Below the pieces are notes generated by a model. That model had not been told where the DNA came from, made no database searches, and saw only the letters and a list, made by a program, of their open reading frames with translations. From Parvularculaceae bacterium (GTDB lineage: Bacteria > Pseudomonadota > Alphaproteobacteria > Caulobacterales > Parvularculaceae), in NCBI GenBank assembly GCA_021776475.1, contig JAJFFV010000006.1:806001-870000 (forward strand): a stretch of DNA of 64,000 bases. The letters run 5' to 3'. This document shows, one piece after another, positions 1 through 64,000 of this stretch; position 1 is the first letter of the stretch, and each line of letters starts with the position of its first letter. The translations under genes and the position numbers were made by a program.

Positions 1-186
1 TGCACTGATCCAGGTCGTCCGTTTCATCTTGCGCCATACCTGCGCGTCCTGCGGGGCGCCCGGATCGGTTCCTTTCACCTGCTTTTCCGGTGCTTCCCAG
101 CTCCCGTGTACATTCCACGGCAGTACCGCAAAGAACACAGTCCACCACAGCAATAAGTAGATGATAACACCGCCTGCAATATTCAT
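1..186 (-). CDS. DUF1467 family membrane protein (5' part only)
   Basis: The first 62 codons of a minus-strand gene that runs off the left edge, starting at the ATG complementary to 184-186. The N-terminus is a hydrophobic helix rich in Ile, Leu and Trp, then a Trp-Asn-Val-His segment and a polar loop, which fits the small two-helix DUF1467 proteins. In many Alphaproteobacteria this gene follows the ribonuclease J gene, as it does here. Function unknown; the family name rests on this short segment and on context. Confidence 0.7.
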   Translation of the reverse strand, partial: MNIAGGVIIYLLLWWTVFFAVLPWNVHGSWEAPEKQVKGTDPGAPQDAQVWRKMKRTTWISA

Positions 187-189
187 GGT

Positions 190-1866
190 TTAGCTCCGTA
201 TAATGAGCACATTGATGATAGATCGTTTACCCCAGTATTGAGTGAGAAGATCGCGAATAGCGCGCTTAATTATCCTTCTCACTTCTTCATCATCACTTCT
301 GCATGCTTTTGACATGGCGTCGACTGCATCCTCAGACACATCTTCAATCAACGTTTTAAATTCCTCACCATTACTGGCCTCCGGCGGTAAGCCAGCAATA
401 GCGACTTCTGGCGGCGCGCTTGGAATATTTTTTGGGCCAAAGGCCACGGCAACCGTCACGAATCCTCCATAGGCAAGTTTCCGGCGCTCTCGGATGGCTG
501 ACCCGCCTTCCGCTCCGAATATCTTTCCATCAAGCAGCAATCTTCCGGATGGCACTTCATCAATAACCGCCGCATCGCCGGGTGCCAGTCTGATCAGATC
601 GCCATTGCGCGGGGCGATACTGTGCGTCGCCCCTAACTCCCTTGCAAAAACAGCATGCTCTTCGAGATGACGCGCTTCACCATGCACCGGCACCACCAGT
701 TTCGGTTTTACCCATCCGTGCATCTTCGCCAGCTCATCCCGGCAGGGATGCCCGGAGACATGAATGTACTCATCTTTTTCAGTAATAATCTGTACGCCAC
801 GATCAACCAGTGCATTTTGTAAATCAAATATCTCCCGTTCATTCCCAGGAATGATCTTCGAGGAGAAAATCACTGTATCGCTCTTGCCTAGGCTTATCTC
901 TGGATGTTCGTCGCGGGCCATACGGGCAAGTGCCGCACGCGGCTCTCCCTGGCTGCCGGTGCACAGATATAGAATTTTATCGTTTGGCAAAAAACCGGCT
1001 TCCTGCGGATCTACGAAGTTCAAAGACGGCGGCAAGATGCCAACTTCTCTTGCCACATCGATCATCCGCAACATCGAACGGCCAAGCAGACAAACAGAGC
1101 GGTCGCTCATCTCTGCGGCTTTGCAAATGCTGACCAGGCGCGAAACATTCGAAGCGAAGGTTGTGACAGCAACCCGGCCCTTTTGTTTTGAGATTAGTTC
1201 GGTCAGGTGTTTACGAACAACTGATTCAGAACCGGATTCTCCCGGCGAAAGGACGTTGGTGGAATCGCAAACCATGGCCAGCACGCCGGATTCGCCTAGC
1301 GCCTCAAGAGTGCTCTGATCGGTTACCGGCCCAAGAGTAGGCATTGGATCGAGTTTCCAGTCACCGGTGTGCAACACGGTACCAAATTCGGTTCGCAGAA
1401 TGATACCATTTGGTTCAGGAATCGAGTGGGTCAGCGTCACGAATTCGAGCGCAAAAGGTCCAAGATCAATCTCAGCGCCGAGGCCTACAACCTTTAACCG
1501 CGTCGACAAAATGTCATGCTCTTCAAATTTCCGTTCAACCAAAGCAGCCGTAAAGGCGGTTGCATAAATTGAGCAATCCAGCATCGGCCATAATTTCGCG
1601 ACCGCACCGATATGATCCTCATGTCCGTGGGTGAGTATAAGTCCCAGCAATTCTCCGCCGCCACTTTTGATGTCATCAAGAATATAGTCAGGATCAGGAC
1701 AAATAAGGTCAATTCCGGGTGTTCTGGAATCTGAAAACATCACCCCGCAGTCGATCATGATCCATTTGCGCGCAGCGGCAGGGCCGATACCGTATAGATT
1801 CATGTTCATACCGATTTCACCAGAGCCGCCAAGGGGCAGGAAGACAAACTCATTCTGTGAGGCCAT
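190..1866 (-). CDS. rnj: Ribonuclease J
   Basis: A metallo-beta-lactamase/beta-CASP ribonuclease of about 558 residues, the usual length for RNase J, which processes and degrades RNA as endonuclease and 5'-3' exonuclease. The metal motif HGHEDH is near residue 80, GDWKLD near residue 168, and an HGE motif lies near residue 396. The first possible start is TTG at 1869, but the ATG at 1866 directly behind it (MASQNEF) is preferred. It lies 30 bases after coaX and just before the DUF1467 gene, so it is probably the distal part of the nuo-birA-coaX transcription unit. Confidence 0.93.
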   Translation of the reverse strand: MASQNEFVFLPLGGSGEIGMNMNLYGIGPAAARKWIMIDCGVMFSDSRTPGIDLICPDPDYILDDIKSGGGELLGLILTHGHEDHIGAVAKLWPMLDCSIYATAFTAALVERKFEEHDILSTRLKVVGLGAEIDLGPFALEFVTLTHSIPEPNGIILRTEFGTVLHTGDWKLDPMPTLGPVTDQSTLEALGESGVLAMVCDSTNVLSPGESGSESVVRKHLTELISKQKGRVAVTTFASNVSRLVSICKAAEMSDRSVCLLGRSMLRMIDVAREVGILPPSLNFVDPQEAGFLPNDKILYLCTGSQGEPRAALARMARDEHPEISLGKSDTVIFSSKIIPGNEREIFDLQNALVDRGVQIITEKDEYIHVSGHPCRDELAKMHGWVKPKLVVPVHGEARHLEEHAVFARELGATHSIAPRNGDLIRLAPGDAAVIDEVPSGRLLLDGKIFGAEGGSAIRERRKLAYGGFVTVAVAFGPKNIPSAPPEVAIAGLPPEASNGEEFKTLIEDVSEDAVDAMSKACRSDDEEVRRIIKRAIRDLLTQYWGKRSIINVLIIRS

Positions 1867-1896
1867 CAAGACGCCTGCTTTCCAGATGCGTCGTGA

Positions 1897-2661
1897 CTAA
1901 CTGAGACGCTTGTAAATTTCGATGAGCCCACGAATAGTCAATTCGGAATCAAAGTGATCGATACACTCTGTTGCGCCTTCAAACAAAGAAGAAATGCCCC
2001 CCGTAGCGACCACGACCATGGGTTTACCGTATTCCGCCTTGATCCGGGCGATCAGGCCTTCGATCAATCCGACATACCCCCAGAAAATTCCACCCTGCAT
2101 TGCCCCGACTGTATCAGTGCCAATTACTTTTTCCGGGCGTTCAATCGCAACCCGCGGCAAACGCGCTGCTGCGTCGTGCAACGCTTGGACAGACAGGTTG
2201 ATACCGGGTGAGATGATGCCGCCTTCAAAACCGCCATCTTCCGCCACGATGTCGAACGTCGTCGCTGTACCACTATCAACGACGACCAACGGACCTCCAT
2301 ATTGCACGAATGCCCCGGCAGCATTGACTAGCCTATCCGCACCGACCTCCGCCGGTTTCGGTATGCGCACTTCAACACCTGGTATGTTGGTCGCATCGAC
2401 GATAAATGGATCGACCGAAAGATGGCGCCTCGAAAGGTTGCGCAAATGAAAAAGAGATTGAGGGACAACAGTTGAAATTATGCAGTTTTTGATGAGGTTG
2501 AGATCGAAACCAGACATGTGCATTAATTGATGCAGCCAAACCGCATATTCATCGGCTGTGCGCTGGGTGCTGGTCGCCGCCCGCCATTGGGCCACTGCCT
2601 TCTCGCCATCTACCAGTGCGAAGACCGTATTCGTATTACCGACATCAATGGCAAGGAGCAT
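1897..2661 (-). CDS. coaX: Type III pantothenate kinase
   Basis: A 254-residue protein matching CoaX, which phosphorylates pantothenate in the first step of coenzyme A synthesis. Visible family features are the N-terminal phosphate-binding DVGNTNT motif (residues 6-12), the GADRLVNA motif in the middle and the [11 protein letters not shown] segment. The length is typical. It lies between birA and rnj, a conserved alphaproteobacterial arrangement. Type III kinases are not feedback-inhibited by CoA, as known for the family. Confidence 0.93.
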
Positions 2662-2721
2662 GAACGACCTGCATTCTTAGAAATTTATTTTCAATTCAGC
2701 AGCCTAACAGCAAAAGCTCTC

Positions 2722-3480
2722 TCACGCCGAGAGGAAAAATACATCACCCGAATTAATGTGATGAACGATCGTACCTTCGCGCAGGATTAGTGCACCATTC
2801 TCGTCAATCCCTTCAAAAATACCCGTATGTTCACTACGCTGCAGGCGGACGGTGATCTGTCCGCCGATACCAAAAGCCCGGTCAAGCCAGGCCAGCCGGA
2901 TCGGCGCGAAACCAGTACTCGATAGCGTCTGAAGTTGCTCCATCAGGTGCTTATCGAGAATAGGCAAAAAACCCTCCTGGGTCGGGATCTTGTCTGCCGG
3001 CATGTAGTCAGCAAGTCTCGCCGTCTTGTAAGCTTCGATTACCGGTGCCGAGGCAATGTTGACCCCAACGCCAAGAATCAGAGACCGCCGGCCTTCATGC
3101 TCGACAAGTTCAAGTAATAGACCGGCCAGTTTACCGCCCTTGAGCAAGACATCATTTGGCCATTTCAACGCAAGATCATTTGAATGGACGCCGCAATCTT
3201 GCAGTGCCCGATCCACAGCAAGGGCGCTCGCAAAACTTGTGACGGCTAACTCATCGAAAAGCCGGAGCCGATCGATCGGCACAACGAGTGAACCCGCAAA
3301 ATCTCCCTCGCCTTGCGACCAAGAGCGTCCCTGCCGCCCATAGCCAGCAGTCTGACGGCGAGTCAATATCCACTTGGGTTGTGACAATCCTGACCGTAGC
3401 TGATGTTTGGCTTCCAGATTTGTCGAACCAAGCTCGTCAAACACCTGGCAGAGATAACCGGATGGAAGGTCCCGGATCAC
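2722..3480 (-). CDS. birA: Biotin--[acetyl-CoA-carboxylase] ligase
   Basis: A 252-residue biotin protein ligase without an N-terminal helix-turn-helix, so a class I enzyme and not a repressor. The catalytic signature is visible as GRQGRSW near residues 49-55, followed by KWPNDVLL and KLAGLLLE. It starts with GTG one base after the nuoN stop, so it is probably translationally coupled to the nuo operon. It attaches biotin to acyl carboxylase carrier domains. Confidence 0.93.
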   Translation of the reverse strand: MIRDLPSGYLCQVFDELGSTNLEAKHQLRSGLSQPKWILTRRQTAGYGRQGRSWSQGEGDFAGSLVVPIDRLRLFDELAVTSFASALAVDRALQDCGVHSNDLALKWPNDVLLKGGKLAGLLLELVEHEGRRSLILGVGVNIASAPVIEAYKTARLADYMPADKIPTQEGFLPILDKHLMEQLQTLSSTGFAPIRLAWLDRAFGIGGQITVRLQRSEHTGIFEGIDENGALILREGTIVHHINSGDVFFLSA

Positions 3481-3481
3481 T

Positions 3482-4924
3482 CTAGCGGAACAACGCGCCC
3501 GCTGCGGTTTCAGCGTAACCGGTCAGCATCGGAACAATCGTGAAAATTCCGATGACCATCAGCAACGTCGCCAAGGCAGCAATTCCTTTGACGGATTGTC
3601 CAACATTTCTGTCAAACTCGGGTGCTGGTTCATTTACCCATATCTTGATGATGACGGCGAGATAATAGTAAGCCGATACAGCGCTGGCGAGGGCACCGGC
3701 GATGGCGAGATAAAAAAGTCCCGCATCAAGGGCGGCCATGAAAACATAAAATTTGGCGAAAAACCCCGCGAGTGGCGGAATGCCCATTAGCGAGAAAAAG
3801 AAAACTGTAAACATCAGCGCCAACGCAGGCTGGGTTCGCGACAGCCCGGCCAGGTCCGAAATATTCTCCGCCATCCCTTCCGGCCGCCGCATTGCCAAAA
3901 TGCAGGCGAATGTACCGAGGGTCATGATCAAATAGATCGACATATAGATGAGGACCGAGCTGACGCCTTGCGCGGTTCCGGCGGCGACACCCATCAATGC
4001 ATACCCCATATGCCCGATCGAAGAATAAGCCATCAGACGTTTGATATTGGTTTGAGTGATCGCTGAGAATGCGCCAATTGCCATCGATAAAATGGAGATA
4101 ATCACTAGAATTGGCTGCCACTGTGCGATAATTGTCGGGAATGCTTCGACCATAACCCGCGCAAATAATGCCATCCCGGCGAACTTCGGAGCGGCTGCGA
4201 AGAACGCCGTTACTGGTGTCGGCGAGCCTTCGTATACATCGGGCGTCCACATGTGAAATGGCGCTGCGGAGACCTTGAACGCCAGGCCAGAGATCAGGAA
4301 GACCAACCCGAGGATCAATCCGGTCGTATTGGCCGTCAGGCCTGCCGCCGCGATTGCATCAAAGGTTGTCGCGCCGGTAAATCCATAAATGAGCGATGCA
4401 CCATAAAGCAAAAGACAAGAAGAAAGCGCGCCGAGGACAAAATATTTAAGCCCTGCTTCCGTTGATCGCAGGCTGTCGCGATTAAATGCCGCCAGAATAT
4501 ACAATGATAAGCTCTGTAGTTCGATCCCCATATACAGGGAAATAAGGTCCGTAGACGATACCATTAATGACATGCCCAGCGTCGATAGCAAAATCAGGAT
4601 TGGGTACTCGAAACGGTTTATCTTTTCCCGCTCCATAAAATGTCCGGACAACAAGATCGAAACGGCAGCGCCGGTGTAAATGACGACCTTCGAAAATTTC
4701 GCAAAACCATCCGTCGCAAACGCACCATTGAACAGATCTGCCGTTTGCGCAGCAGTCCCAAACAATACCGGGTAAAGAGCCACCGCGAGAACGCCGATAC
4801 TCGCCCAGCCTATTTCACGACCATATTTGCCACTTGTGAAAACGCCAACTAGCAGCAGTATCATCAACGCAATAGCGATGAAAATTTCAGGAAACGCAAA
4901 AGTGATATTGTCCCAGATCGTCAT
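3482..4924 (-). CDS. nuoN: NADH-quinone oxidoreductase subunit N
   Basis: A 480-residue multi-spanning protein, one of the three antiporter-like proton-pumping subunits of complex I in the inner membrane. The chain is almost entirely hydrophobic helices with the conserved KVSAAPFHMWTPDVYEG segment. It is the last nuo gene, 11 bases after nuoM and directly before birA. Confidence 0.97.
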   Translation of the reverse strand: MTIWDNITFAFPEIFIAIALMILLLVGVFTSGKYGREIGWASIGVLAVALYPVLFGTAAQTADLFNGAFATDGFAKFSKVVIYTGAAVSILLSGHFMEREKINRFEYPILILLSTLGMSLMVSSTDLISLYMGIELQSLSLYILAAFNRDSLRSTEAGLKYFVLGALSSCLLLYGASLIYGFTGATTFDAIAAAGLTANTTGLILGLVFLISGLAFKVSAAPFHMWTPDVYEGSPTPVTAFFAAAPKFAGMALFARVMVEAFPTIIAQWQPILVIISILSMAIGAFSAITQTNIKRLMAYSSIGHMGYALMGVAAGTAQGVSSVLIYMSIYLIMTLGTFACILAMRRPEGMAENISDLAGLSRTQPALALMFTVFFFSLMGIPPLAGFFAKFYVFMAALDAGLFYLAIAGALASAVSAYYYLAVIIKIWVNEPAPEFDRNVGQSVKGIAALATLLMVIGIFTIVPMLTGYAETAAGALFR

Positions 4925-4935
4925 AATCGTGCCAC

Positions 4936-6489
4936 TTATCCTGTCGCCGCCGCGAGGCCTGCGTCGTATCGCTCGAGTATCATCTCGACTGCCGGACTAA
5001 AAACGTCGAGCGCTGGTGTTGGGTTGAGACCAAGCCAAAGCGAAGCCAGCATCAAGGTACCAAGTATGCCGATCTCTATTCGGTTGAGATCCGGAATCTT
5101 CTTTAGCGGCTCATGTGTGATTGTCCCGAAGATCACCTCACGGTAGAGACGCAACGCATACGCAGCGGAAAGAACAACCCCAGTCGCGGCGAGCGCGGCC
5201 GTCCAGGTGCTGACTTTAAATACACCGATCATCGTCAGAATTTCGCCGATAAATCCGCTTGTGCCCGGCAAACCAACATTGCCCATTGTGAAAAACATGA
5301 AGAAGAACGCATAAATCTTCATGCGCTGAACAAGGCCACCGTACGCCGCTATTTCGCGCGTGTGCATTCGGTCATAAACCACGCCGACACAGAGGAACAG
5401 TGCGCCAGAGATAAATCCGTGTGAGAGCATTTGGAACAAAGCACCTTCAACGCCCTGTTCGGTGCCGCTGAATATGCCCATGGTAACGAAGCCCATATGC
5501 GCTACAGATGAATAAGCTATCAGCTTTTTCATATCTTCTTGCGCGAAGGCTACCAGTGATGTGTAGACAATCGCGATCACGGATAGGGTAAAGATAAACG
5601 GCGCGAAGTCAGCGCTGGCAATCGGGAACATTGGCAACGAGAACCGGATAAAGCCATAGCCGCCCATTTTTAAGAGGATCGCAGCCAGAACAACGGACCC
5701 TGCGGTCGGCGCCTGTACATGTGCATCCGGCAGCCAAGTATGAACCGGCCACATCGGCATTTTAACCGCAAACGAAGCAAAAAAAGCGAGCCACAGCCAC
5801 TTCTGTGCCTCAGGAGGAAAGTCAAACGCGAGCAATTGAACAATATCAGTCGTGCCGGCGGTCAGATACATCCAGACCAGCGCCACCAGCAACAAAAGGG
5901 AGCCGAGCAGTGTATAAAGGAAGAATTTGAATGCTGCGTAGACGCGGTTCTTGATAATATTCCCGAGAAAGGTCCGCTCTCCTTCACTACCCCAAACACC
6001 GATAAGAATGCACATCGGGATCAGGCTGCCCTCAAAGAAAACATAGAAGAGAACCAGATCAAGTGCGCAGAATACACCGATCATCATGGTTTCCAGGATC
6101 AGAAACGCGATCATGTAATCGGTGACCCGCTTGTTGATGGAATTCCATGACGCCAGTATACAAATAGGCATGATAAATGTGGTCAGCAGCACAAACAGAA
6201 TTGATGCACCGTCAACACCCATCTTGTAGACAATGCCATTGCCGATCCATTCAGCTGTCTCGACAAGCTGAAACCCTTCTACGTCGGGCTGATAAATCAC
6301 GTAGGTGATCAGTGACACGACAAACGTGGCGCTGGTTGCCATCAATGCGACCCACTTGGCTGCTTTATCGACATAAGCAAGCTCGTCTTCACGCGACATC
6401 CACCGCCGGAAGCCAATCAGAAACACGCCGAGCAGCGGGAAGAAAGTTGTGAAAGATAACCAGGGAATAGAAGAAGCGGACTCGGTCAC
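4936..6489 (-). CDS. nuoM: NADH-quinone oxidoreductase subunit M
   Basis: A 517-residue antiporter-like membrane subunit of complex I. The conserved [18 protein letters not shown] motif and the following alternating hydrophobic helices identify it. It begins with GTG overlapping the nuoL stop codon, indicating translational coupling. With NuoL and NuoN it forms the distal proton-pumping arm. Confidence 0.97.
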
Positions 6490-8597
6490 TACGCGCCTCC
6501 CGTCAGAACGAAGAACAGGATCACGGCAATACCGACCAGCATGGCGAAAGCGTAGTGATAGATGTAGCCAGACTGCAGCTTGACGATCAGGCGTGAGCCA
6601 AGGCCGGCGATCCCTGAGATACCGTCAGGCCCAAAGCCGTCGATAATTCTGCCATCACCGGTCTTCCATAACAATCGGCCAAGACGTCGGGCTGGGCGAA
6701 GGAACAAGAATCTATAAAGTTCGTCTACATACCATTTATTCTTAAGAAAATCATGAACCAGCCCGCCTGGCCGCAACAGACCAAAGCGCAGTGGATCGGC
6801 ACCAGTCATATAGTGGCTCCAAGCGCCGCCTAATCCAGCGATCATGGCGACAAATGGAGCCCACAAAACCCATGCCGGAAAATCGTGACCACCGTGACCC
6901 TCTACCGTACCATGCTCACCAGTTGCTTCCGCCGCTTCGACCGCGCGATCTTCAGCTTGTGTCTCATCGGTGGCATGGCCATCGCGCCCAGCATGGTGAG
7001 CTTCTGCTTTGTAAATAGACTCGCCCCAGAATGCTTCGGATTTTCCGCCAACAAACTGTCCGTGGAACATCATGCCCGCGACAAGGGCGCCGATTGCCAG
7101 TCCTGCAAGCGGCCACAACATCCAGTCAGGCACAGGGTGCGGATGTTTCATCACTTCATGTGCGGCACGTGGTTTTCTGTGGAAGGTCAGAAACATCAGG
7201 CGCCATGAATAAAACGATGTCATGACCGCCGCAACAAGTCCCATGAAAAATGCGTAGTAGCCAAAACTACGCCCCGCCTCACCCGCTCCGTAGGCCGCTT
7301 CGATAATCATATCCTTGGAGACAAAACCGGCTGCACCGAACGGAGCATCGAAGAGGTAGAACATCGGAATGCCAACACCCGTAATCGAAATCGTGCCGAT
7401 AAACATCATCACGTATGTAAAAGGTTGGATACCCCGCAAGCCGCCCATCTTCTTCATGTCCTGCTCATGATGCATGCAGTGGATGACACTGCCCGCGCCG
7501 AGGAATAAAAGAGCCTTGAAGAAAGCGTGCGTAAACAGATGAAACATTGCCGCGTCATAAGCACCAACGCCTGCAGCAAAGAACATGTAGCCCAGTTGTG
7601 AACAGGTCGAATAGGCAATCACTTTTTTGATATCGTCCTGCAGTAGACCAACGGTTGCTGCAAAGAAAGCGGTTGTCGCCCCGACAAATGTCACCATCGC
7701 GGCGGCATGTGGTGCATATTCATAGATTACCGAGCATCGGCAGATGAGAAACACACCGGCAGTCACCATCGTTGCTGCGTGGATCAACGCAGAAACAGGT
7801 GTTGGGCCTTCCATCGCATCTGGCAGCCATGTGTGCAGGATAAACTGGGCCGACTTGCCCATGGCACCGATAAAAAGCAGTACGCCAATCAAGGTAAGGG
7901 CGTGTACCTCCCTGTCGAGGAAAATCATCGTGAGACTTCTGATCGGTCCACCATCAGCAACCGCAAACGGTGTTACGACCGCATTCGTCCGGATCGCTTC
8001 AAAAACGCCGTCAAATTCGACGGTCCCGAAAACGAAATAGATCGCCATAATACCGAGGGCAAAGCCGAAGTCGCCGACCCGGTTTACAACAAATGCCTTA
8101 ATCGCCGCATCATTGGCGGACGATTTGTGGTGATAGAAACCGATCAGCAAATAGGACGCTAGCCCCACTCCTTCCCAGCCAAAAAACAACTGGATGAAAT
8201 TGTCGGCAGTCACCAAGGTCAACATCGCGAAGGTGAACAACGACAAATAGGCAAAGAATCTCGGCCGGGATTTGTCCTCGTGCATGTACCCTATGGAATA
8301 AAAGTGGACAAGAAACGACACCGTGTTGACGACGACGAGCATTACAGCAGTCATCGTGTCGAGCCGCACCGACCATTCCGCGATGAAATTTCCGGACGCG
8401 ATCCAGGTGAACAGCACCGCTGCTTCGCGCGAATTATGGCCGAGGCCGATGTCAGCGAACAGAACCCAGGCATAGATGGCGGCGAGCCCCATCAGGAACG
8501 TCGTCAAAAGTTCTGCTGCCCGCGGGCCAAACGTCCTGCCAACCGGCATCGCCAGCAGTGCGCCGAACAGCGGCAGGAGGACGACAAAGGGTTCCAT
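6489..8597 (-). CDS. nuoL: NADH-quinone oxidoreductase subunit L
   Basis: A 702-residue membrane subunit of complex I with the conserved [19 protein letters not shown] segment and the long C-terminal extension (lateral helix) typical of NuoL. A His-, Glu- and Asp-rich cytoplasmic or periplasmic loop lies around residues 525-575, a variable region in the family. It starts 8 bases after nuoK. Confidence 0.97.
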
Positions 8598-8605
8598 CGA
8601 GGCTC

Positions 8606-8914
8606 CTAGTTCTTCATCAGGTTAGCGCCATCAACTGAGATGTCGCCGCGATTGCGGAAAAAAGTCACAAGGATGGCCAGACCAATCGCGGCCTCGGCGG
8701 CAGCCACAGTCAGCACCATGAAAGCGAAGACCTGTCCGACCATGTCACCGAGAAACTGTGAAAAAGCCACCAGGTTGATGTTGACAGACAGCAGCATCAA
8801 TTCGATCGACATCAAGATAATGATGACGTTCTTTCTGTTGATGAAGATACCTGCCGCGCCAATTGAAAAAAGGAATGCCGCAAGTGTCAGATAATGTCCC
8901 AGTCCCATTTCCAT
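8606..8914 (-). CDS. nuoK: NADH-quinone oxidoreductase subunit K
   Basis: A 102-residue, three-helix membrane subunit of complex I. The helix with [10 protein letters not shown] carries the conserved membrane Glu of the family (residue 38 in this reading), part of the proton channel chain. It is preceded by nuoJ (7-base gap) and followed by nuoL. A second in-frame ATG two codons downstream is a possible alternative start. Confidence 0.96.
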
Positions 8915-8921
8915 AATAACC

Positions 8922-9563
8922 CTAGCCTTGAATACCCTTGCCCGTTGGCACGCTCACAACTTCCACGCCTTCAGCCCGCTTGCGCCCGACTTGACTGGTG
9001 ACGTCCTGTTTGCGGATGCCTACGCGCTCACGGAATGTGAGTAGGATTGCCCCAATCATGGCAACCAGCAGGATCATCCCGGCAATCTGGAAAAAGTGAA
9101 TGTAGTCGGTGTAGAGGATTAGCCCTAGCGATTCGACATTGTTTGGACCCGTTGGATCGGTCACCACCTGACCCGCGGTCGGTGACGGGTGTTGTCGTGC
9201 AAGCTCTGCACTATCAGTGAAGCGCCATGCGGCTACAGTAAAGCCAATCTCAACGATCAGCACCACGCCAAGTATGACCGCTAAGGGTATGTAGTCTGCA
9301 AAGCCTTTCTTCAACTCTTCGAAGTCCACATCCAGCATCATCACCACAAAGAGGAAAAGCACCGCAACCGCGCCGACATAAACGACAACCAACAGCATCG
9401 CAAGATACTCTGCGCCCATCAGCACAAACAGGCCAGCAACCGAGATGAATGCGGTGATGAGAAACAACACAGAATGAACGGGATTACGTGCTAGAATCAC
9501 GCCAAGGCCTGCGCCGATTGTCGCACCTGCAAAAACATAAAATGCCAGGCTTGCAAAAGTCAT
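8922..9563 (-). CDS. nuoJ: NADH-quinone oxidoreductase subunit J
   Basis: A 213-residue five-helix membrane subunit of complex I. The third helix region with [17 protein letters not shown] is the family signature. The C-terminus carries a polar tail of about 45 residues. A 118-base gap separates it from nuoI; I saw no clear promoter or hairpin in that gap. Confidence 0.96.
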
Positions 9564-9681
9564 ATTTAGCTCGAACGCGTCAGCGTTTTCTATATTTTTT
9601 GAGGCTGGATTAGCCCCTCGTTACTGTGATGATCGAATCAGTGAAACTCACGCTGATCCTTTTGAGATGAGTCGTGCCCCT

Positions 9682-10170
9682 TTACCGGTACGGAGCGTCC
9701 ATTTCCAGATTTTTTGCGATTTCCCGTTCCCAGCGATCACCGTTTTCCAACAACCGGTCCTTGTCATAAAAAAGCTCTTCGCGGGTCTCCGTCGCGAATT
9801 CAAAATTCGGCCCTTCAACAATTGCGTCAACCGGACATGCCTCCTCACAAAAGCCGCAATAGATACACTTTGTCATGTCTATGTCATATCGGGTTGTCCG
9901 GCGCGATCCGTCTTCACGCGGTTCGGCTTCAATCGTAATCGCCTGAGCCGGGCAGATTGCCTCGCACAGCTTGCAGGCAATGCAGCGCTCTTCACCGTTG
10001 GGATACCTGCGTAAGGCATGTTCCCCGCGAAAGCGCGGACTGAGGGGTCCTTTCTCGAACGGATAATTCACCGTCGCCTTGGGTCGGACATAGTATTTCA
10101 AGGCAAGCCAGAAAGCTTTACGAAAATCCGTCAGAAACATCCCGTTGAACGCTTGTGCAATTCTCGACAT
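9682..10170 (-). CDS. nuoI: NADH-quinone oxidoreductase subunit I
   Basis: A 162-residue 8Fe ferredoxin-like subunit that carries clusters N6a and N6b between the peripheral and membrane arms. The two binding motifs are complete: [12 protein letters not shown] and [12 protein letters not shown]. The gene begins with an ATG overlapping the nuoH stop (TAATG). Confidence 0.97.
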
Positions 10171-11240
10171 TAGCCAGCCCTCCAGCTGTGGAACAAATCA
10201 GCGGCACCCGGGATATACAGCAACGCACCGGCAACGAGTAAGAGATAAGCAATTGAAAACGGCAGGAACAGCTTCCAGCCAATCCGCATCAACTGGTCAT
10301 AGCGGTAGCGCGGCACGATCGCTTTCACCATCGCGAACATAAAGAACATGAAAACCGTCTTTAGACCAAACCAGAATACGGGGACTGCATTCAAAATGGG
10401 TAGATCGATCGGTGAATGCCAGCCGCCGAGGAATAGGATGGTCGTCATGGCGCACATCAAAACGATATTGAGGTATTCTCCGATCATAAAGAGGAGATAG
10501 GGCGTGGAGGAGTACTCAACCTGATAGCCAGCGACCAGCTCTGATTCGGCTTCCGGCAGATCAAACGGTGGCCGATTTGTTTCTGCTAACGCTGAAACGA
10601 AGAACATCACAAACAACGGGAACAAAGGTATAAAATGCCAGTTGAAAATCCCGAGCCCGCGATCCTGACTGTTGACAATATCCGTCAGGTTCATCGACCC
10701 AACGAGCAACAGGACTGAGATGATAATAAACCCCAGGGAGACTTCATAAGAAACCATCTGTGCTGCCGATCGGAGTGAGCCGAGGAACGGATATTTTGAA
10801 TTTGACGCCCAGCCCCCCATGATAATGCCGTAGACACCGAGGGAAGAAACAGCGAACAGATATAGTATCCCAACATTGATGTCAGAGACGACCAATCCTG
10901 GCCCGACCGGCACCACAGCCCAGCCAACGAAGGCAAGAATGAATGAAATGAACGGCGCTAACAGGAAGACAGTTTTGTCCGCGCCGGCTGGAATGACGAT
11001 TTCTTTCAGCACAAACTTGAAGAAATCGGCGAACGACTGCAGCAAACCAAAAGCGCCGACAACATTCGGTCCCTTCCGCATCTGCACTGCAGCCCAGACC
11101 TTCCTGTCAAACAATAAAAGAAAAGCAAGAGCCAGTAACAGCACGATCATCAGAGCGAGCGTTTGCAGTGTCGTGCTCAGCGCACCAACCCACCAGATCG
11201 ACCAATCTCTGGTTGTCAGAAAATCAATGATTCCGCTCAT
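10170..11240 (-). CDS. nuoH: NADH-quinone oxidoreductase subunit H
   Basis: A 356-residue multi-spanning subunit (ND1 type) forming much of the quinone chamber of complex I. The conserved [20 protein letters not shown] loop identifies it. Upstream, nuoG is separated by the oppositely oriented acyltransferase gene, so nuoH-N may need its own promoter in 11241-11433, although none could be assigned. Confidence 0.97.
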
Positions 11241-11433
11241 GGATCGTGTCTCTAGCGTGGTTGCCCGGGAAGGTCACGCAAAACCGACAGGAAAATTGAG
11301 GAAAAATCAGGCTTTGTAGCAGGCCCTGCCCAGAATTTGGCTGCTCAATATTTGAGTGAGGAAAAAGAAACATGACTTCGGACAAAAGCGCGCTAGTTTC
11401 CGCTCCAGCCAACAGATTCAAAAAGGGGTTTCG

Positions 11434-12033
11434 GTGTCAAAAAAATCAGAACTAGACCCGCGGAAAAAACGATGGTCGCCGTTTCTCGAGGTTGTCCGAG
11501 CTGTTTGGTTGTTTTTTTATCGCCTCGCGGGCTGGAAGGTCTCGGGATCAGTCCCTAACACGCCAAAGTTTGTGATCATCGCAGCACCACATACCTCGAA
11601 CTGGGATTTACCCCTGATGCTGGCCGCAGCGATGCACTTTCGAATACGGCCGAAATGGATGGGCAAAGACAGCCTGTTCACGGGTCCATTCGGCTGGCTG
11701 ATGAAGGCTCTTGGTGGTATACCGATCGACAGAAGCAAGAGTAATGACGTCGTCACGCAAATGGTCGAACATTACAGCGCGCTGGATGAATTAATGGTCG
11801 CGATTCCGCCGGAAGGAACACGCGGGCGAGCCGAGAAATGGAAATCGGGCTTTTATCACATTGCCCATGGTGCCGGTGTGCCAATCGTCTGCGGTTTCAT
11901 CGACTATCCAAACAAAACGTCCGGGATCTCTTTGACCATCGAAACCACCGGCGACTATGAGCAGGACATTATTCCAGTTAAGGAGTTTTACGCGACGATT
12001 AAGGGAAAGCATCCCCACAAGTCCGGCCCTTAG
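11434..12033 (+). CDS. Lysophospholipid acyltransferase-like protein
   Basis: A plus-strand protein of about 200 residues with the acyltransferase H(x4)D motif as HTSNWD (residues 53-58) and a downstream PPEGTRGR motif, the two catalytic and phosphate-binding blocks of the PlsC family. It probably esterifies a glycerophospholipid or related alcohol at the inner membrane. An upstream GTG at 11356 also opens the frame, but GTG 11434 has an AAGGGG Shine-Dalgarno sequence and removes a low-complexity leader. It sits between nuoG and nuoH on the opposite strand and ends 6 bases from the nuoG stop. Confidence 0.85.
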   Translation: MSKKSELDPRKKRWSPFLEVVRAVWLFFYRLAGWKVSGSVPNTPKFVIIAAPHTSNWDLPLMLAAAMHFRIRPKWMGKDSLFTGPFGWLMKALGGIPIDRSKSNDVVTQMVEHYSALDELMVAIPPEGTRGRAEKWKSGFYHIAHGAGVPIVCGFIDYPNKTSGISLTIETTGDYEQDIIPVKEFYATIKGKHPHKSGP

Positions 12034-12039
12034 TGATGT

Positions 12040-14160
12040 CTATTCCGCCGCCATGCTGCCTTGCTCAATCAGTGATGCCGAGCACTCCGCCATCGTCTGA
12101 CTAGCGCGCGCGATCGCATTCGTGAGGTAATAGTTCTTGACGGGTGAGGCGAATGGTTCGGGAGACAATTTTCCAGCCTTCCCAAGGCTCTTCACATCAA
12201 AAGCCGTCCCCGCGGGCGCTTCATCCAGAGAGCCCAACACCGGCGCATCTGTGATCATCGCTTGTCGTAAGGCAAAGAGGTCATCGTAGGGGAGTTTTTT
12301 ACCGAGCCTGTCAGAGAATGCCCGAAGGATCGCCCAGTCTTCACGTGCCTCGCCGAAAGGAAAGTAGGCCCGGCTCGCCATCTGCACCCGGCCCTCTGTA
12401 TTCACATATAAGCCGTTTTGCTCCGTGTAAGCAGCTGATGGAAAAATCACGTCCGCAGTTTGCGCCCCGACATCACCATGATGGCCCTGATAGATGACAA
12501 AGGCATGGGCAAGCTTGCCAACATCAATTTCGTCACAACCGAAATTGTAAACCACCTCGATATCACCAGATGCAGCGCCATCCAGGATACCACGCACCCC
12601 GAGACCGTCCTCACCTGGCAGGAACCCAAGGTCGAGAGCACCGACGCGCGCAGCAGCGGTGTGCAGAATATTAAACCCGTTCCAGCCTTCTTTGACCGCG
12701 CCGACAGCATCGGCCAGAGCTCCAATTTCGGCGAGCAACGCCCCTGTATCAGTCCTTGTCAGAGCGCCCATACCAATAACGATCGCCGGGCGCTCGGCTT
12801 TCTTCATCACATCGAGGAAACTGCCTTCGCTTTTGGCGACAGCAGTAAGGCTTTCTGGCCCTGCGCCCAGATGAGCGTACTCATAGGTAAGCTCTGCAGC
12901 TTCGCCTATCAGGCCGATTTGCAGATCTATGTCGGCAAGCCACATTTTGCGCAGCCTTGCATTGATCAACGGCGCTTCAACCCGCGGGTTGGTGCCAATC
13001 AGCAGAACTGCGTCGGCTCGCTCCAACCCGGAAATGCCGGAATTGAACAGATAACTCTCGCGCGGCGGCTGGCTGCCATCTGCCGACACACCAAGACCAG
13101 CGCCATCCTGACGACAATCCGTATGCGGTGTACCGATCGCCACCATCAGGTCTTTCAAAGCCTTAACAGCTTCCGCCGGCACAAGATCACCAGCGATGGC
13201 CGCAACTTTCTCGGGCGCGGTATTTTTCAATTTAGCGGCAGCAGCGGAAAATGCTTCATCCCAACTTGCCTGCTGTAGTTTGCCATTCTTGCGGACATAT
13301 GGCTGATCGAGCCGCTGGCTTTTTAGACCGTCCCAAATGAACCGCGACTTGTCTGCCAGCCATTCTTCGTTCACATCCTGATGCGTGCGCGGCAATATCC
13401 GCAGCACTTCCCGGCCACGCGCATCGACACGGATATTCGAGCCAACAGCATCCATCACGTCGATCGTTTCGGTCTTGCGCAACTCCCACGGTCGTGCAGT
13501 AAAAGCGTACGGTTTCGAGGTCAGCGCGCCAACCGGGCAGACATCGATCAGATTGCCCGTCAGTTCACTTTCGACTGCTTTTTCCAGATAAGTTGTAATT
13601 TCAGCGTTCTCACCACGATTTACGAGACCCAGGTCGTCGACACCCGCAATCTCAGTCGCGAACCGGACACACCTTGTACACTGGATGCAACGGGTCATGA
13701 TCGTTTTGATCAATGGCCCCATGTGTTTTTCTTCGACTGCCCGTTTGTTTTCTTCAAACCGGGTTCCATCACGGCCATAGGCCATCGCCTGATCCTGCAA
13801 GTCGCACTCGCCACCCTGGTCACAGATCGGACAATCAAGCGGATGGTTGATCAAGAGGAACTCCATCACGCCTTCGCGTGCTTTCTTGACCATCGGCGTG
13901 TTGGTGAAGAGTTCCGGTGGCTCGCCTTCAGGGCCCGGTCGCAAATCTCGCACATTTTGGGCGCAGGATGCGACCGGCTTTGGCGGCCCACCCTTCACCT
14001 CGATCAGACACATCCGGCAGTTACCGGCAACCGACAGGCGCTCGTGATAACAAAAACGCGGGATTTCTTCGCCAGCCTCTTCGCAGGCCTGAAGCAATGT
14101 CAGGTCCGAGCGAACGTCAACTTCGATGCCGTTGACTTTGATGGTACGGGTATCAGCCAT
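12040..14160 (-). CDS. nuoG: NADH-quinone oxidoreductase subunit G
   Basis: A 706-residue iron-sulfur subunit of complex I. The N-terminal [2Fe-2S] domain (Cys in FCYHERLSVAGNCRMC), the His/Cys motif, the CPICDQGGECDLQD motif and the CIQCTRCVRF motif for the [4Fe-4S] clusters are all present. A molybdopterin-oxidoreductase-like domain follows. Large open frames on the opposite strand here are coding shadows. Confidence 0.96.
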   Translation of the reverse strand: MADTRTIKVNGIEVDVRSDLTLLQACEEAGEEIPRFCYHERLSVAGNCRMCLIEVKGGPPKPVASCAQNVRDLRPGPEGEPPELFTNTPMVKKAREGVMEFLLINHPLDCPICDQGGECDLQDQAMAYGRDGTRFEENKRAVEEKHMGPLIKTIMTRCIQCTRCVRFATEIAGVDDLGLVNRGENAEITTYLEKAVESELTGNLIDVCPVGALTSKPYAFTARPWELRKTETIDVMDAVGSNIRVDARGREVLRILPRTHQDVNEEWLADKSRFIWDGLKSQRLDQPYVRKNGKLQQASWDEAFSAAAAKLKNTAPEKVAAIAGDLVPAEAVKALKDLMVAIGTPHTDCRQDGAGLGVSADGSQPPRESYLFNSGISGLERADAVLLIGTNPRVEAPLINARLRKMWLADIDLQIGLIGEAAELTYEYAHLGAGPESLTAVAKSEGSFLDVMKKAERPAIVIGMGALTRTDTGALLAEIGALADAVGAVKEGWNGFNILHTAAARVGALDLGFLPGEDGLGVRGILDGAASGDIEVVYNFGCDEIDVGKLAHAFVIYQGHHGDVGAQTADVIFPSAAYTEQNGLYVNTEGRVQMASRAYFPFGEAREDWAILRAFSDRLGKKLPYDDLFALRQAMITDAPVLGSLDEAPAGTAFDVKSLGKAGKLSPEPFASPVKNYYLTNAIARASQTMAECSASLIEQGSMAAE

Positions 14161-14256
14161 GAAACCTCTGATTTCGTAATGATTTTGGCCTGTTTAGCGG
14201 GGTTCAGCTGCAAGCGCCAGCATCAAAACAGTGATTCTGTGCGTCACAGAATGCTG

Positions 14257-14787
14257 TTATAATACCCTGGCCAAAATGAACTCCTGATCCCGTTGGTCAC
14301 CCACCAAAAACTCATAATCGCCAATTTTCTCAAACCCAAACCTCCTGTACAGCCGTTGGGCGCCGTGATTGTCTGAATAGACGCCGATATAAATCGGGTT
14401 GAAGCCCTCATCATCGAACCAGCGCATCATCACATCCATCATCAGGCCGCCAAGGCCTGCAGATTGATGTGACGGGAGAACGTAGAGCCGTTTCACTTCG
14501 CCGCTACGCACCGGCATGTCCGTTACCGGCAACATACATCTCCCACCGACGCCGTATCCAACAACTGAGCCGTCTTTATCCGCAACGATCCATATCCGGA
14601 ATCCGGGGTCTGCAAGCAGATCCTTGTAGGTCTCGGTCGAATGATACTTTTTGAGAAATTGCTGGAGGTCAGCAGGTGAGTAATACTGGCTGAAAGAGTC
14701 AGCAAAAGTCTGTTTGCTGATCACAGACAAGACTTCGGCGTCATCTCTGGTCGCGACCTGAATTTTATACCCAGCTGTTGTAGCCAT
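14257..14787 (-). CDS. GNAT family N-acetyltransferase
   Basis: A 176-residue GNAT-fold protein. The acetyl-CoA pyrophosphate loop is visible as HQSAGLGGLMMD (near residues 109-120), and RLYRRFGFEKIGDYEF is the usual C-terminal strand region. The acceptor substrate cannot be read from sequence. It lies between nuoF and nuoG with the sulfotransferase gene, same strand as nuo, and looks like an insertion into the operon. Confidence 0.88.
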   Translation of the reverse strand: MATTAGYKIQVATRDDAEVLSVISKQTFADSFSQYYSPADLQQFLKKYHSTETYKDLLADPGFRIWIVADKDGSVVGYGVGGRCMLPVTDMPVRSGEVKRLYVLPSHQSAGLGGLMMDVMMRWFDDEGFNPIYIGVYSDNHGAQRLYRRFGFEKIGDYEFLVGDQRDQEFILARVL

Positions 14788-14831
14788 CTGCGGGTTTTAC
14801 AAATAGCCAGCACAAGAATCAATTCATTGCA

Positions 14832-15611
14832 TTAATTCGGAAGAAATTGTTCATATGGCGTGCCGCGCAATGCCTCCGCGATAGCGTCAAAATTCGAAAT
14901 CAGTAGCCGCAAGTCAGGCGGTGTGACTTTTTTGAGCGTAGAGCGATAGTCATGCGTGGGAAGCCTTAGCGCATTCAAAAGCCTGCTATGAGTTTCCGTT
15001 TGTGCCTCGGGCGTAGCGAGGTCGCGTTCGTAAACGAGGTCCGTTCTCTCGAGGCCATCCAGTAGGGCCATTTCAAATTCGAGCAAACTGCGACTGCCAT
15101 CCATCCAGCGTAGGAGTTCGTCCGGCTCAATGAGTATTGCCTGATGCTTGTCTGCGTGTTGATCCGTCGAATGATACGCGCCGCGTCTTGCCGCATAGAT
15201 GTTGGACACGGCATGATTAAGAAGATTGTCCCGCCGTAGGTGAAAAATTGTTGCTTTATTATCCATCAGCCAGCGGCGAATAGCTTGTTGCTTACGAACC
15301 GAACAAAGCTCTTTTACCTGATAGCTTAGAAGTTTAAATCCGCGAACCGGTGTCGGGCACACGCTAAGGCGATTTTGGATATAGGGTATCGGCGCGATAG
15401 TCGGGTACCTCAGGATTTCGCCCAGGCAAGTCGCCAGTGGGTGTGCATCCAGCATTTCCACAACGAGAGTAGACCCCGAGCGGCCCCTGCCAAATAAAAC
15501 AAACTGAACCGCGCCTTGATTATGTTTACCCTGTTCGGATAAGAACGTCTGTACTATTGCGTTCCCCTCCAGCAGGTATCCGCCAAATTTGTGCTGCAGA
15601 GATTTAATCAT
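14832..15611 (-). CDS. Sulfotransferase family protein
   Basis: A 259-residue protein with the PAPS 5'-phosphosulfate-binding loop FGRGRSGST (residues 40-48) followed by a helix with a hydrophobic pattern, and a HLRRDNLLNHAVS segment around residues 125-140 that matches the 3'-phosphate-binding block (R...S). It should transfer sulfate from PAPS to an unknown hydroxyl or amine acceptor. No exported signal is seen. Confidence 0.82.
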   Translation of the reverse strand: MIKSLQHKFGGYLLEGNAIVQTFLSEQGKHNQGAVQFVLFGRGRSGSTLVVEMLDAHPLATCLGEILRYPTIAPIPYIQNRLSVCPTPVRGFKLLSYQVKELCSVRKQQAIRRWLMDNKATIFHLRRDNLLNHAVSNIYAARRGAYHSTDQHADKHQAILIEPDELLRWMDGSRSLLEFEMALLDGLERTDLVYERDLATPEAQTETHSRLLNALRLPTHDYRSTLKKVTPPDLRLLISNFDAIAEALRGTPYEQFLPN

Positions 15612-15809
15612 GATCGAGGCTCGAACCGGTTTATTCCAATAGCAAGACTAGCAGAAAATCGTTAACTGATCAGCTAACTGTCGAAAACCATGAGGAGAGA
15701 CTGGCCAAAACACTCGCTGTTGCCGTATTCACGGCCTTGGCGCACAGGGGCGTAATCCTGTCACTGATTCTGAGAAAATGCGATCAGCCGCCGCACGCGG
15801 TATGATGAC

Positions 15810-16286
15810 ATGCGGAAGTTTGTCTTTCAAAACCTGGGTGACGCTTCCACCTATCAAAAAACATCTGATCCAAGTGACATACCTATGAGAACATCCAAAA
15901 GCGCGTGCGAAAGACGTTTGGGTTCAACAACCCAATGTTCACTGTGTCCGATGCATCCTACAAGATTTTTCCGACCTGCCTGGCAATCAAAAATTCAAAC
16001 CGTGGTGGCTAACTTCTATGATAAGGACGATATTCTGGGCTTTTCCTTAGAAGACATTGGTCCCATATCTGCCTCTTTGGAGTAGTGTGGCGAATTGAAA
16101 GAAAACGCGATCTCCTCTGGCAACATCATCACCTCCTGGAACCCGGCATCCCACAATGGGTACTGGCGCGATGATGATTTCTATGTGCCCGCAGTGAACT
16201 TTTTTTTGAAGAAGCTGTTGAGAGCTCAAGTGGATTCAAGGGCACCACTTCTCATACAACGCATAGAACCGTCATATAGGATCTGA
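15810..16286 (+). pseudogene. Broken ORF, hydrolase-like remnant with in-frame stop
   Basis: Two open segments, 15810-16085 and 16086-16286, are in the same frame and separated only by a TAG at 16083-16085. The second half (TSWNPASHNGYWRDDDF) and the part before the stop (VANFYDKDDILGF) read like the C-terminal region of a large uncharacterised hydrolase-like protein family; the N-terminal 60 residues do not look like protein. I call it a decayed gene fragment. The flank 15612-15809 holds nothing else recognisable. Confidence 0.5.
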
Positions 16287-16289
16287 CGC

Positions 16290-17588
16290 CTACTCCGCCG
16301 CGATCACCTGCATGTGGCCGCGATCAGCACGATAGTTGTTGATCCGTTCTTCAATCTCCGGGCGGAAATGCTCGATCAAACCCTGCACTGGCCAAGCAGC
16401 AGCATCGCCCAATGCGCAAATTGTGTGACCCTCAATCTGGCCGGCCACGCTCAACAACTTGTCGATTTCCGCTGTAGACGAGTCACCTACCGCCATGCGC
16501 TCTAACACGCGCCACATCCAGCCGGTGCCTTCGCGGCATGGCGTGCACTGTCCGCAGCTTTCATGTTTGTAAAAATAGCTAATACGGGCAATCGCTTTCA
16601 CGATGTCAGTTGACTGATCCATAACAATAACTGCCGCCGTACCAAGGCCGGATTTGTGCTCCATTAGCGCGTCAAAATCCATTAACACATCGTCGCAAAT
16701 GTCTTTCGGCAGACAGCGCACCGAAGACCCGCCAGGGATAATCGCTTTCAGATTGTCCCAGCCGCCCCGGACGCCGCCGCAATGGGTGTCAATCAAAGTT
16801 TTCAACGGGATCGACATTGCTTCTTCCACATTACACGGATGGTTCACATGCCCTGAAATACAGAAAACTTTGGTGCCAGCATTGCGATCCCGCCCGAATC
16901 GCTTAAACCAGTCGGCGCCGCGACGAATAATTGTCGGCACAACGGCGATTGACTCAACGTTGTTCACTGTTGTCGGACAGCCGTAAAGGCCCGCACCTGC
17001 CGGAAACGGTGGCTTCAGTCGCGGTTGACCTTTTTTGCCTTCAAGGCTCTCAAGCAAAGCGGTTTCTTCGCCACATATATAAGCACCCGCCCCGTGATGC
17101 ACGTGAAGATCAAAATCCCAGCCATGGATATTGTCTTTGCCGATAAGTTTGGCCTCATACGCTTCATCAATCGCCCGCTGCAGCTGCTCGCGCTCAAAAA
17201 TATATTCCCCACGAATATAGATGTAGCAGGTGTTTGCTTTCATCGCGAAGCTGGCAACGAGGCACCCTTCGATCAGCAGATGCGGATCATGCCGCATGAT
17301 TTCTCGATCTTTGCAGGTGCCGGGTTCTGATTCATCAGCATTCACCACAAGATAGTGCGGCCGGTCACCCACTTCCTTCGGCATGAACGACCACTTTAGC
17401 CCGGTCGGAAAACCGGCGCCGCCGCGTCCTCGTAGACCGGATTCCTTGGTTTGGTCGATGATCCAGTCACCGCCCATTTCAAGGATCTCTTTGGTTGCAT
17501 TCCACGCCCCACGCTGCTTCGCCCCTTCAAGGCGATAGTCTTGCAGGCCATAGAGATTAGTGAATATGCGGTCTTTATCCTGAAGCAT
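16290..17588 (-). CDS. nuoF: NADH-quinone oxidoreductase subunit F
   Basis: A 432-residue NADH- and FMN-binding subunit of complex I, the entry point for electrons. The glycine-rich [20 protein letters not shown] motif is near residues 49-64, the FMN motif [19 protein letters not shown] follows, and the N3 [4Fe-4S] motif [15 protein letters not shown] lies near residues 342-356. It is 19 bases after nuoE. Confidence 0.97.
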
Positions 17589-17607
17589 ATGTTTCTCTTT
17601 TGATATT

Positions 17608-18273
17608 TTATTCTGTCACTGTCGGTTCGCTGTTCGGTAGCTTCCTGATCTTCTTCGCCATCGACCCGTCATAGAGGCCCTCGTCAGTGAGAGTGGTATT
17701 CTCACCTTCCGGATCGGACGTGTGCCGGCCCGGGTTGAACGTACCCGGCTCGACATATTCGCCCTTGTCGAGCTTTAACAGGATTTCCTCGAACTTCCCC
17801 GTCGTTAGATCTTCATAATAGTAGTCATTGATCTGCACCATCGGCGCGTTGCAGCAGGCACCGAGGCACTCCACTTCCAGCCAGGAGAGCTTGCCCGTAT
17901 CGTTGATGGTATTTTCTGCCCCAATCACTTTTTTGCATATTTCTTTCAAATCTTCTGCATCACGCAGCATGCACGGTGTCGTCCCGCAGAGCTGGACAAA
18001 ATACTCACCGACCGGGGCGAGGTTGAACATCGTGTAGAAACTCGCCACTTCGTAGACCCGAATATATGGCATCTCTAGTTGCCTTGCGATTACCTCCATC
18101 GCCGGGATCGAAATCCATCCGTCCTGTTTCTGTGCCTGCCAGAGAAACGGAATAACACAGGACGCCTGTCGCCCCTCCGGATACTTCTGCATCTGGCCTT
18201 CACACCAGGTCATATTTTCACTAGACCACTGAAATGACGTCGGTTGCTCTCTGTGTGGTTTACGTGATGCCAT
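17608..18273 (-). CDS. nuoE: NADH-quinone oxidoreductase subunit E
   Basis: A [2Fe-2S] subunit of complex I of about 221 residues. The cluster ligands are seen in CGTTPCMLR and CLGACCNAP. The ATG at 18273, preceded by AGGAG, is preferred to an upstream in-frame TTG at 18279. Start codon and preceding gene stop are 2 bases apart, suggesting coupling. A C-terminal polar tail of about 45 residues follows the cluster domain. Confidence 0.95.
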
Positions 18274-18275
18274 TG

Positions 18276-18695
18276 TCAAACTCCTGCCGCAGCGCGTTCT
18301 TCCAGCGCCGCTATTTTCTTAAGCCGTTTTCCGGCCCCCTCAATTGTCCTGCGCAGCATCGCGGTTCGATAAGCGCGGATGAACGTTCCGATCACCGGCA
18401 ACCGACCGGTCACATCGCTGCGGATGACCAGAATAAAAAACGCCAATGTCGGCAAAGTGCGTAGCAGCAATGTCGTATCATCCATTTCCGCGACACCGGC
18501 ATCCATCATCTGCATTCTCAGCGGCACCATCACGACGCCAACAAACGCTCCAAAAATCACACTGTAAAAGAGAGCGCCTACCCGCGCTGCCCAAGATCGG
18601 CCATCGGTGTGTTCTTTCTTCAGCATGAAGAGCGAGATAACCAGAAATCCGAACGCTACAAGGGCGGTCGCCATTACTTGAAGTTCACTCAGCAC
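18276..18695 (-). CDS. Small membrane protein encoded between nuoD and nuoE
   Basis: About 139 residues with three hydrophobic stretches (residues 8-20, 37-58 and 81-95) and a basic C-terminal tail, so probably an inner-membrane protein. The GTG start at 18695 has GAGG five bases upstream; the longer frame from 18755 gives an unconvincing Cys/Arg leader. Small unidentified genes are known at this place in some alphaproteobacterial nuo operons. A role with complex I is inferred only from position. Confidence 0.65.
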   Translation of the reverse strand: MLSELQVMATALVAFGFLVISLFMLKKEHTDGRSWAARVGALFYSVIFGAFVGVVMVPLRMQMMDAGVAEMDDTTLLLRTLPTLAFFILVIRSDVTGRLPVIGTFIRAYRTAMLRRTIEGAGKRLKKIAALEERAAAGV

Positions 18696-18776
18696 ATTAC
18701 CCTCACAAACTCTTGTATTCGCACACCAGGCACATCGCCTCGATGATCTCAGCAATGAAAACCAATACCCAAGTCA

Positions 18777-19997
18777 TTACCGATCGATCTCACCGAAAAC
18801 GATATCCAGCGTGCCGATAATTGCTGACACATCCGCCAGCATGTGACCCTTGTTCATCCAGTCCATCGCCTGAAGATGCGAAAAGCCTGGTGCGCGAATT
18901 TTGCAGCGATATGGCCTGTTCGAACCGTCGGAGACGAGAAAAACGCCGAACTCGCCCTTCGGTGCTTCGACCGCTGTGTAAACTTCGCCAGCCGGGACTT
19001 TCGGTCCTTCCGTATACAGTTTGAAGTGATGGATAAGCGCTTCCATCGAGTCTTTCATCTCAGCGCGCTTCGGCGGCGATACTTTACCGTCAGTCGACAT
19101 CACTGGCCCCGGCTCAATCTTTGCAAGGCATTGTTTGATGATCGACAGTGACTGCGTCATTTCCTCCATCCGGCACAGGTAACGATCATAACAATCACCA
19201 TTCTTGCCGATAGGAATATCGAACTCCAATTCGTCATAAATCTCGTAAGGCTGGCTCTTGCGTAAATCCCACGCGACACCAGAGCCGCGCAGCATAACGC
19301 CCGTAAAGCCCCAGTCAAACGCCTGTTCTTTTGAGACGACGCCAATGTCAGCATTACGCTGCTTGAAGATGCGATTGTCAGTGATCAACGTCTCGATATC
19401 TGCCATCACCCGCGGAAATTCCTCACACCACTGACCAATATCATCCAGCAGGTCCTGAGGCAAATCCTGATGCACCCCGCCGAGCCTGAAATAGGCGGCG
19501 TGCATGCGACTTCCGCTGGCGCGTTCATAAAACACCATCAACTTCTCACGTTCTTCAAACCCCCATAGCGGCGGCGTCAGTGCACCAACATCCATCGCCT
19601 GTGTCGTGACATTGAGGATGTGCGACAGGAGCCTCCCAATTTCAGAATAAATCACCCGGATGATCTGGCCACGCCGCGGCACCTCGATCCCGAGTAACTT
19701 TTCGGCAGCGAGACAAAACGCATGCTCCTGGTTCATCGGTGCTACGTAGTCGAGCCGATCGAAATACGGAATCGCTTGCAAATATGTCTTGTATTCGATC
19801 AGCTTTTCGGTACCGCGATGTAAAAGCCCTATATGCGGATCGACCCGCTCGACGACCTCGCCGTCAAGCTCCAGCACCAGCCGCAGCACGCCATGCGCCG
19901 CCGGATGCTGCGGGCCAAAGTTAATCGTGAAGTTTCGCTCCGACGATGCGTCTGACGCCGAGTCCTCAACCGTAACTATTTTTGTTCCGTCTGGCAT
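18777..19997 (-). CDS. nuoD: NADH-quinone oxidoreductase subunit D
   Basis: The 49-kDa-type quinone-binding subunit of complex I, about 406 residues from the ATG at 19997. The [22 protein letters not shown] segment and the [13 protein letters not shown] segment are family signatures. The ATG starts two bases beyond the nuoC stop and has an AGGTAAG Shine-Dalgarno; a longer frame to 20066 lies inside nuoC and is not needed. Confidence 0.97.
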
Positions 19998-19998
19998 G

Positions 19999-20601
19999 TC
20001 ACTTACCTGCCTTTTCATCGCCCGGAAGCGCGTACTCAGCGCCCTCCCACGGCGACATGTAATCAAAGTTACGGTATTCCTGTGTCAGTTTCACGGGCTC
20101 ATATACGACCCGGCCTTGTTCATCATCATAGCGCACTTCAACGTGCCCAGTCAGCGGGAAATCCTTTCGCAAGGGGTGTCCTTCAAACCCGTAATCGGTC
20201 AGGATACGGCGCAAATCCGGATGACCTTCAAACTGGATTCCATACATGTCGAAGGCTTCTCGTTCAAACCAATCAGCGCATGGAAAAACGTCAATCGCCG
20301 TCGGGATGTTATCGCCTTCGCCGACTGCTGCTTTCACCCGAATGCGCTGATTATTGTGCATACTGAGGAGATGATAGACCACATCAAAGCGTTTGCTGCG
20401 CTCCGGATAATCAACCCCGCACAAATCGATCAACTGAATAAACCGACACATCCGGTCATCGCGCAAAAACTTCAGCACTCGGTCGATAACATTGGTATCG
20501 ACCCTAATGTTAAGTTCATCAAAAGCAACGACGGCCGAGAGCAGATCCTCGCCCAGCTTGCCCTCAATATGCTCCTTCAATTCAATCAGGTCTTCGTTCA
20601 T
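19999..20601 (-). CDS. nuoC: NADH-quinone oxidoreductase subunit C
   Basis: A 200-residue 30-kDa-type subunit of the peripheral arm. The conserved block around [16 protein letters not shown] and the C-terminal [11 protein letters not shown] identify it. It is not fused to NuoD, unlike in enterobacteria. An 82-base gap lies between its start and the nuoB stop. Confidence 0.96.
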
Positions 20602-20683
20602 TCAGAAGCCTCTTTGTTCGATCGGTTTGGAATCGTGCGCTCTTAGAAATCGTTCAACGAACAGAATGTAGTTGTTTGGGACC

Positions 20684-21262
20684 CTACCTCACAATGCTTC
20701 CTTCGCGCCGGATCTTCTTCTGCAACTGCAGCAAGCCATAGATCAGCGCTTCGGCGGTTGGTGGACAACCCGGCACATAGATATCGACCGGGACAATCCG
20801 GTCACAGCCGCGCACAACAGCATATGAGTAGTGGTAATAGCCTCCGCCATTGGCACATGAGCCCATGGAGACAACATAGCGCGGCTCCGGCATCTGGTCG
20901 TAAACCTTGCGCAGTGCCGGCGCCATTTTGTTGGTCAGTGTACCCGCAACAATCATCAGGTCAGACTGGCGCGGGGAAGCCCGCGGCGCCATGCCAAAGC
21001 GCTCCATGTCATAGCGCGGCATCGACGCCTGCATCATTTCAACGGCGCAGCAGGCAAGCCCGAAGGTCATCCACATCAGCGAGCCGGTTCGCGCCCAGTT
21101 GATCACTGCATCCGCCGGAGCCGTGAAAAATCCTCGGTCCGCTAACTGGTCTGAAAGTTCGTTGAAAAACGGGTCTTTCGCCGACGGGTTATACCCTTCC
21201 GCTGTGGAGCGCGCGGCTTCGCCATAAGCAAGCACAGAAGGAGCCTTTTTGTTTATCGCCAT
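20684..21262 (-). CDS. nuoB: NADH-quinone oxidoreductase subunit B
   Basis: The subunit that holds cluster N2, which hands electrons to quinone. Ligands are visible as [17 protein letters not shown] and [12 protein letters not shown]. The ATG at 21262, with GGAG seven bases upstream, is preferred to 21283; it overlaps the nuoA end by 10 bases. Length from this start is about 192 residues. Confidence 0.96.
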
Positions 21263-21648
21263 TCCAGCGCTCCTTTTTTCCACTCATAGGCAAAGCCGAT
21301 AAAAAATACCGCTAGGAAAACAAACATCGACCAGAACGCAAAAATCTGGAAATCCCGGTCCGTCCCGATTTCAGGGTTGAACAGCGCCACCGCCCAGGGG
21401 AACAAAAATGCCACGTCCAGATCTACAATAATGAATAGGATCGCGACGATATAGAACTGCACATCGAACTTCATTCGCGCATCATCAAATGGCTCAAACC
21501 CGCATTCATAGGTGGAGACTTTTTCCGGGTCCGGGTTGCTCGGTGCCAGCACCATCGGCAGCACCAGAAACAGCGCACCGAAGATAGAGGCAAGCCCCAG
21601 GAAAATAAGGATCGGCAGATAATTCAGCAGAAAATCGGAACTGGCCAC
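21253..21648 (-). CDS. nuoA: NADH-quinone oxidoreductase subunit A
   Basis: A 131-residue three-helix membrane subunit (ND3 type). The segment with [12 protein letters not shown] carries the conserved conformationally sensitive Cys of the family. It is the first gene of the operon; its leader holds a hairpin with a T-run (21680-21705) and a possible promoter (21721-21749). Confidence 0.96.
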
Positions 21649-21679
21649 AGGTCATTCCCTTTTGTTGTCAGGCACACTC

Positions 21680-21705
21680 AAAAAGCCCCCAAAACCAGCC
21701 GGGGC
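21680..21705 (-). terminator. Terminator-like hairpin in the nuoA leader
   Basis: On the minus strand GCCCC (21705-21701) can pair with GGGGC (21689-21685), followed directly by five T (21684-21680). It lies between the candidate promoter and nuoA, so it would be an attenuator of the operon or an accident of composition. The stem is short, so confidence is low. Confidence 0.3.
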
Positions 21706-21720
21706 ACCAAGGTTTGCCGA

Positions 21721-21749
21721 AAACTAGAAAGGTCCGTCGCCAATGGCAA
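21721..21749 (-). promoter_or_regulatory. Candidate sigma70-type promoter of the nuo operon
   Basis: On the minus strand TTGCCA (complement of 21744-21749), a 17-base spacer and TAGTTT (complement of 21721-21726) lie about 75 bases before nuoA. This is a weak match read by eye. It is the only reasonable promoter seen between nuoA and the tRNA fragment; the remainder of 21750-21969 shows no other feature. Confidence 0.3.
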
Positions 21750-21969
21750 TGGCAAACGCCTGCAACTCGTAAATTTGTGGTAAATCTTGACTCACAGGTC
21801 GCTCGAGATGAGAGATAGAAGGCTGTTTTCATCTACGCGGTGCAAGTTGAAAAATACGAGCACGAGAGCTACCTGTTATTGCGCTGAGCTCTACTGCCAA
21901 AGAATGCGGCCAACGCTGGTCAGACGAAGGAGGAAGATTCGGGCTTCTGCTGATAAAATGTGGTTAAAA

Positions 21970-22015
21970 TGGCGCGAGTGACGGGGCTCGAACCCGCGAC
22001 CTCCGGCGTGACAGT
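21970..22015 (-). tRNA. 3' fragment of tRNA-Asp(GTC), attachment site
   Basis: Minus-strand sequence from the anticodon loop CTGTCAC (anticodon GTC) through the 3' anticodon stem GCCGG, variable loop, T-arm with TTCGAGC, acceptor strand and encoded CCA. The bases 5' of the loop do not pair with GCCGG and no D-arm is present, so the gene is cut at the anticodon loop. This is what a tyrosine integrase leaves at one end after inserting into a tRNA gene. The integrase gene starts 365 bases to the right. Confidence 0.85.
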
Positions 22016-22018
22016 CAC
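22008..22018. repeat. Inverted repeat at the probable crossover point
   Basis: GTGAC-A-GTCAC is a perfect 5-bp inverted repeat with a one-base centre, overlapping the tRNA anticodon loop at the border of tRNA-like and element sequence. Tyrosine recombinases bind such inverted core sites. The assignment is inferred from position. Confidence 0.5.
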
Positions 22019-22153
22019 TTTCAGTTTGTTTTTCGCAAATTATCTCACGTAATCCCAAATTCGTTTTTCTTATTAGATTCAATGTTTTAATTGATGTTGA
22101 TCAGTGGGCATTGTATTATTGTCTTGTCCCAAAATGTCCCTGATTTGCCCCCG

Positions 22154-22249
22154 TATAGTACCCCCATAGTACCCCGGATGAGAGTTCAAATTGGAGGAGC
22201 AATATAATAGGAGGACCGAGATGACTTTTTAGTACCCCATAGTACCCCG
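22154..22249. repeat. Four copies of TAGTACCCC, candidate integrase arm sites
   Basis: TAGTACCCC occurs at about 22156-22164, 22167-22175, 22230-22238 and 22240-22248, as two close pairs (11- and 10-base periods) about 75 bases apart, between the att core and the integrase gene. This layout resembles arm-type binding sites for integrase or excisionase. The rest of 22019-22379 is AT-rich with no coding frame of note. Confidence 0.5.
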
Positions 22250-22379
22250 CTTTATATCCGCCATTTTGTCGGTTTGCGACCTTCGGCGGACACGGCTGAG
22301 GGTCGAGCCACCGAAGCTAAAGCCAAGAAATAGGAGCTTTTCAAGCTGATTCTTAAAATACCCCGAGGATGATTTCTAA

Positions 22380-23657
22380 ATGCCACGTAGAAGCGCCCGA
22401 AAGCTGACCAAACGATACATAGATTCCCTAGAACCGGTGACCGGCAATGACTATACGGTTTGGGATTCTGAACTGACTGGATTTGGCCTACGCGTAAAAC
22501 CGTCTGGTCTGAAGTCATTTCAGATCAAGTATTACACTCCTACCCAAAAACAGCGAAAAGCCACTCTGGGCAAATTCGGCAGTATCACGGTCGAACAAGC
22601 GAGAAAGCTGGCGCAGAGAGAGCTTGGAAAAGTGGCGGCTGGACGCGATCCGATCCTTGAAACACGTCAGCAAAAAGGTGTTTTGACCGTCGCCGAATTG
22701 TGTGACGAATATTACGAAAAAGCCGTGGCGGGCAAAATACTGTACCGAAACAGGCCCAAAAAACCGACCACGCTTGCGACCGACAAAGGTCGAATTACCC
22801 GGCACATAAAACCATTGATAGGCGACAGGCAAATTAACGCCTTAACAAGGCGCGAAATTGAAAAATTTATGCACGACGTTCGAGACGGTAAAACCGCTGT
22901 CGATGTCAAAACTGGTCACCGGGGGCGTGCAATTGTCACCGGCGGACAGCAAGTCGCATCCAAATCAGTTTTCCTCCTGTCAGCTATGTATCGTTACGCA
23001 TTGAAGAATGATCTTGTCGAGTTCAATCCATGTTTAGGCATTGAAAAGCCAGCAGAAGGGAGACGAGATCGATATTTAAGGGAACACGAATATCAAGCGC
23101 TTGGTAACGGTCTGAAAAATACACTGAACGCAAACATTAGCCCGATTATTTGCAAAGCGCTCATCGCGTTATTGTTGACCGGTTGTCGTCGCGGTGAAAT
23201 CTTAAACTTGCAGTGGCAGGAAGTTGATGTCGAAGATCGATGCCTCCGATTGAAAGATACAAAAACCGGACCTCAAATGCGCCCGTGTGGAAAAATTGCT
23301 CTCGATTTTTTTACTTCTATGGGTCCTGGCCGAAAAGGCGAATGGGTATTCCCATCTAACCACACAAATGGCCCAATTACAGAAGTGCGTAATCAACTCA
23401 ATAACATCTGTGAAGCGACGAAGTTGTCGGGAGTGTCACCTCACATATTCCGACACAGCTATGCCACAGTTGCGTTCGAACTAGGATATAGTGAACTAAT
23501 CATTGCCGGTCTTCTTGGGCACCATCTATCTAGCGTCACAAGTCGCTATGCACATAAAGTTGATCATGTGTTGTCGGATGCAGCTGATCAGGTAAGTGAA
23601 ACGATCTGGCATCGCTTGTTTGGCAGTAAAAATAAGTTGCAGATCCTCGCCGCCTGA
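22380..23657 (+). CDS. int: Tyrosine-type site-specific integrase
   Basis: A 425-residue tyrosine recombinase. Residues 20-100 form an Arm-DNA-binding domain (WDSELTGFGLRV...LGKFGSITVEQAR), 105-225 the SAM-like core-binding domain, and 235-400 the catalytic domain. Catalytic residues are visible: Arg in TGCRRGE (270-271), Lys in KDTKTG (292-295), HIFR (355-358), His in GLLGHH (381-382) and Tyr390. It inserts and excises the element at the adjacent tRNA-Asp site. It appears intact. Confidence 0.95.
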   Translation: MPRRSARKLTKRYIDSLEPVTGNDYTVWDSELTGFGLRVKPSGLKSFQIKYYTPTQKQRKATLGKFGSITVEQARKLAQRELGKVAAGRDPILETRQQKGVLTVAELCDEYYEKAVAGKILYRNRPKKPTTLATDKGRITRHIKPLIGDRQINALTRREIEKFMHDVRDGKTAVDVKTGHRGRAIVTGGQQVASKSVFLLSAMYRYALKNDLVEFNPCLGIEKPAEGRRDRYLREHEYQALGNGLKNTLNANISPIICKALIALLLTGCRRGEILNLQWQEVDVEDRCLRLKDTKTGPQMRPCGKIALDFFTSMGPGRKGEWVFPSNHTNGPITEVRNQLNNICEATKLSGVSPHIFRHSYATVAFELGYSELIIAGLLGHHLSSVTSRYAHKVDHVLSDAADQVSETIWHRLFGSKNKLQILAA

Positions 23658-23687
23658 ACGCCTCAATGACAATTCTTCTCATCCAGG

Positions 23688-24016
23688 TGACCTGCGCCTC
23701 TTGGCTCCCGCGTTTATTTAGAGAGTCCTGCTGCTGAATAGCTCAAAGTTTTCGGTTTGGCGAGCGCGGTGTGCGTGGAGCCATCCAATAGCTCAAGCGC
23801 ACGCCGCGCGGTTGCCGGTGATTGTCCGTTCAAAGCTGAATGCGGCCGGATGTTGTTGTAGTCATAGCGCCATCGGGCGATTTTGCGCCGAGCGTCAGCG
23901 AGGCTCGTAAATACTTCCTCATTGAGCAACTCGTCACGCAATCGGCCATTGAATGATTCAATGAATGCGTTCTGCGTCGGTTTGCCGTTTGACGCATTCC
24001 GGACGCATCCAACCAC
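23688..24016 (-). mobile_element. IS3-family transposase fragment
   Basis: The minus-strand frame 23714-24016 encodes about 100 residues of the C-terminal DDE integrase core of an IS3-type Orf[17 protein letters not shown] with the last catalytic Glu, then [16 protein letters not shown]. The first two Asp residues and the rest of the element are missing on the right, where the glycosyltransferase gene ends. A TGACCTGCGCC at 23688 could be the IS end. A dead remnant that marks past rearrangement between integrase and cargo. Confidence 0.8.
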
Positions 24017-24053
24017 TTGCCAAGATACCGCTATCGCGCAAGGAGGCTACTGC

Positions 24054-25151
24054 CTAATGCGCCGATGAATCCGCGAATTCAATAAGTTCCACCGGTCTCT
24101 CATCTATTGCTGAAAGTCCTTTGCTCAAGACGGCGCTGGGATTGGCCATCGCGGCTTCGCGCGAAAAAGTTCCGAATATCGATGTTATTAGGCTCATTTC
24201 GCGGGGTGCACAGAGCGTAGCAACATTGGGCCTCAACAGGACCCCAATGAATTTCGGCGCCAGCGAGAATAAGATCATCAGGTGGAGCCTTCGCAACTCG
24301 ATTTCGTGTTCAAGATTTAGGGCGGAAGCCAAATTAAATTCGTCTAATTTCCGTGGCGGTCCTCCAACGCGGAGCCAACGCTCAATCCATGCTCGCTCCC
24401 TTGGAAATCCAGCCGTTGAAAAATATAGCGCTGCATCCGCGTAGAGTTTCCGGCGAGATGGATACGCCACAGCTTCGACGACTACGGACTTCGAGGCCCC
24501 CTTAAGCTTGGCCTTCATGAAGAGGCGCGTCGTCTCTGCGAATAGTTCATCACCACGCTGATTGAATTCTCGAACATGGCCACCCCAGGACAAAAAGTCA
24601 GCTAGGCGGTACGCAGCGACTTTGTCGTCAACGATAATGTCCTCATTCCGTTCGACGCAAATACCTGCAACAGATTCATCAACGTGATCACACAAAGCAA
24701 TGAAAGCGCTGTGCTTCGTTAGAAATTCCGGAGTGGGCGTGGCAAGCCCTTCGATAAGCACGCCTGGGCCGCACTCACATGAGCGCTTTCGCATTTTCCT
24801 GACATAGCCAGGCCCATAGTGCGTATCCGCATCCGCTTGCACGATGAGGGTCTCGTGTGGCCGGAAACCGTTCGCCTCGGCTGCTTTTCCGGCGCGAAGA
24901 GCGCCTGCGTGGCGCGGCGGCGCATAGCCTCGTTGATTTTCAATTTCTATGTGAACACTCCCAGGCGGGCTCGAAGCGGCGACACTTTCCATTACGGCGA
25001 GCGTGTCGTCATCTGACGCGTTATCGACCAACACTAGAACACAGTCTTTTTCGGCAGCGTTATCAGCGCCGCAACCAAACCCGAAAGACTTGCAAGTCTG
25101 TTCGAGGCCTTTCTCTTCATTCAAACAAGGAATCACGATCGCCGCCATCAT
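24054..25151 (-). CDS. Family 2 glycosyltransferase of the RiPP operon
   Basis: About 365 residues from the ATG at 25151, which overlaps the stop of the preceding gene (ATGA); a second ATG follows at once. The N-terminus VIPCLNEEKGLEQ and VLVDNASDDDTL are the GT-A nucleotide-binding strands, and QADADTHYGPGYV contains the DxD metal motif. A hydrophobic stretch (MILFSLAPKFIGVLL) lies near residue 290. In the operon with a radical SAM peptide maturase it could glycosylate the peptide, or build an unrelated glycan; the acceptor is unknown. Last gene of the operon. Confidence 0.82.
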   Translation of the reverse strand: MMAAIVIPCLNEEKGLEQTCKSFGFGCGADNAAEKDCVLVLVDNASDDDTLAVMESVAASSPPGSVHIEIENQRGYAPPRHAGALRAGKAAEANGFRPHETLIVQADADTHYGPGYVRKMRKRSCECGPGVLIEGLATPTPEFLTKHSAFIALCDHVDESVAGICVERNEDIIVDDKVAAYRLADFLSWGGHVREFNQRGDELFAETTRLFMKAKLKGASKSVVVEAVAYPSRRKLYADAALYFSTAGFPRERAWIERWLRVGGPPRKLDEFNLASALNLEHEIELRRLHLMILFSLAPKFIGVLLRPNVATLCAPREMSLITSIFGTFSREAAMANPSAVLSKGLSAIDERPVELIEFADSSAH

Positions 25152-25729
25152 ACGCGTACGCCACTTCTCACTAGATTTTGACGCGCTTTCCTGTGCAGAC
25201 ATTCGCCGAACGGGCCGTGAACAGCTTGACGGGCCATGGTTAGAGATTGTTGACACCGCGGGGAGCATGGCACGTGACTGATTGCCGATTTCCCCGCCAG
25301 ATATCCGCTGGGATCGATCGCCTTAAAGCTCCCAACATAAGCTCTTGATGCCATTTGAGCGGCCCAGGCGTCGATGCTTGCTTCGCCGACTCGCGCCGCG
25401 GCTCTAACACAGCAATTCGGATAACCAAGCGCTAAACCGAAAGCCTTCGTATGCTCCGACGGATCACGATCAATTGCAAGAACACGTCGACAGAGGCCAG
25501 GTTTGAGTGCAACGACAATAAAACCTTCATTGTCGAGGCACGTGTAGCAACCTAATCGCGAGAGCCATCGCGTTACGTCATCCGCATTATATGGCGTTTG
25601 GATCTCTGTTCGAATTACTGGACGAACTCCGCTCAACAAGTGAACAAGGTCGATTGTGGCCGAGGGCTTCAGCAGACCTGGCGGCGAACGCAAGCACCGT
25701 TTCAACCGCGCTGTCGCATCATAATGCAT
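25148..25729 (-). CDS. DUF483-like cysteine-containing protein
   Basis: A 193-residue protein with two Cys clusters: GYPNCCVRAAARVGE near residue 104 and SHVPCSPRCQQSL near residue 150. Their order and spacing recall DUF483-type proteins, whose function is not known; the Cys could bind metal or a cluster. It overlaps both neighbours (28 bases with the GNAT gene, ATGA with the glycosyltransferase), so it is translated as part of the RiPP operon. Function not assigned. Confidence 0.6.
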   Translation of the reverse strand: MHYDATARLKRCLRSPPGLLKPSATIDLVHLLSGVRPVIRTEIQTPYNADDVTRWLSRLGCYTCLDNEGFIVVALKPGLCRRVLAIDRDPSEHTKAFGLALGYPNCCVRAAARVGEASIDAWAAQMASRAYVGSFKAIDPSGYLAGKSAISHVPCSPRCQQSLTMARQAVHGPFGECLHRKARQNLVRSGVRV

Positions 25730-26160
25730 TGGGAATGACCTGTTGGAGTGGAGTTAACGAAGCCGGCTTCCTCCGCTGCTCGTCGAGACGCGTGATTAGA
25801 CTTCCTCATATGAGCGTAGATGGTTTCGTATTCACTTGCTTCGCATGCGAGCCTATACGCCACTCGGCCAATATTCCGGCCTTGGCTTGGTGCGTTTAAG
25901 TAAATCTGAATCGATGCGTGCGGGCCAAGGGGAGGCTCGTCAATTTGATTTATGAAGATGACGCCAGCTCTCGCGCCTTGGGCATCTATGCGCCATGCCT
26001 CCCCGCCCTTCCCGCCGCCTCGGCCCGGCGTGCCCTTAGTTCGAACAAGCCTGATATCGTCGGGATAAACGGGCACTTTATCGCTTCGCTTGGCGACCGA
26101 GCGTGGCTTTGGCGTCGGCCGGGTGGGCTTGCTCCGTTTCGCGCTAGGCTTTTTAACCAT
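25702..26160 (-). CDS. GNAT-like acetyltransferase of the RiPP operon
   Basis: A 152-residue protein. The first 35 residues are Lys/Arg/Pro-rich and probably disordered. Residues 65-145 have the GNAT pattern: a GRNIGRVAYRLACE acyl-CoA loop and helix, then YAHMRKSNHASRRAAEEAGF, the typical C-terminal helix where residues contact CoA. It overlaps the gene before it by 8 bases. It might acetylate the peptide product as tailoring or self-protection, which is inference from context. Confidence 0.68.
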   Translation of the reverse strand: MVKKPSAKRSKPTRPTPKPRSVAKRSDKVPVYPDDIRLVRTKGTPGRGGGKGGEAWRIDAQGARAGVIFINQIDEPPLGPHASIQIYLNAPSQGRNIGRVAYRLACEASEYETIYAHMRKSNHASRRAAEEAGFVNSTPTGHSQCIMMRQRG

Positions 26161-27154
26161 CTAGCGCCTCCAAGCCTTGCCGCAAGAGGCTGTCCGAGGC
26201 CTCCCAGAATTCGGCTGGAAAGAAGCCCGGAGAATAAGCGATGACGACGTCCTCGATTTGGCCACGACGCAGCGCGCGGTTCAGCGCGCCCGTGAGTTCG
26301 CCGATACGTAGAAGCACATCGTCGAGCGGTGGATCGAGGCGTTCAAGCCGCGTCTGCCACGAACTGTCGCCATCATACCGATTGTTGAAATAATCCATAT
26401 CGATGTGCAGCAAACAGGGGCGGTCACCAATGCCGCAGAGCCACTCGTCAAGAGACGAAGTCGCGCGATAAACGCCGGGTCCTGTCCCCAGCTCCTTGAC
26501 ATCAAGCCCGATGCTAGGCCGCGGCGAGCCGGGATGAAGAAGGCTGTCTTCCTCCAAAGTCATTCTCATAGCGTAGTCGGTTGCGCCTGTTATTTTCGGC
26601 GCTTGCCCAAGGTGGCGAACTTCCGTGCGCGGAAACGCGTGCAAGAACGGCGTAAGAAAGCTTCCCATGCCGATGGCGCCGCTTTCGATAGCGCTACGGA
26701 CTTGATCGGGGCGCGCGATCTCGACCATGTTTGAAGTGATCGCGTCCCAAAGTCCGCGCTCATCTGCGATTAGCCGAGGTGGTGCCAGGTCCCGATGATC
26801 ATCAACGTGAAGCACGACAACATCGTCGACCGCGCCTCCCCGCGCCAACCATTCGCTCCAACTGTGCAATGTCCATGTGTCGTAAAGAGCCGTTAAAATC
26901 TTCCCTGATCTGCGATATGACAACGCCATCCGGTCAAGCGAAAGCTGCCGGTCCCACCATTCCAAGCCGAGCGGCAGTTTAGGGTCTACGTGGCGATCGA
27001 GATCGCCGGGCCAATAGAGCTTAAGTCGCCAAGCGTCGCCTGCTCGCTCAGCGATTGCGTCCTTGTCGCAAAAATACTCACGGAGCGCGCCGTGCCTGTC
27101 ATGGGCTGAAACTGGCAACCGATCCGCAGGTACGAGCAGCATTTCAAGCGGCAA
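26153..27154 (-). CDS. UPF0489 family protein, candidate peptide arginase
   Basis: A 333-residue protein with ureohydrolase-like metal motifs: VLHVDDHRDL (residues 114-123) and LLHIDMDYFNNRYDGD (248-263), plus an MGSFLTPFLH segment (163-172). This set fits UPF0489, the family of the peptide arginase OspR that converts Arg to ornithine in RiPP precursors (landornamide-type pathways). Here it is coupled by an 11-base overlap to a radical SAM peptide maturase, and the precursor C-terminus contains three Arg. The activity is inferred, but family, neighbours and substrate composition agree. Confidence 0.75.
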   Translation of the reverse strand: MPLEMLLVPADRLPVSAHDRHGALREYFCDKDAIAERAGDAWRLKLYWPGDLDRHVDPKLPLGLEWWDRQLSLDRMALSYRRSGKILTALYDTWTLHSWSEWLARGGAVDDVVVLHVDDHRDLAPPRLIADERGLWDAITSNMVEIARPDQVRSAIESGAIGMGSFLTPFLHAFPRTEVRHLGQAPKITGATDYAMRMTLEEDSLLHPGSPRPSIGLDVKELGTGPGVYRATSSLDEWLCGIGDRPCLLHIDMDYFNNRYDGDSSWQTRLERLDPPLDDVLLRIGELTGALNRALRRGQIEDVVIAYSPGFFPAEFWEASDSLLRQGLEALDG

Positions 27155-29282
27155 CCGCGTCTACTTGTCGTCGCGCCGCATCGAGGACTGCAACCAGTTC
27201 TCGTCCGGCTGGCGTAAGCGGACAGTGCGACAACGTCTTGAACGCGGTCTCCAAATTCGCATCGGTTTCCGCTAATTGGCTAATCGCGCGTTGTTTCATC
27301 CGTGAAGGACCCCGCTCGCGCACATGCAACCAATATCTGCGCAACTCGACAAATACGAAAACGGCGTGAAGCAAACCTGAAGGCGGCCGCAAATCCTCTC
27401 GCCACGGCGACACTACGCTGACGTCGGTCGCCTCGACCATGCTAGACACGCGCTCAAGCAGGTAAAGCTTTTGATGGCGATGTTCGTGGATTAACGAGTC
27501 TGCTAGGTCATATGGATCAATGAAGCCAGCATCCTGAACAACTGAAACAAATAAGGCGCCCGGGACAGTATTGTCGCTGAACGAGACGATCTTATCGGGC
27601 AACGCTAAAGGGTCGCGGACAAACTGAATCGCTCGACAAATGCGACGCATCTCGACGTAAAGCTCCGGGCGCCAAGCTTCAACAATGCTCAAAGCCTCCG
27701 TCACGACGGTCATCGCGCCACGCAAAATCGCGTCCGGCTCAAAAACTATCGCCGATCCGAACGGAGCCCTCAGCCAGGGGTCATCTTCTGCGACACACAG
27801 CCCAATCGACGCGTTGGCCTTTTCCTCCGTTAGAAAGTTGAGATATGTTGGGTCGGCGGTCAGCGGAGCGCCGTCCACCGCGTGAAGGGCGCGACCAGCG
27901 GCGGTCGTTCGCAACGTCCGTTGCCAAGCTATCGCGCCGGGATACATGGCAATTTCATCGAATTTTTCAGCATTCAATTCTAAAAGTGCGCGGACCGCGT
28001 CGTCATGATCGCCGAGCAGATTGAGCGCGTCGATAAGATTAGCCCGTTCCTCCTTGCGCGCTTCTGAGTAGAGAAAATCCATGATGGGACCAGCGCGTTC
28101 CGCCAGTTCGAAAAAGCGATAATCGACAGAGAAAGCTTGACGTTCCTGTTCGGCTTGCACGCTTTCGCCTAGGCTTTGTTCGACGCGTCTTCGAGCATGC
28201 TGGATCAAGGCGAGCCACTCACGACAGTATATTGTTGGATTGTCGAAATGGCCGTCGCCGTATCTGTGGGGCAGTGATCCGCCGCCACAAATTTCAACAA
28301 CCACGCAGGATCGGCACGTCTCGCATAAACCGTCTTTGTGCAACTTGGACCGGTGCGCGGCTACCGCAGCAGAGGCGGCGACGTCCGCGATTTCAGTATC
28401 GCCTACCGCGCCGATCAATCGAGTCGCATCTTGGCCGACAACTTTCAACACATCCAGATCGTGATACGATCCGTCAGTCTCGATCGTAATCAAACTCAAA
28501 TCGCCAAGTCCGAACGCGTCCGTGGGCGAAGGCAAGCCGCTCAACACGTCGAGCAGTCCCTCAAAAGTGCGCACAGGCATATGAGGATATTTGTCAAACC
28601 AAAGGTCGAACGCAGAAATCAGCCAATTCAGGTACAAATCTGGATCTTCTTCGCGTCCCGGCGGCGGCCGGTCGTGATGTGCGTCGGGTAACAGGAAGTC
28701 GAGCTTTGAGGGCTGTTGTTGGGTGAAAAACTCGAAAAGCGTTTCCGGCGATGTCTTCGGATCGATAACGGCGATGACGCCTGCAAATACTTTGGGACGC
28801 TTCTGCAATCGCTTATATGCGGCGAAAACGCGATCAAAGCTGGATCGGCCCTTTCGCGTGGTGCGGTGCAGATCATTGACTTGCTGGGGACCATCGAGGC
28901 TGAGCGACACCGAAATGTCTGCTGATTCGAGAAGCTCGAGCGCGTGCTCAGTCAGAAGCAGACCATTGGTCTGCAAGGCCACGTCTACTGTTGCAGCGTC
29001 ACCAACTGATTCTCGTAGCAAGGTGGCAAGCTCGACAATAGAATCGACGCCCGCGAGCAATGGCTCACCGCCATGAAACACGACCAAACAACGTTGGAGT
29101 TTCGTCTCACGGACGTATTTGCTAAGGCGCGCCGCAAAGGCGTTTTTGTTTTCAGTAGATAGGAAACGCGGCATAGAGCGCCAGCTCTGATCCGCATGAT
29201 GATAGACGTAGCAATAATCGCAATCGAGGTTACAGCGCGACGCCAGCTTTACAAGAAACGTCGATATTCTGGCGGGCGCCAC
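27144..29282 (-). CDS. FxsB-like radical SAM/SPASM maturase fused to HExxH domain
   Basis: A 712-residue protein starting with GTG at 29282, nine bases beyond the precursor stop. The radical SAM motif CNLDCDYC (C17, C21, C24) is followed by FHGGEPLL and a SPASM-like Cys region (LCETCRSCVVVEICGGG...YCREW) near residues 315-355, as in FxsB-type maturases that make three-residue cyclophanes between an aromatic ring and a side chain two residues on. The C-terminal half carries HEHRH (599-603), matching the HExxH domain linked with peptide beta-hydroxylation. One polypeptide may thus cross-link and hydroxylate the neighbouring peptide. Confidence 0.85.
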   Translation of the reverse strand: MAPARISTFLVKLASRCNLDCDYCYVYHHADQSWRSMPRFLSTENKNAFAARLSKYVRETKLQRCLVVFHGGEPLLAGVDSIVELATLLRESVGDAATVDVALQTNGLLLTEHALELLESADISVSLSLDGPQQVNDLHRTTRKGRSSFDRVFAAYKRLQKRPKVFAGVIAVIDPKTSPETLFEFFTQQQPSKLDFLLPDAHHDRPPPGREEDPDLYLNWLISAFDLWFDKYPHMPVRTFEGLLDVLSGLPSPTDAFGLGDLSLITIETDGSYHDLDVLKVVGQDATRLIGAVGDTEIADVAASAAVAAHRSKLHKDGLCETCRSCVVVEICGGGSLPHRYGDGHFDNPTIYCREWLALIQHARRRVEQSLGESVQAEQERQAFSVDYRFFELAERAGPIMDFLYSEARKEERANLIDALNLLGDHDDAVRALLELNAEKFDEIAMYPGAIAWQRTLRTTAAGRALHAVDGAPLTADPTYLNFLTEEKANASIGLCVAEDDPWLRAPFGSAIVFEPDAILRGAMTVVTEALSIVEAWRPELYVEMRRICRAIQFVRDPLALPDKIVSFSDNTVPGALFVSVVQDAGFIDPYDLADSLIHEHRHQKLYLLERVSSMVEATDVSVVSPWREDLRPPSGLLHAVFVFVELRRYWLHVRERGPSRMKQRAISQLAETDANLETAFKTLSHCPLTPAGRELVAVLDAARRQVDAVAA

Positions 29283-29290
29283 ATGAACGC

Positions 29291-29473
29291 TCAGGACCGG
29301 CTATGCCGGTGGTGCATGCGGTCATAGCTCGTGATCACTTCGCTGACTTGCGCGCCAGAAAGCACTCGAGATTGAAGGCGTTGAAGCGCCGGATTCACAG
29401 GGCGCGTTTTGAGCAACGCATTGCGCAAATCGCCATTGTTTTTCGCGGCGTCCGTTTCTAGGGCAGCTTGCAT
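29291..29473 (-). CDS. RiPP precursor peptide
   Basis: A 60-residue peptide from the ATG at 29473, which has a strong Shine-Dalgarno (AAAGGAGGT, 5-base spacing). An upstream in-frame start at 29518 lacks this. The N-terminal 45 residues are a helical leader (NPALQRLQSRVLSGAQVSEV). The C-terminus SYDRMHHRHSRS holds three aromatic-x-Arg triplets: YDR, HHR and HSR. Three-residue cyclophane maturases act on such aromatic-x-x units. It lies directly before the maturase gene. Confidence 0.78.
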   Translation of the reverse strand: MQAALETDAAKNNGDLRNALLKTRPVNPALQRLQSRVLSGAQVSEVITSYDRMHHRHSRS

Positions 29474-30008
29474 ATGAACCTCCTTTGATTCGATTGCTTC
29501 ATAGCACGCCTCCGCCACAAGGAAAAGGACGTTCCATCATAACAGCGGCCGAGCAAGAAATGATGAGTCGCGCTCAAGGGCGATCTATTTAAAGACAACA
29601 AAAGAAATTCTTGTTTGTAAACGTTTTCAGTGTATATATACGTTGTATATTTTCTATTATAGATGTTTATTATATTTCTGTCCTTTTCTATTTAATGATC
29701 TCATGCGCCAAATCACTAGCGCCTGTTTATTGACTCGAGATGAGCCGCCTGCAAAAGCACCGCCCCAAGCGAGGTTCCGGCAAGCGCACCCGCCGCCCCT
29801 ATGAGCGGACGTAGCGACCCTTCGCGCAAAGTCCGCATCTCTACTTGTCGGATACGTTCGCTGATCGCTGGGTGTGTTGCCCCCGTATAACTGCGCCACA
29901 AAATTCGTGATATTCTACGAGGAGTGTAGGTTATGGAATGGCGGAAAAGAAGAAATTAGCGGAACGCCACTTCACGGCTAATCCACTATGTCGCCGGACG
30001 AGATGAGA
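29474..30008. other. AT-rich leader of the RiPP operon and possible gene remnant
   Basis: Positions 29590-29700 are very AT-rich (TATATATA, runs of A and T) and probably hold the operon promoter, but I cannot assign boxes safely. Within 29716-29901 on the minus strand a 61-codon frame reads THPAISERIRQVE followed by a Gly/Ala-rich hydrophobic segment; it weakly recalls the C-terminal part of an M48-type peptidase and has no good start, so it may be a remnant. Nothing else was seen. Confidence 0.35.
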
Positions 30009-31172
30009 TTAACGCCCCATTTTTGACGGTCGCGGCAGCACAATGACGCGTTCAATCCCGTCTATGCTTTCAAGCCCAGACCGTAGAGTCCGATACTCTT
30101 CCGTTTGCCTCGTTTCATCCCAAACGAACGCGATGATATGTTTGTATGACGTGGACTTAGCGAGATAGAGTGCACTGTCGGCAGCAATTTCTTCGGTTAG
30201 CTTGCGAAACGCACCTTGACCGCTCTTTTTCAAATATTTCACTTCGATAATTGTGTGTAAAGACGGGACGCCAAGATCGTATCTCGGCGAAACGTGACCG
30301 ACTTTCGGAAGGAATTCTTCGTCGACCAAGTCCGGGAATACGGGCTTAAGCACCGACCAGAGCAGATTCTGAACATGATATTCGTGGTTGATTTCCCATT
30401 TCTCCAGCGGCGCTGCTTTGACGCGTTGCTTCGTTTCAAAAGTCCAATGGGAAAGGGAAGTATCAATGCGTTCAAGAACCTTGATTAAGTCGGTTAGAAT
30501 TGACGTGCGCAAAGATATTGTGTCGAGAGCCGACGCACAGGCCTCAAAGACGGCAGCGTTGATTGCTTTTTCTGTGATGTCGTCCAAATTCTGAAACCGA
30601 AGCAGATCGGTCCACGCTGCTTCCAACGATGATTCAGGTGCGGCGTGTCCGAATGCTTGCGCAATGGCCACCCTGCGTCGATCGCTGCCAAGCGCATCAA
30701 AACCGTCCCCGCGCAAAAGCGCCTTAGCTGCAGTAACGAGATCCGACTGGAAGCAATCGTCTTTGAGCGTGTCACCTGACCGGTCCAACACCGAAAGTAG
30801 CCAGTCTTGCCGCGCTTCCACACTGGTCACCATTCCCGCCACAACGCCAAGAAGCGCAACACCGTCAATCTCAAATTGGGGCGCTCGTCCTTCCGCAAAA
30901 AACGTTCGCCCGGCCAATTGGTCAACTTCCTGTTTAAAGCGCCGGAGAAACGTCTCGTTAGACACGCCAGCAGCGAGCGCATATCCCATTCTCGCTATAG
31001 TTTTGTAAGTTACACCGGTTCGTTCGACATCCATGTCGTCCGCGATCAAGGCGTCGAACCGTAGCCTTTCCGATGGCGCTACGAATGCGGCGAACGCCGA
31101 GATATGCAGCGGAGCCGTATTGAAATCCTCATCAGTTAGAGCGAACGCATTTTTGACGTCTGATAAATTCAT
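30009..31172 (-). CDS. Argonaute-associated PD-(D/E)XK nuclease
   Basis: About 387 residues. The ATG at 31172 overlaps the Argonaute stop (TAATG); the longer reading starts with TTG at 31184. The C-terminal third has a PD-(D/E)XK core: RYDLGVPS (Asp303 of the longer reading), then TIIEVKYLKK (E314-V-K316), followed by a helix with EEIAADSALY. The N-terminal 250 residues are helical and unidentified. Coupling to a long pAgo that has lost catalytic residues matches the nuclease partners (AgaN-like) of long-B Argonaute systems, which degrade DNA when the Argonaute recognises an invader. Confidence 0.83.
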   Translation of the reverse strand: MNLSDVKNAFALTDEDFNTAPLHISAFAAFVAPSERLRFDALIADDMDVERTGVTYKTIARMGYALAAGVSNETFLRRFKQEVDQLAGRTFFAEGRAPQFEIDGVALLGVVAGMVTSVEARQDWLLSVLDRSGDTLKDDCFQSDLVTAAKALLRGDGFDALGSDRRRVAIAQAFGHAAPESSLEAAWTDLLRFQNLDDITEKAINAAVFEACASALDTISLRTSILTDLIKVLERIDTSLSHWTFETKQRVKAAPLEKWEINHEYHVQNLLWSVLKPVFPDLVDEEFLPKVGHVSPRYDLGVPSLHTIIEVKYLKKSGQGAFRKLTEEIAADSALYLAKSTSYKHIIAFVWDETRQTEEYRTLRSGLESIDGIERVIVLPRPSKMGR

Positions 31173-33478
31173 TACAGAAACCAAAGTGTTCGACCGATTT
31201 CACGAAATCGCACAGCATCGTCATCCCAGGCAGGGATTTGGCGCAGTCCGACCAATCTTTTGGCGATCAAATCCGAATATTTGATCGTGATGGGATACGC
31301 CTCCGGTGACATTACCCGCCACGAATGCGCGGTAAAGTCATAGGCCTGGCGTGCAAGATAGGTCATGTCCTTAAAGGTCGAGTGCCGATGAAGCTTTAGC
31401 AGACATGCCCGTGGCATCCCATCTGTCGCCTGCTTGAGCTCTGATGCGCCGGCGAATACTACCAGCGATTCAAAATCACCTAGTTTGAGGTGAATGCCGC
31501 GCGACGGGCCGAGCACGCCTCGCTTCTTTGAAGCGTCCCGCTCCCATGCTGGAAAGCCCTGTTGATCGTGATCGAAAATAACAAACGGATGGCTGGGTGC
31601 AATGTGGACAAACGCGAAACTCACATTGTCCAGTCCCAATGCCTCAACCGCCGTCTTGATGGCTTCAGCTTCAACATCCTTGCTCGGCTTAAACATATGA
31701 AAGATCAGCCGGACCTGATCTGACGCTTTCCAGTTGTCTTCTTCGCGGACGCGCGCGATCGTATGCTTGAGCGTCTCCGCGAGCGCCGCTGCGTATTCTT
31801 CAAAGGCGACTACATTGGTCCGCTCTGTCAGGTGATAGCTGCCGTCACTCGAAAACACGGTCGTTATACCGACATAACGATCCCCGCCACCAAATTTGCT
31901 ACTCCTCGAAACATGCGAGCCGATACCGATAATTAGTTCGTGCCCAATCGTTTGGTCGGTGTTCAACAGCCAGGGCCGTCCGCCGAGTTTGGCGTAGGTT
32001 GCGAGACTCATATGGTTGAGTGAAAATACGAGGTTCTTGTCCGGCGTCTTCATAGTCTCCAGAGTGACGTTTTGAACGGCCACATGGTTTTTCAGGAGTA
32101 TCGCTTTGGTGCCGTAATAAGGGTTGCGATCACCCGGTAGGGATTTGAATTCCTCTTCAATTTGGACGAGTGCCAGATCCCATGTGAAACTAGCGTCGGC
32201 AGCATGTTGCATTGCCGATTCACAAGCGACTTCGTAGGCTGGCAGCGTCGCTGCTTCCGCTGTAAAGGTCATCACATTAGGTTTTTCTAAGTGAAACCGG
32301 CTGAGGAATCCGTCACCATATCGCGCTTGTTCTTTGCCACGCTGCCCAGTTAACACGTCCGGCATACCGTCCAAGAACTTTGCAACGAATTTGTCGACCT
32401 GACCCTCATATCGCGCTTGGCAGATCACGAGGATGTTCTTTTTCTTCGGTGTGAACGTTCGTTGATCGTACGGGCCATATTCCTTGATCCCGCGCTCGTT
32501 CCATTTCTGTGTGCGCGCACCGGACGGATCAAAGACGAGATCGGGATTGGCAATTTTCTCCGTTCGCGGAAAACTGGCGGCGGTGTTTGTGAGAAAACCA
32601 TTTACCTCTAACTTCGCTCCTGGAAAGGGTGCAAGTTCAAGGCTCTGCAAATAACGGAGAGTTTCGGTTATGAGCTTATGACGGCCCGGCCCGCAATGCA
32701 GCGACGCAGCATCCAGCATAGAGGCCTCTAATACGGTGTCCGCTTTTTGACCGAGGATCTGGCGGACCACCCAATCAAAGTCACGCTTGCTTGCCTGCAA
32801 CCGGGCTTGATCGGCCGCGATCCGATCATAACCGTCGCGGTGATCTTCTAGCACCAAATCGTCGCCGTCTACGGCACTAACACGGCCGATAAGCAACCCA
32901 CGATCAGCGAGCCGCGGATCGCGGCTTGGCACATCCGTTAAAACGTACCGACCGATAAGCGAAATCTGGTGTGCCATCAGATCGGCGCAGGTGGCGAGCA
33001 GCATATTCCGCACACGCGCGTCGATGACCAGCCCGAATGTCGCTTTCCCTGCGTCGTTGTAAATGCGGCGCGGCGTAAATTGCAGCAATGAACGTTTCTG
33101 CACCCATGCAGGAAGGTCAGAGTGCAGGATAAAATTTCGGCGCACATTTCCCAAAATTTCCACTGGGTAGCTCGACACGATCTCCCGTTGATCGGCAAAA
33201 GTACGTACAAGAGCCGCTTCCAGCAGGTTTTGCCACAGATACGACTCGCGCTTTATATCAACTGTGCTGACTTTGTCGCCGAGAGGTTCGACGCCTTCGA
33301 CGATCGGAATATCAATAATGCTGTCGGCACCATCTCGTCGCACGACGTGGGTTAACGCGAATTCACTGCGTAATTCCGCTAATAGGCCCTTGTCATAGGT
33401 GCGATGGCCTACATCAATTTCGGTTTCCCCTGTGATTTGCACAGGCGCAAAATTCAAGCTCAAATGCGCATCGGACAT
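31172..33478 (-). CDS. Long prokaryotic Argonaute, catalytically inactive (long-B type)
   Basis: A 768-residue protein. A MID-like region begins with KKNILVICQARYEGQ (346-360) and the PIWI domain spans about 480-768, ending in the hallmark GRTLWFL. In place of the first catalytic Asp the chain reads IIGIGSH (Gly520), the third position lies in LIFHMFKPS without Asp, and the final HYAD-type site reads IKYSD. The DEDX tetrad is therefore lost and it should bind a guide without slicing. Start ATG 33478 has an AGAGGA Shine-Dalgarno. It probably acts as guide-dependent sensor for the coupled nuclease. Confidence 0.9.
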   Translation of the reverse strand: MSDAHLSLNFAPVQITGETEIDVGHRTYDKGLLAELRSEFALTHVVRRDGADSIIDIPIVEGVEPLGDKVSTVDIKRESYLWQNLLEAALVRTFADQREIVSSYPVEILGNVRRNFILHSDLPAWVQKRSLLQFTPRRIYNDAGKATFGLVIDARVRNMLLATCADLMAHQISLIGRYVLTDVPSRDPRLADRGLLIGRVSAVDGDDLVLEDHRDGYDRIAADQARLQASKRDFDWVVRQILGQKADTVLEASMLDAASLHCGPGRHKLITETLRYLQSLELAPFPGAKLEVNGFLTNTAASFPRTEKIANPDLVFDPSGARTQKWNERGIKEYGPYDQRTFTPKKKNILVICQARYEGQVDKFVAKFLDGMPDVLTGQRGKEQARYGDGFLSRFHLEKPNVMTFTAEAATLPAYEVACESAMQHAADASFTWDLALVQIEEEFKSLPGDRNPYYGTKAILLKNHVAVQNVTLETMKTPDKNLVFSLNHMSLATYAKLGGRPWLLNTDQTIGHELIIGIGSHVSRSSKFGGGDRYVGITTVFSSDGSYHLTERTNVVAFEEYAAALAETLKHTIARVREEDNWKASDQVRLIFHMFKPSKDVEAEAIKTAVEALGLDNVSFAFVHIAPSHPFVIFDHDQQGFPAWERDASKKRGVLGPSRGIHLKLGDFESLVVFAGASELKQATDGMPRACLLKLHRHSTFKDMTYLARQAYDFTAHSWRVMSPEAYPITIKYSDLIAKRLVGLRQIPAWDDDAVRFREIGRTLWFL

Positions 33479-33508
33479 CCATTCCTCTTGTACATAAAAT
33501 GGCGCAAA

Positions 33509-33537
33509 CTTATATTTTTATAGTGATTCTGATTCAA
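33509..33537 (-). promoter_or_regulatory. Candidate promoter of the Argonaute-nuclease operon
   Basis: On the minus strand TTGAAT (complement of 33532-33537), a 17-base spacer and TATAAG (complement of 33509-33514) lie 30 bases before the Argonaute start. Both boxes and the spacer are good for a sigma70-type promoter. Confidence 0.5.
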
Positions 33538-33820
33538 TGGAAGAGAATCCGACTGTGTCTACGGCGAATGCGCCCACAGTGGCCCAACAGGCTTGTGACT
33601 ATTATTGAATACAATCAACGCAGGTATCCTAGGTGACAACGCAAACGATTTCATTGATCTCCTATGCTAGAACAGAATTGTTCGTTTTAGACATAAAAGC
33701 AGGGTCTGCCGCGTAAACACAGTGCACTATTTAAAAAACAGCTGGCAACGTGAAACATCTGAATGCTCGTTTCACGCCGAGTCACTCACAGGATTTTTTT
33801 TGACAACGGAAAATGAACGA
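33538..33820. other. Non-coding spacer with a 7-bp inverted repeat
   Basis: No convincing gene. GTGAAAC (33750-33756) and GTTTCAC (33769-33775) form a perfect 7-bp inverted repeat with a 12-base centre, a possible operator or hairpin. A run of eight T follows at about 33792-33799 on the plus strand. The area is AT-rich. Confidence 0.4.
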
Positions 33821-34048
33821 CTACATGTGCACCTCGGACGTCGATTTTCGTTCACATGAATTTAGAAACTCATCAAGATCGGATTTTCGATATCTGATCG
33901 ACCGGCCAATCTTTAGATACATTGGCCCTTCCCCATGACACCGCCATCTATTGAGCGTAGCGATCGCCATACCGAGATAGTCGGCGGCTTGCGGCAGCGT
34001 CATACAAGCGCTGCCCATTTCGTTACCTGAAACTGTTACTTCGGACAT
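33821..34048 (-). CDS. AlpA/excisionase-like helix-turn-helix protein
   Basis: About 75 residues from the ATG at 34048 (AAGGTG upstream). It is a single MerR-like HTH_17 domain: MTLPQAADYLGMAIATLNRWRCHGEGPMYLKIG then IRYRKSDLDEFL. Such proteins act as excisionases or regulators of integrative elements. It follows the DUF736 gene at the end of the trb module, a usual ICE position. The longer frame to 34084 runs into the spacer. Confidence 0.82.
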   Translation of the reverse strand: MSEVTVSGNEMGSACMTLPQAADYLGMAIATLNRWRCHGEGPMYLKIGRSIRYRKSDLDEFLNSCERKSTSEVHM

Positions 34049-34099
34049 CTTCACCTTCTTTCGCGACGATACCGCGCCTGGCAAATCCTGACTGATCGC

Positions 34100-34426
34100 T
34101 CAGCTCTTTTTTTCTTTTCGATTCCAAACGAGCGCGCCTGTATTGTCATCTTTGTTCTCAAAAAACGCTGCTTGTATGGGTTTATCAAAACTCGGATCGT
34201 CGAGTTTGACGCTGAGATAGTCACCGCCCTCCTCGCCTTTGCTTTTTGAGCGCCAGGCCGCACCCAATTCGGCGCCGCCCGCGTAAATCCGAAAATCTGG
34301 CGCTTTGTCATTGCCGTTTTTATTCTTGTTCGGCACAAACTTGGTTTTCACATTTATCGTCATGGTGCGTATTGTCCCGACAAACCCTTTGTCGTCCGTC
34401 GCACTGAAAGTTCCAATCGTCGCCAT
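34100..34426 (-). CDS. DUF736 domain protein
   Basis: A 108-residue protein starting MATIGTFSATDDKGFVGTI, the signature of DUF736, with RIYAGGAELGAAW and YLSVKLDDPSF further on. The ATG at 34426 has AAGGAG ten bases upstream; a longer frame to 34516 is not supported. DUF736 genes accompany conjugative transfer modules in Alphaproteobacteria. Function unknown. Confidence 0.88.
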   Translation of the reverse strand: MATIGTFSATDDKGFVGTIRTMTINVKTKFVPNKNKNGNDKAPDFRIYAGGAELGAAWRSKSKGEEGGDYLSVKLDDPSFDKPIQAAFFENKDDNTGALVWNRKEKKS

Positions 34427-34430
34427 TAGA

Positions 34431-34685
34431 TTACTCCTTTGCTGGCTGTACTTCTGTTGGTTGACTTGATTTTTCCCGCGCCTTTTGTGCGCGCTTGAAC
34501 ACGTTGTCACTTGCAAGAAAGGCTTCGATCATCGGGGGAATAAGATCTCCCGGTTGTTCGCTCCGGCCATAAGTCTGTTCATAGAGACCGGCATAGGTCT
34601 CAAGATCCCTGTAAATTTGCGGCGGCAACGCTATCGTCACTTTTTTTGGTTCGCGCTCCGGCAATTGTTTCAACTTAATCGACAT
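34431..34685 (-). CDS. DUF2274 domain protein
   Basis: An 84-residue protein (MSIKLKQLPEREPKKVTIAL...) fitting DUF2274, small ribbon-helix-helix-like proteins encoded next to trbI in ICE transfer modules. Start at 34685, 8 bases after the trbI stop; the frame extends to 34751 inside trbI but that start is not needed. Function unknown, possibly DNA-binding. Confidence 0.85.
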   Translation of the reverse strand: MSIKLKQLPEREPKKVTIALPPQIYRDLETYAGLYEQTYGRSEQPGDLIPPMIEAFLASDNVFKRAQKAREKSSQPTEVQPAKE

Positions 34686-34693
34686 AGTAACAC

Positions 34694-35776
34694 TCACGCT
34701 TCGTAAGGCGGCAAAGTCAGATCGCGACTGACAATGATTTGGAACGACCAACCTGGACGTATCGTCAGTGTCGGCTGCATATTGAGTTGCCGCTGGATGA
34801 TTTTTTGACCGGCGGTGTTCGCTGTCCCCTGGATTGCGTCACGCACGGCTTGGGCAATTTCACCGTCGCCTCTTTCAACGGAGAGTTCAGCGCCGACGCC
34901 CAGCACTGTGGCCAGAATACCCGCCTTCACCAATTGGCCCGTGTGATTGTTGACCCTGTCGCTAAGACCGCTGTAACCCGACAAATCCGACGCCGACATT
35001 TCCTGCAGATTCACAGAACTGCCATCCGGATTGATGATCCGGGTCCAGGAAATAAAAACACGCCGCTGTCCGAAATTGGTCTGATTGTCATAGACACCGA
35101 TCAGTCGTGCACCTTGCGGTATCAGGACATAGTCACCGTTCAAACTGTCATATACATTTTGCGTTACTTGCGCGATCGCCGTCCCCGGCAAGTCAGAATT
35201 GATGCCGGTCACCAAGCTGGCAGGGATCAGGGTGCCGGCAGTGATCGCATATCCGGAAGCATGCTGACGGAGACTTGTCTCACCGCCCAAACTCTCTCCT
35301 AACAATTCAGCGAATTGTTGTTCGGGCGCCAGCGAAATTGGCGCTGCAGAACCGCGCTCGAAAAACAACGCCGATTTGTTTGCATCGGAGATCGGCGCCG
35401 AGCGAATTGATCGTTTCTGCACCGCTGACGCGTTCGATAGAGCCGGTGCGGGTGCGCTCGCTCTTTGTTGCGCCAGGACAATCGCCCGCTCGACTTCGCC
35501 GCGCACGGGTGGCCCAAGAGGATCGGTCTCTATGTCTGCATAGGATTGCGGCAAGCCTTGGAGGCTTTCCGCAATGGGCTTGGAGGCTGTGTTGTAGAGA
35601 TCATTCCGGCCTGTCTCGCCTTGCGCTGATGGCGGATTCAGGGCGAAGGTTAAGGCTCCGAAGAGAATAAGAACAAAACACGCAGACGCGATCACTACCG
35701 CTTTTTTGCTGAGGCGAGTTACCGGGCGCGGCGGCGACCGCAATGCCATTTGATCTGGTGAAGGCGTTACCGTCAT
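34694..35776 (-). CDS. trbI: Conjugal transfer protein TrbI (VirB10-like)
   Basis: A 360-residue VirB10-type protein that spans both membranes of the mating channel. One N-terminal helix (residues 27-46, VVIASACFVLILFGALTFAL) is followed by a Pro/Gln-rich periplasmic linker and the conserved C-terminal domain (GTLIPASLVTGINSDLPG, YVLIPQGARLIGVYDN). It overlaps trbG by 4 bases. It appears complete. Confidence 0.95.
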   Translation of the reverse strand: MTVTPSPDQMALRSPPRPVTRLSKKAVVIASACFVLILFGALTFALNPPSAQGETGRNDLYNTASKPIAESLQGLPQSYADIETDPLGPPVRGEVERAIVLAQQRASAPAPALSNASAVQKRSIRSAPISDANKSALFFERGSAAPISLAPEQQFAELLGESLGGETSLRQHASGYAITAGTLIPASLVTGINSDLPGTAIAQVTQNVYDSLNGDYVLIPQGARLIGVYDNQTNFGQRRVFISWTRIINPDGSSVNLQEMSASDLSGYSGLSDRVNNHTGQLVKAGILATVLGVGAELSVERGDGEIAQAVRDAIQGTANTAGQKIIQRQLNMQPTLTIRPGWSFQIIVSRDLTLPPYEA

Positions 35777-36708
35777 AATTGGCCTCCCTCCTCATCGATG
35801 CGTTTGAAAGTCACAACAGTCTGGGGGGCTTCGCCAATCCGAAGCTGCGCTTCGCGAAATAGTCTGTCGACGATGTAAAAGCGCCCTTTGACCCGGTAGT
35901 TGACGAGTTCCGGCTTCCTACCATCGCCAATCAGGAACAAGGGCGGCGTCTCGGCGGTGTTTACGGTTACGGGAAACTCCACATAGGTTTTGACACTATC
36001 GTCGAAAACCCGCACGGGCCGCCAATCGGGCCTGTCACCGCTGATGACATATCTGAAGGCAAGCTTATCGGGGGAGAGCACTCTTCCCGGTCGGCCAACT
36101 GAATGACCGTCAGCATTGCTTGCCCATTCGTCATCAGGGTAGCGCCACGACAAAGCGGCCATATAGGTCTCGCGAAAACTCCTGAGCTCAAGCAAATAGG
36201 CCCGCCGCGTGGTTGTAATGACGAGGTTGGTTGAGAGACCAGAGGAAACCGGCTTTACAATAATGTTGACGCGCGCCTCAGACCCCGAGCCGCTCACGGT
36301 GTCGCCGACCATCCATCGCGCTGTATCGCCTGCTGACACGGAGACTAAATCTTCGCCTTGTTGCAGCGAGATGAGCGACACCTGTCCCGGTGCGGCATAG
36401 AGTTGATAAAGGCCACCAGGCGTGTACGGATACACTTGGACAGCATTGACATAATTTTCGAGACCGGGTTCGATCTTCGCGGCTTCATTCGCTTTATCAA
36501 TGCGCTGCCAAGGCTGTAATCGCGGATCGGCGCTATGTGTAACTTCACCGGCGTCGTAAAACTGAGTGCCCACTCCACTTTGCGCCACCACAACGGGCTC
36601 TTCGATGACGATCGGCTGATCGGTCATCTGCTGTGCGATTGAGGTAACGCCCGTCGATGAACACGCCGTCAAAGACGCCAATCCAAGAGCGCAGAGTAAC
36701 CCCTTCAT
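35773..36708 (-). CDS. trbG: Conjugal transfer protein TrbG (VirB9-like)
   Basis: A 311-residue VirB9-type outer-membrane-core protein. The N-terminal signal ends in a lipobox (LASLTAC, Cys16), so it is probably a lipoprotein. The C-terminal half (FDDSVKTYVEFPV, PPLFLIG, YRVKGRFYIVDRLF) is typical. It overlaps trbF and trbI by 4 bases each. Confidence 0.95.
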   Translation of the reverse strand: MKGLLCALGLASLTACSSTGVTSIAQQMTDQPIVIEEPVVVAQSGVGTQFYDAGEVTHSADPRLQPWQRIDKANEAAKIEPGLENYVNAVQVYPYTPGGLYQLYAAPGQVSLISLQQGEDLVSVSAGDTARWMVGDTVSGSGSEARVNIIVKPVSSGLSTNLVITTTRRAYLLELRSFRETYMAALSWRYPDDEWASNADGHSVGRPGRVLSPDKLAFRYVISGDRPDWRPVRVFDDSVKTYVEFPVTVNTAETPPLFLIGDGRKPELVNYRVKGRFYIVDRLFREAQLRIGEAPQTVVTFKRIDEEGGQL

Positions 36709-37400
36709 GACTGCTCTCCCGGAATATGGTCTTGCGACCAGTTGATCGCATGAACGTAAATCCCGAGGGGATTTTTGCGCAATACATCAGCTGTACGCGG
36801 CGGTTTAACGATCAGAGTCAAACTGCCGGTGAACCGGTCAACCCGTTCCTTCTGACCGTTGCGAAAGATAGTTTCCTGCCAGCGGACTTCAAATGTCTCG
36901 CCGGTCGAGCGGACGATACTGACAATATCGACGCTGACACTTTTTCGGCCGATATCTGCAAACGGATCATTTTCACGGGCGTAAGTATTCAATGTCGCCG
37001 CGGCGCGATCGGTCGTGTGATCATAAGCGGAAAGCCAATTCTGCCGGACCACCACTGGATCAATAGAAATCGACCGCACATGGTGGATGAACTGGCCCAA
37101 ATGCCAGGCGATCTGCGCATCGGTCGGATTATAACTCCCAATCGCGGGGCCAACTGCGCGTGTGACCCCGGTTTCGCTCACCTCCACGACATACGGCGTC
37201 ACGATCGAGCGCGTTCCCTGCCAGATGAGACCCGCCGACAAGACACTCGCCAAGAGTAAAGAAAAGAACGTCGCATAGCGCCAGTTACGCGCCTGCAACC
37301 GGACGCCGCCAATCCGGTCATCCCAGATTTGTCCTGCCTTTTGATAGGGCGTTTCAGGCGACGGCGTCTCGCCATAATGATTGCTGCTCCGTTTAAACAT
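36705..37400 (-). CDS. trbF: Conjugal transfer protein TrbF (VirB8-like)
   Basis: A 231-residue VirB8-type inner-membrane scaffold. NPY-type start region (TPYQKAGQIWDDRIGGVRLQ), one membrane helix (residues 46-62) and a periplasmic domain containing the ARENDPFADIG and VRWQETIF segments. It lies 6 bases after trbL. Confidence 0.94.
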   Translation of the reverse strand: MFKRSSNHYGETPSPETPYQKAGQIWDDRIGGVRLQARNWRYATFFSLLLASVLSAGLIWQGTRSIVTPYVVEVSETGVTRAVGPAIGSYNPTDAQIAWHLGQFIHHVRSISIDPVVVRQNWLSAYDHTTDRAAATLNTYARENDPFADIGRKSVSVDIVSIVRSTGETFEVRWQETIFRNGQKERVDRFTGSLTLIVKPPRTADVLRKNPLGIYVHAINWSQDHIPGEQS

Positions 37401-37406
37401 GCGGGG

Positions 37407-38732
37407 CTACTCCTCTCCGCTTTTTAGTTTGGGTCCATCACCAGAACCGGGGCGGTCTCCTGCGCTGACCGTATGACCGGCCGCAAGTCCGGCATCACGC
37501 ATGCTCTGTTCACGGCGTAAATTGCCAGCCCAGTTAGGCGGCGTCGCTTTGGACGCAGCAGAAGACGAAGATGCGCCGCCTGAGCGGACGCCGCCGGTCA
37601 CGGCGAAGGCCTTTTCAGCCCCTTGTCCAAATGCTTCCTGAGGATTTCCGAACGCGCTGCTCAATGAACGCTTCATGCCGTCGCCGACACTTGACGCCGC
37701 CGCTGACATTACGCCGCTCGCGCCCGCCGCCATCGAGCCAAAACCAGTTCGCCCGGCGCCGCCTAATGTGTATGCCGTACTGGCGCCGCCCGCCATCGAC
37801 GCGCCCGCGCGAACCGCACTTTGACCGGCGCCGACGGCGCCGCGCGCACCTGCGGTTGCCAAAGCACCGCCGGCAACTGCTCCGGCGCCAATACCGACCG
37901 CAGTTCCGATTGCAGCCCCCGCTCCTAGTTGAGGCGCGCCGGCAACAAGTCCCGTCGCAATACCAGGCCCGAATATGCCAAGCGCCAATAACGACATCGA
38001 GGCGAGAATGGTGGCCGCCGCCTGCTGCAATGTAACATCGCCCGGCGTGAACGCTGCAGTAACTGATGAAAAAATTGTCGATCCGATCCCCACAATGATC
38101 GCCAGCACCATTAGTTTGATCCCGGAAGCAATCACATTGCCAAGAACCTTCTCTGAAAGGAATGACGTTTGCCGCCACAGGGCAAAAGGCACCAGCACGA
38201 ACCCCGCAAGCGTCGTCAACTTGAATTCTATGATCGTCACAAAAAGCTGGATCGCGAGAATGAAAAAGGCGAGCAGAACGATCAGCCAGGCGAGCATGAT
38301 GATAAAGATCGTGACGGCATTTGCGAAAATGTCCGGAAACCCTGCGAGATCATTTGCCTCCTGCAGCAGCGGCATCGCAGCAGTAAACCCTGTGTCTGCG
38401 ACAAATCCCGGCTTTAAGAGATCGGCGGCAGTAATCGTTGTGCCCGTCGCTTTCAGACCGAGGCCGGCGAATGAATCGAAAATAACACCAGACAGAAACT
38501 GAAAATTATTGAGGAGCAGCGCGAAGAACCCGACATAGAGAACTTTTTTGACAAACTGTCCAATAACATTGGCCTCGCCATTCATCGACCAGAATAATCC
38601 GGCAAGGACGATGTCGATGGTGATCAATGCCGTTGTCAGGAACGCCACGTCTGCTTGCAGTAATCCAAACCCACTATCGATATAGGTCGTGAAAACGGTC
38701 GTAAACTGATCAATGACGTTGAGGTCGTCCAT
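37407..38732 (-). CDS. trbL: Conjugal transfer protein TrbL (VirB6-like)
   Basis: A 441-residue polytopic channel protein. N-terminal YIDSGFGLLQADV and six or more hydrophobic helices up to residue 260, then a Gly/Ala/Ser-rich tail of about 180 residues as often seen in TrbL. Between trbJ and trbF with short gaps; trbK is absent or not recognisable. Confidence 0.93.
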   Translation of the reverse strand: MDDLNVIDQFTTVFTTYIDSGFGLLQADVAFLTTALITIDIVLAGLFWSMNGEANVIGQFVKKVLYVGFFALLLNNFQFLSGVIFDSFAGLGLKATGTTITAADLLKPGFVADTGFTAAMPLLQEANDLAGFPDIFANAVTIFIIMLAWLIVLLAFFILAIQLFVTIIEFKLTTLAGFVLVPFALWRQTSFLSEKVLGNVIASGIKLMVLAIIVGIGSTIFSSVTAAFTPGDVTLQQAAATILASMSLLALGIFGPGIATGLVAGAPQLGAGAAIGTAVGIGAGAVAGGALATAGARGAVGAGQSAVRAGASMAGGASTAYTLGGAGRTGFGSMAAGASGVMSAAASSVGDGMKRSLSSAFGNPQEAFGQGAEKAFAVTGGVRSGGASSSSAASKATPPNWAGNLRREQSMRDAGLAAGHTVSAGDRPGSGDGPKLKSGEE

Positions 38733-38753
38733 AATCTGTCTCCAAGGCGCCGT

Positions 38754-39461
38754 TCAGCGCGTGTAGCCCTTGCCGGACCCGACGAAATTGGAAAATCGCG
38801 CATTTGCCTGTTCGCGGACTTCTGTTACTTGAGCGCGCTCCAAAGCGTCTGCGCGGTACTGGCTCGCAAGCAGCAATTGGTTTTGCATCATCTGTTTGGT
38901 TTGCAGCGCAGCGAGTTGGTTTCCGGCCTGCGCGGCCTGCAAATTACCTACCGACGCCTGGCTCTCTGTGACGAGTTGATCAAGAGTTGTTCGGTCGGCC
39001 GCGACAAGGTCAGTCACTTCGGCCTGTACAATCAGCGCATCGTAATAGGCCGAGCGCGTTAGCGCCCACTGCGCCCGCGCCGCCTCAATCGTTTCACTAT
39101 TGGAAAGCGCATCATAGTCATCTGGAAAATACACCCGGTAGGCGGCATCCATTTCCGTAACCGACAATGCAATTGAATTGGCACTATCGATGAGCGCCTC
39201 GATTTGTTGCAGCTTGGCATCAATGACGCCAGCGGCGGAGAACGGCAGCGAGGTCAAGTCTTCCGCCTGATTGGCGAGGATACGGATTTCGTTATCGATC
39301 TGTTGCAACTGGTTGTTGACCTGCTGCACATTGCGAATTGCTGTGACGAGATTTTGTTTGTAGTTTTTGGGATCAAAAACAACGCCGCCGAATTGCGCGA
39401 AGGCAGGCCCCGTGACGGTTGACAGAATTGTAACCATTGTAAACATGATCAGCTTACGCAT
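38754..39461 (-). CDS. trbJ: Conjugal transfer protein TrbJ (VirB5-like)
   Basis: About 235 residues from the ATG at 39461, which has a GAGGAGG Shine-Dalgarno and overlaps the end of trbE by 8 bases. A signal peptide (MRKLIMFTMVTIL...GPAFA) precedes a coiled-coil-rich, Gln-rich chain (QQVNNQLQQIDNEIRILANQ) as in TrbJ pilus-associated proteins. Confidence 0.92.
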   Translation of the reverse strand: MRKLIMFTMVTILSTVTGPAFAQFGGVVFDPKNYKQNLVTAIRNVQQVNNQLQQIDNEIRILANQAEDLTSLPFSAAGVIDAKLQQIEALIDSANSIALSVTEMDAAYRVYFPDDYDALSNSETIEAARAQWALTRSAYYDALIVQAEVTDLVAADRTTLDQLVTESQASVGNLQAAQAGNQLAALQTKQMMQNQLLLASQYRADALERAQVTEVREQANARFSNFVGSGKGYTR

Positions 39462-41892
39462 TTGTATTTTCCTCCTCAAAATGGCCATGAAAATTTCCGA
39501 TCAGGTCCGACGCCCAGTTCAGGCGGTTTTCTTTCAGCCAAACCTCAGCGAATGAAACTCCATCTAATGTCGTAAGGCAGTGATCGATCCGTCGATGCAC
39601 CTCTTTCGACGACGCGCCGCAAAAAGCGAGCGCGACCGGGCCGATCTTAAGATCGAATAACCGATTGCCGGCGCGCGACTGAAAATAATAATCGCGCTTC
39701 GGCGTTGCCGCGGCGATCATCGCAATTTGCCGGTCGTTAAGACTGAACGAGCGATAGGTTTCGCGCGCGATTGGTTCGAGCGCCTGGGGATTGGGCAGAA
39801 AAATACGCGAAGGACAGGATTCGATCAGCGCCGGGGCAATTTTTGCGCTGGTGATATCGGCGAGCGACTGCGTCGCAAATATTACAGAGACGTTTTTCTT
39901 GCGCAATGTCTTAAGCCAATCACGCAATTGGTCGGCAAATATCGGATGGTCGAGAAAGACCCAGGCTTCGTCCAACACCAAAAGGCTCGGCCTGCCGTCA
40001 AATCGCGAATCGAGACGATGGAAGAGATAGGTGAGGACCGGCAAGACCAATCTTTCGTCCTGCATGAGATCTTCCATCTCGAATCCATGCACATCGACAA
40101 GGCTCAGGTTCTCACTGTCACTGTCGAGCACATGGCCGTAAGGGCCGGACAAGGTGAACGGACGCAAAGCTGTTTTGAGATCACTGTCCTGTAAGAGCAG
40201 CGACAAGCCGGTCAGAGTACGCTCTTCTTCCGGCGCGTCCGCTAGGCTTTGCAACGCTGACCAGATCGCATCTTTTTGATCCGGTGTCGGGGTTATTTTT
40301 TCACTGGTCAAAAGCTGCAGCAGCCAACCGGCAGCCCAGATCCTTTCATTTTCATTATCGATATGACGCAAAGGCTGGAATACCGCCTCAGCCTCGTCAC
40401 CAAGGTCTGACCATCGACCTTCAAGGCCGACGATTGTCGCCCGCGCCGAGGCGCCCTTATCAAAGAAGAAAACTTGCGCGCGATTGTAGCGCATGAATTG
40501 CGCAACGATGAGGCTTAAGAGAACCGATTTGCCGGCGCCGGTCGGACCGACCACCGCCATATGACCGACATCACCTTGATGCGGCACGAGCCGGAACGGG
40601 GTTGTTCCGTCGGTTGCGGCTTGCAAAAGCGCCGGTCCGCCCAGATGATCATTACGCACCGGGCCTGCCCAAACCGAAGACATCGGCGACAAATGCGCGA
40701 GGTTGAGCGTGTGGATTAAGGGTTGCCTGATATTGGCATAGACTTGCCCTGGCAATGAGCCGACCCAGGCATCAACAGCATTGACCGTCTCTGCGATAGT
40801 GACAAACCCGCGCGCGTTAAAGATCTGTTCGAGGCGGCGGCGTTTTTCTTCGGCAAGCCCCGCATCTTTGTCCCGGACAATCAGCGTTGTGGTGACGTAG
40901 CCAAAAGCGACAGCGTCAGCGCCCAAATCCTGCATGGCAAGGTCGGTTTCTGCCGCCTTGTTGTCCGCATCCGTATCAATGAGTTGCGACGCTTCTTTAA
41001 AGATCGTTTCTTTCAACAAGGTGAGCACGGATTTTCGCTTGGCGAACCAATGCCGCCGTTTTCGCTCCAAAATCGTGCTCGCTTTAGTTTTATCGAGGGC
41101 GATAAAGCGGGTCATCCAGCGATAGGAAAATCCGAGCCTGTTAATTTCGTCAAGCAGGCCGGGTTCGCTCGCGGGTGGCAGGCCTTGCACCGTCAGGACG
41201 CGCAAATGCTCGTCTCCAAGCATCGGCTCCAAGCCGCATAGCAGCGGGTCGACCGACAACAAGCAATCGAGATAGGCATGCGCTGTTTCAGCGTTCACGG
41301 GATGCGAAGATGTCGAAACCGCGCCATGCAAATAAGTCAGCAGATCATCATCACCCAGCTCTTCAAGCTCCGGCACAATGCCGCTCAACATATCGACGGC
41401 ACGCGCAGTTTCTGTTTCAAAGCGTGTCAGATGCGCACGCCATGAAAGGCTGTCATCTTCATTTTCTCTGTCGAGCAACAGGCTCTCGAGCCTGCTGGTT
41501 CGATCCTCAGGCGGTCGCCACAGCAAAGTGAGATAGTAGCGGCTTTCAAAAAACCTGTTTTCACCTGAAAATTCCGCTTTGCGCTCTTCGTCAATCAATC
41601 GACCGAGCGGGATTTCCCATTCGCTTGATGGATAGTTCTGCGCGGGCAAGCGCGAGGCCTCAAAAAACATGACCCAACCGGATCCAAAGCGTTTCAGGAG
41701 ATTATTGATGCGGGCGGTAACGGCGACGAGTTCTTCTGGGGTCGCACTATCGAGGTCCGGGCCACGATACCGGAGTGTCCGTTGAAAAGATCCGTCCTTA
41801 TTAAGAATAATGCCGGGCGCAATCAAAAAACCCCAGGGGAGATAGTCGGCCAGTTGAGCCGCCTCGGCACGATATTCAGCAAGGTTCATCAT
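39454..41892 (-). CDS. trbE: Conjugal transfer ATPase TrbE (VirB4-like)
   Basis: An 812-residue VirB4-type ATPase that energises the type IV secretion channel. Walker A is VVGPTGAGKSVLL (near residue 443) and Walker B LLVLDEAWVFLDH (near 635). Full length for the family. It overlaps the trbD fragment by 4 bases. Confidence 0.95.
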   Translation of the reverse strand: MMNLAEYRAEAAQLADYLPWGFLIAPGIILNKDGSFQRTLRYRGPDLDSATPEELVAVTARINNLLKRFGSGWVMFFEASRLPAQNYPSSEWEIPLGRLIDEERKAEFSGENRFFESRYYLTLLWRPPEDRTSRLESLLLDRENEDDSLSWRAHLTRFETETARAVDMLSGIVPELEELGDDDLLTYLHGAVSTSSHPVNAETAHAYLDCLLSVDPLLCGLEPMLGDEHLRVLTVQGLPPASEPGLLDEINRLGFSYRWMTRFIALDKTKASTILERKRRHWFAKRKSVLTLLKETIFKEASQLIDTDADNKAAETDLAMQDLGADAVAFGYVTTTLIVRDKDAGLAEEKRRRLEQIFNARGFVTIAETVNAVDAWVGSLPGQVYANIRQPLIHTLNLAHLSPMSSVWAGPVRNDHLGGPALLQAATDGTTPFRLVPHQGDVGHMAVVGPTGAGKSVLLSLIVAQFMRYNRAQVFFFDKGASARATIVGLEGRWSDLGDEAEAVFQPLRHIDNENERIWAAGWLLQLLTSEKITPTPDQKDAIWSALQSLADAPEEERTLTGLSLLLQDSDLKTALRPFTLSGPYGHVLDSDSENLSLVDVHGFEMEDLMQDERLVLPVLTYLFHRLDSRFDGRPSLLVLDEAWVFLDHPIFADQLRDWLKTLRKKNVSVIFATQSLADITSAKIAPALIESCPSRIFLPNPQALEPIARETYRSFSLNDRQIAMIAAATPKRDYYFQSRAGNRLFDLKIGPVALAFCGASSKEVHRRIDHCLTTLDGVSFAEVWLKENRLNWASDLIGNFHGHFEEENTNA

Positions 41893-42050
41893 GCGAGAAA
41901 CTTCTTGTATCGGAGGTGACGGATCGCGGCATCGAGGAATTGCGGGTCACGCTTGGTCATCCAAACGCTGACGCCCTGCGCTAAAAACCAGAACAGAATA
42001 CCTAAAAGCCAAAGCTGCAATCCGAGGCCTAATGCGGCCGCCACCTGGAG
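41889..42050 (-). pseudogene. trbD: trbD, 5'-truncated (VirB3-like)
   Basis: The last 50 or so codons of trbD: GLGLQLWLLGILFWFLAQG, then TKRDPQFLDAAIRHLRYKKF, a typical end. The normal N-terminal 35-40 residues are missing. To the right the frame reads nonsense because a type III methyltransferase gene begins on the other strand; the junction is at about 42045-42060. trbB and trbC, usually upstream, are not in the window. Confidence 0.85.
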
Positions 42051-42916
42051 TGATCCGGTACTTGAGTGAAGTCTCCGGTGTAGTCCCTTGGACTTGGTGG
42101 CCACATGATGAGACTGGACATACGGACGAAGCAAAAAAGGAGATTCGTGAATATCTTGGTCATTCAGGTGTTTTCGACACACCAAAACCGACCCGTCTGA
42201 TAAACAGGATGCTTGAGATTGCCATCAATGATGGGGACTTAGTTCTTGATTTTTTTGCTGGATCATCTGCATCAGCGCATGCGGCAATGAAGTTCAGTGC
42301 TGCAACGGGAAAGACCTGCAAATTCATCATGGTTCAGCTCCCGGAGCACTGCCCGCCCGATACGGATGCTGCTAAAGCTGGCTTTGGAACCGTCGCGGAA
42401 ATTGGCAAAGAACGAATACGCCGTGCGGCCATGAGAATCACTAAAGAACGCGAAGATAAGCTCGACCTTGAAGGCGGTGGCAGTCTCGATCTTGGCTTCA
42501 AAGTCTTCAAACTTGACCGCTCGAACTTCAAAATATGGGATGGCGATTCTGGTGCGAGCGACGATCTCGCCGAGCAACTTGAGATGCATGTGGACCATGT
42601 GTCGGAGGCGAGTGGTCCTGAAGACATCCTCTGTGAACTTCTCCTGAAAGCCGGGTTTCCGCTCACTACAACGGTAGAGACGATCGAGTTGGCCGGCAAA
42701 TCGGTCTTCTCCATCGAGGATGGCGCGTTGCTCATCTGTCTTGAGAAGGAAATCACACCCGAACTGATCGACGCCATGGCCGATGCCAATCCGTTGCAGG
42801 TCATCTGTCTTGACGAAGGCTTTAAAGGCAATGACCAGCTAAAGGCCAATGCCGTCCAGACATTCAAGGCCCGCGCTGAAAATCAGGAATCCGAAATCGT
42901 GTTTAAGACTGTTTAG
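42045..42916 (+). pseudogene. Type III DNA methyltransferase (Mod), 5'-truncated
   Basis: The C-terminal half of a Mod subunit of a type III restriction-modification system: GVVPWTWWPHDETGHTDEAKK, FDTPKPTRLI, and the SAM-binding block DLVLDFFAGSSASAHA. The catalytic DPPY motif and target-recognition part that should precede are missing, as the gene is fused head-to-head to trbD. The first in-frame ATG is at 42032 within trbD sequence. It should not encode an active methyltransferase. Confidence 0.85.
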
Positions 42917-42928
42917 GGGGAGGCAGCG

Positions 42929-43846
42929 ATGGGAAGAATCTCACCCAATGGCCGCACCATTCGAATGTTTTTGGTTGACGGAAATGCGAATGGAGTCATT
43001 ACGGCTGAAATCATGAACTGGACCGGCCACGCAGTAGTTGGTACGCGGTCCAAATTGCCGGAGTTGTTGAGCCGCGAAGAGGCGGGCCGAACAGGAATCT
43101 ATTTTCTGACGGGACCGGACCCAGAGGGGGTTGGAGTATTAGTCTATATTGGTGAGGGTGATGATGTTGGAAAGCGACTCCGATCCCATGCCAAGGACGC
43201 CTCTAAGGACTTTTGGGAGAAGGTTTGCGTCATCACAAGCAAGGACCAGAATCTGACTAAAGCACACGTCAGATACCTTGAAAGCCGTTTGATTGGGATC
43301 GCCAGTCACGAGGCGCGCGCTAAACTTACGAACTCTACCAGTCCCGACAACATCAGGCTTCCCGAAGCCGATGTTTCCGATATGGAGTATTTTATTGAGC
43401 AAATTCGGCTCGTCTTGCCTGTACTCGGGATGGATTTCTTGCGCTCAACCCCTATGAGCGATCCCAAGGGTGAGTCAGACGAAATCATTTTCGAACTAAA
43501 GAGCAAAAAGCACGGTATTTCTGCTCTCGCGGTTGAACGCGACGATGAATTCATTGTTCTCAAAGGGTCTGCTGCGCAACCGTCGTGGATCGGTGTTGGG
43601 AGTGATGGCACCAGCTATGGACAACTTCATGGCGCCCTGATCAAAAAAGAAAAAATTACACTCAATTCGGACGGAACCGGTCTGTTCGCGGTTGATGTTC
43701 CGTTCAAGAGCCCAAGCGCAGCCGCAGCCGTTGTTTTGGGAAGGCCGTCAAATGGTCGCCTTGAATGGCGGCTAAGGGGCAGCAAGAAAACATATGCGGA
43801 CTGGCAAAACGAGCAAGTTGATGCCGTCGCGGAGGCTATGGAATGA
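42929..43846 (+). CDS. GIY-YIG nuclease family protein with DUF4357
   Basis: A 305-residue protein. TGIYFLTG and LVYIGEGDDVGKRLRSH (about residues 55-90) form the GIY-YIG core; the C-terminus has SPSAAAAVVLGRPSNGRLEW...YADW, the DUF4357 domain. The ATG has GGGGGAGG upstream. It lies between mod and res with an ATGA overlap to res, as in a number of type III systems, where its role is not settled. Confidence 0.85.
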   Translation: MGRISPNGRTIRMFLVDGNANGVITAEIMNWTGHAVVGTRSKLPELLSREEAGRTGIYFLTGPDPEGVGVLVYIGEGDDVGKRLRSHAKDASKDFWEKVCVITSKDQNLTKAHVRYLESRLIGIASHEARAKLTNSTSPDNIRLPEADVSDMEYFIEQIRLVLPVLGMDFLRSTPMSDPKGESDEIIFELKSKKHGISALAVERDDEFIVLKGSAAQPSWIGVGSDGTSYGQLHGALIKKEKITLNSDGTGLFAVDVPFKSPSAAAAVVLGRPSNGRLEWRLRGSKKTYADWQNEQVDAVAEAME

Positions 43847-46791
43847 AACTTAAGTTCGACCCCACGCTCGAATATCAGCAGGACGCGATCCGCGCGGTGA
43901 CCAACGTTTTCGATGGTCAGCCCTTTGTGCAGACCGGGGCTGCGGCGTTCCAGTCGCTTCAAATCGGCGGCCTGTTTCAGACGGAACTGGGGCTTGCGAA
44001 CCGGCTTAGTCTCGCGGACGACGATCTCCTGGAGAACGTTCACCGCATACAGGAGGCGAACGGAATTGAGAAAATCGCCGAGCTCCAAGGTTGTAATTTT
44101 TCCATTGAAATGGAGACCGGCACAGGAAAAACCTATGTCTATTTGCGGACGATCTTTGAGCTGAACAAAAGCTACGGTTTCAAAAAATTCATCATCGTCG
44201 TACCGAGTGTCGCCATCCGTGAAGGCGTGCTGAAGAGCATTGATATGACGAAAGAGCATTTTCAGACGCTCTACGATAAAATGCCGTTCGATCATTTCGT
44301 CTACGATTCAAAGCGTCTTGGCAAGGTCCGGCAATTTGCGTCGAGCAACCAGATTCAGATCATGGTCATCAATATTCAGTCATTTCAAAAGGATGTTGCC
44401 GACAAAGACCTGTCCGAAATGACCGAGGACGACCTGAAGAAGCTCAATGTCATTAACCGCGAGAATGACCGCATGTCCGGCCGTCGCCCGATTGAGTTCA
44501 TTCAGGCGGCAAATCCTATTGTCATTATCGACGAGCCGCAAAGCGTCGACAATACGGAAAAATCGCAGCGTGCGATCCGGAATCTCAATCCACTCGTAAC
44601 GTTGCGCTACAGCGCGACGCACCGGAATCCGTACAACCTGCTCTATAAACTCGACCCTGTGAAAGCTTACGATCTGCGGTTGGTGAAGCGCATTGAAGTT
44701 GCGTCCATCCGCTCTGACGACAGCTTCAACGACGCTTTTGTGAAGCTTTTGAAAACCGACAACAAGAATGGAATCAAGGCGCAGGTTGAGATTCATAAGA
44801 GAGGCCCATCTGGCCCAAAATCCGCGAAAGTCTGGGCCAAACAAGGTGACGACCTATTCGTGAAATCAGGTGAACGCGAGACATATCGGGAAGGCTACAT
44901 TGTACAGAATATCGATTGTACGCCGGGCTCGGAATATATCGAATTCAATCAGGGCCGTTTCCTGGAGCTCGGTCAGGAAATCGGCGGCCTTGGCGACGAC
45001 ATCATGAAAGCGCAGGTCTATGAAACCGTAGAGCAGCATATGAAGAAGGAGCGCAGCCTCAAGGGCAAGGACATCAAGGTTCTGTCTCTATTCTTCATCG
45101 ACCGTGTCGCCAACTATCGCATCTACAACGAGGACGGTTCAACCGGCCATGGCAAGATCGGTCAATGGTTTGAGGAAGCCTTTCGTGAACTAACGGCCAA
45201 GCCGATTTACAAAGACCTGATCCAATTCGATGTGGCCGAAATTCACAACGGCTATTTCTCTCAGGATAAACAGGGGCACGCCAGAGATACGCGCGGCAAC
45301 ACCGCGGTGGACGAAGATACCTATAATCTCATCATGCGTGACAAAGAACGACTGCTCGATCCCGATGTTGCACTTCGGTTTATCTTCTCGCACTCCGCGC
45401 TCCGTGAAGGCTGGGACAACCCTAACATCTTCCAGATTTGCACACTCAATGAAACACAATCGACTGAAAAAAAGAGGCAGGAAATCGGGCGCGGGCTTCG
45501 ATTGCCGGTCAATGCAACGGGCGAACGCGTCCACGACGAAACGGTCAATCGCCTGACTGTTGTCGCCAACGAATCTTATGAGGATTTCGCCCGAACACTT
45601 CAGACAGAATTCGAGGAAGATTTTGGCATCCAGTTTGGCAAAGTCAAAAAAATAGCCTTCGCAAAACTGGTGCGTATAGCCGACGATGGCACGGAAACCG
45701 AGATTGGTCAGGATGAGTCGGTGCGGATTTGGGCCGATTTGGTTGCAAACGATTATCTTAACGCCGATGGTGAGATTCTCGATAAATTCGATCCGAAGAA
45801 CCCGCATTTTGCATTGACGGTTTCAGATGAATTCACCGATCTGACGGCGGTGATCATTGATGAGATCAACCGAAAAATCTTCAAGAACCGCATCGTCAAC
45901 GCCCGCGAACGCCGTACCCTGAAGTTTCGAAAAGAAGTCCATCTGAGCGATGACTTTGTTGCCTTTTGGGACAAGATCAAGCACCGCACACGCTATCGCG
46001 TAACCTTTGAGACCGACGACCTCGTCGCGAGGGCGCTGGCGCGGATCAGGCAGATTGAGCCAATTACGGCGCCGCGCATCGCTACGACCGTCGTTGAAGT
46101 CGATATTTCCGATGCTGGCGTGACCGCCGACAAACAAATCGCCACGCGCGTTCGTGACGTGGCGCCGGTGACTGTCTTACCCGATATTCTCGCCTTCCTT
46201 CAAAAAGAGACAGAACTCACGCGTCACACCCTTGCGGAAATCCTAAAGCGCTCTGGCCGTCTTGGCGAATTCAAGATCAATCCACAGGCCTTCATGGCGG
46301 CAGTAGCCGAGGAAATCTCCCGCGCCCTGCACGATCTCATGCTGGAAGGCATCAAATATGAAAAGATTGCAGGCCAGCATTGGGATATGAGCCGGATTGA
46401 GCAGGAAGCCGAAAAGGGCATCATTCGTTACCTGAGCAATCTTTATGAAGTGCAGAACCGCGAAAAATCATTATTTGATTCGATCGAATATGACTCTGAA
46501 GTCGAAAAGCAGTTTGCTCGCGATCTCGATAACAATGAGAGCGTGAAACTGTTCGTCAAGCTGCCTTCCTGGTTTCGAGTGGACACACCTATCGGTCCCT
46601 ACAATCCCGATTGGGCATTCATAACCGAGCGTGAAGAAAAGCTTTATTTCGTCCGCGAGACGAAAGACTCACTCGATTCCGAAGAGCGTCGAACTAAGGA
46701 AAATCAGAAAATCGTTTGCGGCCGGCGACACTTCGATGCACTCAAAGTTGATTTCGATGTTGTGACTAAGCTTTCGGAAGTCGCATTTTAG
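43843..46791 (+). CDS. Type III restriction enzyme, Res subunit
   Basis: A 982-residue superfamily 2 helicase-nuclease. Walker A METGTGKT (residues 90-97), DEPQ box in IVIIDEPQSVD, SAT motif LRYSATHRNP, motif VI region EIGRGLRLP, and a C-terminal PD-(D/E)XK nuclease seen as YNPDWAFI...YFVRETKDS. Full length. Normally it needs a Mod partner both for site recognition and host protection; here Mod is truncated. Confidence 0.93.
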   Translation: MKLKFDPTLEYQQDAIRAVTNVFDGQPFVQTGAAAFQSLQIGGLFQTELGLANRLSLADDDLLENVHRIQEANGIEKIAELQGCNFSIEMETGTGKTYVYLRTIFELNKSYGFKKFIIVVPSVAIREGVLKSIDMTKEHFQTLYDKMPFDHFVYDSKRLGKVRQFASSNQIQIMVINIQSFQKDVADKDLSEMTEDDLKKLNVINRENDRMSGRRPIEFIQAANPIVIIDEPQSVDNTEKSQRAIRNLNPLVTLRYSATHRNPYNLLYKLDPVKAYDLRLVKRIEVASIRSDDSFNDAFVKLLKTDNKNGIKAQVEIHKRGPSGPKSAKVWAKQGDDLFVKSGERETYREGYIVQNIDCTPGSEYIEFNQGRFLELGQEIGGLGDDIMKAQVYETVEQHMKKERSLKGKDIKVLSLFFIDRVANYRIYNEDGSTGHGKIGQWFEEAFRELTAKPIYKDLIQFDVAEIHNGYFSQDKQGHARDTRGNTAVDEDTYNLIMRDKERLLDPDVALRFIFSHSALREGWDNPNIFQICTLNETQSTEKKRQEIGRGLRLPVNATGERVHDETVNRLTVVANESYEDFARTLQTEFEEDFGIQFGKVKKIAFAKLVRIADDGTETEIGQDESVRIWADLVANDYLNADGEILDKFDPKNPHFALTVSDEFTDLTAVIIDEINRKIFKNRIVNARERRTLKFRKEVHLSDDFVAFWDKIKHRTRYRVTFETDDLVARALARIRQIEPITAPRIATTVVEVDISDAGVTADKQIATRVRDVAPVTVLPDILAFLQKETELTRHTLAEILKRSGRLGEFKINPQAFMAAVAEEISRALHDLMLEGIKYEKIAGQHWDMSRIEQEAEKGIIRYLSNLYEVQNREKSLFDSIEYDSEVEKQFARDLDNNESVKLFVKLPSWFRVDTPIGPYNPDWAFITEREEKLYFVRETKDSLDSEERRTKENQKIVCGRRHFDALKVDFDVVTKLSEVAF

Positions 46792-46897
46792 GCGAGACGC
46801 AGTCGCAGCCGAGTGACCCCGCACGACGACAACGGCGAACCTAACTCCCGAATTTTGATCGTCGATGGATTGAAAAATAGGCGAATATAGCAACCTC

Positions 46898-46911
46898 TTC
46901 CTATATAGGAA
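46898..46911. promoter_or_regulatory. 14-bp palindrome before the AAA ATPase gene
   Basis: TTCCTATATAGGAA is a perfect palindrome ending 21 bases before the ATG at 46933. TATAAC at 46920-46925 fits a -10 box placing the transcript start at or near the ATG, and there is no Shine-Dalgarno, so the mRNA may be leaderless. The palindrome would cover the -35 area and could be an operator. Confidence 0.4.
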
Positions 46912-46932
46912 AACTATGCTATAACTGCCTAT

Positions 46933-48057
46933 ATGACCGATGACCCATGGCATTATCCCCGTAATGATCTAGCTGAACGGACCTTCAATGTATTGGTCTC
47001 CGGGCCAGCTGAGGCCCTGACCCTGTTTGCGCCCCGGCGCACCGGAAAAACTGAATTTTTGCGAAAGGATCTGGCCCCCTACGCGCAAAAAAAAGGGCAC
47101 CAGGTCATCTATGTAAGCTTCTGGCGCGCGCCCCTTTCGCCGCTTGCCTTACTGCTCCACAGCCTGGAATCTGCGCTGAAAGAAAATTCCATAATGAGCC
47201 GTATTGGCGGCGCGGTAAGTTCATTCGGGCCAAAGCTGAAATTATCGGCGCCATTGCCCGGCGCGAAAGCCGAAGCCGAAATTGACCTTTCGTCTTTGAA
47301 AGGCGAACCACCGGCCGAATTGATCCTGTATTTAGATGACCTTTTCGGGCGGCTTGAAAACAAAAAGAAGCCAACTTTGCTTTTGCTCGACGAAATACAG
47401 GAACTGGCGCGCGACAAAGAAAACCGGTCGCTGGTTGCTTCCTTGCGAACCAGCCTCGACACGCGCGACGCGGGTTTGAAAGCGATCTTTACGGGCTCAT
47501 CGCGCGAAGGCCTTCAGGCGATGTTTAGTGAGCGTGAGGCGCCGTTTTTTCATTTCGGGACATCACTCGATCTTGAGCCGTTAGACGAAAGTTTCGTTGA
47601 GCATTTGCTGGAAGTTTCAAAGAAATCTACGGGCCGAAGCATCGAAAGGCTGAAGGCGATTTCGGCATTTGAACAGCTACACCGGAGCCCATACTTTTTT
47701 CGGGGATTGATTGAGCTTTTGACGCTGCGCGCCGACTTGTCGATCGAAGATGGTATTGCCGTCTTGCGGCGACAAATGGCCGATAAACTCGGGTACGCTG
47801 AAGTCTGGCTAAAACTTACTGCCATTCAACGCGCTACAGCATTGCAACTCGCACTTGGAGCGAAAAAGCCATTTTCAAAAAGCACGCGAGTAGCTATCGG
47901 CAAAGTCTTGGACACAAAACAGCCATCGATAGACAAAGTTCAAACAGCACTGCGCCGGTTAGCCAGTCTCAGCGTTGCCGATCGGTGGTCAGGCGAATGG
48001 CTTATTGAAGACCCGGAATTTGCGCGATGGATAGTCGATACTGACAAACAAAACTAA
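46933..48057 (+). CDS. AAA-type ATPase with C-terminal helical region
   Basis: A 374-residue protein. Walker A is APRRTGKTEF (about residues 34-43) and Walker B LLLLDEIQELAR (about 149-160), with a sensor-like FTGSSREGL. The rest resembles the archaeal ATPase/STAND-like group used as standalone P-loop proteins in defence or toxin-like loci. Substrate unknown. It stands alone, 141 bases after res, same strand. Confidence 0.75.
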   Translation: MTDDPWHYPRNDLAERTFNVLVSGPAEALTLFAPRRTGKTEFLRKDLAPYAQKKGHQVIYVSFWRAPLSPLALLLHSLESALKENSIMSRIGGAVSSFGPKLKLSAPLPGAKAEAEIDLSSLKGEPPAELILYLDDLFGRLENKKKPTLLLLDEIQELARDKENRSLVASLRTSLDTRDAGLKAIFTGSSREGLQAMFSEREAPFFHFGTSLDLEPLDESFVEHLLEVSKKSTGRSIERLKAISAFEQLHRSPYFFRGLIELLTLRADLSIEDGIAVLRRQMADKLGYAEVWLKLTAIQRATALQLALGAKKPFSKSTRVAIGKVLDTKQPSIDKVQTALRRLASLSVADRWSGEWLIEDPEFARWIVDTDKQN

Positions 48058-48216
48058 GCGGTCAAAGTCGAACTCAGTCGGTTGACTTCCAGCGATTCAA
48101 CTTGAACATGAAATTCTGATTCCTGAACAGCGACGGTTGTCCGGCGTCAGCGGATCGTACAGAAATCGAACCATGCCGGGAATTGACTGAGTTCGCGATG
48201 CAATTAGGCTGATTTA

Positions 48217-48480
48217 TCACACGCCGTGGGCGTGTGGGTGTCTAAAGCCCGCTTCTTTTTCAAGCATGTAAAGCTCCCAAAATTCGTGGCGGCTAAACTT
48301 CAGATGCGTGCGCAGCACTAAGTGACCGGCTTTGCCAATGTCCTTTTCGGCGATGTGGAGGAGGAGGAGTTTTTCTCTAACTTCATCCGTAATAGGCGTG
48401 TTCTCACCATGTTCATGAGCGATCAAAATTCCTTCCGCGGCAAGAACCAGCTCGGTGTGAAGTTCGATATAAGAGATCAT
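48217..48480 (-). CDS. Small His-rich protein coupled to PrsW-like protease
   Basis: An 87-residue soluble helical protein with several His (HEHGEN, HIAEK, RTHLKFSRHEF) and a C-terminal RHPHAHGV that could bind metal. Its ATG overlaps the stop of the PrsW-like gene (ATGA). No family recognised. Confidence 0.65.
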   Translation of the reverse strand: MISYIELHTELVLAAEGILIAHEHGENTPITDEVREKLLLLHIAEKDIGKAGHLVLRTHLKFSRHEFWELYMLEKEAGFRHPHAHGV

Positions 48481-49265
48481 TGGGCGACCCCCGCCGCATC
48501 AAAGCGATCATGGACTGCATTGAGAAACCGCCCCAGTTTGCCGTCCGAAAACTCGCCTGATCGGATCTGCGCGAGCAGAGTTCGGTGATAATCGAAATCA
48601 ACAGCAATCCAGTCGTGAATGGATTTTTTATCGCGCTTTAATACAGCCGCTAATGTCGCGGCTAGCATAACCATTAATACGATTGTGGATGACGCTGGGT
48701 AGTCCAAAAAGAAATTGAATCCCGAGTGCAGGCTAATCGCAATAACGAAGCCGGGGAAATAAAGGAGCGGATTTACTCTGGCTCCCTTGAGCGTCAGCAG
48801 GTGCGCGACAATCGCGAAAATCGCGGTCGTTCCTCCATGCATGATGGCCGTGCCAAACCCTCGGATCATCCACAAAGCGGGCTGGTCCACGCCGAGGACT
48901 TGAAGATAATAAAAGTTTTCAACCAGCGCGAACCCAGCCCCCGTTGCAAATCCCAAAATAACGGCATCGAAGACAAATCCAATGCGGTTCGTCCGTATCA
49001 GTGCGATAATAATGAAGGCCTTGAGAGCTTCCTCTACAAGCGGTGCTACAAAATGAATGTAATCGGCGAACCCAAATGGCCACAATCCAAGCAAAGCATG
49101 GTTGGCAAAATAAGCAGCGATGGCGACGACAGCGCCAGCGGCAATGACATAAAGGACCGCCCGCGCCTTTAGGAGTTTGAATGAGTCAAAATGAACGAGC
49201 GTCGCCAAGAATACGATCACCGGCAACACGCCAAGAACTGCGTTTAGTACGTAAACTGGAGACAT
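48477..49265 (-). CDS. PrsW-like intramembrane metalloprotease
   Basis: About 262 residues from the ATG at 49265 (an upstream ATG at 49301 adds 12 polar residues; neither has a clear Shine-Dalgarno). Seven to eight membrane helices. The PrsW signature is present: APLVEEALKAF with the EExxK-type motif and later GTAIMHGGTTAIFAIV and FVIAISLHSGFNFFLD with conserved His. PrsW-type enzymes cleave membrane proteins such as anti-sigma factors; the target is unknown. Confidence 0.8.
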   Translation of the reverse strand: MSPVYVLNAVLGVLPVIVFLATLVHFDSFKLLKARAVLYVIAAGAVVAIAAYFANHALLGLWPFGFADYIHFVAPLVEEALKAFIIIALIRTNRIGFVFDAVILGFATGAGFALVENFYYLQVLGVDQPALWMIRGFGTAIMHGGTTAIFAIVAHLLTLKGARVNPLLYFPGFVIAISLHSGFNFFLDYPASSTIVLMVMLAATLAAVLKRDKKSIHDWIAVDFDYHRTLLAQIRSGEFSDGKLGRFLNAVHDRFDAAGVAQ

Positions 49266-49494
49266 CAAATACGTCTTTCTAAAGACACAGTGTCCGGGCA
49301 TCCAATTCGCTATCAGTCCGGTGGGATGTCATCACGCCCACCAAGGTGATCGCCGAAAACCCTGAAAAACACTATTCCGAAGCAAACGGACTAATGACAA
49401 TTATTGGCATATGATTGGTTGTCCCGATATTTCTGCGTCGTTCGGCCCGCGAAGTTCACGGGCACCTTCATTCTATTGTTCAAATTCACATCTT

Positions 49495-51426
49495 TCACCG
49501 TATCTGGTCTGCTAGATTTAGGTCGCCGACAATTTGTTGTACCTTTGACGCGTCGCTAAAAGCCAAAAGCCGGAGCGCGTTTGCAACGACGATTAATGTT
49601 GATCCCTCATGCACAAATACGGCTGGTCCAATACCCAACCCAAGTAACGTTGCCGGTATCAACAACACGACGATGCCAAGACTTACCCAAAGATTTTGGC
49701 GAATAGTTCGGCTCGTCGCACGGCTCAAGCCTACAGCGAACGGCAGCGTTTCAAGGTCATCGGCCATCAGCGCAACATCTGCGGTTTCAAGCGCAACGTC
49801 GGAGCCTGCGGCGCCCATGGCGATACCGACCGTCGCGTTCGCCATCGCTGGCGCGTCATTGACGCCGTCGCCGACCATGGCAACCCCGCCCGCTTCCTTC
49901 AGTTCCCGGATTTTCTCAACCTTATCTTCTGGCATGAGATCGCCAAACGCCTGATCGAGACCAACTTGGCGCGCGATGGCGTCTGCAACATTTTGATTGT
50001 CCCCGGAGATCATCATCATCTTCACAACGCCCACATCTCGCAGACTTTGGATCACACGTTGTGCGGCAGCTCGCGGCGTATCCATGAGGCCGATTGCGCC
50101 GAGATAGGCATCGCCCCGCCGCACGATCATCGTCGTACGCCCGCGCGAAGACATCATCTTGACGTCGACGTTCAGTTCTTCGGGCAGCGGCTCGCCTTCC
50201 GTTTCGGAGAATAGAGCGGCCTTGCCTATATGAACCAATTCACCCCCGACCCGAGCAGACACTCCCCTCCCGGTGATGCTGTTGAAATCGGTCGCGGCGC
50301 GCTCAAAGCCTCCAAGCCGCTCGCGAGCGGCGCGCACAATTGCTTCCGCTAACGGATGGTCGCTAAGAGCCTCCACAGTGGCGGCGACACGGAGAAGTTC
50401 ATTTTCCGTCGCACCGCCAAATGGCGCGATTTCTACCACGCTTGGCTCTCCGAAGGTCAACGTTCCGGTCTTGTCGAACGCGATGGCGTCGAGACGGCCA
50501 AGGGCTTCCAACGGCGCACCGCCTTTGATCAAAACCCCGCCGCGGGCGGCGCGGGCGACGCCGCTGAGGATAGCGCTTGGCGTCGCAATCGCGAGCGCGC
50601 ACGGGCTGGCGGCAACGAGCACCGCCATTGAACGGTAGAAACTCTCCGCCGGCGTCTTGTCGAACACCAGCCAGGAAAGAGCCGTCACCACAGCCAGAAG
50701 GATCACGCAAGGCACGAATATTTTTTCGAACTTTTTTGTAAAACTTTGTGTTGGCGATTGGCGGGTATCAGCCTCGCTCACCATATCGACCACGCGGGCG
50801 AGCGTTGTTTCGGACGCAAGCCGCGTCACCTGCACTTCAAGACTGCCGGATCCATTGATCGATCCTGCGTAAACTCGATGCGCCGGCTTAACGGCGTCTG
50901 GTTTTTCGACAGCGGCGACCAGATCGGCGGCGGGAGACTTGTCCACCGGCGCGCTTTCGCCGGTAATCGGCGCCTGATTGACGGTGCTTTCGCCCTTCGT
51001 AACGAATCCGTCAGCAGGAAGCCGTTCGTTAGAGCGAATAATGACAATATCGCCGGGGACGAGTTCACCGACGGGCAGCGTCATCTCTCGACCCTCCCGT
51101 CGGACAAGCGCCTCCTCCGGCGCCAGCTCAGCCAACGCCGAGATCGCATTTCGCGCGCGCGTCATGGCGTAATTTTCAAGGGCGTGACCGATACTGAATA
51201 GGAATAGGAGCAAGGCCCCCTCTGCCCATGCACCGAGCAACGCCGCGCCGGCCGCCGCGACAAGCATGAGGAAATCGATTTCAAACTTACCGTGGGCAAG
51301 CTTCTCAATTGCCTCCTTGAGCGTGAAATATCCACCAAAAAAGTACGCCGCGACTAGAAAGCCAAAGCCGACGTTTTCTGGAAGCGCCGATATCTTCGGG
51401 CCTAGCCAGCCAATAAGCAGCGTCAC
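49495..51426 (-). CDS. P1B-4-type heavy-metal-transporting P-type ATPase
   Basis: A 643-residue reading from GTG 51426. Phosphorylation site DKTGTLTFGEP, TGES actuator motif, GDGVNDAPA hinge, and the class-defining membrane motifs SPC (AASPCALAIATP) and HEGST (FVHEGSTLIVV) put it in the P1B-4 group (CoaT/CzcP/CtpD; Co, Zn, Cd export). The first helix is incomplete from this start; the missing N-terminus is encoded just upstream in another frame (51427-51542). Confidence 0.88.
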   Translation of the reverse strand: MTLLIGWLGPKISALPENVGFGFLVAAYFFGGYFTLKEAIEKLAHGKFEIDFLMLVAAAGAALLGAWAEGALLLFLFSIGHALENYAMTRARNAISALAELAPEEALVRREGREMTLPVGELVPGDIVIIRSNERLPADGFVTKGESTVNQAPITGESAPVDKSPAADLVAAVEKPDAVKPAHRVYAGSINGSGSLEVQVTRLASETTLARVVDMVSEADTRQSPTQSFTKKFEKIFVPCVILLAVVTALSWLVFDKTPAESFYRSMAVLVAASPCALAIATPSAILSGVARAARGGVLIKGGAPLEALGRLDAIAFDKTGTLTFGEPSVVEIAPFGGATENELLRVAATVEALSDHPLAEAIVRAARERLGGFERAATDFNSITGRGVSARVGGELVHIGKAALFSETEGEPLPEELNVDVKMMSSRGRTTMIVRRGDAYLGAIGLMDTPRAAAQRVIQSLRDVGVVKMMMISGDNQNVADAIARQVGLDQAFGDLMPEDKVEKIRELKEAGGVAMVGDGVNDAPAMANATVGIAMGAAGSDVALETADVALMADDLETLPFAVGLSRATSRTIRQNLWVSLGIVVLLIPATLLGLGIGPAVFVHEGSTLIVVANALRLLAFSDASKVQQIVGDLNLADQIR

Positions 51427-51542
51427 GCCGCATAGAATTGAAAAACAAGTTCCGCCCTACCGCCAAGTAGGGCGTTAAGCCCATCATTGTGCTGATGATC
51501 GCCATTTTCTGTCTTGTGAAGTTGCCGGTTTGGGCCGTTCAT
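51427..51542 (-). other. Frame-shifted N-terminal segment of the P1B-4 ATPase
   Basis: An ATG at 51542 with a GAGGAA Shine-Dalgarno opens MNGPNRQLHK...NALLGGRAELVF, which joins naturally to SILCGVTLLIGWLGP in the ATPase frame and completes the first membrane helix. The frames change at a run of five T (minus strand, complement of 51441-51445); one more T would restore one frame. As sequenced this frame ends in TGA after FQFYAA. Confidence 0.65.
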
Positions 51543-51599
51543 TTTGTATATTCCTCGAAATTTCAATCGCTAGCGGTTTTCAATCACGCTTGTTGAATA

Positions 51600-51790
51600 A
51601 GTCTACGCAACACAAAGTCAGTTACCGGGCCCGGCGACCTTTAAGGTGGAGCCGCCGAACTTGGGGACAGACCTAGCGGCTCCTTGCTGGTTACGCCCGG
51701 GCTCTTCTCGTCCGCAAGAAGAGGCGTGATCGTCCGGCTGCCGCCTAACCCACAAATGGTTGGGTGACAGGACCAGAAGCTGCAAAAACT
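51600..51790. ncRNA. Strongly structured non-coding segment upstream of the metal ATPase
   Basis: In a 350-base gap (51543-51892) without a credible gene, several hairpins cluster: an 8-bp stem GGAGCCGC/GCGGCTCC (51648-51655 with 51676-51683), a 7-bp stem CTCTTCT/AGAAGAG (51702-51708 with 51717-51723), palindromes CCGGGCCCGG (51625-51634) and GCCCGGGC (51695-51702), and an ACCCA/TGGGT stem near 51750. On the minus strand it would be the leader of the ATPase mRNA. It matches no riboswitch class that I know. Confidence 0.4.
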
Positions 51791-51892
51791 CCAAGGATTG
51801 CGGACTCGCGCATCGAAGCGCGCTGCCAAACCGCAGCGCTTTGAAAAAAACTGCTATCAATGTCTGAGCTCAACATCGCATAAATCCGATCG

Positions 51893-52201
51893 TCAAATGG
51901 AACTGATCGACTCGATGGAGCTGGTATAGATATAGCCAGACTCCGGTTGATCAGTTTTCGCATTTTCCTGGATTAACCTGACAGCCTCACTTAACTTTTC
52001 CTCATCGCAGACAAGCTCAAGCTTCACTTCCGTCATCACGCGCGCGCCAAACTCGGTAGAATATTCCTGATTTTTTCCCTCAAGCGCCCGAAGAATACCC
52101 TTTACGTCGACAACGGTGATCTTTGAAAAGTCTGCATTCCGAAGAGCGCGAACAACATCCGCCGCCCGGCTGCGGTGAAAAAATGCTTTGATCTCTTTCA
52201 T
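51893..52201 (-). CDS. PII-like signalling protein of a metal efflux cluster
   Basis: A 102-residue protein of GlnB/PII type: MKEIKAFFHRSRAADVVRAL start, VVDVKGIL in the position of the T-loop base, TEVKLELVCDEEKL and a GYIYTSSI C-terminus. Such PII-like proteins are found next to CusA/CzcA transporters, where they may sense a nucleotide or metal state. It lies 53 bases after czcA. Confidence 0.82.
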   Translation of the reverse strand: MKEIKAFFHRSRAADVVRALRNADFSKITVVDVKGILRALEGKNQEYSTEFGARVMTEVKLELVCDEEKLSEAVRLIQENAKTDQPESGYIYTSSIESISSI

Positions 52202-52254
52202 GTACAGTTGCTCCTTATACGTTTAAATGATCATTTGACGTTACATGTGACGCA

Positions 52255-55200
52255 CTACTCGGCAGCGGCCACTATTGACTCTGAAAAGGACTCCACCGCT
52301 TTTTGAGCGCGGCGGTCAGCACGCGTTTCCATCCATTCATAGATCACCGGCAACAGCACCAGCGTCAGCAATGTTGAGGTGATAAGCCCCCCGACCACAA
52401 CTGACGCAAGCGGACGCTGTGTTTCGGCGCCGACACCGGAAGACAATAGCATCGGGACAAGACCAAGGATCGCCACGCTCGCCGTCATCAAGACCGGACG
52501 CAATCGTAACTCCGCGCCGCGGCGAACTGCTTCGGACACGCTCATGCCCTTTTCTCTCAACTCATTGATGAAGCTGACAAGAACAATGCCATTCAACATC
52601 GCAACACCGAATACAGCGATGAAACCGATTGCGGAGGGGACCGAGAGATATTGTCCGCTAATGAACAGCGCCAACAATCCGCCGCTGGCAGCGAAGGGTA
52701 CGTTGGCGATGATCAAAGCCGCAAATTTCACTGAGTTGAACGCGGTGTAGAGCAGCACAAAGATGAAGAAGATTGTAGCAGGAACAATGATCGACAATTT
52801 TGCCAATGCACGCTGTTGGTTTTCAAAGGCGCCGCCCCACTCAATCCAATAACCCGGCGGGAGTTCAACTTGGCTCGCAATGGCGGCGTCGGCGTCTTTG
52901 ACAAACCCGTCTACATCGCGGCCGCGCACATCCATTTGAATAACGGCATAACGCTGCAGCTGCTCACGGCGAATAAAGGAATAGCCTTCCGCTGCGCTCA
53001 CATTCGCTACTCTGCCGAGCGGAATGATCGCGCCGTCCGCGGTCCGCAACGGAATATTGCGGATTGATTCCATTGAAGCTTTCGATGCATCCTGAAGGCG
53101 CGCGGTGATATCAAACCGTCTGACGCCGTCGATCAACGTGCCGACTGGCTCTGCGCCGATCCCCGTCCGCACGACATTCAAAACATCGTCTGCATTCATG
53201 CCGTATCGGGCGAGTTCCGCACGATCGACCTGAATGCGGATTTGCGGCTTGCCGATATTGGCTTCGAGCGACAGATCGGCGGCGCCGGGCACAGCTGCTA
53301 TGGCGTCCTTGATCTCCTGGCTCAATCGATCCAACTCGCCGAGATCCTGCCCGTAAATTTTTGCGGCCAGCGTCGCGCGGACGCCCGATATCAGCTCCTC
53401 GACACGCATTTGGATCGGCTGTGTAAAGGCGATAACCGACGTCGGGACGGTTTCTTCAAGTTTTTCGCGCATTTCATCGGCAAGCGATTCAATCGACCGT
53501 TTGCGCGGCCATTCGCTTTGCGGACGAAGCGCCGTATAAATTTCCATGTAGTTAACGTCGGCGGTTTCGCCTTTCTCCGCACGTCCGATCATTGCGATCG
53601 TTGTTTCCACTTCCGGAAACTCGGAAAGCGTAATTTCAATTTCTTTCGAAATCTCGATCGACTTGTCCAGCGACGTCGACGGGATCGATGTAACCCGCCA
53701 CATGATCGACCCTTCCTGAAGCTGCGGCATGAATTCTTTGCCAAGAAAAGGAAAGAGCGCGAGGCTGGCGACCAGCAAAGCCGACGCAGACATCACAACC
53801 TTTGTCTTATTATCAAGGCACCATGACAGAAATGGCACATATCGGTTCTTGATCACGCGCACGAGAAGCGTGTCTCGCTCCTCTTTGGGTTTGAGAATAA
53901 GCGCGGCGAGCACCGGAATAATGGTCAGCGTTAAGAGAAGCGAGCCCGCCATGGCGAAGGTGATATTGAATGCCATGGGTTTGAACAGCTTTCCTTCAAG
54001 GCCCTCAAGACTGAACAATGGCAGGAACACGACGATGATAATCATGATCGCGAAGGAGATCGGATTAGCGACCTCGCGCGCGGCGGTAAGGACGGCGGCG
54101 GTGCGATTAACTTCGCCGCCTTCGGCGCGGCGTTCCGCCATGATGCGAAAAGAATTCTCGACCATGACCACGGCACCATCGACCATCATGCCAATGCCGA
54201 TTGCAAGCCCGGCCAGCGACATGAGATTAGCAGACAGTCCGGCCTCTTTCATGAATATGAATGCGATTAACATAGCGAGCGGCAATGCTGTGATCACAAC
54301 TAAGGCCGATCGTAATTCACCAAGAAAGAGAAAGAGAACAATGGCGACAAGGATAGAGCCTTCAATTAATGCCCGTTCCGCTGTCCCCACCGCTTTCTCG
54401 ACGAGTTCCGTTCGATCATAGATCGGTTTGACAACCACGCCATCCGGCAGCGCCTGCTCTACGATTTCGACTTTTTCCTTAACTGCGTCGACGACGTCCT
54501 TTGCGTTTTCGTTGATGCGGGCGAGCGCCATACCGAGAACAACTTCTTCGCCATCGCGCGTGACAGCGCTGAACCGCAAAGCAGGCGCCTGTTCCACATC
54601 CGCCACATCGCGCACATAGACCGGCGTTCCGTCTTTGACTTTGACAACGATGTTGCCAATATCCTGTGCGTCGCGAACCAACCCGAGACCGCGCACAAGA
54701 TATTGCTCCGAACCCTGATCGATATATTGGCCGCCGACCTGGCGGTTGTTGACTTCGAGGGCCTCGACGACGTCAGAGAATCCCAATTCATACTTGATGA
54801 GCTGAAGGGGATCGATCTTGACCTGGAATTGCCGCTCCTGTCCGCCCCATGACATCACGTCATCGACACCTGCCGCCGTGCGCAGAATGAGCCGCACGTT
54901 CCAATCCTGCAGCGTGCGTAAATCCATGTCTGTAATGTCAGCGTTGAGTTTATTATCTGCGCGCTCAAGCGTGTACCAGAACACTTGACCAAGGCCCGAC
55001 GCATTCGGCCCCATCTCGGGCGACCCGTAGCCTTCGGGAATGCGGTCTCGTACTTCTGCGAGCCGCTCCATGACGAGCCGCCGCGCAAAATAGATATCGA
55101 CGCTGTCTTTGAAGTAGACGGCGACGTAGGAGAGGCCGAAAAGGCTGACCGAGCGGATTTCCTGAACATCAGGCAGCCCCGCCATCGCTGATTCCACCGG

Positions 55201-55401
55201 AAAAGTCAGCAATTGCTCGATATCTTCAGCAGCGAGACCCGGCGATTCCGTGTAAATATTCACCTGAACCGGCGTTACATCCGGAAACGCGTCGATCGGT
55301 ACGGTCGTCACGGCGCGCCAGCCGAGAAAGCCAACGACCGCAAAGATCATCAGGACAAGGACTTTGTACTGGAGAGAAAATTCAACGAGTTTATTCAACA
55401 T
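52255..55401 (-). CDS. czcA: Heavy-metal efflux RND pump, CzcA/CusA family
   Basis: A 1048-residue inner-membrane proton-driven pump. Features: N-terminal helix, periplasmic porter repeats (TTVPIDAFPDVTPVQVNI near residue 30), twelve membrane helices with the GLAIGIGMMVDGAVVMVEN segment in TM4 carrying the Asp of the proton relay, and a second half repeating the fold. The long periplasmic loops and ENSFRIMAERR loop mark the metal (HME) branch. Divalent (Co/Zn/Cd) or monovalent specificity is not decided here. Confidence 0.95.
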   Translation of the reverse strand: MLNKLVEFSLQYKVLVLMIFAVVGFLGWRAVTTVPIDAFPDVTPVQVNIYTESPGLAAEDIEQLLTFPVESAMAGLPDVQEIRSVSLFGLSYVAVYFKDSVDIYFARRLVMERLAEVRDRIPEGYGSPEMGPNASGLGQVFWYTLERADNKLNADITDMDLRTLQDWNVRLILRTAAGVDDVMSWGGQERQFQVKIDPLQLIKYELGFSDVVEALEVNNRQVGGQYIDQGSEQYLVRGLGLVRDAQDIGNIVVKVKDGTPVYVRDVADVEQAPALRFSAVTRDGEEVVLGMALARINENAKDVVDAVKEKVEIVEQALPDGVVVKPIYDRTELVEKAVGTAERALIEGSILVAIVLFLFLGELRSALVVITALPLAMLIAFIFMKEAGLSANLMSLAGLAIGIGMMVDGAVVMVENSFRIMAERRAEGGEVNRTAAVLTAAREVANPISFAIMIIIVVFLPLFSLEGLEGKLFKPMAFNITFAMAGSLLLTLTIIPVLAALILKPKEERDTLLVRVIKNRYVPFLSWCLDNKTKVVMSASALLVASLALFPFLGKEFMPQLQEGSIMWRVTSIPSTSLDKSIEISKEIEITLSEFPEVETTIAMIGRAEKGETADVNYMEIYTALRPQSEWPRKRSIESLADEMREKLEETVPTSVIAFTQPIQMRVEELISGVRATLAAKIYGQDLGELDRLSQEIKDAIAAVPGAADLSLEANIGKPQIRIQVDRAELARYGMNADDVLNVVRTGIGAEPVGTLIDGVRRFDITARLQDASKASMESIRNIPLRTADGAIIPLGRVANVSAAEGYSFIRREQLQRYAVIQMDVRGRDVDGFVKDADAAIASQVELPPGYWIEWGGAFENQQRALAKLSIIVPATIFFIFVLLYTAFNSVKFAALIIANVPFAASGGLLALFISGQYLSVPSAIGFIAVFGVAMLNGIVLVSFINELREKGMSVSEAVRRGAELRLRPVLMTASVAILGLVPMLLSSGVGAETQRPLASVVVGGLITSTLLTLVLLPVIYEWMETRADRRAQKAVESFSESIVAAAE

Positions 55402-55412
55402 TTCATACGCTC

Positions 55413-56609
55413 CTAATGCCCATGGCCCTCGCCCATTTTCGACTTCTGGATGAGCGATTTGAGGAGAAAAGTATTTTCCGTGACAATTTCATCGCCTTCT
55501 ACGACCCCGCTGGCGATCCTGATCCAACCGCCGATTGCAGCGATTGTTTCCACAGCAACCGGCTCGATTTCATCGCCATCGATTTTGAAGACGGTCGGCG
55601 ACCCGTCCATCAAAACGACGGCGCTTTCGGGCAACGCCAGCGCTTCGTCGCCGCCGCCAGTTGCAATCAAGGCGTTAACGAACTGACCCGCGTGAAAGTC
55701 GTCATCGGCATTGTCGATTTCGATTCGCGCCATCAATGTGCGCGTGGTTTCGTCAAGCGCGTGCTGAAGCTGGACGACGCGACCCTCTTCCCAATGGCCT
55801 GCATCTGATTTGACGCGCGCAAGCACATCGATCTCGACGCGCGCCGCCTGTTCCGAAGAGAGGCGCGCCTCGACCCAAACTGTCGATTCGTCGCTGATCT
55901 CAACAAGCAGCCTGCCCGGGTCGACAAATTCACCAATGGTAAAGTCATCACGCACGACCGTCCCGGCTTGCGGCGCGAACAGAATAAACCGACCTGTCGC
56001 CTTGCTGGCGTCGCCCGTCTTCAACAATTCCGCAATTTCGGTCTCAGCCATGCCGTAAGAAAGCAGTTTTGCGAATGCCTGCTGTCGTGCAACCTCGGCT
56101 TCGAGATAGCGTTTTTCAGAAACAACATCGCGGCCGAGATTGCGAACGCGGCGCCATTCCTTGTCTTTGATCACGAGCATGCCTTGAGCCTCGGCCATTT
56201 CGACGCTCGACAACGTCACCACCGGTTCTCCCTCCTCGACATCCTGGCCACGGACCAGGCTTCGCGCAACAATCTGTGCACTGATCCGGGGTGCGACCTG
56301 CGCGGTTCGATAGCGGTTTGCTGTTACTTCACCGGGAACGACAATTTCGCCGGATATGCGTTGCGGCTTCAATTTCATTGATATGATGCCCTGCGCACTG
56401 CGCTCGGCGGCAGTCATTTCAATATGGCCTTCTTCTTCGTCATGACCGCCTTCGCCACCATGGTCATCATCCGGATTCGCATGGGATTGCGTCGTGCCGG
56501 CGCTCGAATTTTCGCTCGCGCTCATAGCGCCCCTGCTGATGACGAAAATGGCTCCGATAAGGAGTGCGGCGGCGGCGGCAAGTAAGAAAATTCTCAGTAG
56601 GACTGACAT
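55413..56609 (-). CDS. czcB: RND periplasmic adaptor, CzcB-like
   Basis: About 398 residues. The ATG at 56609 overlaps the czcC stop (TAATG) and has GGAG eight bases upstream. One N-terminal membrane anchor, then a His/Asp/Glu-rich stretch (DDDHGGEGGHDEEEGH, about residues 46-61) that may bind metal, a barrel-sandwich/lipoyl hairpin and beta-barrel domains. It ends with MGEGHGH, again His-rich. Confidence 0.93.
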   Translation of the reverse strand: MSVLLRIFLLAAAAALLIGAIFVISRGAMSASENSSAGTTQSHANPDDDHGGEGGHDEEEGHIEMTAAERSAQGIISMKLKPQRISGEIVVPGEVTANRYRTAQVAPRISAQIVARSLVRGQDVEEGEPVVTLSSVEMAEAQGMLVIKDKEWRRVRNLGRDVVSEKRYLEAEVARQQAFAKLLSYGMAETEIAELLKTGDASKATGRFILFAPQAGTVVRDDFTIGEFVDPGRLLVEISDESTVWVEARLSSEQAARVEIDVLARVKSDAGHWEEGRVVQLQHALDETTRTLMARIEIDNADDDFHAGQFVNALIATGGGDEALALPESAVVLMDGSPTVFKIDGDEIEPVAVETIAAIGGWIRIASGVVEGDEIVTENTFLLKSLIQKSKMGEGHGH

Positions 56610-57844
56610 TATAGAGTCTCCATCCATTCAAAGAGCGTTCCTGATGCGTCGAGCCAATCGGCCCATGCCGCCCAGGTCGACCCGAACAATTCAACACCGG
56701 CGCGTTCCGCCGCGTAGGTCTGATCCAGCTGCACGAGATAGTCGACGGCATTGATATCGCCGGAGCGCCAAAGCCGCTGCAGTACGATGCGTTGTTCATC
56801 CAACGCGCCAAGGCCTGTGTTGCGCCAGTCATTCCATGACTGCACAGTGACGGTATATCGCGCACCGGTTTCCGTTAGCCGCGCCTCTGCTGCACGAATT
56901 TGGTCCCGTATCGCCAGATCGGCGGCGAGCCTGTCCGCGCGGGCGGCCACAACTTCAGATTTTCGGGAATTGAAAATTGGTATCGGTACGGAGACGCGCA
57001 GGCCGGCGAAATCAGCAGACCCCTCTCGTCCATAGCTGGCGCCGATTGTTGGGTCAGGAGCGCGCTCTTTTTGCGCGACCTTGATCTGCGCGCGCAGCGC
57101 TTCTGATCGTGCGCGCGCTGCCCGCACTTCCGGTAATGCCATAACACGCGTCGGATCAATCGTAGGAATCTCCCTTGGTGGTTCGGGGAGACTTGGCCAG
57201 GAGGGGCGCACCTCTCCGACAAGGCCGACGAGATTTTGGCGCGCTAACGAGAATTCGCCTCGGGACATTGTTTCTTCCGCAAGAGCCTGCGAAAGCGTAA
57301 GCTGGGCCGTCAACAACTCTGACTTACCGAGATCGCCCGCGCTTGCACGCTTACGCGCGATGTCGGCAAATTCACGGGCGCCGGCCGCGCGCTGTAGCGC
57401 AATGCCTAAAATTGACTTTCGTGTCTGATATTCGGCGAGCGCCTTCAGAAGGTCTGAATAGAGCGATCGTTTATCGACTTCGAAACCCAGGGTTGCCGCT
57501 TCAGCTTCGAACCGACCCACCTTCGCGCGGCTGCCGCGTTTATTGGTGATATCAAAGGACTTTGAAAGCGTGACGGCCTTTAGATCGGCTGCGTCATCCT
57601 CGCTATCTTCAAACTCTCCCTCAATCTCCGGGTTATAAAGCGGGCGTGATTGCGCGCGTGAACGCGCTTCCACCGCTTCCACTTCAGCCCGAGCGCTTTC
57701 CAGGCGCGGATGAGTGCGCGCCGTGTCATCAAGAAAAAGCCGTAGCCCAGCTCCTTCGGGCGCCCCACTAACTGTTTGCGCGGCGACAGGGCTTTGCGCC
57801 GCCGCCAGTATGGCGAGCGCAAGCCCACATATTTTGATATTCAT
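56609..57844 (-). CDS. czcC: TolC family outer-membrane efflux protein, CzcC-like
   Basis: A 411-residue outer-membrane factor. Signal peptide to about residue 22 (AAQSPVAAQ), then long amphipathic coiled coils (RLESARAEVEAVEARSRAQ, and a second repeat around residue 250) as in TolC duplicated repeats. It forms the exit duct for CzcBA. First of the three czc genes; the His-rich small gene lies 59 bases upstream. Confidence 0.92.
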   Translation of the reverse strand: MNIKICGLALAILAAAQSPVAAQTVSGAPEGAGLRLFLDDTARTHPRLESARAEVEAVEARSRAQSRPLYNPEIEGEFEDSEDDAADLKAVTLSKSFDITNKRGSRAKVGRFEAEAATLGFEVDKRSLYSDLLKALAEYQTRKSILGIALQRAAGAREFADIARKRASAGDLGKSELLTAQLTLSQALAEETMSRGEFSLARQNLVGLVGEVRPSWPSLPEPPREIPTIDPTRVMALPEVRAARARSEALRAQIKVAQKERAPDPTIGASYGREGSADFAGLRVSVPIPIFNSRKSEVVAARADRLAADLAIRDQIRAAEARLTETGARYTVTVQSWNDWRNTGLGALDEQRIVLQRLWRSGDINAVDYLVQLDQTYAAERAGVELFGSTWAAWADWLDASGTLFEWMETL

Positions 57845-57903
57845 TGATCATCGTCCTCTTGGAATCCATTGACTGAAACAACGCGCAACCGGTGCGCGAT
57901 CAG

Positions 57904-58263
57904 TCAGATTCGCGGAGGACGGAATAGTGAGGACAGAAGCGTTTGCGGAACGAGGTCGCTCCGCGGTCCGGCAAGGCTGCCGGAGGTCAGGTGTTCAGTT
58001 CCCAAATCAAAAGCACCGCGCGCCATAATGTGAAAATGACAGGCGCCGGAATGGCAGTGGGTCGCATGCTCCGGGTGAATGGAGCCTTCGTCCACAGGCA
58101 TACCCTCATCGGAGGACGCCGTCTCGACCGCGCCGTCATGTTGAGTGGCGTGATGAATATCTTCTTCTGCGGCATGGGCCGGCGCGACAATGCCGATCGC
58201 GCCCCAAACCGCAATCATTAATACCGCTAAATACCGGTGCATATGCCGCAAAGCATTCATCAT
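57904..58263 (-). CDS. Exported His-rich small protein
   Basis: A 119-residue protein with a signal peptide ending at PAHAAEE (cleavage near residue 31) and a short mature part rich in His, Glu and Cys (HHATQHDG, HPEHATHCHSGACHFH). Small proteins of this kind often precede czc operons and may bind metal in the periplasm. No named family recognised. Confidence 0.75.
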   Translation of the reverse strand: MMNALRHMHRYLAVLMIAVWGAIGIVAPAHAAEEDIHHATQHDGAVETASSDEGMPVDEGSIHPEHATHCHSGACHFHIMARGAFDLGTEHLTSGSLAGPRSDLVPQTLLSSLFRPPRI

Positions 58264-58344
58264 TGTATAAGTGTCCTAACGCATAACTACTGACAAATCA
58301 TTATAAATTATCATTTAAGCTCGGTTCCGACCGCACCATGCGGC

Positions 58345-58899
58345 TCAAACAAACCGACGTACCTTGCCTTTGTAGTCGCGATATTCGTCACCATACTGCT
58401 CCTCTAACCAAGGCTCTTCAAGAAACGGAGCGGCTAAATAAAGTAGGGCCCATGCGCCTAAAAGTATCGATACAAAAATTGAGTTTGCGATCAACGCCCA
58501 TCCTGCAAGACCGATCCAAGTCACAACATAGATCGGATTCCGGCTCCACGCGAACCAGCCTGTGGTGCGCAAGCCAAGCTTTTCGCCAAACGCGTTACGC
58601 CACCCCATGCCGAATGTAACCCAAAAGGCAAGACCAAATCCAATTACGAACAGGGCGCCACCAGTCCCATATTGCACCAACGCGCGACCTCCCTGGAGCA
58701 GCTCGAACTGCAAGGCCGTCAATCCGATCAGCGGATATAAAAGGCCTCTGAACAAAAGCATAAAAGTTTTGTGCTGCCAGGCATCTTTGCTAGGCGGCGG
58801 CCAGAATTGAAATCGACGTGATATGGCCGCAGCCATAGACAAAACGAAAATGAGACCCGCTGACACCGCGGAGACTGTGAATGCGATTTGCGAAAACAT
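58345..58899 (-). CDS. ICMT/NnrU-like membrane methyltransferase
   Basis: About 184 residues from the ATG at 58899, preceded by GGAGGAG (longer frames start at 58917 and 58971). Four to five hydrophobic helices and a C-terminal RNPIYVVTWIGLAGW with EEPWLEEQYGDEYRDYKGKVRRF, the SAM-binding signature of isoprenylcysteine-carboxyl-methyltransferase-like proteins. Substrate unknown. It follows a related gene by 22 bases. Confidence 0.8.
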   Translation of the reverse strand: MFSQIAFTVSAVSAGLIFVLSMAAAISRRFQFWPPPSKDAWQHKTFMLLFRGLLYPLIGLTALQFELLQGGRALVQYGTGGALFVIGFGLAFWVTFGMGWRNAFGEKLGLRTTGWFAWSRNPIYVVTWIGLAGWALIANSIFVSILLGAWALLYLAAPFLEEPWLEEQYGDEYRDYKGKVRRFV

Positions 58900-58921
58900 G
58901 GAAATAGTCTCCTCCATTAAT

Positions 58922-59371
58922 TTATATCCAGCGACGAACACGCTTTGCGTAATCGTCATATTGCGCACCAAATTTTTCCCGAAGCACTTTTTCTTCGGGC
59001 TTGATCTGGAATACGGTCATGGAAACGAAATAGAAAACGACGGGTGCAACTGCGATGACGTCGCCCAGATAACCAGCCCATCCCACTAACAACAACGTCG
59101 TGCCCAAATACATCGGGTTTCGGCTAAACCGATACAAACCCGTTACAACGAGTGTATTCGCGGCTTCCGGCTTTACAGGGTTAATGGTCGTCCGTTCTCT
59201 GATGAATGCAGCAATTGAGATGGCAATAATGATGACGCCAGCGACAGCAAGACCATAGGTAACAAAACGGATCGCGGCGCCAATCGGATATACGGGATAA
59301 TTATCGGCGAGCAGCCACGCGAGGCCGCCAACTATCATGATCTGTAGTGCCGGCGGGAATGGAAGCGTCAT
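58922..59371 (-). CDS. ICMT-family membrane methyltransferase
   Basis: A 149-residue membrane protein with the same C-terminal signature as its neighbour: GLYRFSRNPMYLGTTLLLVG and EKVLREKFGAQYDDYAKRVRRW. The ATG overlaps the stop of the CDF-methyltransferase fusion (ATGA), so these genes are translated together under MerR-type control. Substrate unknown; a phospholipid-like or small lipophilic acceptor is possible. Confidence 0.85.
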   Translation of the reverse strand: MTLPFPPALQIMIVGGLAWLLADNYPVYPIGAAIRFVTYGLAVAGVIIIAISIAAFIRERTTINPVKPEAANTLVVTGLYRFSRNPMYLGTTLLLVGWAGYLGDVIAVAPVVFYFVSMTVFQIKPEEKVLREKFGAQYDDYAKRVRRWI

Positions 59372-60711
59372 CGAATGCTCTCCTGGCCGAGGTTTTCCGG
59401 TTTGGCGCCGCGATAGAGCGAGATAGTGCCGGTTGCGGTCGCGATGCGATCGTGCTCTTCAATCGAGGCAAAGCCTGTTTTCTTCATCAACTCAGGAAGC
59501 ACGCCATCCGCGTTCGGCTGCGTGTTTTCCAGCCCATCGAGGGATTGCACCGTGTGCCGAAAGAGAAAGCGTGAAACCCATGAAGTCTGGCGGCCGTAGT
59601 CAGCGATATGGATGCGTCCCCCAGGCTTCAAGATGTCGAACATGACATTCAAAATGCGTTGCTTCTCAGCGAGAGGAACTTGGTGTAGCACCAGACTGCT
59701 GACGATTTTTGAAGGCGCTGCGCCGGAAACCTGATCTGTGTCATTCAGATAACCAATATCGAATACAGCTTTTGATCCAGCCTGTTCCGTTTTCGCGCGC
59801 GCGCGCCGAACGGCGTCTTCATCGGGATCGACGCCACGATATGAGCAATTTGGATTTTGGTTGTGAACATGGATCGCAAGACTGCCGGTTCCCGATCCGA
59901 CATCGAGGATGCGGTCGTCGCTTTGAGGGTCAAGCGCTTGAACGAGACGCCGACGCCAGATGCTCTCGCGCGTGAGCGCCGCGATCGCCAAATCATAAAA
60001 CGGGGTAAGCGCTGCGTGACCAAGCGGCGGGGTATGCGGGGCCGGATGGTCAGCGAAATCAGTGAGCGGTTGTCCAGGTATCGCTACCGGTGGGTCCGTC
60101 AAGTCGGCACTGCGCAATTCGCCCAGGGCTTGCGATACGATCGAGGCTGAAGATCGCAAAAACAGCGATGCCAGCAGACAGGCCACAACTAGATCGGGCC
60201 ACGCCGCTCCGGTCAGCGCGACCATGCCGCCGGCAGCGATGACCCCGACATTGCCGATGGCGTCATTGCGCGAGCACAACCAAACTGACCGAACATTGCT
60301 GTCACCGTCGCGCCAGCGCAGGAGAATCATGACGCTAGCCACATTTGCAATGAGCGCCAAAAATCCGATCAGCCCCATGGTTTCGGCTATCGGCGCCGCG
60401 CCGCCAAAGAAACGAATGGCCGTCGTCACCAGAATGAACGCTGCAATGGCCGCAAGCGAACCGGCCTTCAGCAGCGAAGCGCGTGCGCGCAATCGAACAG
60501 ACGAGCCGATCACTGCAAGGCTGATGGCATAAGTCGCGGTATCGCCACCAAAATCGAGCGCATCTGCTTTCAGCGCTTGCGACCCCGACGCGAAACCCGC
60601 GAACATTTCCACAACAAACATGATCCCGTTGATTGCGATCACAATTAGCAAGGCGCGTTTGTAGGCGGGCGAGGCGCCCTCAAATGATTTTATTTCGCAA
60701 CAGTCACTCAT
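59368..60711 (-). CDS. Cation diffusion facilitator fused to a class I methyltransferase
   Basis: A 447-residue fusion from the ATG at 60711 (a longer frame to 60801 would cross the promoter). Residues 1-200 are a CDF-type transporter: MSDCCEI start, KADALDFGGD (D50, D53, D57) in TM2 and SRNDAIGNVG in TM5. The usual cytoplasmic CDF domain is missing; instead, after a Pro-rich linker (about 205-232), residues 236-447 form a SAM methyltransferase (RILDVGSGTGSLA, VDPDEDAVRRA, LKPGGRIHIADYG). No frameshift or internal start is evident. Confidence 0.85.
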   Translation of the reverse strand: MSDCCEIKSFEGASPAYKRALLIVIAINGIMFVVEMFAGFASGSQALKADALDFGGDTATYAISLAVIGSSVRLRARASLLKAGSLAAIAAFILVTTAIRFFGGAAPIAETMGLIGFLALIANVASVMILLRWRDGDSNVRSVWLCSRNDAIGNVGVIAAGGMVALTGAAWPDLVVACLLASLFLRSSASIVSQALGELRSADLTDPPVAIPGQPLTDFADHPAPHTPPLGHAALTPFYDLAIAALTRESIWRRRLVQALDPQSDDRILDVGSGTGSLAIHVHNQNPNCSYRGVDPDEDAVRRARAKTEQAGSKAVFDIGYLNDTDQVSGAAPSKIVSSLVLHQVPLAEKQRILNVMFDILKPGGRIHIADYGRQTSWVSRFLFRHTVQSLDGLENTQPNADGVLPELMKKTGFASIEEHDRIATATGTISLYRGAKPENLGQESIR

Positions 60712-60748
60712 CGAAGCGCCTACTCCCAAAATGTATTTTGACAAGGCG

Positions 60749-60779
60749 AGGTTAACCCCTACAGTCTCTGTAGAGGCAA
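60749..60779 (-). promoter_or_regulatory. MerR-type operator-promoter with 19-bp spacer
   Basis: On the minus strand TTGCCT (-35, complement of 60774-60779), a 19-base spacer and TAACCT (-10, complement of 60749-60754). The spacer contains the dyad CTACAG-TCT-CTGTAG (plus strand 60759-60773, centred on 60766). The over-long 19-bp spacer with central dyad is the hallmark of promoters twisted open by MerR-family activators. It drives the CDF-methyltransferase gene and faces the merR gene. Confidence 0.8.
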
Positions 60780-60792
60780 GAAAATTATCAAC

Positions 60793-61248
60793 ATGGGTCA
60801 AAAACCAAAAACGATCGGCGCCCTGTCAAAGGAGACAGGCGTCAAAGTCACCACAATCCGGTATTACGAACAGATCGGATTAATGATCGCACCAGACCGG
60901 AGCAACAGCGGTCAACGTATTTACGATGGGACAGCCATTGAGCGGCTGAACTTTATCCGGCACGCCCGCGAACTCGGCTTTCCTACCGGAGCCATTCGAG
61001 AACTAATCGAGTTGCAGACACAGCCTGGCGACGACTGCAGCGTCGTCGATGAAATAGCGCGACGCCACCTGACGGACGTTCGGCGCCGCTTGTCGCAACT
61101 GGAATCACTGGAAGGCGAGCTTAAACGCATGATCGCATCCTGCGAAGGCGGAAAAATCGGCGTTTGTACCGTGATGGCATGCCTGTCTGATCACGCCCAA
61201 TGTCTCGCCGATGCGCATGAAAAAGTTGATGTCGTTGTCAGCCCATAA
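60793..61248 (+). CDS. MerR family metal-responsive regulator (ZntR/CadR-like)
   Basis: A 151-residue protein with an N-terminal winged HTH (TIGALSKETGVKVTTIRYYEQIGL), a dimerisation helix and metal-binding candidates C82, C117, C125, C130, H134 and C137, in positions like the Zn/Cd sensors of the family. It is divergent from the CDF-methyltransferase gene and shares its operator at 60749-60779. It most likely senses a divalent metal and activates the minus-strand genes. Confidence 0.9.
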   Translation: MGQKPKTIGALSKETGVKVTTIRYYEQIGLMIAPDRSNSGQRIYDGTAIERLNFIRHARELGFPTGAIRELIELQTQPGDDCSVVDEIARRHLTDVRRRLSQLESLEGELKRMIASCEGGKIGVCTVMACLSDHAQCLADAHEKVDVVVSP

Positions 61249-61277
61249 CCCTTTAGCCGCTATAGGGATTGGAGGGG

Positions 61278-62522
61278 TCATTGCGAATGCTTTCCAGCTT
61301 CGTCCCGCGACATATCAATGTCGGCGCCTACCATCTCAATCCAATCCGCCAAAAATGACAAATAGTCTTCCGAAATCCAGCCGTCGTCATCAAATAGTCC
61401 ATGGCCCATACCGGGATAGATTTTGAGATCGATCGGCTGTTGCCGATGTCTATTAATTTCTTCCAACAAGCTGGTGCTTTGTTTAACCGCAACATTATCA
61501 TATTCGTCTTCTTCACCCCATATAATCAATGCCGGTACTGCGAGGTTCGTCCAATAGGGTTTGGAATCAAACGCTCCGTTTTTGAACCACCAAATCGGAA
61601 TGCGCGCTCTGGCGACCTGCGACGCAATAAAAATTAATGGTGGCGTCAACATTTCCGGCGTGTGTCCGAGGAACAGGTTTCGGGATTCGTGGTCCAGACC
61701 TTCGTTGAATGACAGAAGCGATCCAACGACATTGACGACAAACTCAATTGTCTCGTTTTCGCTCGCCGCAACCGGCGCAATATGACCGCCCTGACTTAGC
61801 CCCACCAAACCAATATGCTTGACCGACACTTCATCCATTTCTGACAGCGCCTGTACGGCGGCGTTCGCGTCATCCGCCAAATCTTTCATCGTCGCCGTCT
61901 TCCATAAGCCGCCCGAACGACCGCTGCCGCGCTTGTCCGGCAACAAAACTGTAAAGCCTCGCCGCGCCAGATAATCGGCCTGCGCAACATACCAGAGATT
62001 GTTTCTGTCGCTCCGGCCGCTGCCGTGAATCATTACGATACCGATCGTCGTGCCGGTGGCGTTTGGCGCAAAAACAGTTGCGGCAAGCCCTACGCCATTA
62101 CTTTCGTATTCTATCAGATACTGTCGATAGGGACCATTTTCAAATCGCTGAAACGTCATTTCCGAAGCGCCTGCAATTGGCGAGATTGTCATTGTGTCAT
62201 TGTTTGGAAATTCTACTGCTGCAACCACAGTACCTTCACGGTTTTTGATGTCGAAGTGGTTTCCGCCCGTGGGCGATAGCCGCCAGGACAAGGGCAATAT
62301 TTTATCTTTTATGTTCGCTTGAACGTCAAACGTGCGCAGGTCTTTTTCAGCATCAATTGTCACAAGAACTTCAATAGCGTCGGAGCTCTTGAACAATCCC
62401 ATTCTTGCAAGCCCGTCGAAATCATCCTGTGTTGGACGATCGCCGAGATATTCGAGATACGGACTAAACGCCCAACTCAGAGCGATCAGTGCAGCAATTG
62501 CCAGTGTTCGAAAGCTGGACAT
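61278..62522 (-). CDS. Exported alpha/beta hydrolase
   Basis: A 414-residue protein. An N-terminal hydrophobic helix (residues 5-21) suggests export or anchoring. Catalytic triad candidates are Ser in GLVGLSQGGH, Asp in WGEEDEYDN and His in PGMGHGLFD; the oxyanion region is MIHGSGRSDRN. This resembles a group of dipeptidyl-peptidase/acylesterase-like hydrolases. Substrate unknown. Convergent with merR (29-base gap with no strong hairpin). Confidence 0.85.
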   Translation of the reverse strand: MSSFRTLAIAALIALSWAFSPYLEYLGDRPTQDDFDGLARMGLFKSSDAIEVLVTIDAEKDLRTFDVQANIKDKILPLSWRLSPTGGNHFDIKNREGTVVAAVEFPNNDTMTISPIAGASEMTFQRFENGPYRQYLIEYESNGVGLAATVFAPNATGTTIGIVMIHGSGRSDRNNLWYVAQADYLARRGFTVLLPDKRGSGRSGGLWKTATMKDLADDANAAVQALSEMDEVSVKHIGLVGLSQGGHIAPVAASENETIEFVVNVVGSLLSFNEGLDHESRNLFLGHTPEMLTPPLIFIASQVARARIPIWWFKNGAFDSKPYWTNLAVPALIIWGEEDEYDNVAVKQSTSLLEEINRHRQQPIDLKIYPGMGHGLFDDDGWISEDYLSFLADWIEMVGADIDMSRDEAGKHSQ

Positions 62523-62527
62523 TGCTG

Positions 62528-62938
62528 CTACTCCTTCATGTTGCTTTTAAGTTTTTGGCCGTAGGAGCCAACGAAAAACTCCGGCACAAAAGACAATGCG
62601 ACAACAAGAATTGTCGCGTAGCTGATGTGCATTACCCGGATCGGGCCGAGGTCGAGAATATCAAATCCGAGGAGCATGATCAGTGTCCCACCGATCAGCA
62701 TCGCTGGTCCTGAAACATAACAGTGCAACCGGCCGCAGCGCATGGCGTTGATCACGCATCCGGCACCCATCCAAAGAAAAGCGCCGCCCATCATGAGAAT
62801 TATCAGGCGGGCCGGCAAATACGCTTCCAGAAAATTAACCGAAATCAACGCAATGATCGGAATGCCCCAGCCCACCCAGAAGCTGGAACGCTTTTTTGAA
62901 AGATCATTGGTTGGTGTTTTCGCTGAAGATTCGGTTAT
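62528..62938 (-). CDS. Small membrane protein with Cys motif, paralogue A
   Basis: About 137 residues as annotated; the open frame extends to an ATG at 63016 inside the preceding gene. The only good Shine-Dalgarno (GGGAGG, 62950-62945) lies 6 bases before an ATA at 62938 and there is no ATG, GTG or TTG in frame nearby, so the start is uncertain. Four helices and CVINAMRCGRLHCY between helices 2 and 3. Related along its whole length to the gene at 62986-63372. Confidence 0.7.
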   Translation of the reverse strand: MTESSAKTPTNDLSKKRSSFWVGWGIPIIALISVNFLEAYLPARLIILMMGGAFLWMGAGCVINAMRCGRLHCYVSGPAMLIGGTLIMLLGFDILDLGPIRVMHISYATILVVALSFVPEFFVGSYGQKLKSNMKE

Positions 62939-62985
62939 GATCGGCCTCCCTTTAACTAACCGGCTGTACCAACATTTCGCTCCGA

Positions 62986-63372
62986 CTATGTCTCGCGGTA
63001 GCGTCCCCAAATCCATTCAGGGACAAAGGTGAGACCGACAAGGATGGCACCCCAAACAATATAATTCAGGCCGTAGCTTCCAATGTCGACAACCTCGAAT
63101 CCAACCAGCAACACGCCCACGGCGGCTAAAAGCAACACCGGTCCAGCCAAATAACAATGTCGCCGCTTGCACCGTTGTGCGTTAATCAGGCAACCGATTC
63201 CCATCCACGCCAGCGACCCCGAAAGTATAAAGACGATGCCATCAAACGGGATGATCCCGCGTGCAAAATTCATCGAAAGCAGAATGATAATCGGCAATCC
63301 CCAACCAATCCAAAAGCTCAGGCGACGTTGCGACAGGTCACGATCCTTACCGGACTCTTGCTGGTTAGCCAT
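62986..63372 (-). CDS. Small membrane protein with Cys motif, paralogue B
   Basis: A 128-residue protein with four membrane helices and C-x6-C-x4-C: CLINAQRCKRRHCY (C61, C68, C73). Paralogue of its downstream neighbour, from a tandem duplication. The Cys/His group could bind a metal; I do not recognise a named function. It overlaps the thioredoxin-like gene by 8 bases. Confidence 0.75.
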   Translation of the reverse strand: MANQQESGKDRDLSQRRLSFWIGWGLPIIILLSMNFARGIIPFDGIVFILSGSLAWMGIGCLINAQRCKRRHCYLAGPVLLLAAVGVLLVGFEVVDIGSYGLNYIVWGAILVGLTFVPEWIWGRYRET

Positions 63373-63979
63373 TTTGGGCCTGCTTCTTCAATTGCACTGT
63401 CACTTTTTCGGCAAAGCGTTTGGGATCAAGTTTGTTCTCGCGGGGCAAACCGCCGAGTTGATGTTCCCAATGGACCGGTGCAGGTGGATTACCTGCGGAC
63501 CAAATGGCGTTATCATCATAAATCAGCCAAACATCCCACGCGTAAACCCGTAACCCCAGTGCCTCCTGAACGGCAAGACCGCTTGTTCCGTCCGGGTCCC
63601 AATAATGAAAAATGTCATTGCCTTCCATCAATCGGACAGCGTTTGCGGAATGTTTTTCTTCTGCCCCAAGTGTCGGCACATAAAGGATGAATGTCTTCAG
63701 ATCGGGATTGTCGCGGGTCATATCACCCACCGCCTTGTTCATGTCGACCAGACCGCGCAGACACGGACCGCACGATGGCCCTGCAATAAAAACCAGCCTG
63801 GTTGATCCGGCGGCAGCGTTAAAATCGCCGATGAACTGATCGAGAGAAGGATCCAATGTTACATATTTCTGTGTTGGCGCCGCTTCTTCCGAAGATACAC
63901 TGTCCGCTTGCAGATTAAAAATAAACAATCCGGTCACAACAGTGGCAACTACGACAAATAATGTGATTGGTTTTGACAT
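63365..63979 (-). CDS. Thioredoxin-like exported protein
   Basis: A 204-residue protein with an N-terminal membrane/signal helix (residues 5-24) and a thioredoxin fold with SCGPC (about residues 69-73). The following DMTRDNPDLKTFILYVP, HYWDPDG and YAWDVWLIYDDNA segments are strands and insertions of TlpA-like periplasmic proteins. It may reduce or shuttle disulfides for the Cys-containing membrane proteins encoded downstream; that link is inference. Confidence 0.8.
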   Translation of the reverse strand: MSKPITLFVVVATVVTGLFIFNLQADSVSSEEAAPTQKYVTLDPSLDQFIGDFNAAAGSTRLVFIAGPSCGPCLRGLVDMNKAVGDMTRDNPDLKTFILYVPTLGAEEKHSANAVRLMEGNDIFHYWDPDGTSGLAVQEALGLRVYAWDVWLIYDDNAIWSAGNPPAPVHWEHQLGGLPRENKLDPKRFAEKVTVQLKKQAQNG

Positions 63980-64000
63980 CTTTATTCTCCAATAACGAGG

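Follow-up and report, generated by a model that had tools for sequence, protein, structure and literature searches.

The stretch of DNA analysed here (the window) comprises 64,000 nucleotides of a Parvularculaceae genome and holds six minus-strand reading frames at 24054-29473 (Table 1), for which a sequence-only reading had proposed a coupled RiPP operon. All six are present at the positions then claimed and the operon is real; its spacing needs small corrections, since the overlaps of 11, 8 and 28 bases that follow the radical SAM (rSAM) gene stand, the precursor-to-rSAM gap is 8 bases and not 9, and the 4-base overlap between the glycosyltransferase (GT) and DUF483-like genes holds only if the GT starts at ATG 25151 instead of 25268. 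The precursor ATG at 29473 has AAAGGAGG close by on its 5' side. The same gene set recurs, with its order kept, in distant bacteria.

Table 1. Features of the operon and its host element, in window coordinates.
Feature	Position	Strand	Basis
Precursor peptide, 60 aa, YhhA family	29291..29473	-	NF041705, 61 bits (cut-off 36)
Core SYDRMHHRHSRS, three aromatic-X-Arg motifs YDR, HHR, HSR	29294..29329	-	Near-invariant in 24 precursors
ChlBH homologue, 712 aa: radical SAM/SPASM cyclophane synthase with a fused alpha-KG HExxH beta-hydroxylase	27144..29282	-	Matches to NF041707, TIGR04267, PDB 9gm3 and 8s5f
HEHRH motif, residues 599-603 of the rSAM-HExxH protein	27474..27488	-	Sequence reading
Arginase-like protein, 333 aa, TTG start, distant OspR relative	26153..27154	-	Profile match to 8brp
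Metal motif DDHRD (D118, H120, D122) of the arginase-like protein	26789..26803	-	Invariant in 22 of 23 rows, those covering the motif
Metal motif DMD (D252, D254) of the arginase-like protein	26393..26401	-	Both Asp invariant, 23 of 23
Asp92 in place of the canonical Mn-A His, arginase-like protein	26879..26881	-	23-row alignment; profile alignment with PF12640 members
GNAT acyltransferase, 152 aa	25702..26160	-	PF13302
DUF483-like Cys-rich protein, 193 aa (GYPxCC, HxPCxxxC)	25148..25729	-	PF04467, below cut-off
GT2 glycosyltransferase, from ATG 25151 (longer ORF from 25268)	24054..25151	-	PF00535; QADADT motif
Tyrosine integrase of the host element	22380..23657	+	PF00589, PF13356
Attachment repeat, 3' part of tRNA-Asp	21961..22014	.	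54-base direct repeat, second copy 70517-70570

The operon adjoins a tyrosine integrase at one end of an integrated element that extends past the window. A 54-base direct repeat with one mismatch, whose second copy lies beyond the window end inside an intact tRNA-Asp, bounds this element and gives it a length of about 48.6 kb. Both the integrated element and the neighbouring Argonaute had been read correctly before, the Argonaute being carried on the same element together with an Aga helical-REase partner. Transfer and metal-resistance-like genes were also named on the element, by eye from its open reading frames.

The first two genes identify the type of the cluster. The precursor lies above the cut-off of the NCBI model for YhhA cyclophane RiPPs and is the single match in its own genome (E <= 0.1), and one and the same downstream protein matches the YhhB model NF041707 (486 bits, cut-off 445) and the HExxH model TIGR04267 (137 bits, cut-off 40), in agreement with the proposed RiPP operon of a precursor and a cyclophane-type rSAM fused to an HExxH domain. 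The CxxxCxxC of the rSAM is present as CNLDCDYC, and the protein (P0002) matches the solved rSAM domain of ChlB (PDB 9gm3, 470 bits) as well as the solved ChlH (PDB 8s5f, 254 bits). Of the characterised systems, ChlBH is the nearest relative. The chl cluster of Chlorogloeopsis (ChlA, ChlBH) is reportedly the subject of work by Morishita in 2024. According to two papers, YhhB links the C-beta of Arg to C3 of Tyr and to C2 of His (PMC11002830), and the fused HExxH enzyme ChlBH beta-hydroxylates Asp and His at C-beta, for which the cyclophane is required (PMC12636437). Given the ChlBH homology of the first two genes, cyclophane formation and beta-hydroxylation are thus already known for this type of system and, by homology, highly likely in the window.

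The resemblance to chl extends into the tail of the operon. At locus L085, found among 386 sampled genomes of the phylum to which the cyanobacterial locus L016 belongs, the fused protein shows no visible difference in a HMMER alignment from the ChlB chain and from ChlH past its tag (851 and 769 bits), and the gene order is a precursor ending in TSYDRMHHRHNRS, the fused rSAM-HExxH gene, and the arginase-like, GNAT and DUF483-like genes, as in the window. The chl core equals that of the window except for the third X, which is Asn in chl and Ser58 in the window; the window rSAM-HExxH protein has itself diverged from ChlBH, as its lower scores show, and its operon has a GT2, whereas the 18 kb surrounding the chl genes of L085 gave no GT2 match. 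Judged by gene content and sequence, the window operon is a chl-type cluster with a GT added, and to call it an undescribed pathway was an overstatement, as its first two genes have homologues in the characterised ChlBH system and the three that follow are shared with the chl locus. Nor is it as novel as had been assumed for one RiPP cluster to combine an rSAM, a UPF0489 arginase and an HExxH hydroxylase, since reports on biphenomycin describe this for the bip and bpm clusters (PMC12707348, PMC12257519). These differ from the window in their B12-dependent rSAM, MNIO-made ortho-Tyr, TldD protease and unrelated core. The YhhABC system of a Vibrio plasmid (L027) shares the precursor family and the YDR-x-HxR-HxR layout with the window, but its YhhB is unfused, a 2OG-Fe oxygenase (YhhC) is present, and no arginase-like, GNAT, DUF483-like or GT gene was found there. 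A literature search, with most subscription papers outside its scope, returned no paper on the arginase-like, GNAT or DUF483 step in this setting.

Through the arginase-like protein, 22 loci were gathered from a genome collection that represents each of 84,980 species once. The rSAM is present in all 22, the precursor in 20, the HExxH domain and the GNAT gene in 19 each, the GT in 15 (two of them displaced) and the DUF483-like gene in 13, and the GNAT gene lies directly 3' of the arginase-like gene in 19 of the 22; with a peptide-pattern scan biased to close relatives, these counts are no full census. The co-occurrence of the rSAM-HExxH and arginase-like proteins that the sequence-only reading proposed to look for was hence found (rSAM in 22 of 22 loci, HExxH in 19), and homologous clusters do not consistently lack the precursor: of the two loci without it, L002 is truncated, with an rSAM reading frame lacking its N-terminal part, and L019 lies at a contig end. 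Three Clostridia (L020, L021, L023) have an unfused rSAM and a second rSAM, without HExxH and GNAT.

When the rSAM family served as the query instead (genome samples of 385, 386, 397 and 395, at E 1e-90 or 1e-100), four further fused rSAM-HExxH loci were found, with the arginase-like gene present in L085, L087 and L088 and absent from L034, where the sole precursor found adjoins a second, unfused rSAM and has three arginines. All seven unfused rSAMs at L027, L033, L034 (second copy), L086, L089, L090 and L091, of which L086 and L089-L091 fall below the YhhB cut-off, are without an arginase-like gene; the Clostridial unfused rSAMs, which were found through the arginase-like protein, do have one. 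The cluster is rare (in its class, for instance, 3 out of 385 genomes have a YhhB match, the window's own genome included) and occurs on plasmids and islands. On plasmids, the rSAM is present in five of five records that carry the arginase-like protein (annotation read for four, NZ_CP016287.1 left out), and relatives of the arginase-like protein were found neither in phage records nor in viral contigs. In the loci compared, no gene family other than those of the cluster itself is conserved beside it. Members of one ABC ATPase family turn up in four loci, but in L021 alone are they adjacent to the cluster.

RiPP cores are usually variable. Here, 24 precursors from four phyla hardly depart from the pattern Y-x-R-M-[HY]-x-R-H-x-R-S, the last 12 residues take six forms, and the Tyr, the three Arg, the Met, the His of the third motif and the final Ser of the core are the same in all 24. 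The core has a mean pairwise identity of 0.89, the 30 leader residues before it one of 0.41, and between the window and the cyanobacterial L016 precursor an ungapped comparison gives 92% for the core and 10% for the adjoining leader. Since the codons of the core vary among the 24 precursors, it is the protein that is under selection, and the near-invariance hints at a single unchanging molecule, with a cellular target or ligand that is itself conserved, more than at an antibiotic that diversifies. The core, as Y50-D-R, H54-H-R and H57-S-R, is compatible with three cyclophane units. The precursors of two clusters without an arginase-like gene also keep the three arginines and differ in their ends, which are RGQ in Vibrio and NR in L034.

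For the tail genes, the GNAT and GT2 assignments of the sequence-only reading hold, both proteins scoring above the Pfam cut-offs (PF13302, 28.8 bits against 25.4; PF00535, 29.1 bits against 23.3, with a QADADT motif). The arginase-like and DUF483-like labels can be kept, but assignment to the families PF12640 and PF04467 is weak, both scores being below cut-off. The DUF483-like protein reaches 16.1 bits with PF04467 (cut-off 25), its Cys and His residues are conserved across 13 sequences, and its profile retrieved no PDB entry at E <= 1. In those Proteobacteria whose precursor was read, Ser58 of the core pairs with the DUF483-like gene in nine of nine loci and Asn58 with no phmmer match to that gene in 11 of 11, counts that include the close copies L008 and L025 and in which L087 and L088 are taken as Proteobacteria from their sample of origin. 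On the 21-row rSAM tree, the Ser-plus-DUF483 label changes at least three times by well-supported branches; both trees were built without L002 and L008, the 21-row tree, the second of the two, also without L017-L021 and L023, and the earlier one has more phyla. Asn58 and the DUF483-like gene do occur together outside Proteobacteria (L016, L017, L020, L021, L023 and L085), and thus the Ser58 rule is not general. One could speculate that Ser58 already bears the beta-hydroxyl which Asn would need to gain.

The arginase-like protein requires more caution. It scores 15.3 bits with PF12640 (UPF0489; cut-off 27) and 10.4 bits with NF052474 (FlmR/OhkR), far below the cut-off of 350. Its family profile, built from the 21 rows of alignment A3 (which excludes the short L008, the broken L013 and L010, a fusion with GNAT), matches the structure of OspR (8brp) with an E-value of 1.9e-7, the next matches being at E 0.16 or worse. 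The OspR paper gives His12, Asp39, His41, Asp43, Asp165 and Asp167 as Mn ligands (PMC10028609). The five from Asp39 to Asp167 correspond to D118, H120, D122, D252 and D254 of the window protein and are invariant wherever they are covered in a 23-row alignment that includes pieces of L008, L010 and L013, so that of the six Mn ligands characteristic of peptide arginases (EEH His, DxHxD, DxD) five are kept. At the equivalent of His12, residue 92, the 23 rows have Asp in 19, Glu in three and a gap in one. The profile alignment behind this equivalence, made with three PF12640 proteins, is weak (probability 79%), but the spacing of two Trp residues agrees with that in one of the three. The EEH motif is absent and OspR Glu11 is not kept. 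Peptide arginases modify several types of RiPP (PMC12703449). With the PF12640 members OspR, BipC, PbsE, FlmR and OhkR the window protein shares the DxHxD and DxD motifs as a remote homologue; in contrast to these, whose metal His lies in the EEH motif, the window family has Asp or Glu there and misses the cut-offs. As far as motifs and profiles can tell, it is a distant relative of the peptide arginases that fails the defining tests of that family, and the earlier idea of a UPF0489 enzyme making ornithine is retained as a lead only, the PF12640 cut-off being missed and one Mn ligand changed.

In our view, the operon is rather more probably than otherwise a triceptide RiPP cluster of the ChlA/ChlBH type whose tailoring tail is conserved, and it would work as follows. 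The leader of the 60-residue precursor would be bound and the rSAM domain would close three 3-residue cyclophanes on the core, namely Tyr50-Arg52 (Tyr C3 to Arg C-beta), His54-Arg56 and His57-Arg59 (both His C2 to Arg C-beta), bond types demonstrated for YhhB and carried over to the window core by homology. The HExxH domain would then beta-hydroxylate middle residues, most likely Asp51 and His55. The arginase-like enzyme, as a putative divergent dinuclear ureohydrolase with Asp/Glu replacing the Mn-A His, probably converts at least one of the three C-beta-linked arginines to ornithine, the GNAT would acylate a freed amine, the GT2 would glycosylate a hydroxyl (a beta-OH, Ser58 or Ser60), and the DUF483-like protein may perform a step tied to core position 58. 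As the operon has no genes for leader removal or export, these functions would be supplied from outside it. Acylation, the DUF483-like step and glycosylation are proposals, and the chances that arginine is converted to ornithine by the arginase-like protein appear about even from its sequence. L034 and the Vibrio YhhABC, with three arginines kept in the absence of an arginase-like gene, count against the arginine-to-ornithine step, as do the GNAT missing in three Clostridia and the GT absent from seven of the 22 loci against the tailoring scheme.

The same enzyme is the subject of the best-supported alternative, namely that the arginase-like protein is not an arginase and either cleaves a different bond by hydrolysis or acts as a partner that binds metal, with the arginines left intact. 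Asp or Glu at the metal-His site in all 22 rows covering it, the change at the position of OspR Glu11, scores under both the PF12640 and NF052474 cut-offs and the three arginines in two clusters without such a gene would all fit this explanation, whereas the five invariant metal ligands and the profile similarity to OspR speak for an arginase, and the replacing residue, being a carboxylate, could itself bind a metal. We therefore give this alternative a substantial chance, somewhat short of even.

Beyond the chemistry of the scheme favoured above, the fixed core raises the question of what the product might do. The mature peptide could be a metal ligand or a peptide-derived cofactor, in which hydroxylated Asp and His together with the imidazoles bind a metal and the core is fixed because the molecule is fixed. 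Beta-hydroxy-Asp and beta-hydroxy-His are ligands of the siderophore type. A core near-invariant over four phyla with diverse codons, the lack of any further gene family conserved beside the cluster in the compared loci and the metal-resistance-like genes named by eye on the host element are consistent with this function; however, the latter were seen in the window's element only, the loci compared showed neither a conserved metal transporter nor a conserved client enzyme, and the cluster is rare and located on plasmids and islands. We consider a metal-related role possible but unlikely.

A phage-defence module acting inside the cell is a further candidate, brought up by the genes next to the cluster. 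A pAgo adjoins the operon in the window and in L024, CBASS genes lie beside L008/L084 and about 5 kb from L026, a CD-NTase beside L004, a Lamassu LmuB near L018 and SIR2-like proteins beside L003 and L022; of ten neighbours scanned singly, six had no match at 1e-20. The two matches of one CD-NTase model in 19 genomes are both inside cluster loci, but this model was chosen after it had appeared there. PADLOC models matched, at 1e-60, about 15 of 216 flank proteins (those of at least 130 aa from 19 loci, namely all 22 except the Clostridial L020, L021 and L023), as opposed to 0 of 137 from arbitrary stretches (276 proteins called, 140 sampled, the three longest omitted; p 0.0007) and about 4 of 125 from integrase flanks (255 proteins, 138 sampled, 13 from L074 and L077 omitted for overlap with yhh loci), where the excess is not significant (Fisher p 0.22); each family name was read as one protein in these counts, and a double-matching protein would lower them. 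The idea of a defence island, strong against arbitrary stretches and lost against integrase flanks, was accordingly demoted, and the neighbourhood is that of mobile islands. Against the six cluster genes themselves, PADLOC gave, at E <= 0.1, nothing beyond a resemblance of the rSAM to viperin (46 bits) and weak matches of the GT to Cas5 (E about 0.05), with no credible model for the tail genes, and we regard a defence function as improbable. That a YhhAB pair has the tail genes beside it only by chance, as the variable presence of the GT and DUF483-like genes (15 and 13 of 22 loci) might suggest, is scarcely credible, being already contradicted by the gene order kept across phyla, by the overlapping reading frames in the window and by the GNAT gene directly following the arginase-like gene in 19 of 22 loci.

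Lastly, one can imagine a more far-reaching version of the favoured scheme, in which a nearly universal tri-cyclophane molecule, hydroxylated, deguanidinated and borne by mobile islands, would act within the producing cell as a cofactor, metal ligand or immune effector, and in which the tail would include a new ureohydrolase branch with an Asp/Glu metal ligand acting on C-beta-crosslinked arginine. Taken as a whole, this picture is a fairly long shot.

Overall, the cluster is widely conserved and of a known kind, its tail is well conserved and its core strikingly fixed. That the core hardly changes between Clostridia and Alphaproteobacteria indicates a single molecule whose task is conserved, which opens the function of triceptides to a direct test. 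The tail contributes an arginase-like family that lies outside the searched models and in which one metal ligand is changed, and, within Proteobacteria, the presence of the DUF483-like gene tracks a single core residue and thereby offers a testable link from an enzyme to its site. As the arginase-like, GNAT and DUF483-like genes are also present at the ChlBH locus, it could be possible to add the missing steps to a system in which the first two are already known.

The RiPP operon of the window is adjoined by an Argonaute gene, matched to the PADLOC model pAgo_II (E 1.7e-256), which overlaps the gene of an Aga helical-REase (E 5e-113). An attachment repeat lies within tRNA-Asp, its second copy past the end of the window, and the two copies bound an element of about 48.6 kb that carries an integrase as well as transfer and metal-resistance genes, the latter two named by eye. 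Directly 3' of the glycosyltransferase gene, a fragment of an IS3-type transposase is found.

Location of features in the window and at related loci
Feature	Location	Model set
tRNA-Asp attachment repeat	window 21961-22014, 70517-70570	
IS3-type transposase fragment	window 23714-24016	
Class II-type Argonaute + Aga helical-REase gene	window 30009-33478	PADLOC
SIR2-like gene	L003 5125-7239; L022 5176-7245	
Tandem arginase-like genes	L017 9818-12085	
IS21-interrupted rSAM-HExxH gene; CBASS genes	L084 4230-9004	
hxs genes	L025 15849-18975; L084 12142-13862	

Among related loci, L017 carries two arginase-like copies in tandem, and the first His of its core is replaced by Tyr. In the Clostridial loci L020, L021 and L023, a second radical SAM gene (~310 aa) sits between the precursor and the YhhB-like gene; an ABC exporter-like gene lies alongside in L021 and, identified by eye, in L034, a locus with a fused rSAM-HExxH that lacks the arginase-like gene. 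At two Mesorhizobium loci (L003, L022), a SIR2-like protein is encoded directly 5' of the precursor on the opposite strand. On the Rhizobium plasmid shared by L084 and L008, the radical SAM-HExxH gene of L084 is interrupted by an IS21 insertion, and CBASS genes lie directly 5'. His-Xaa-Ser (hxs) RiPP genes follow just 3' of the yhh cluster on two Rhizobium plasmids (L025, L084).
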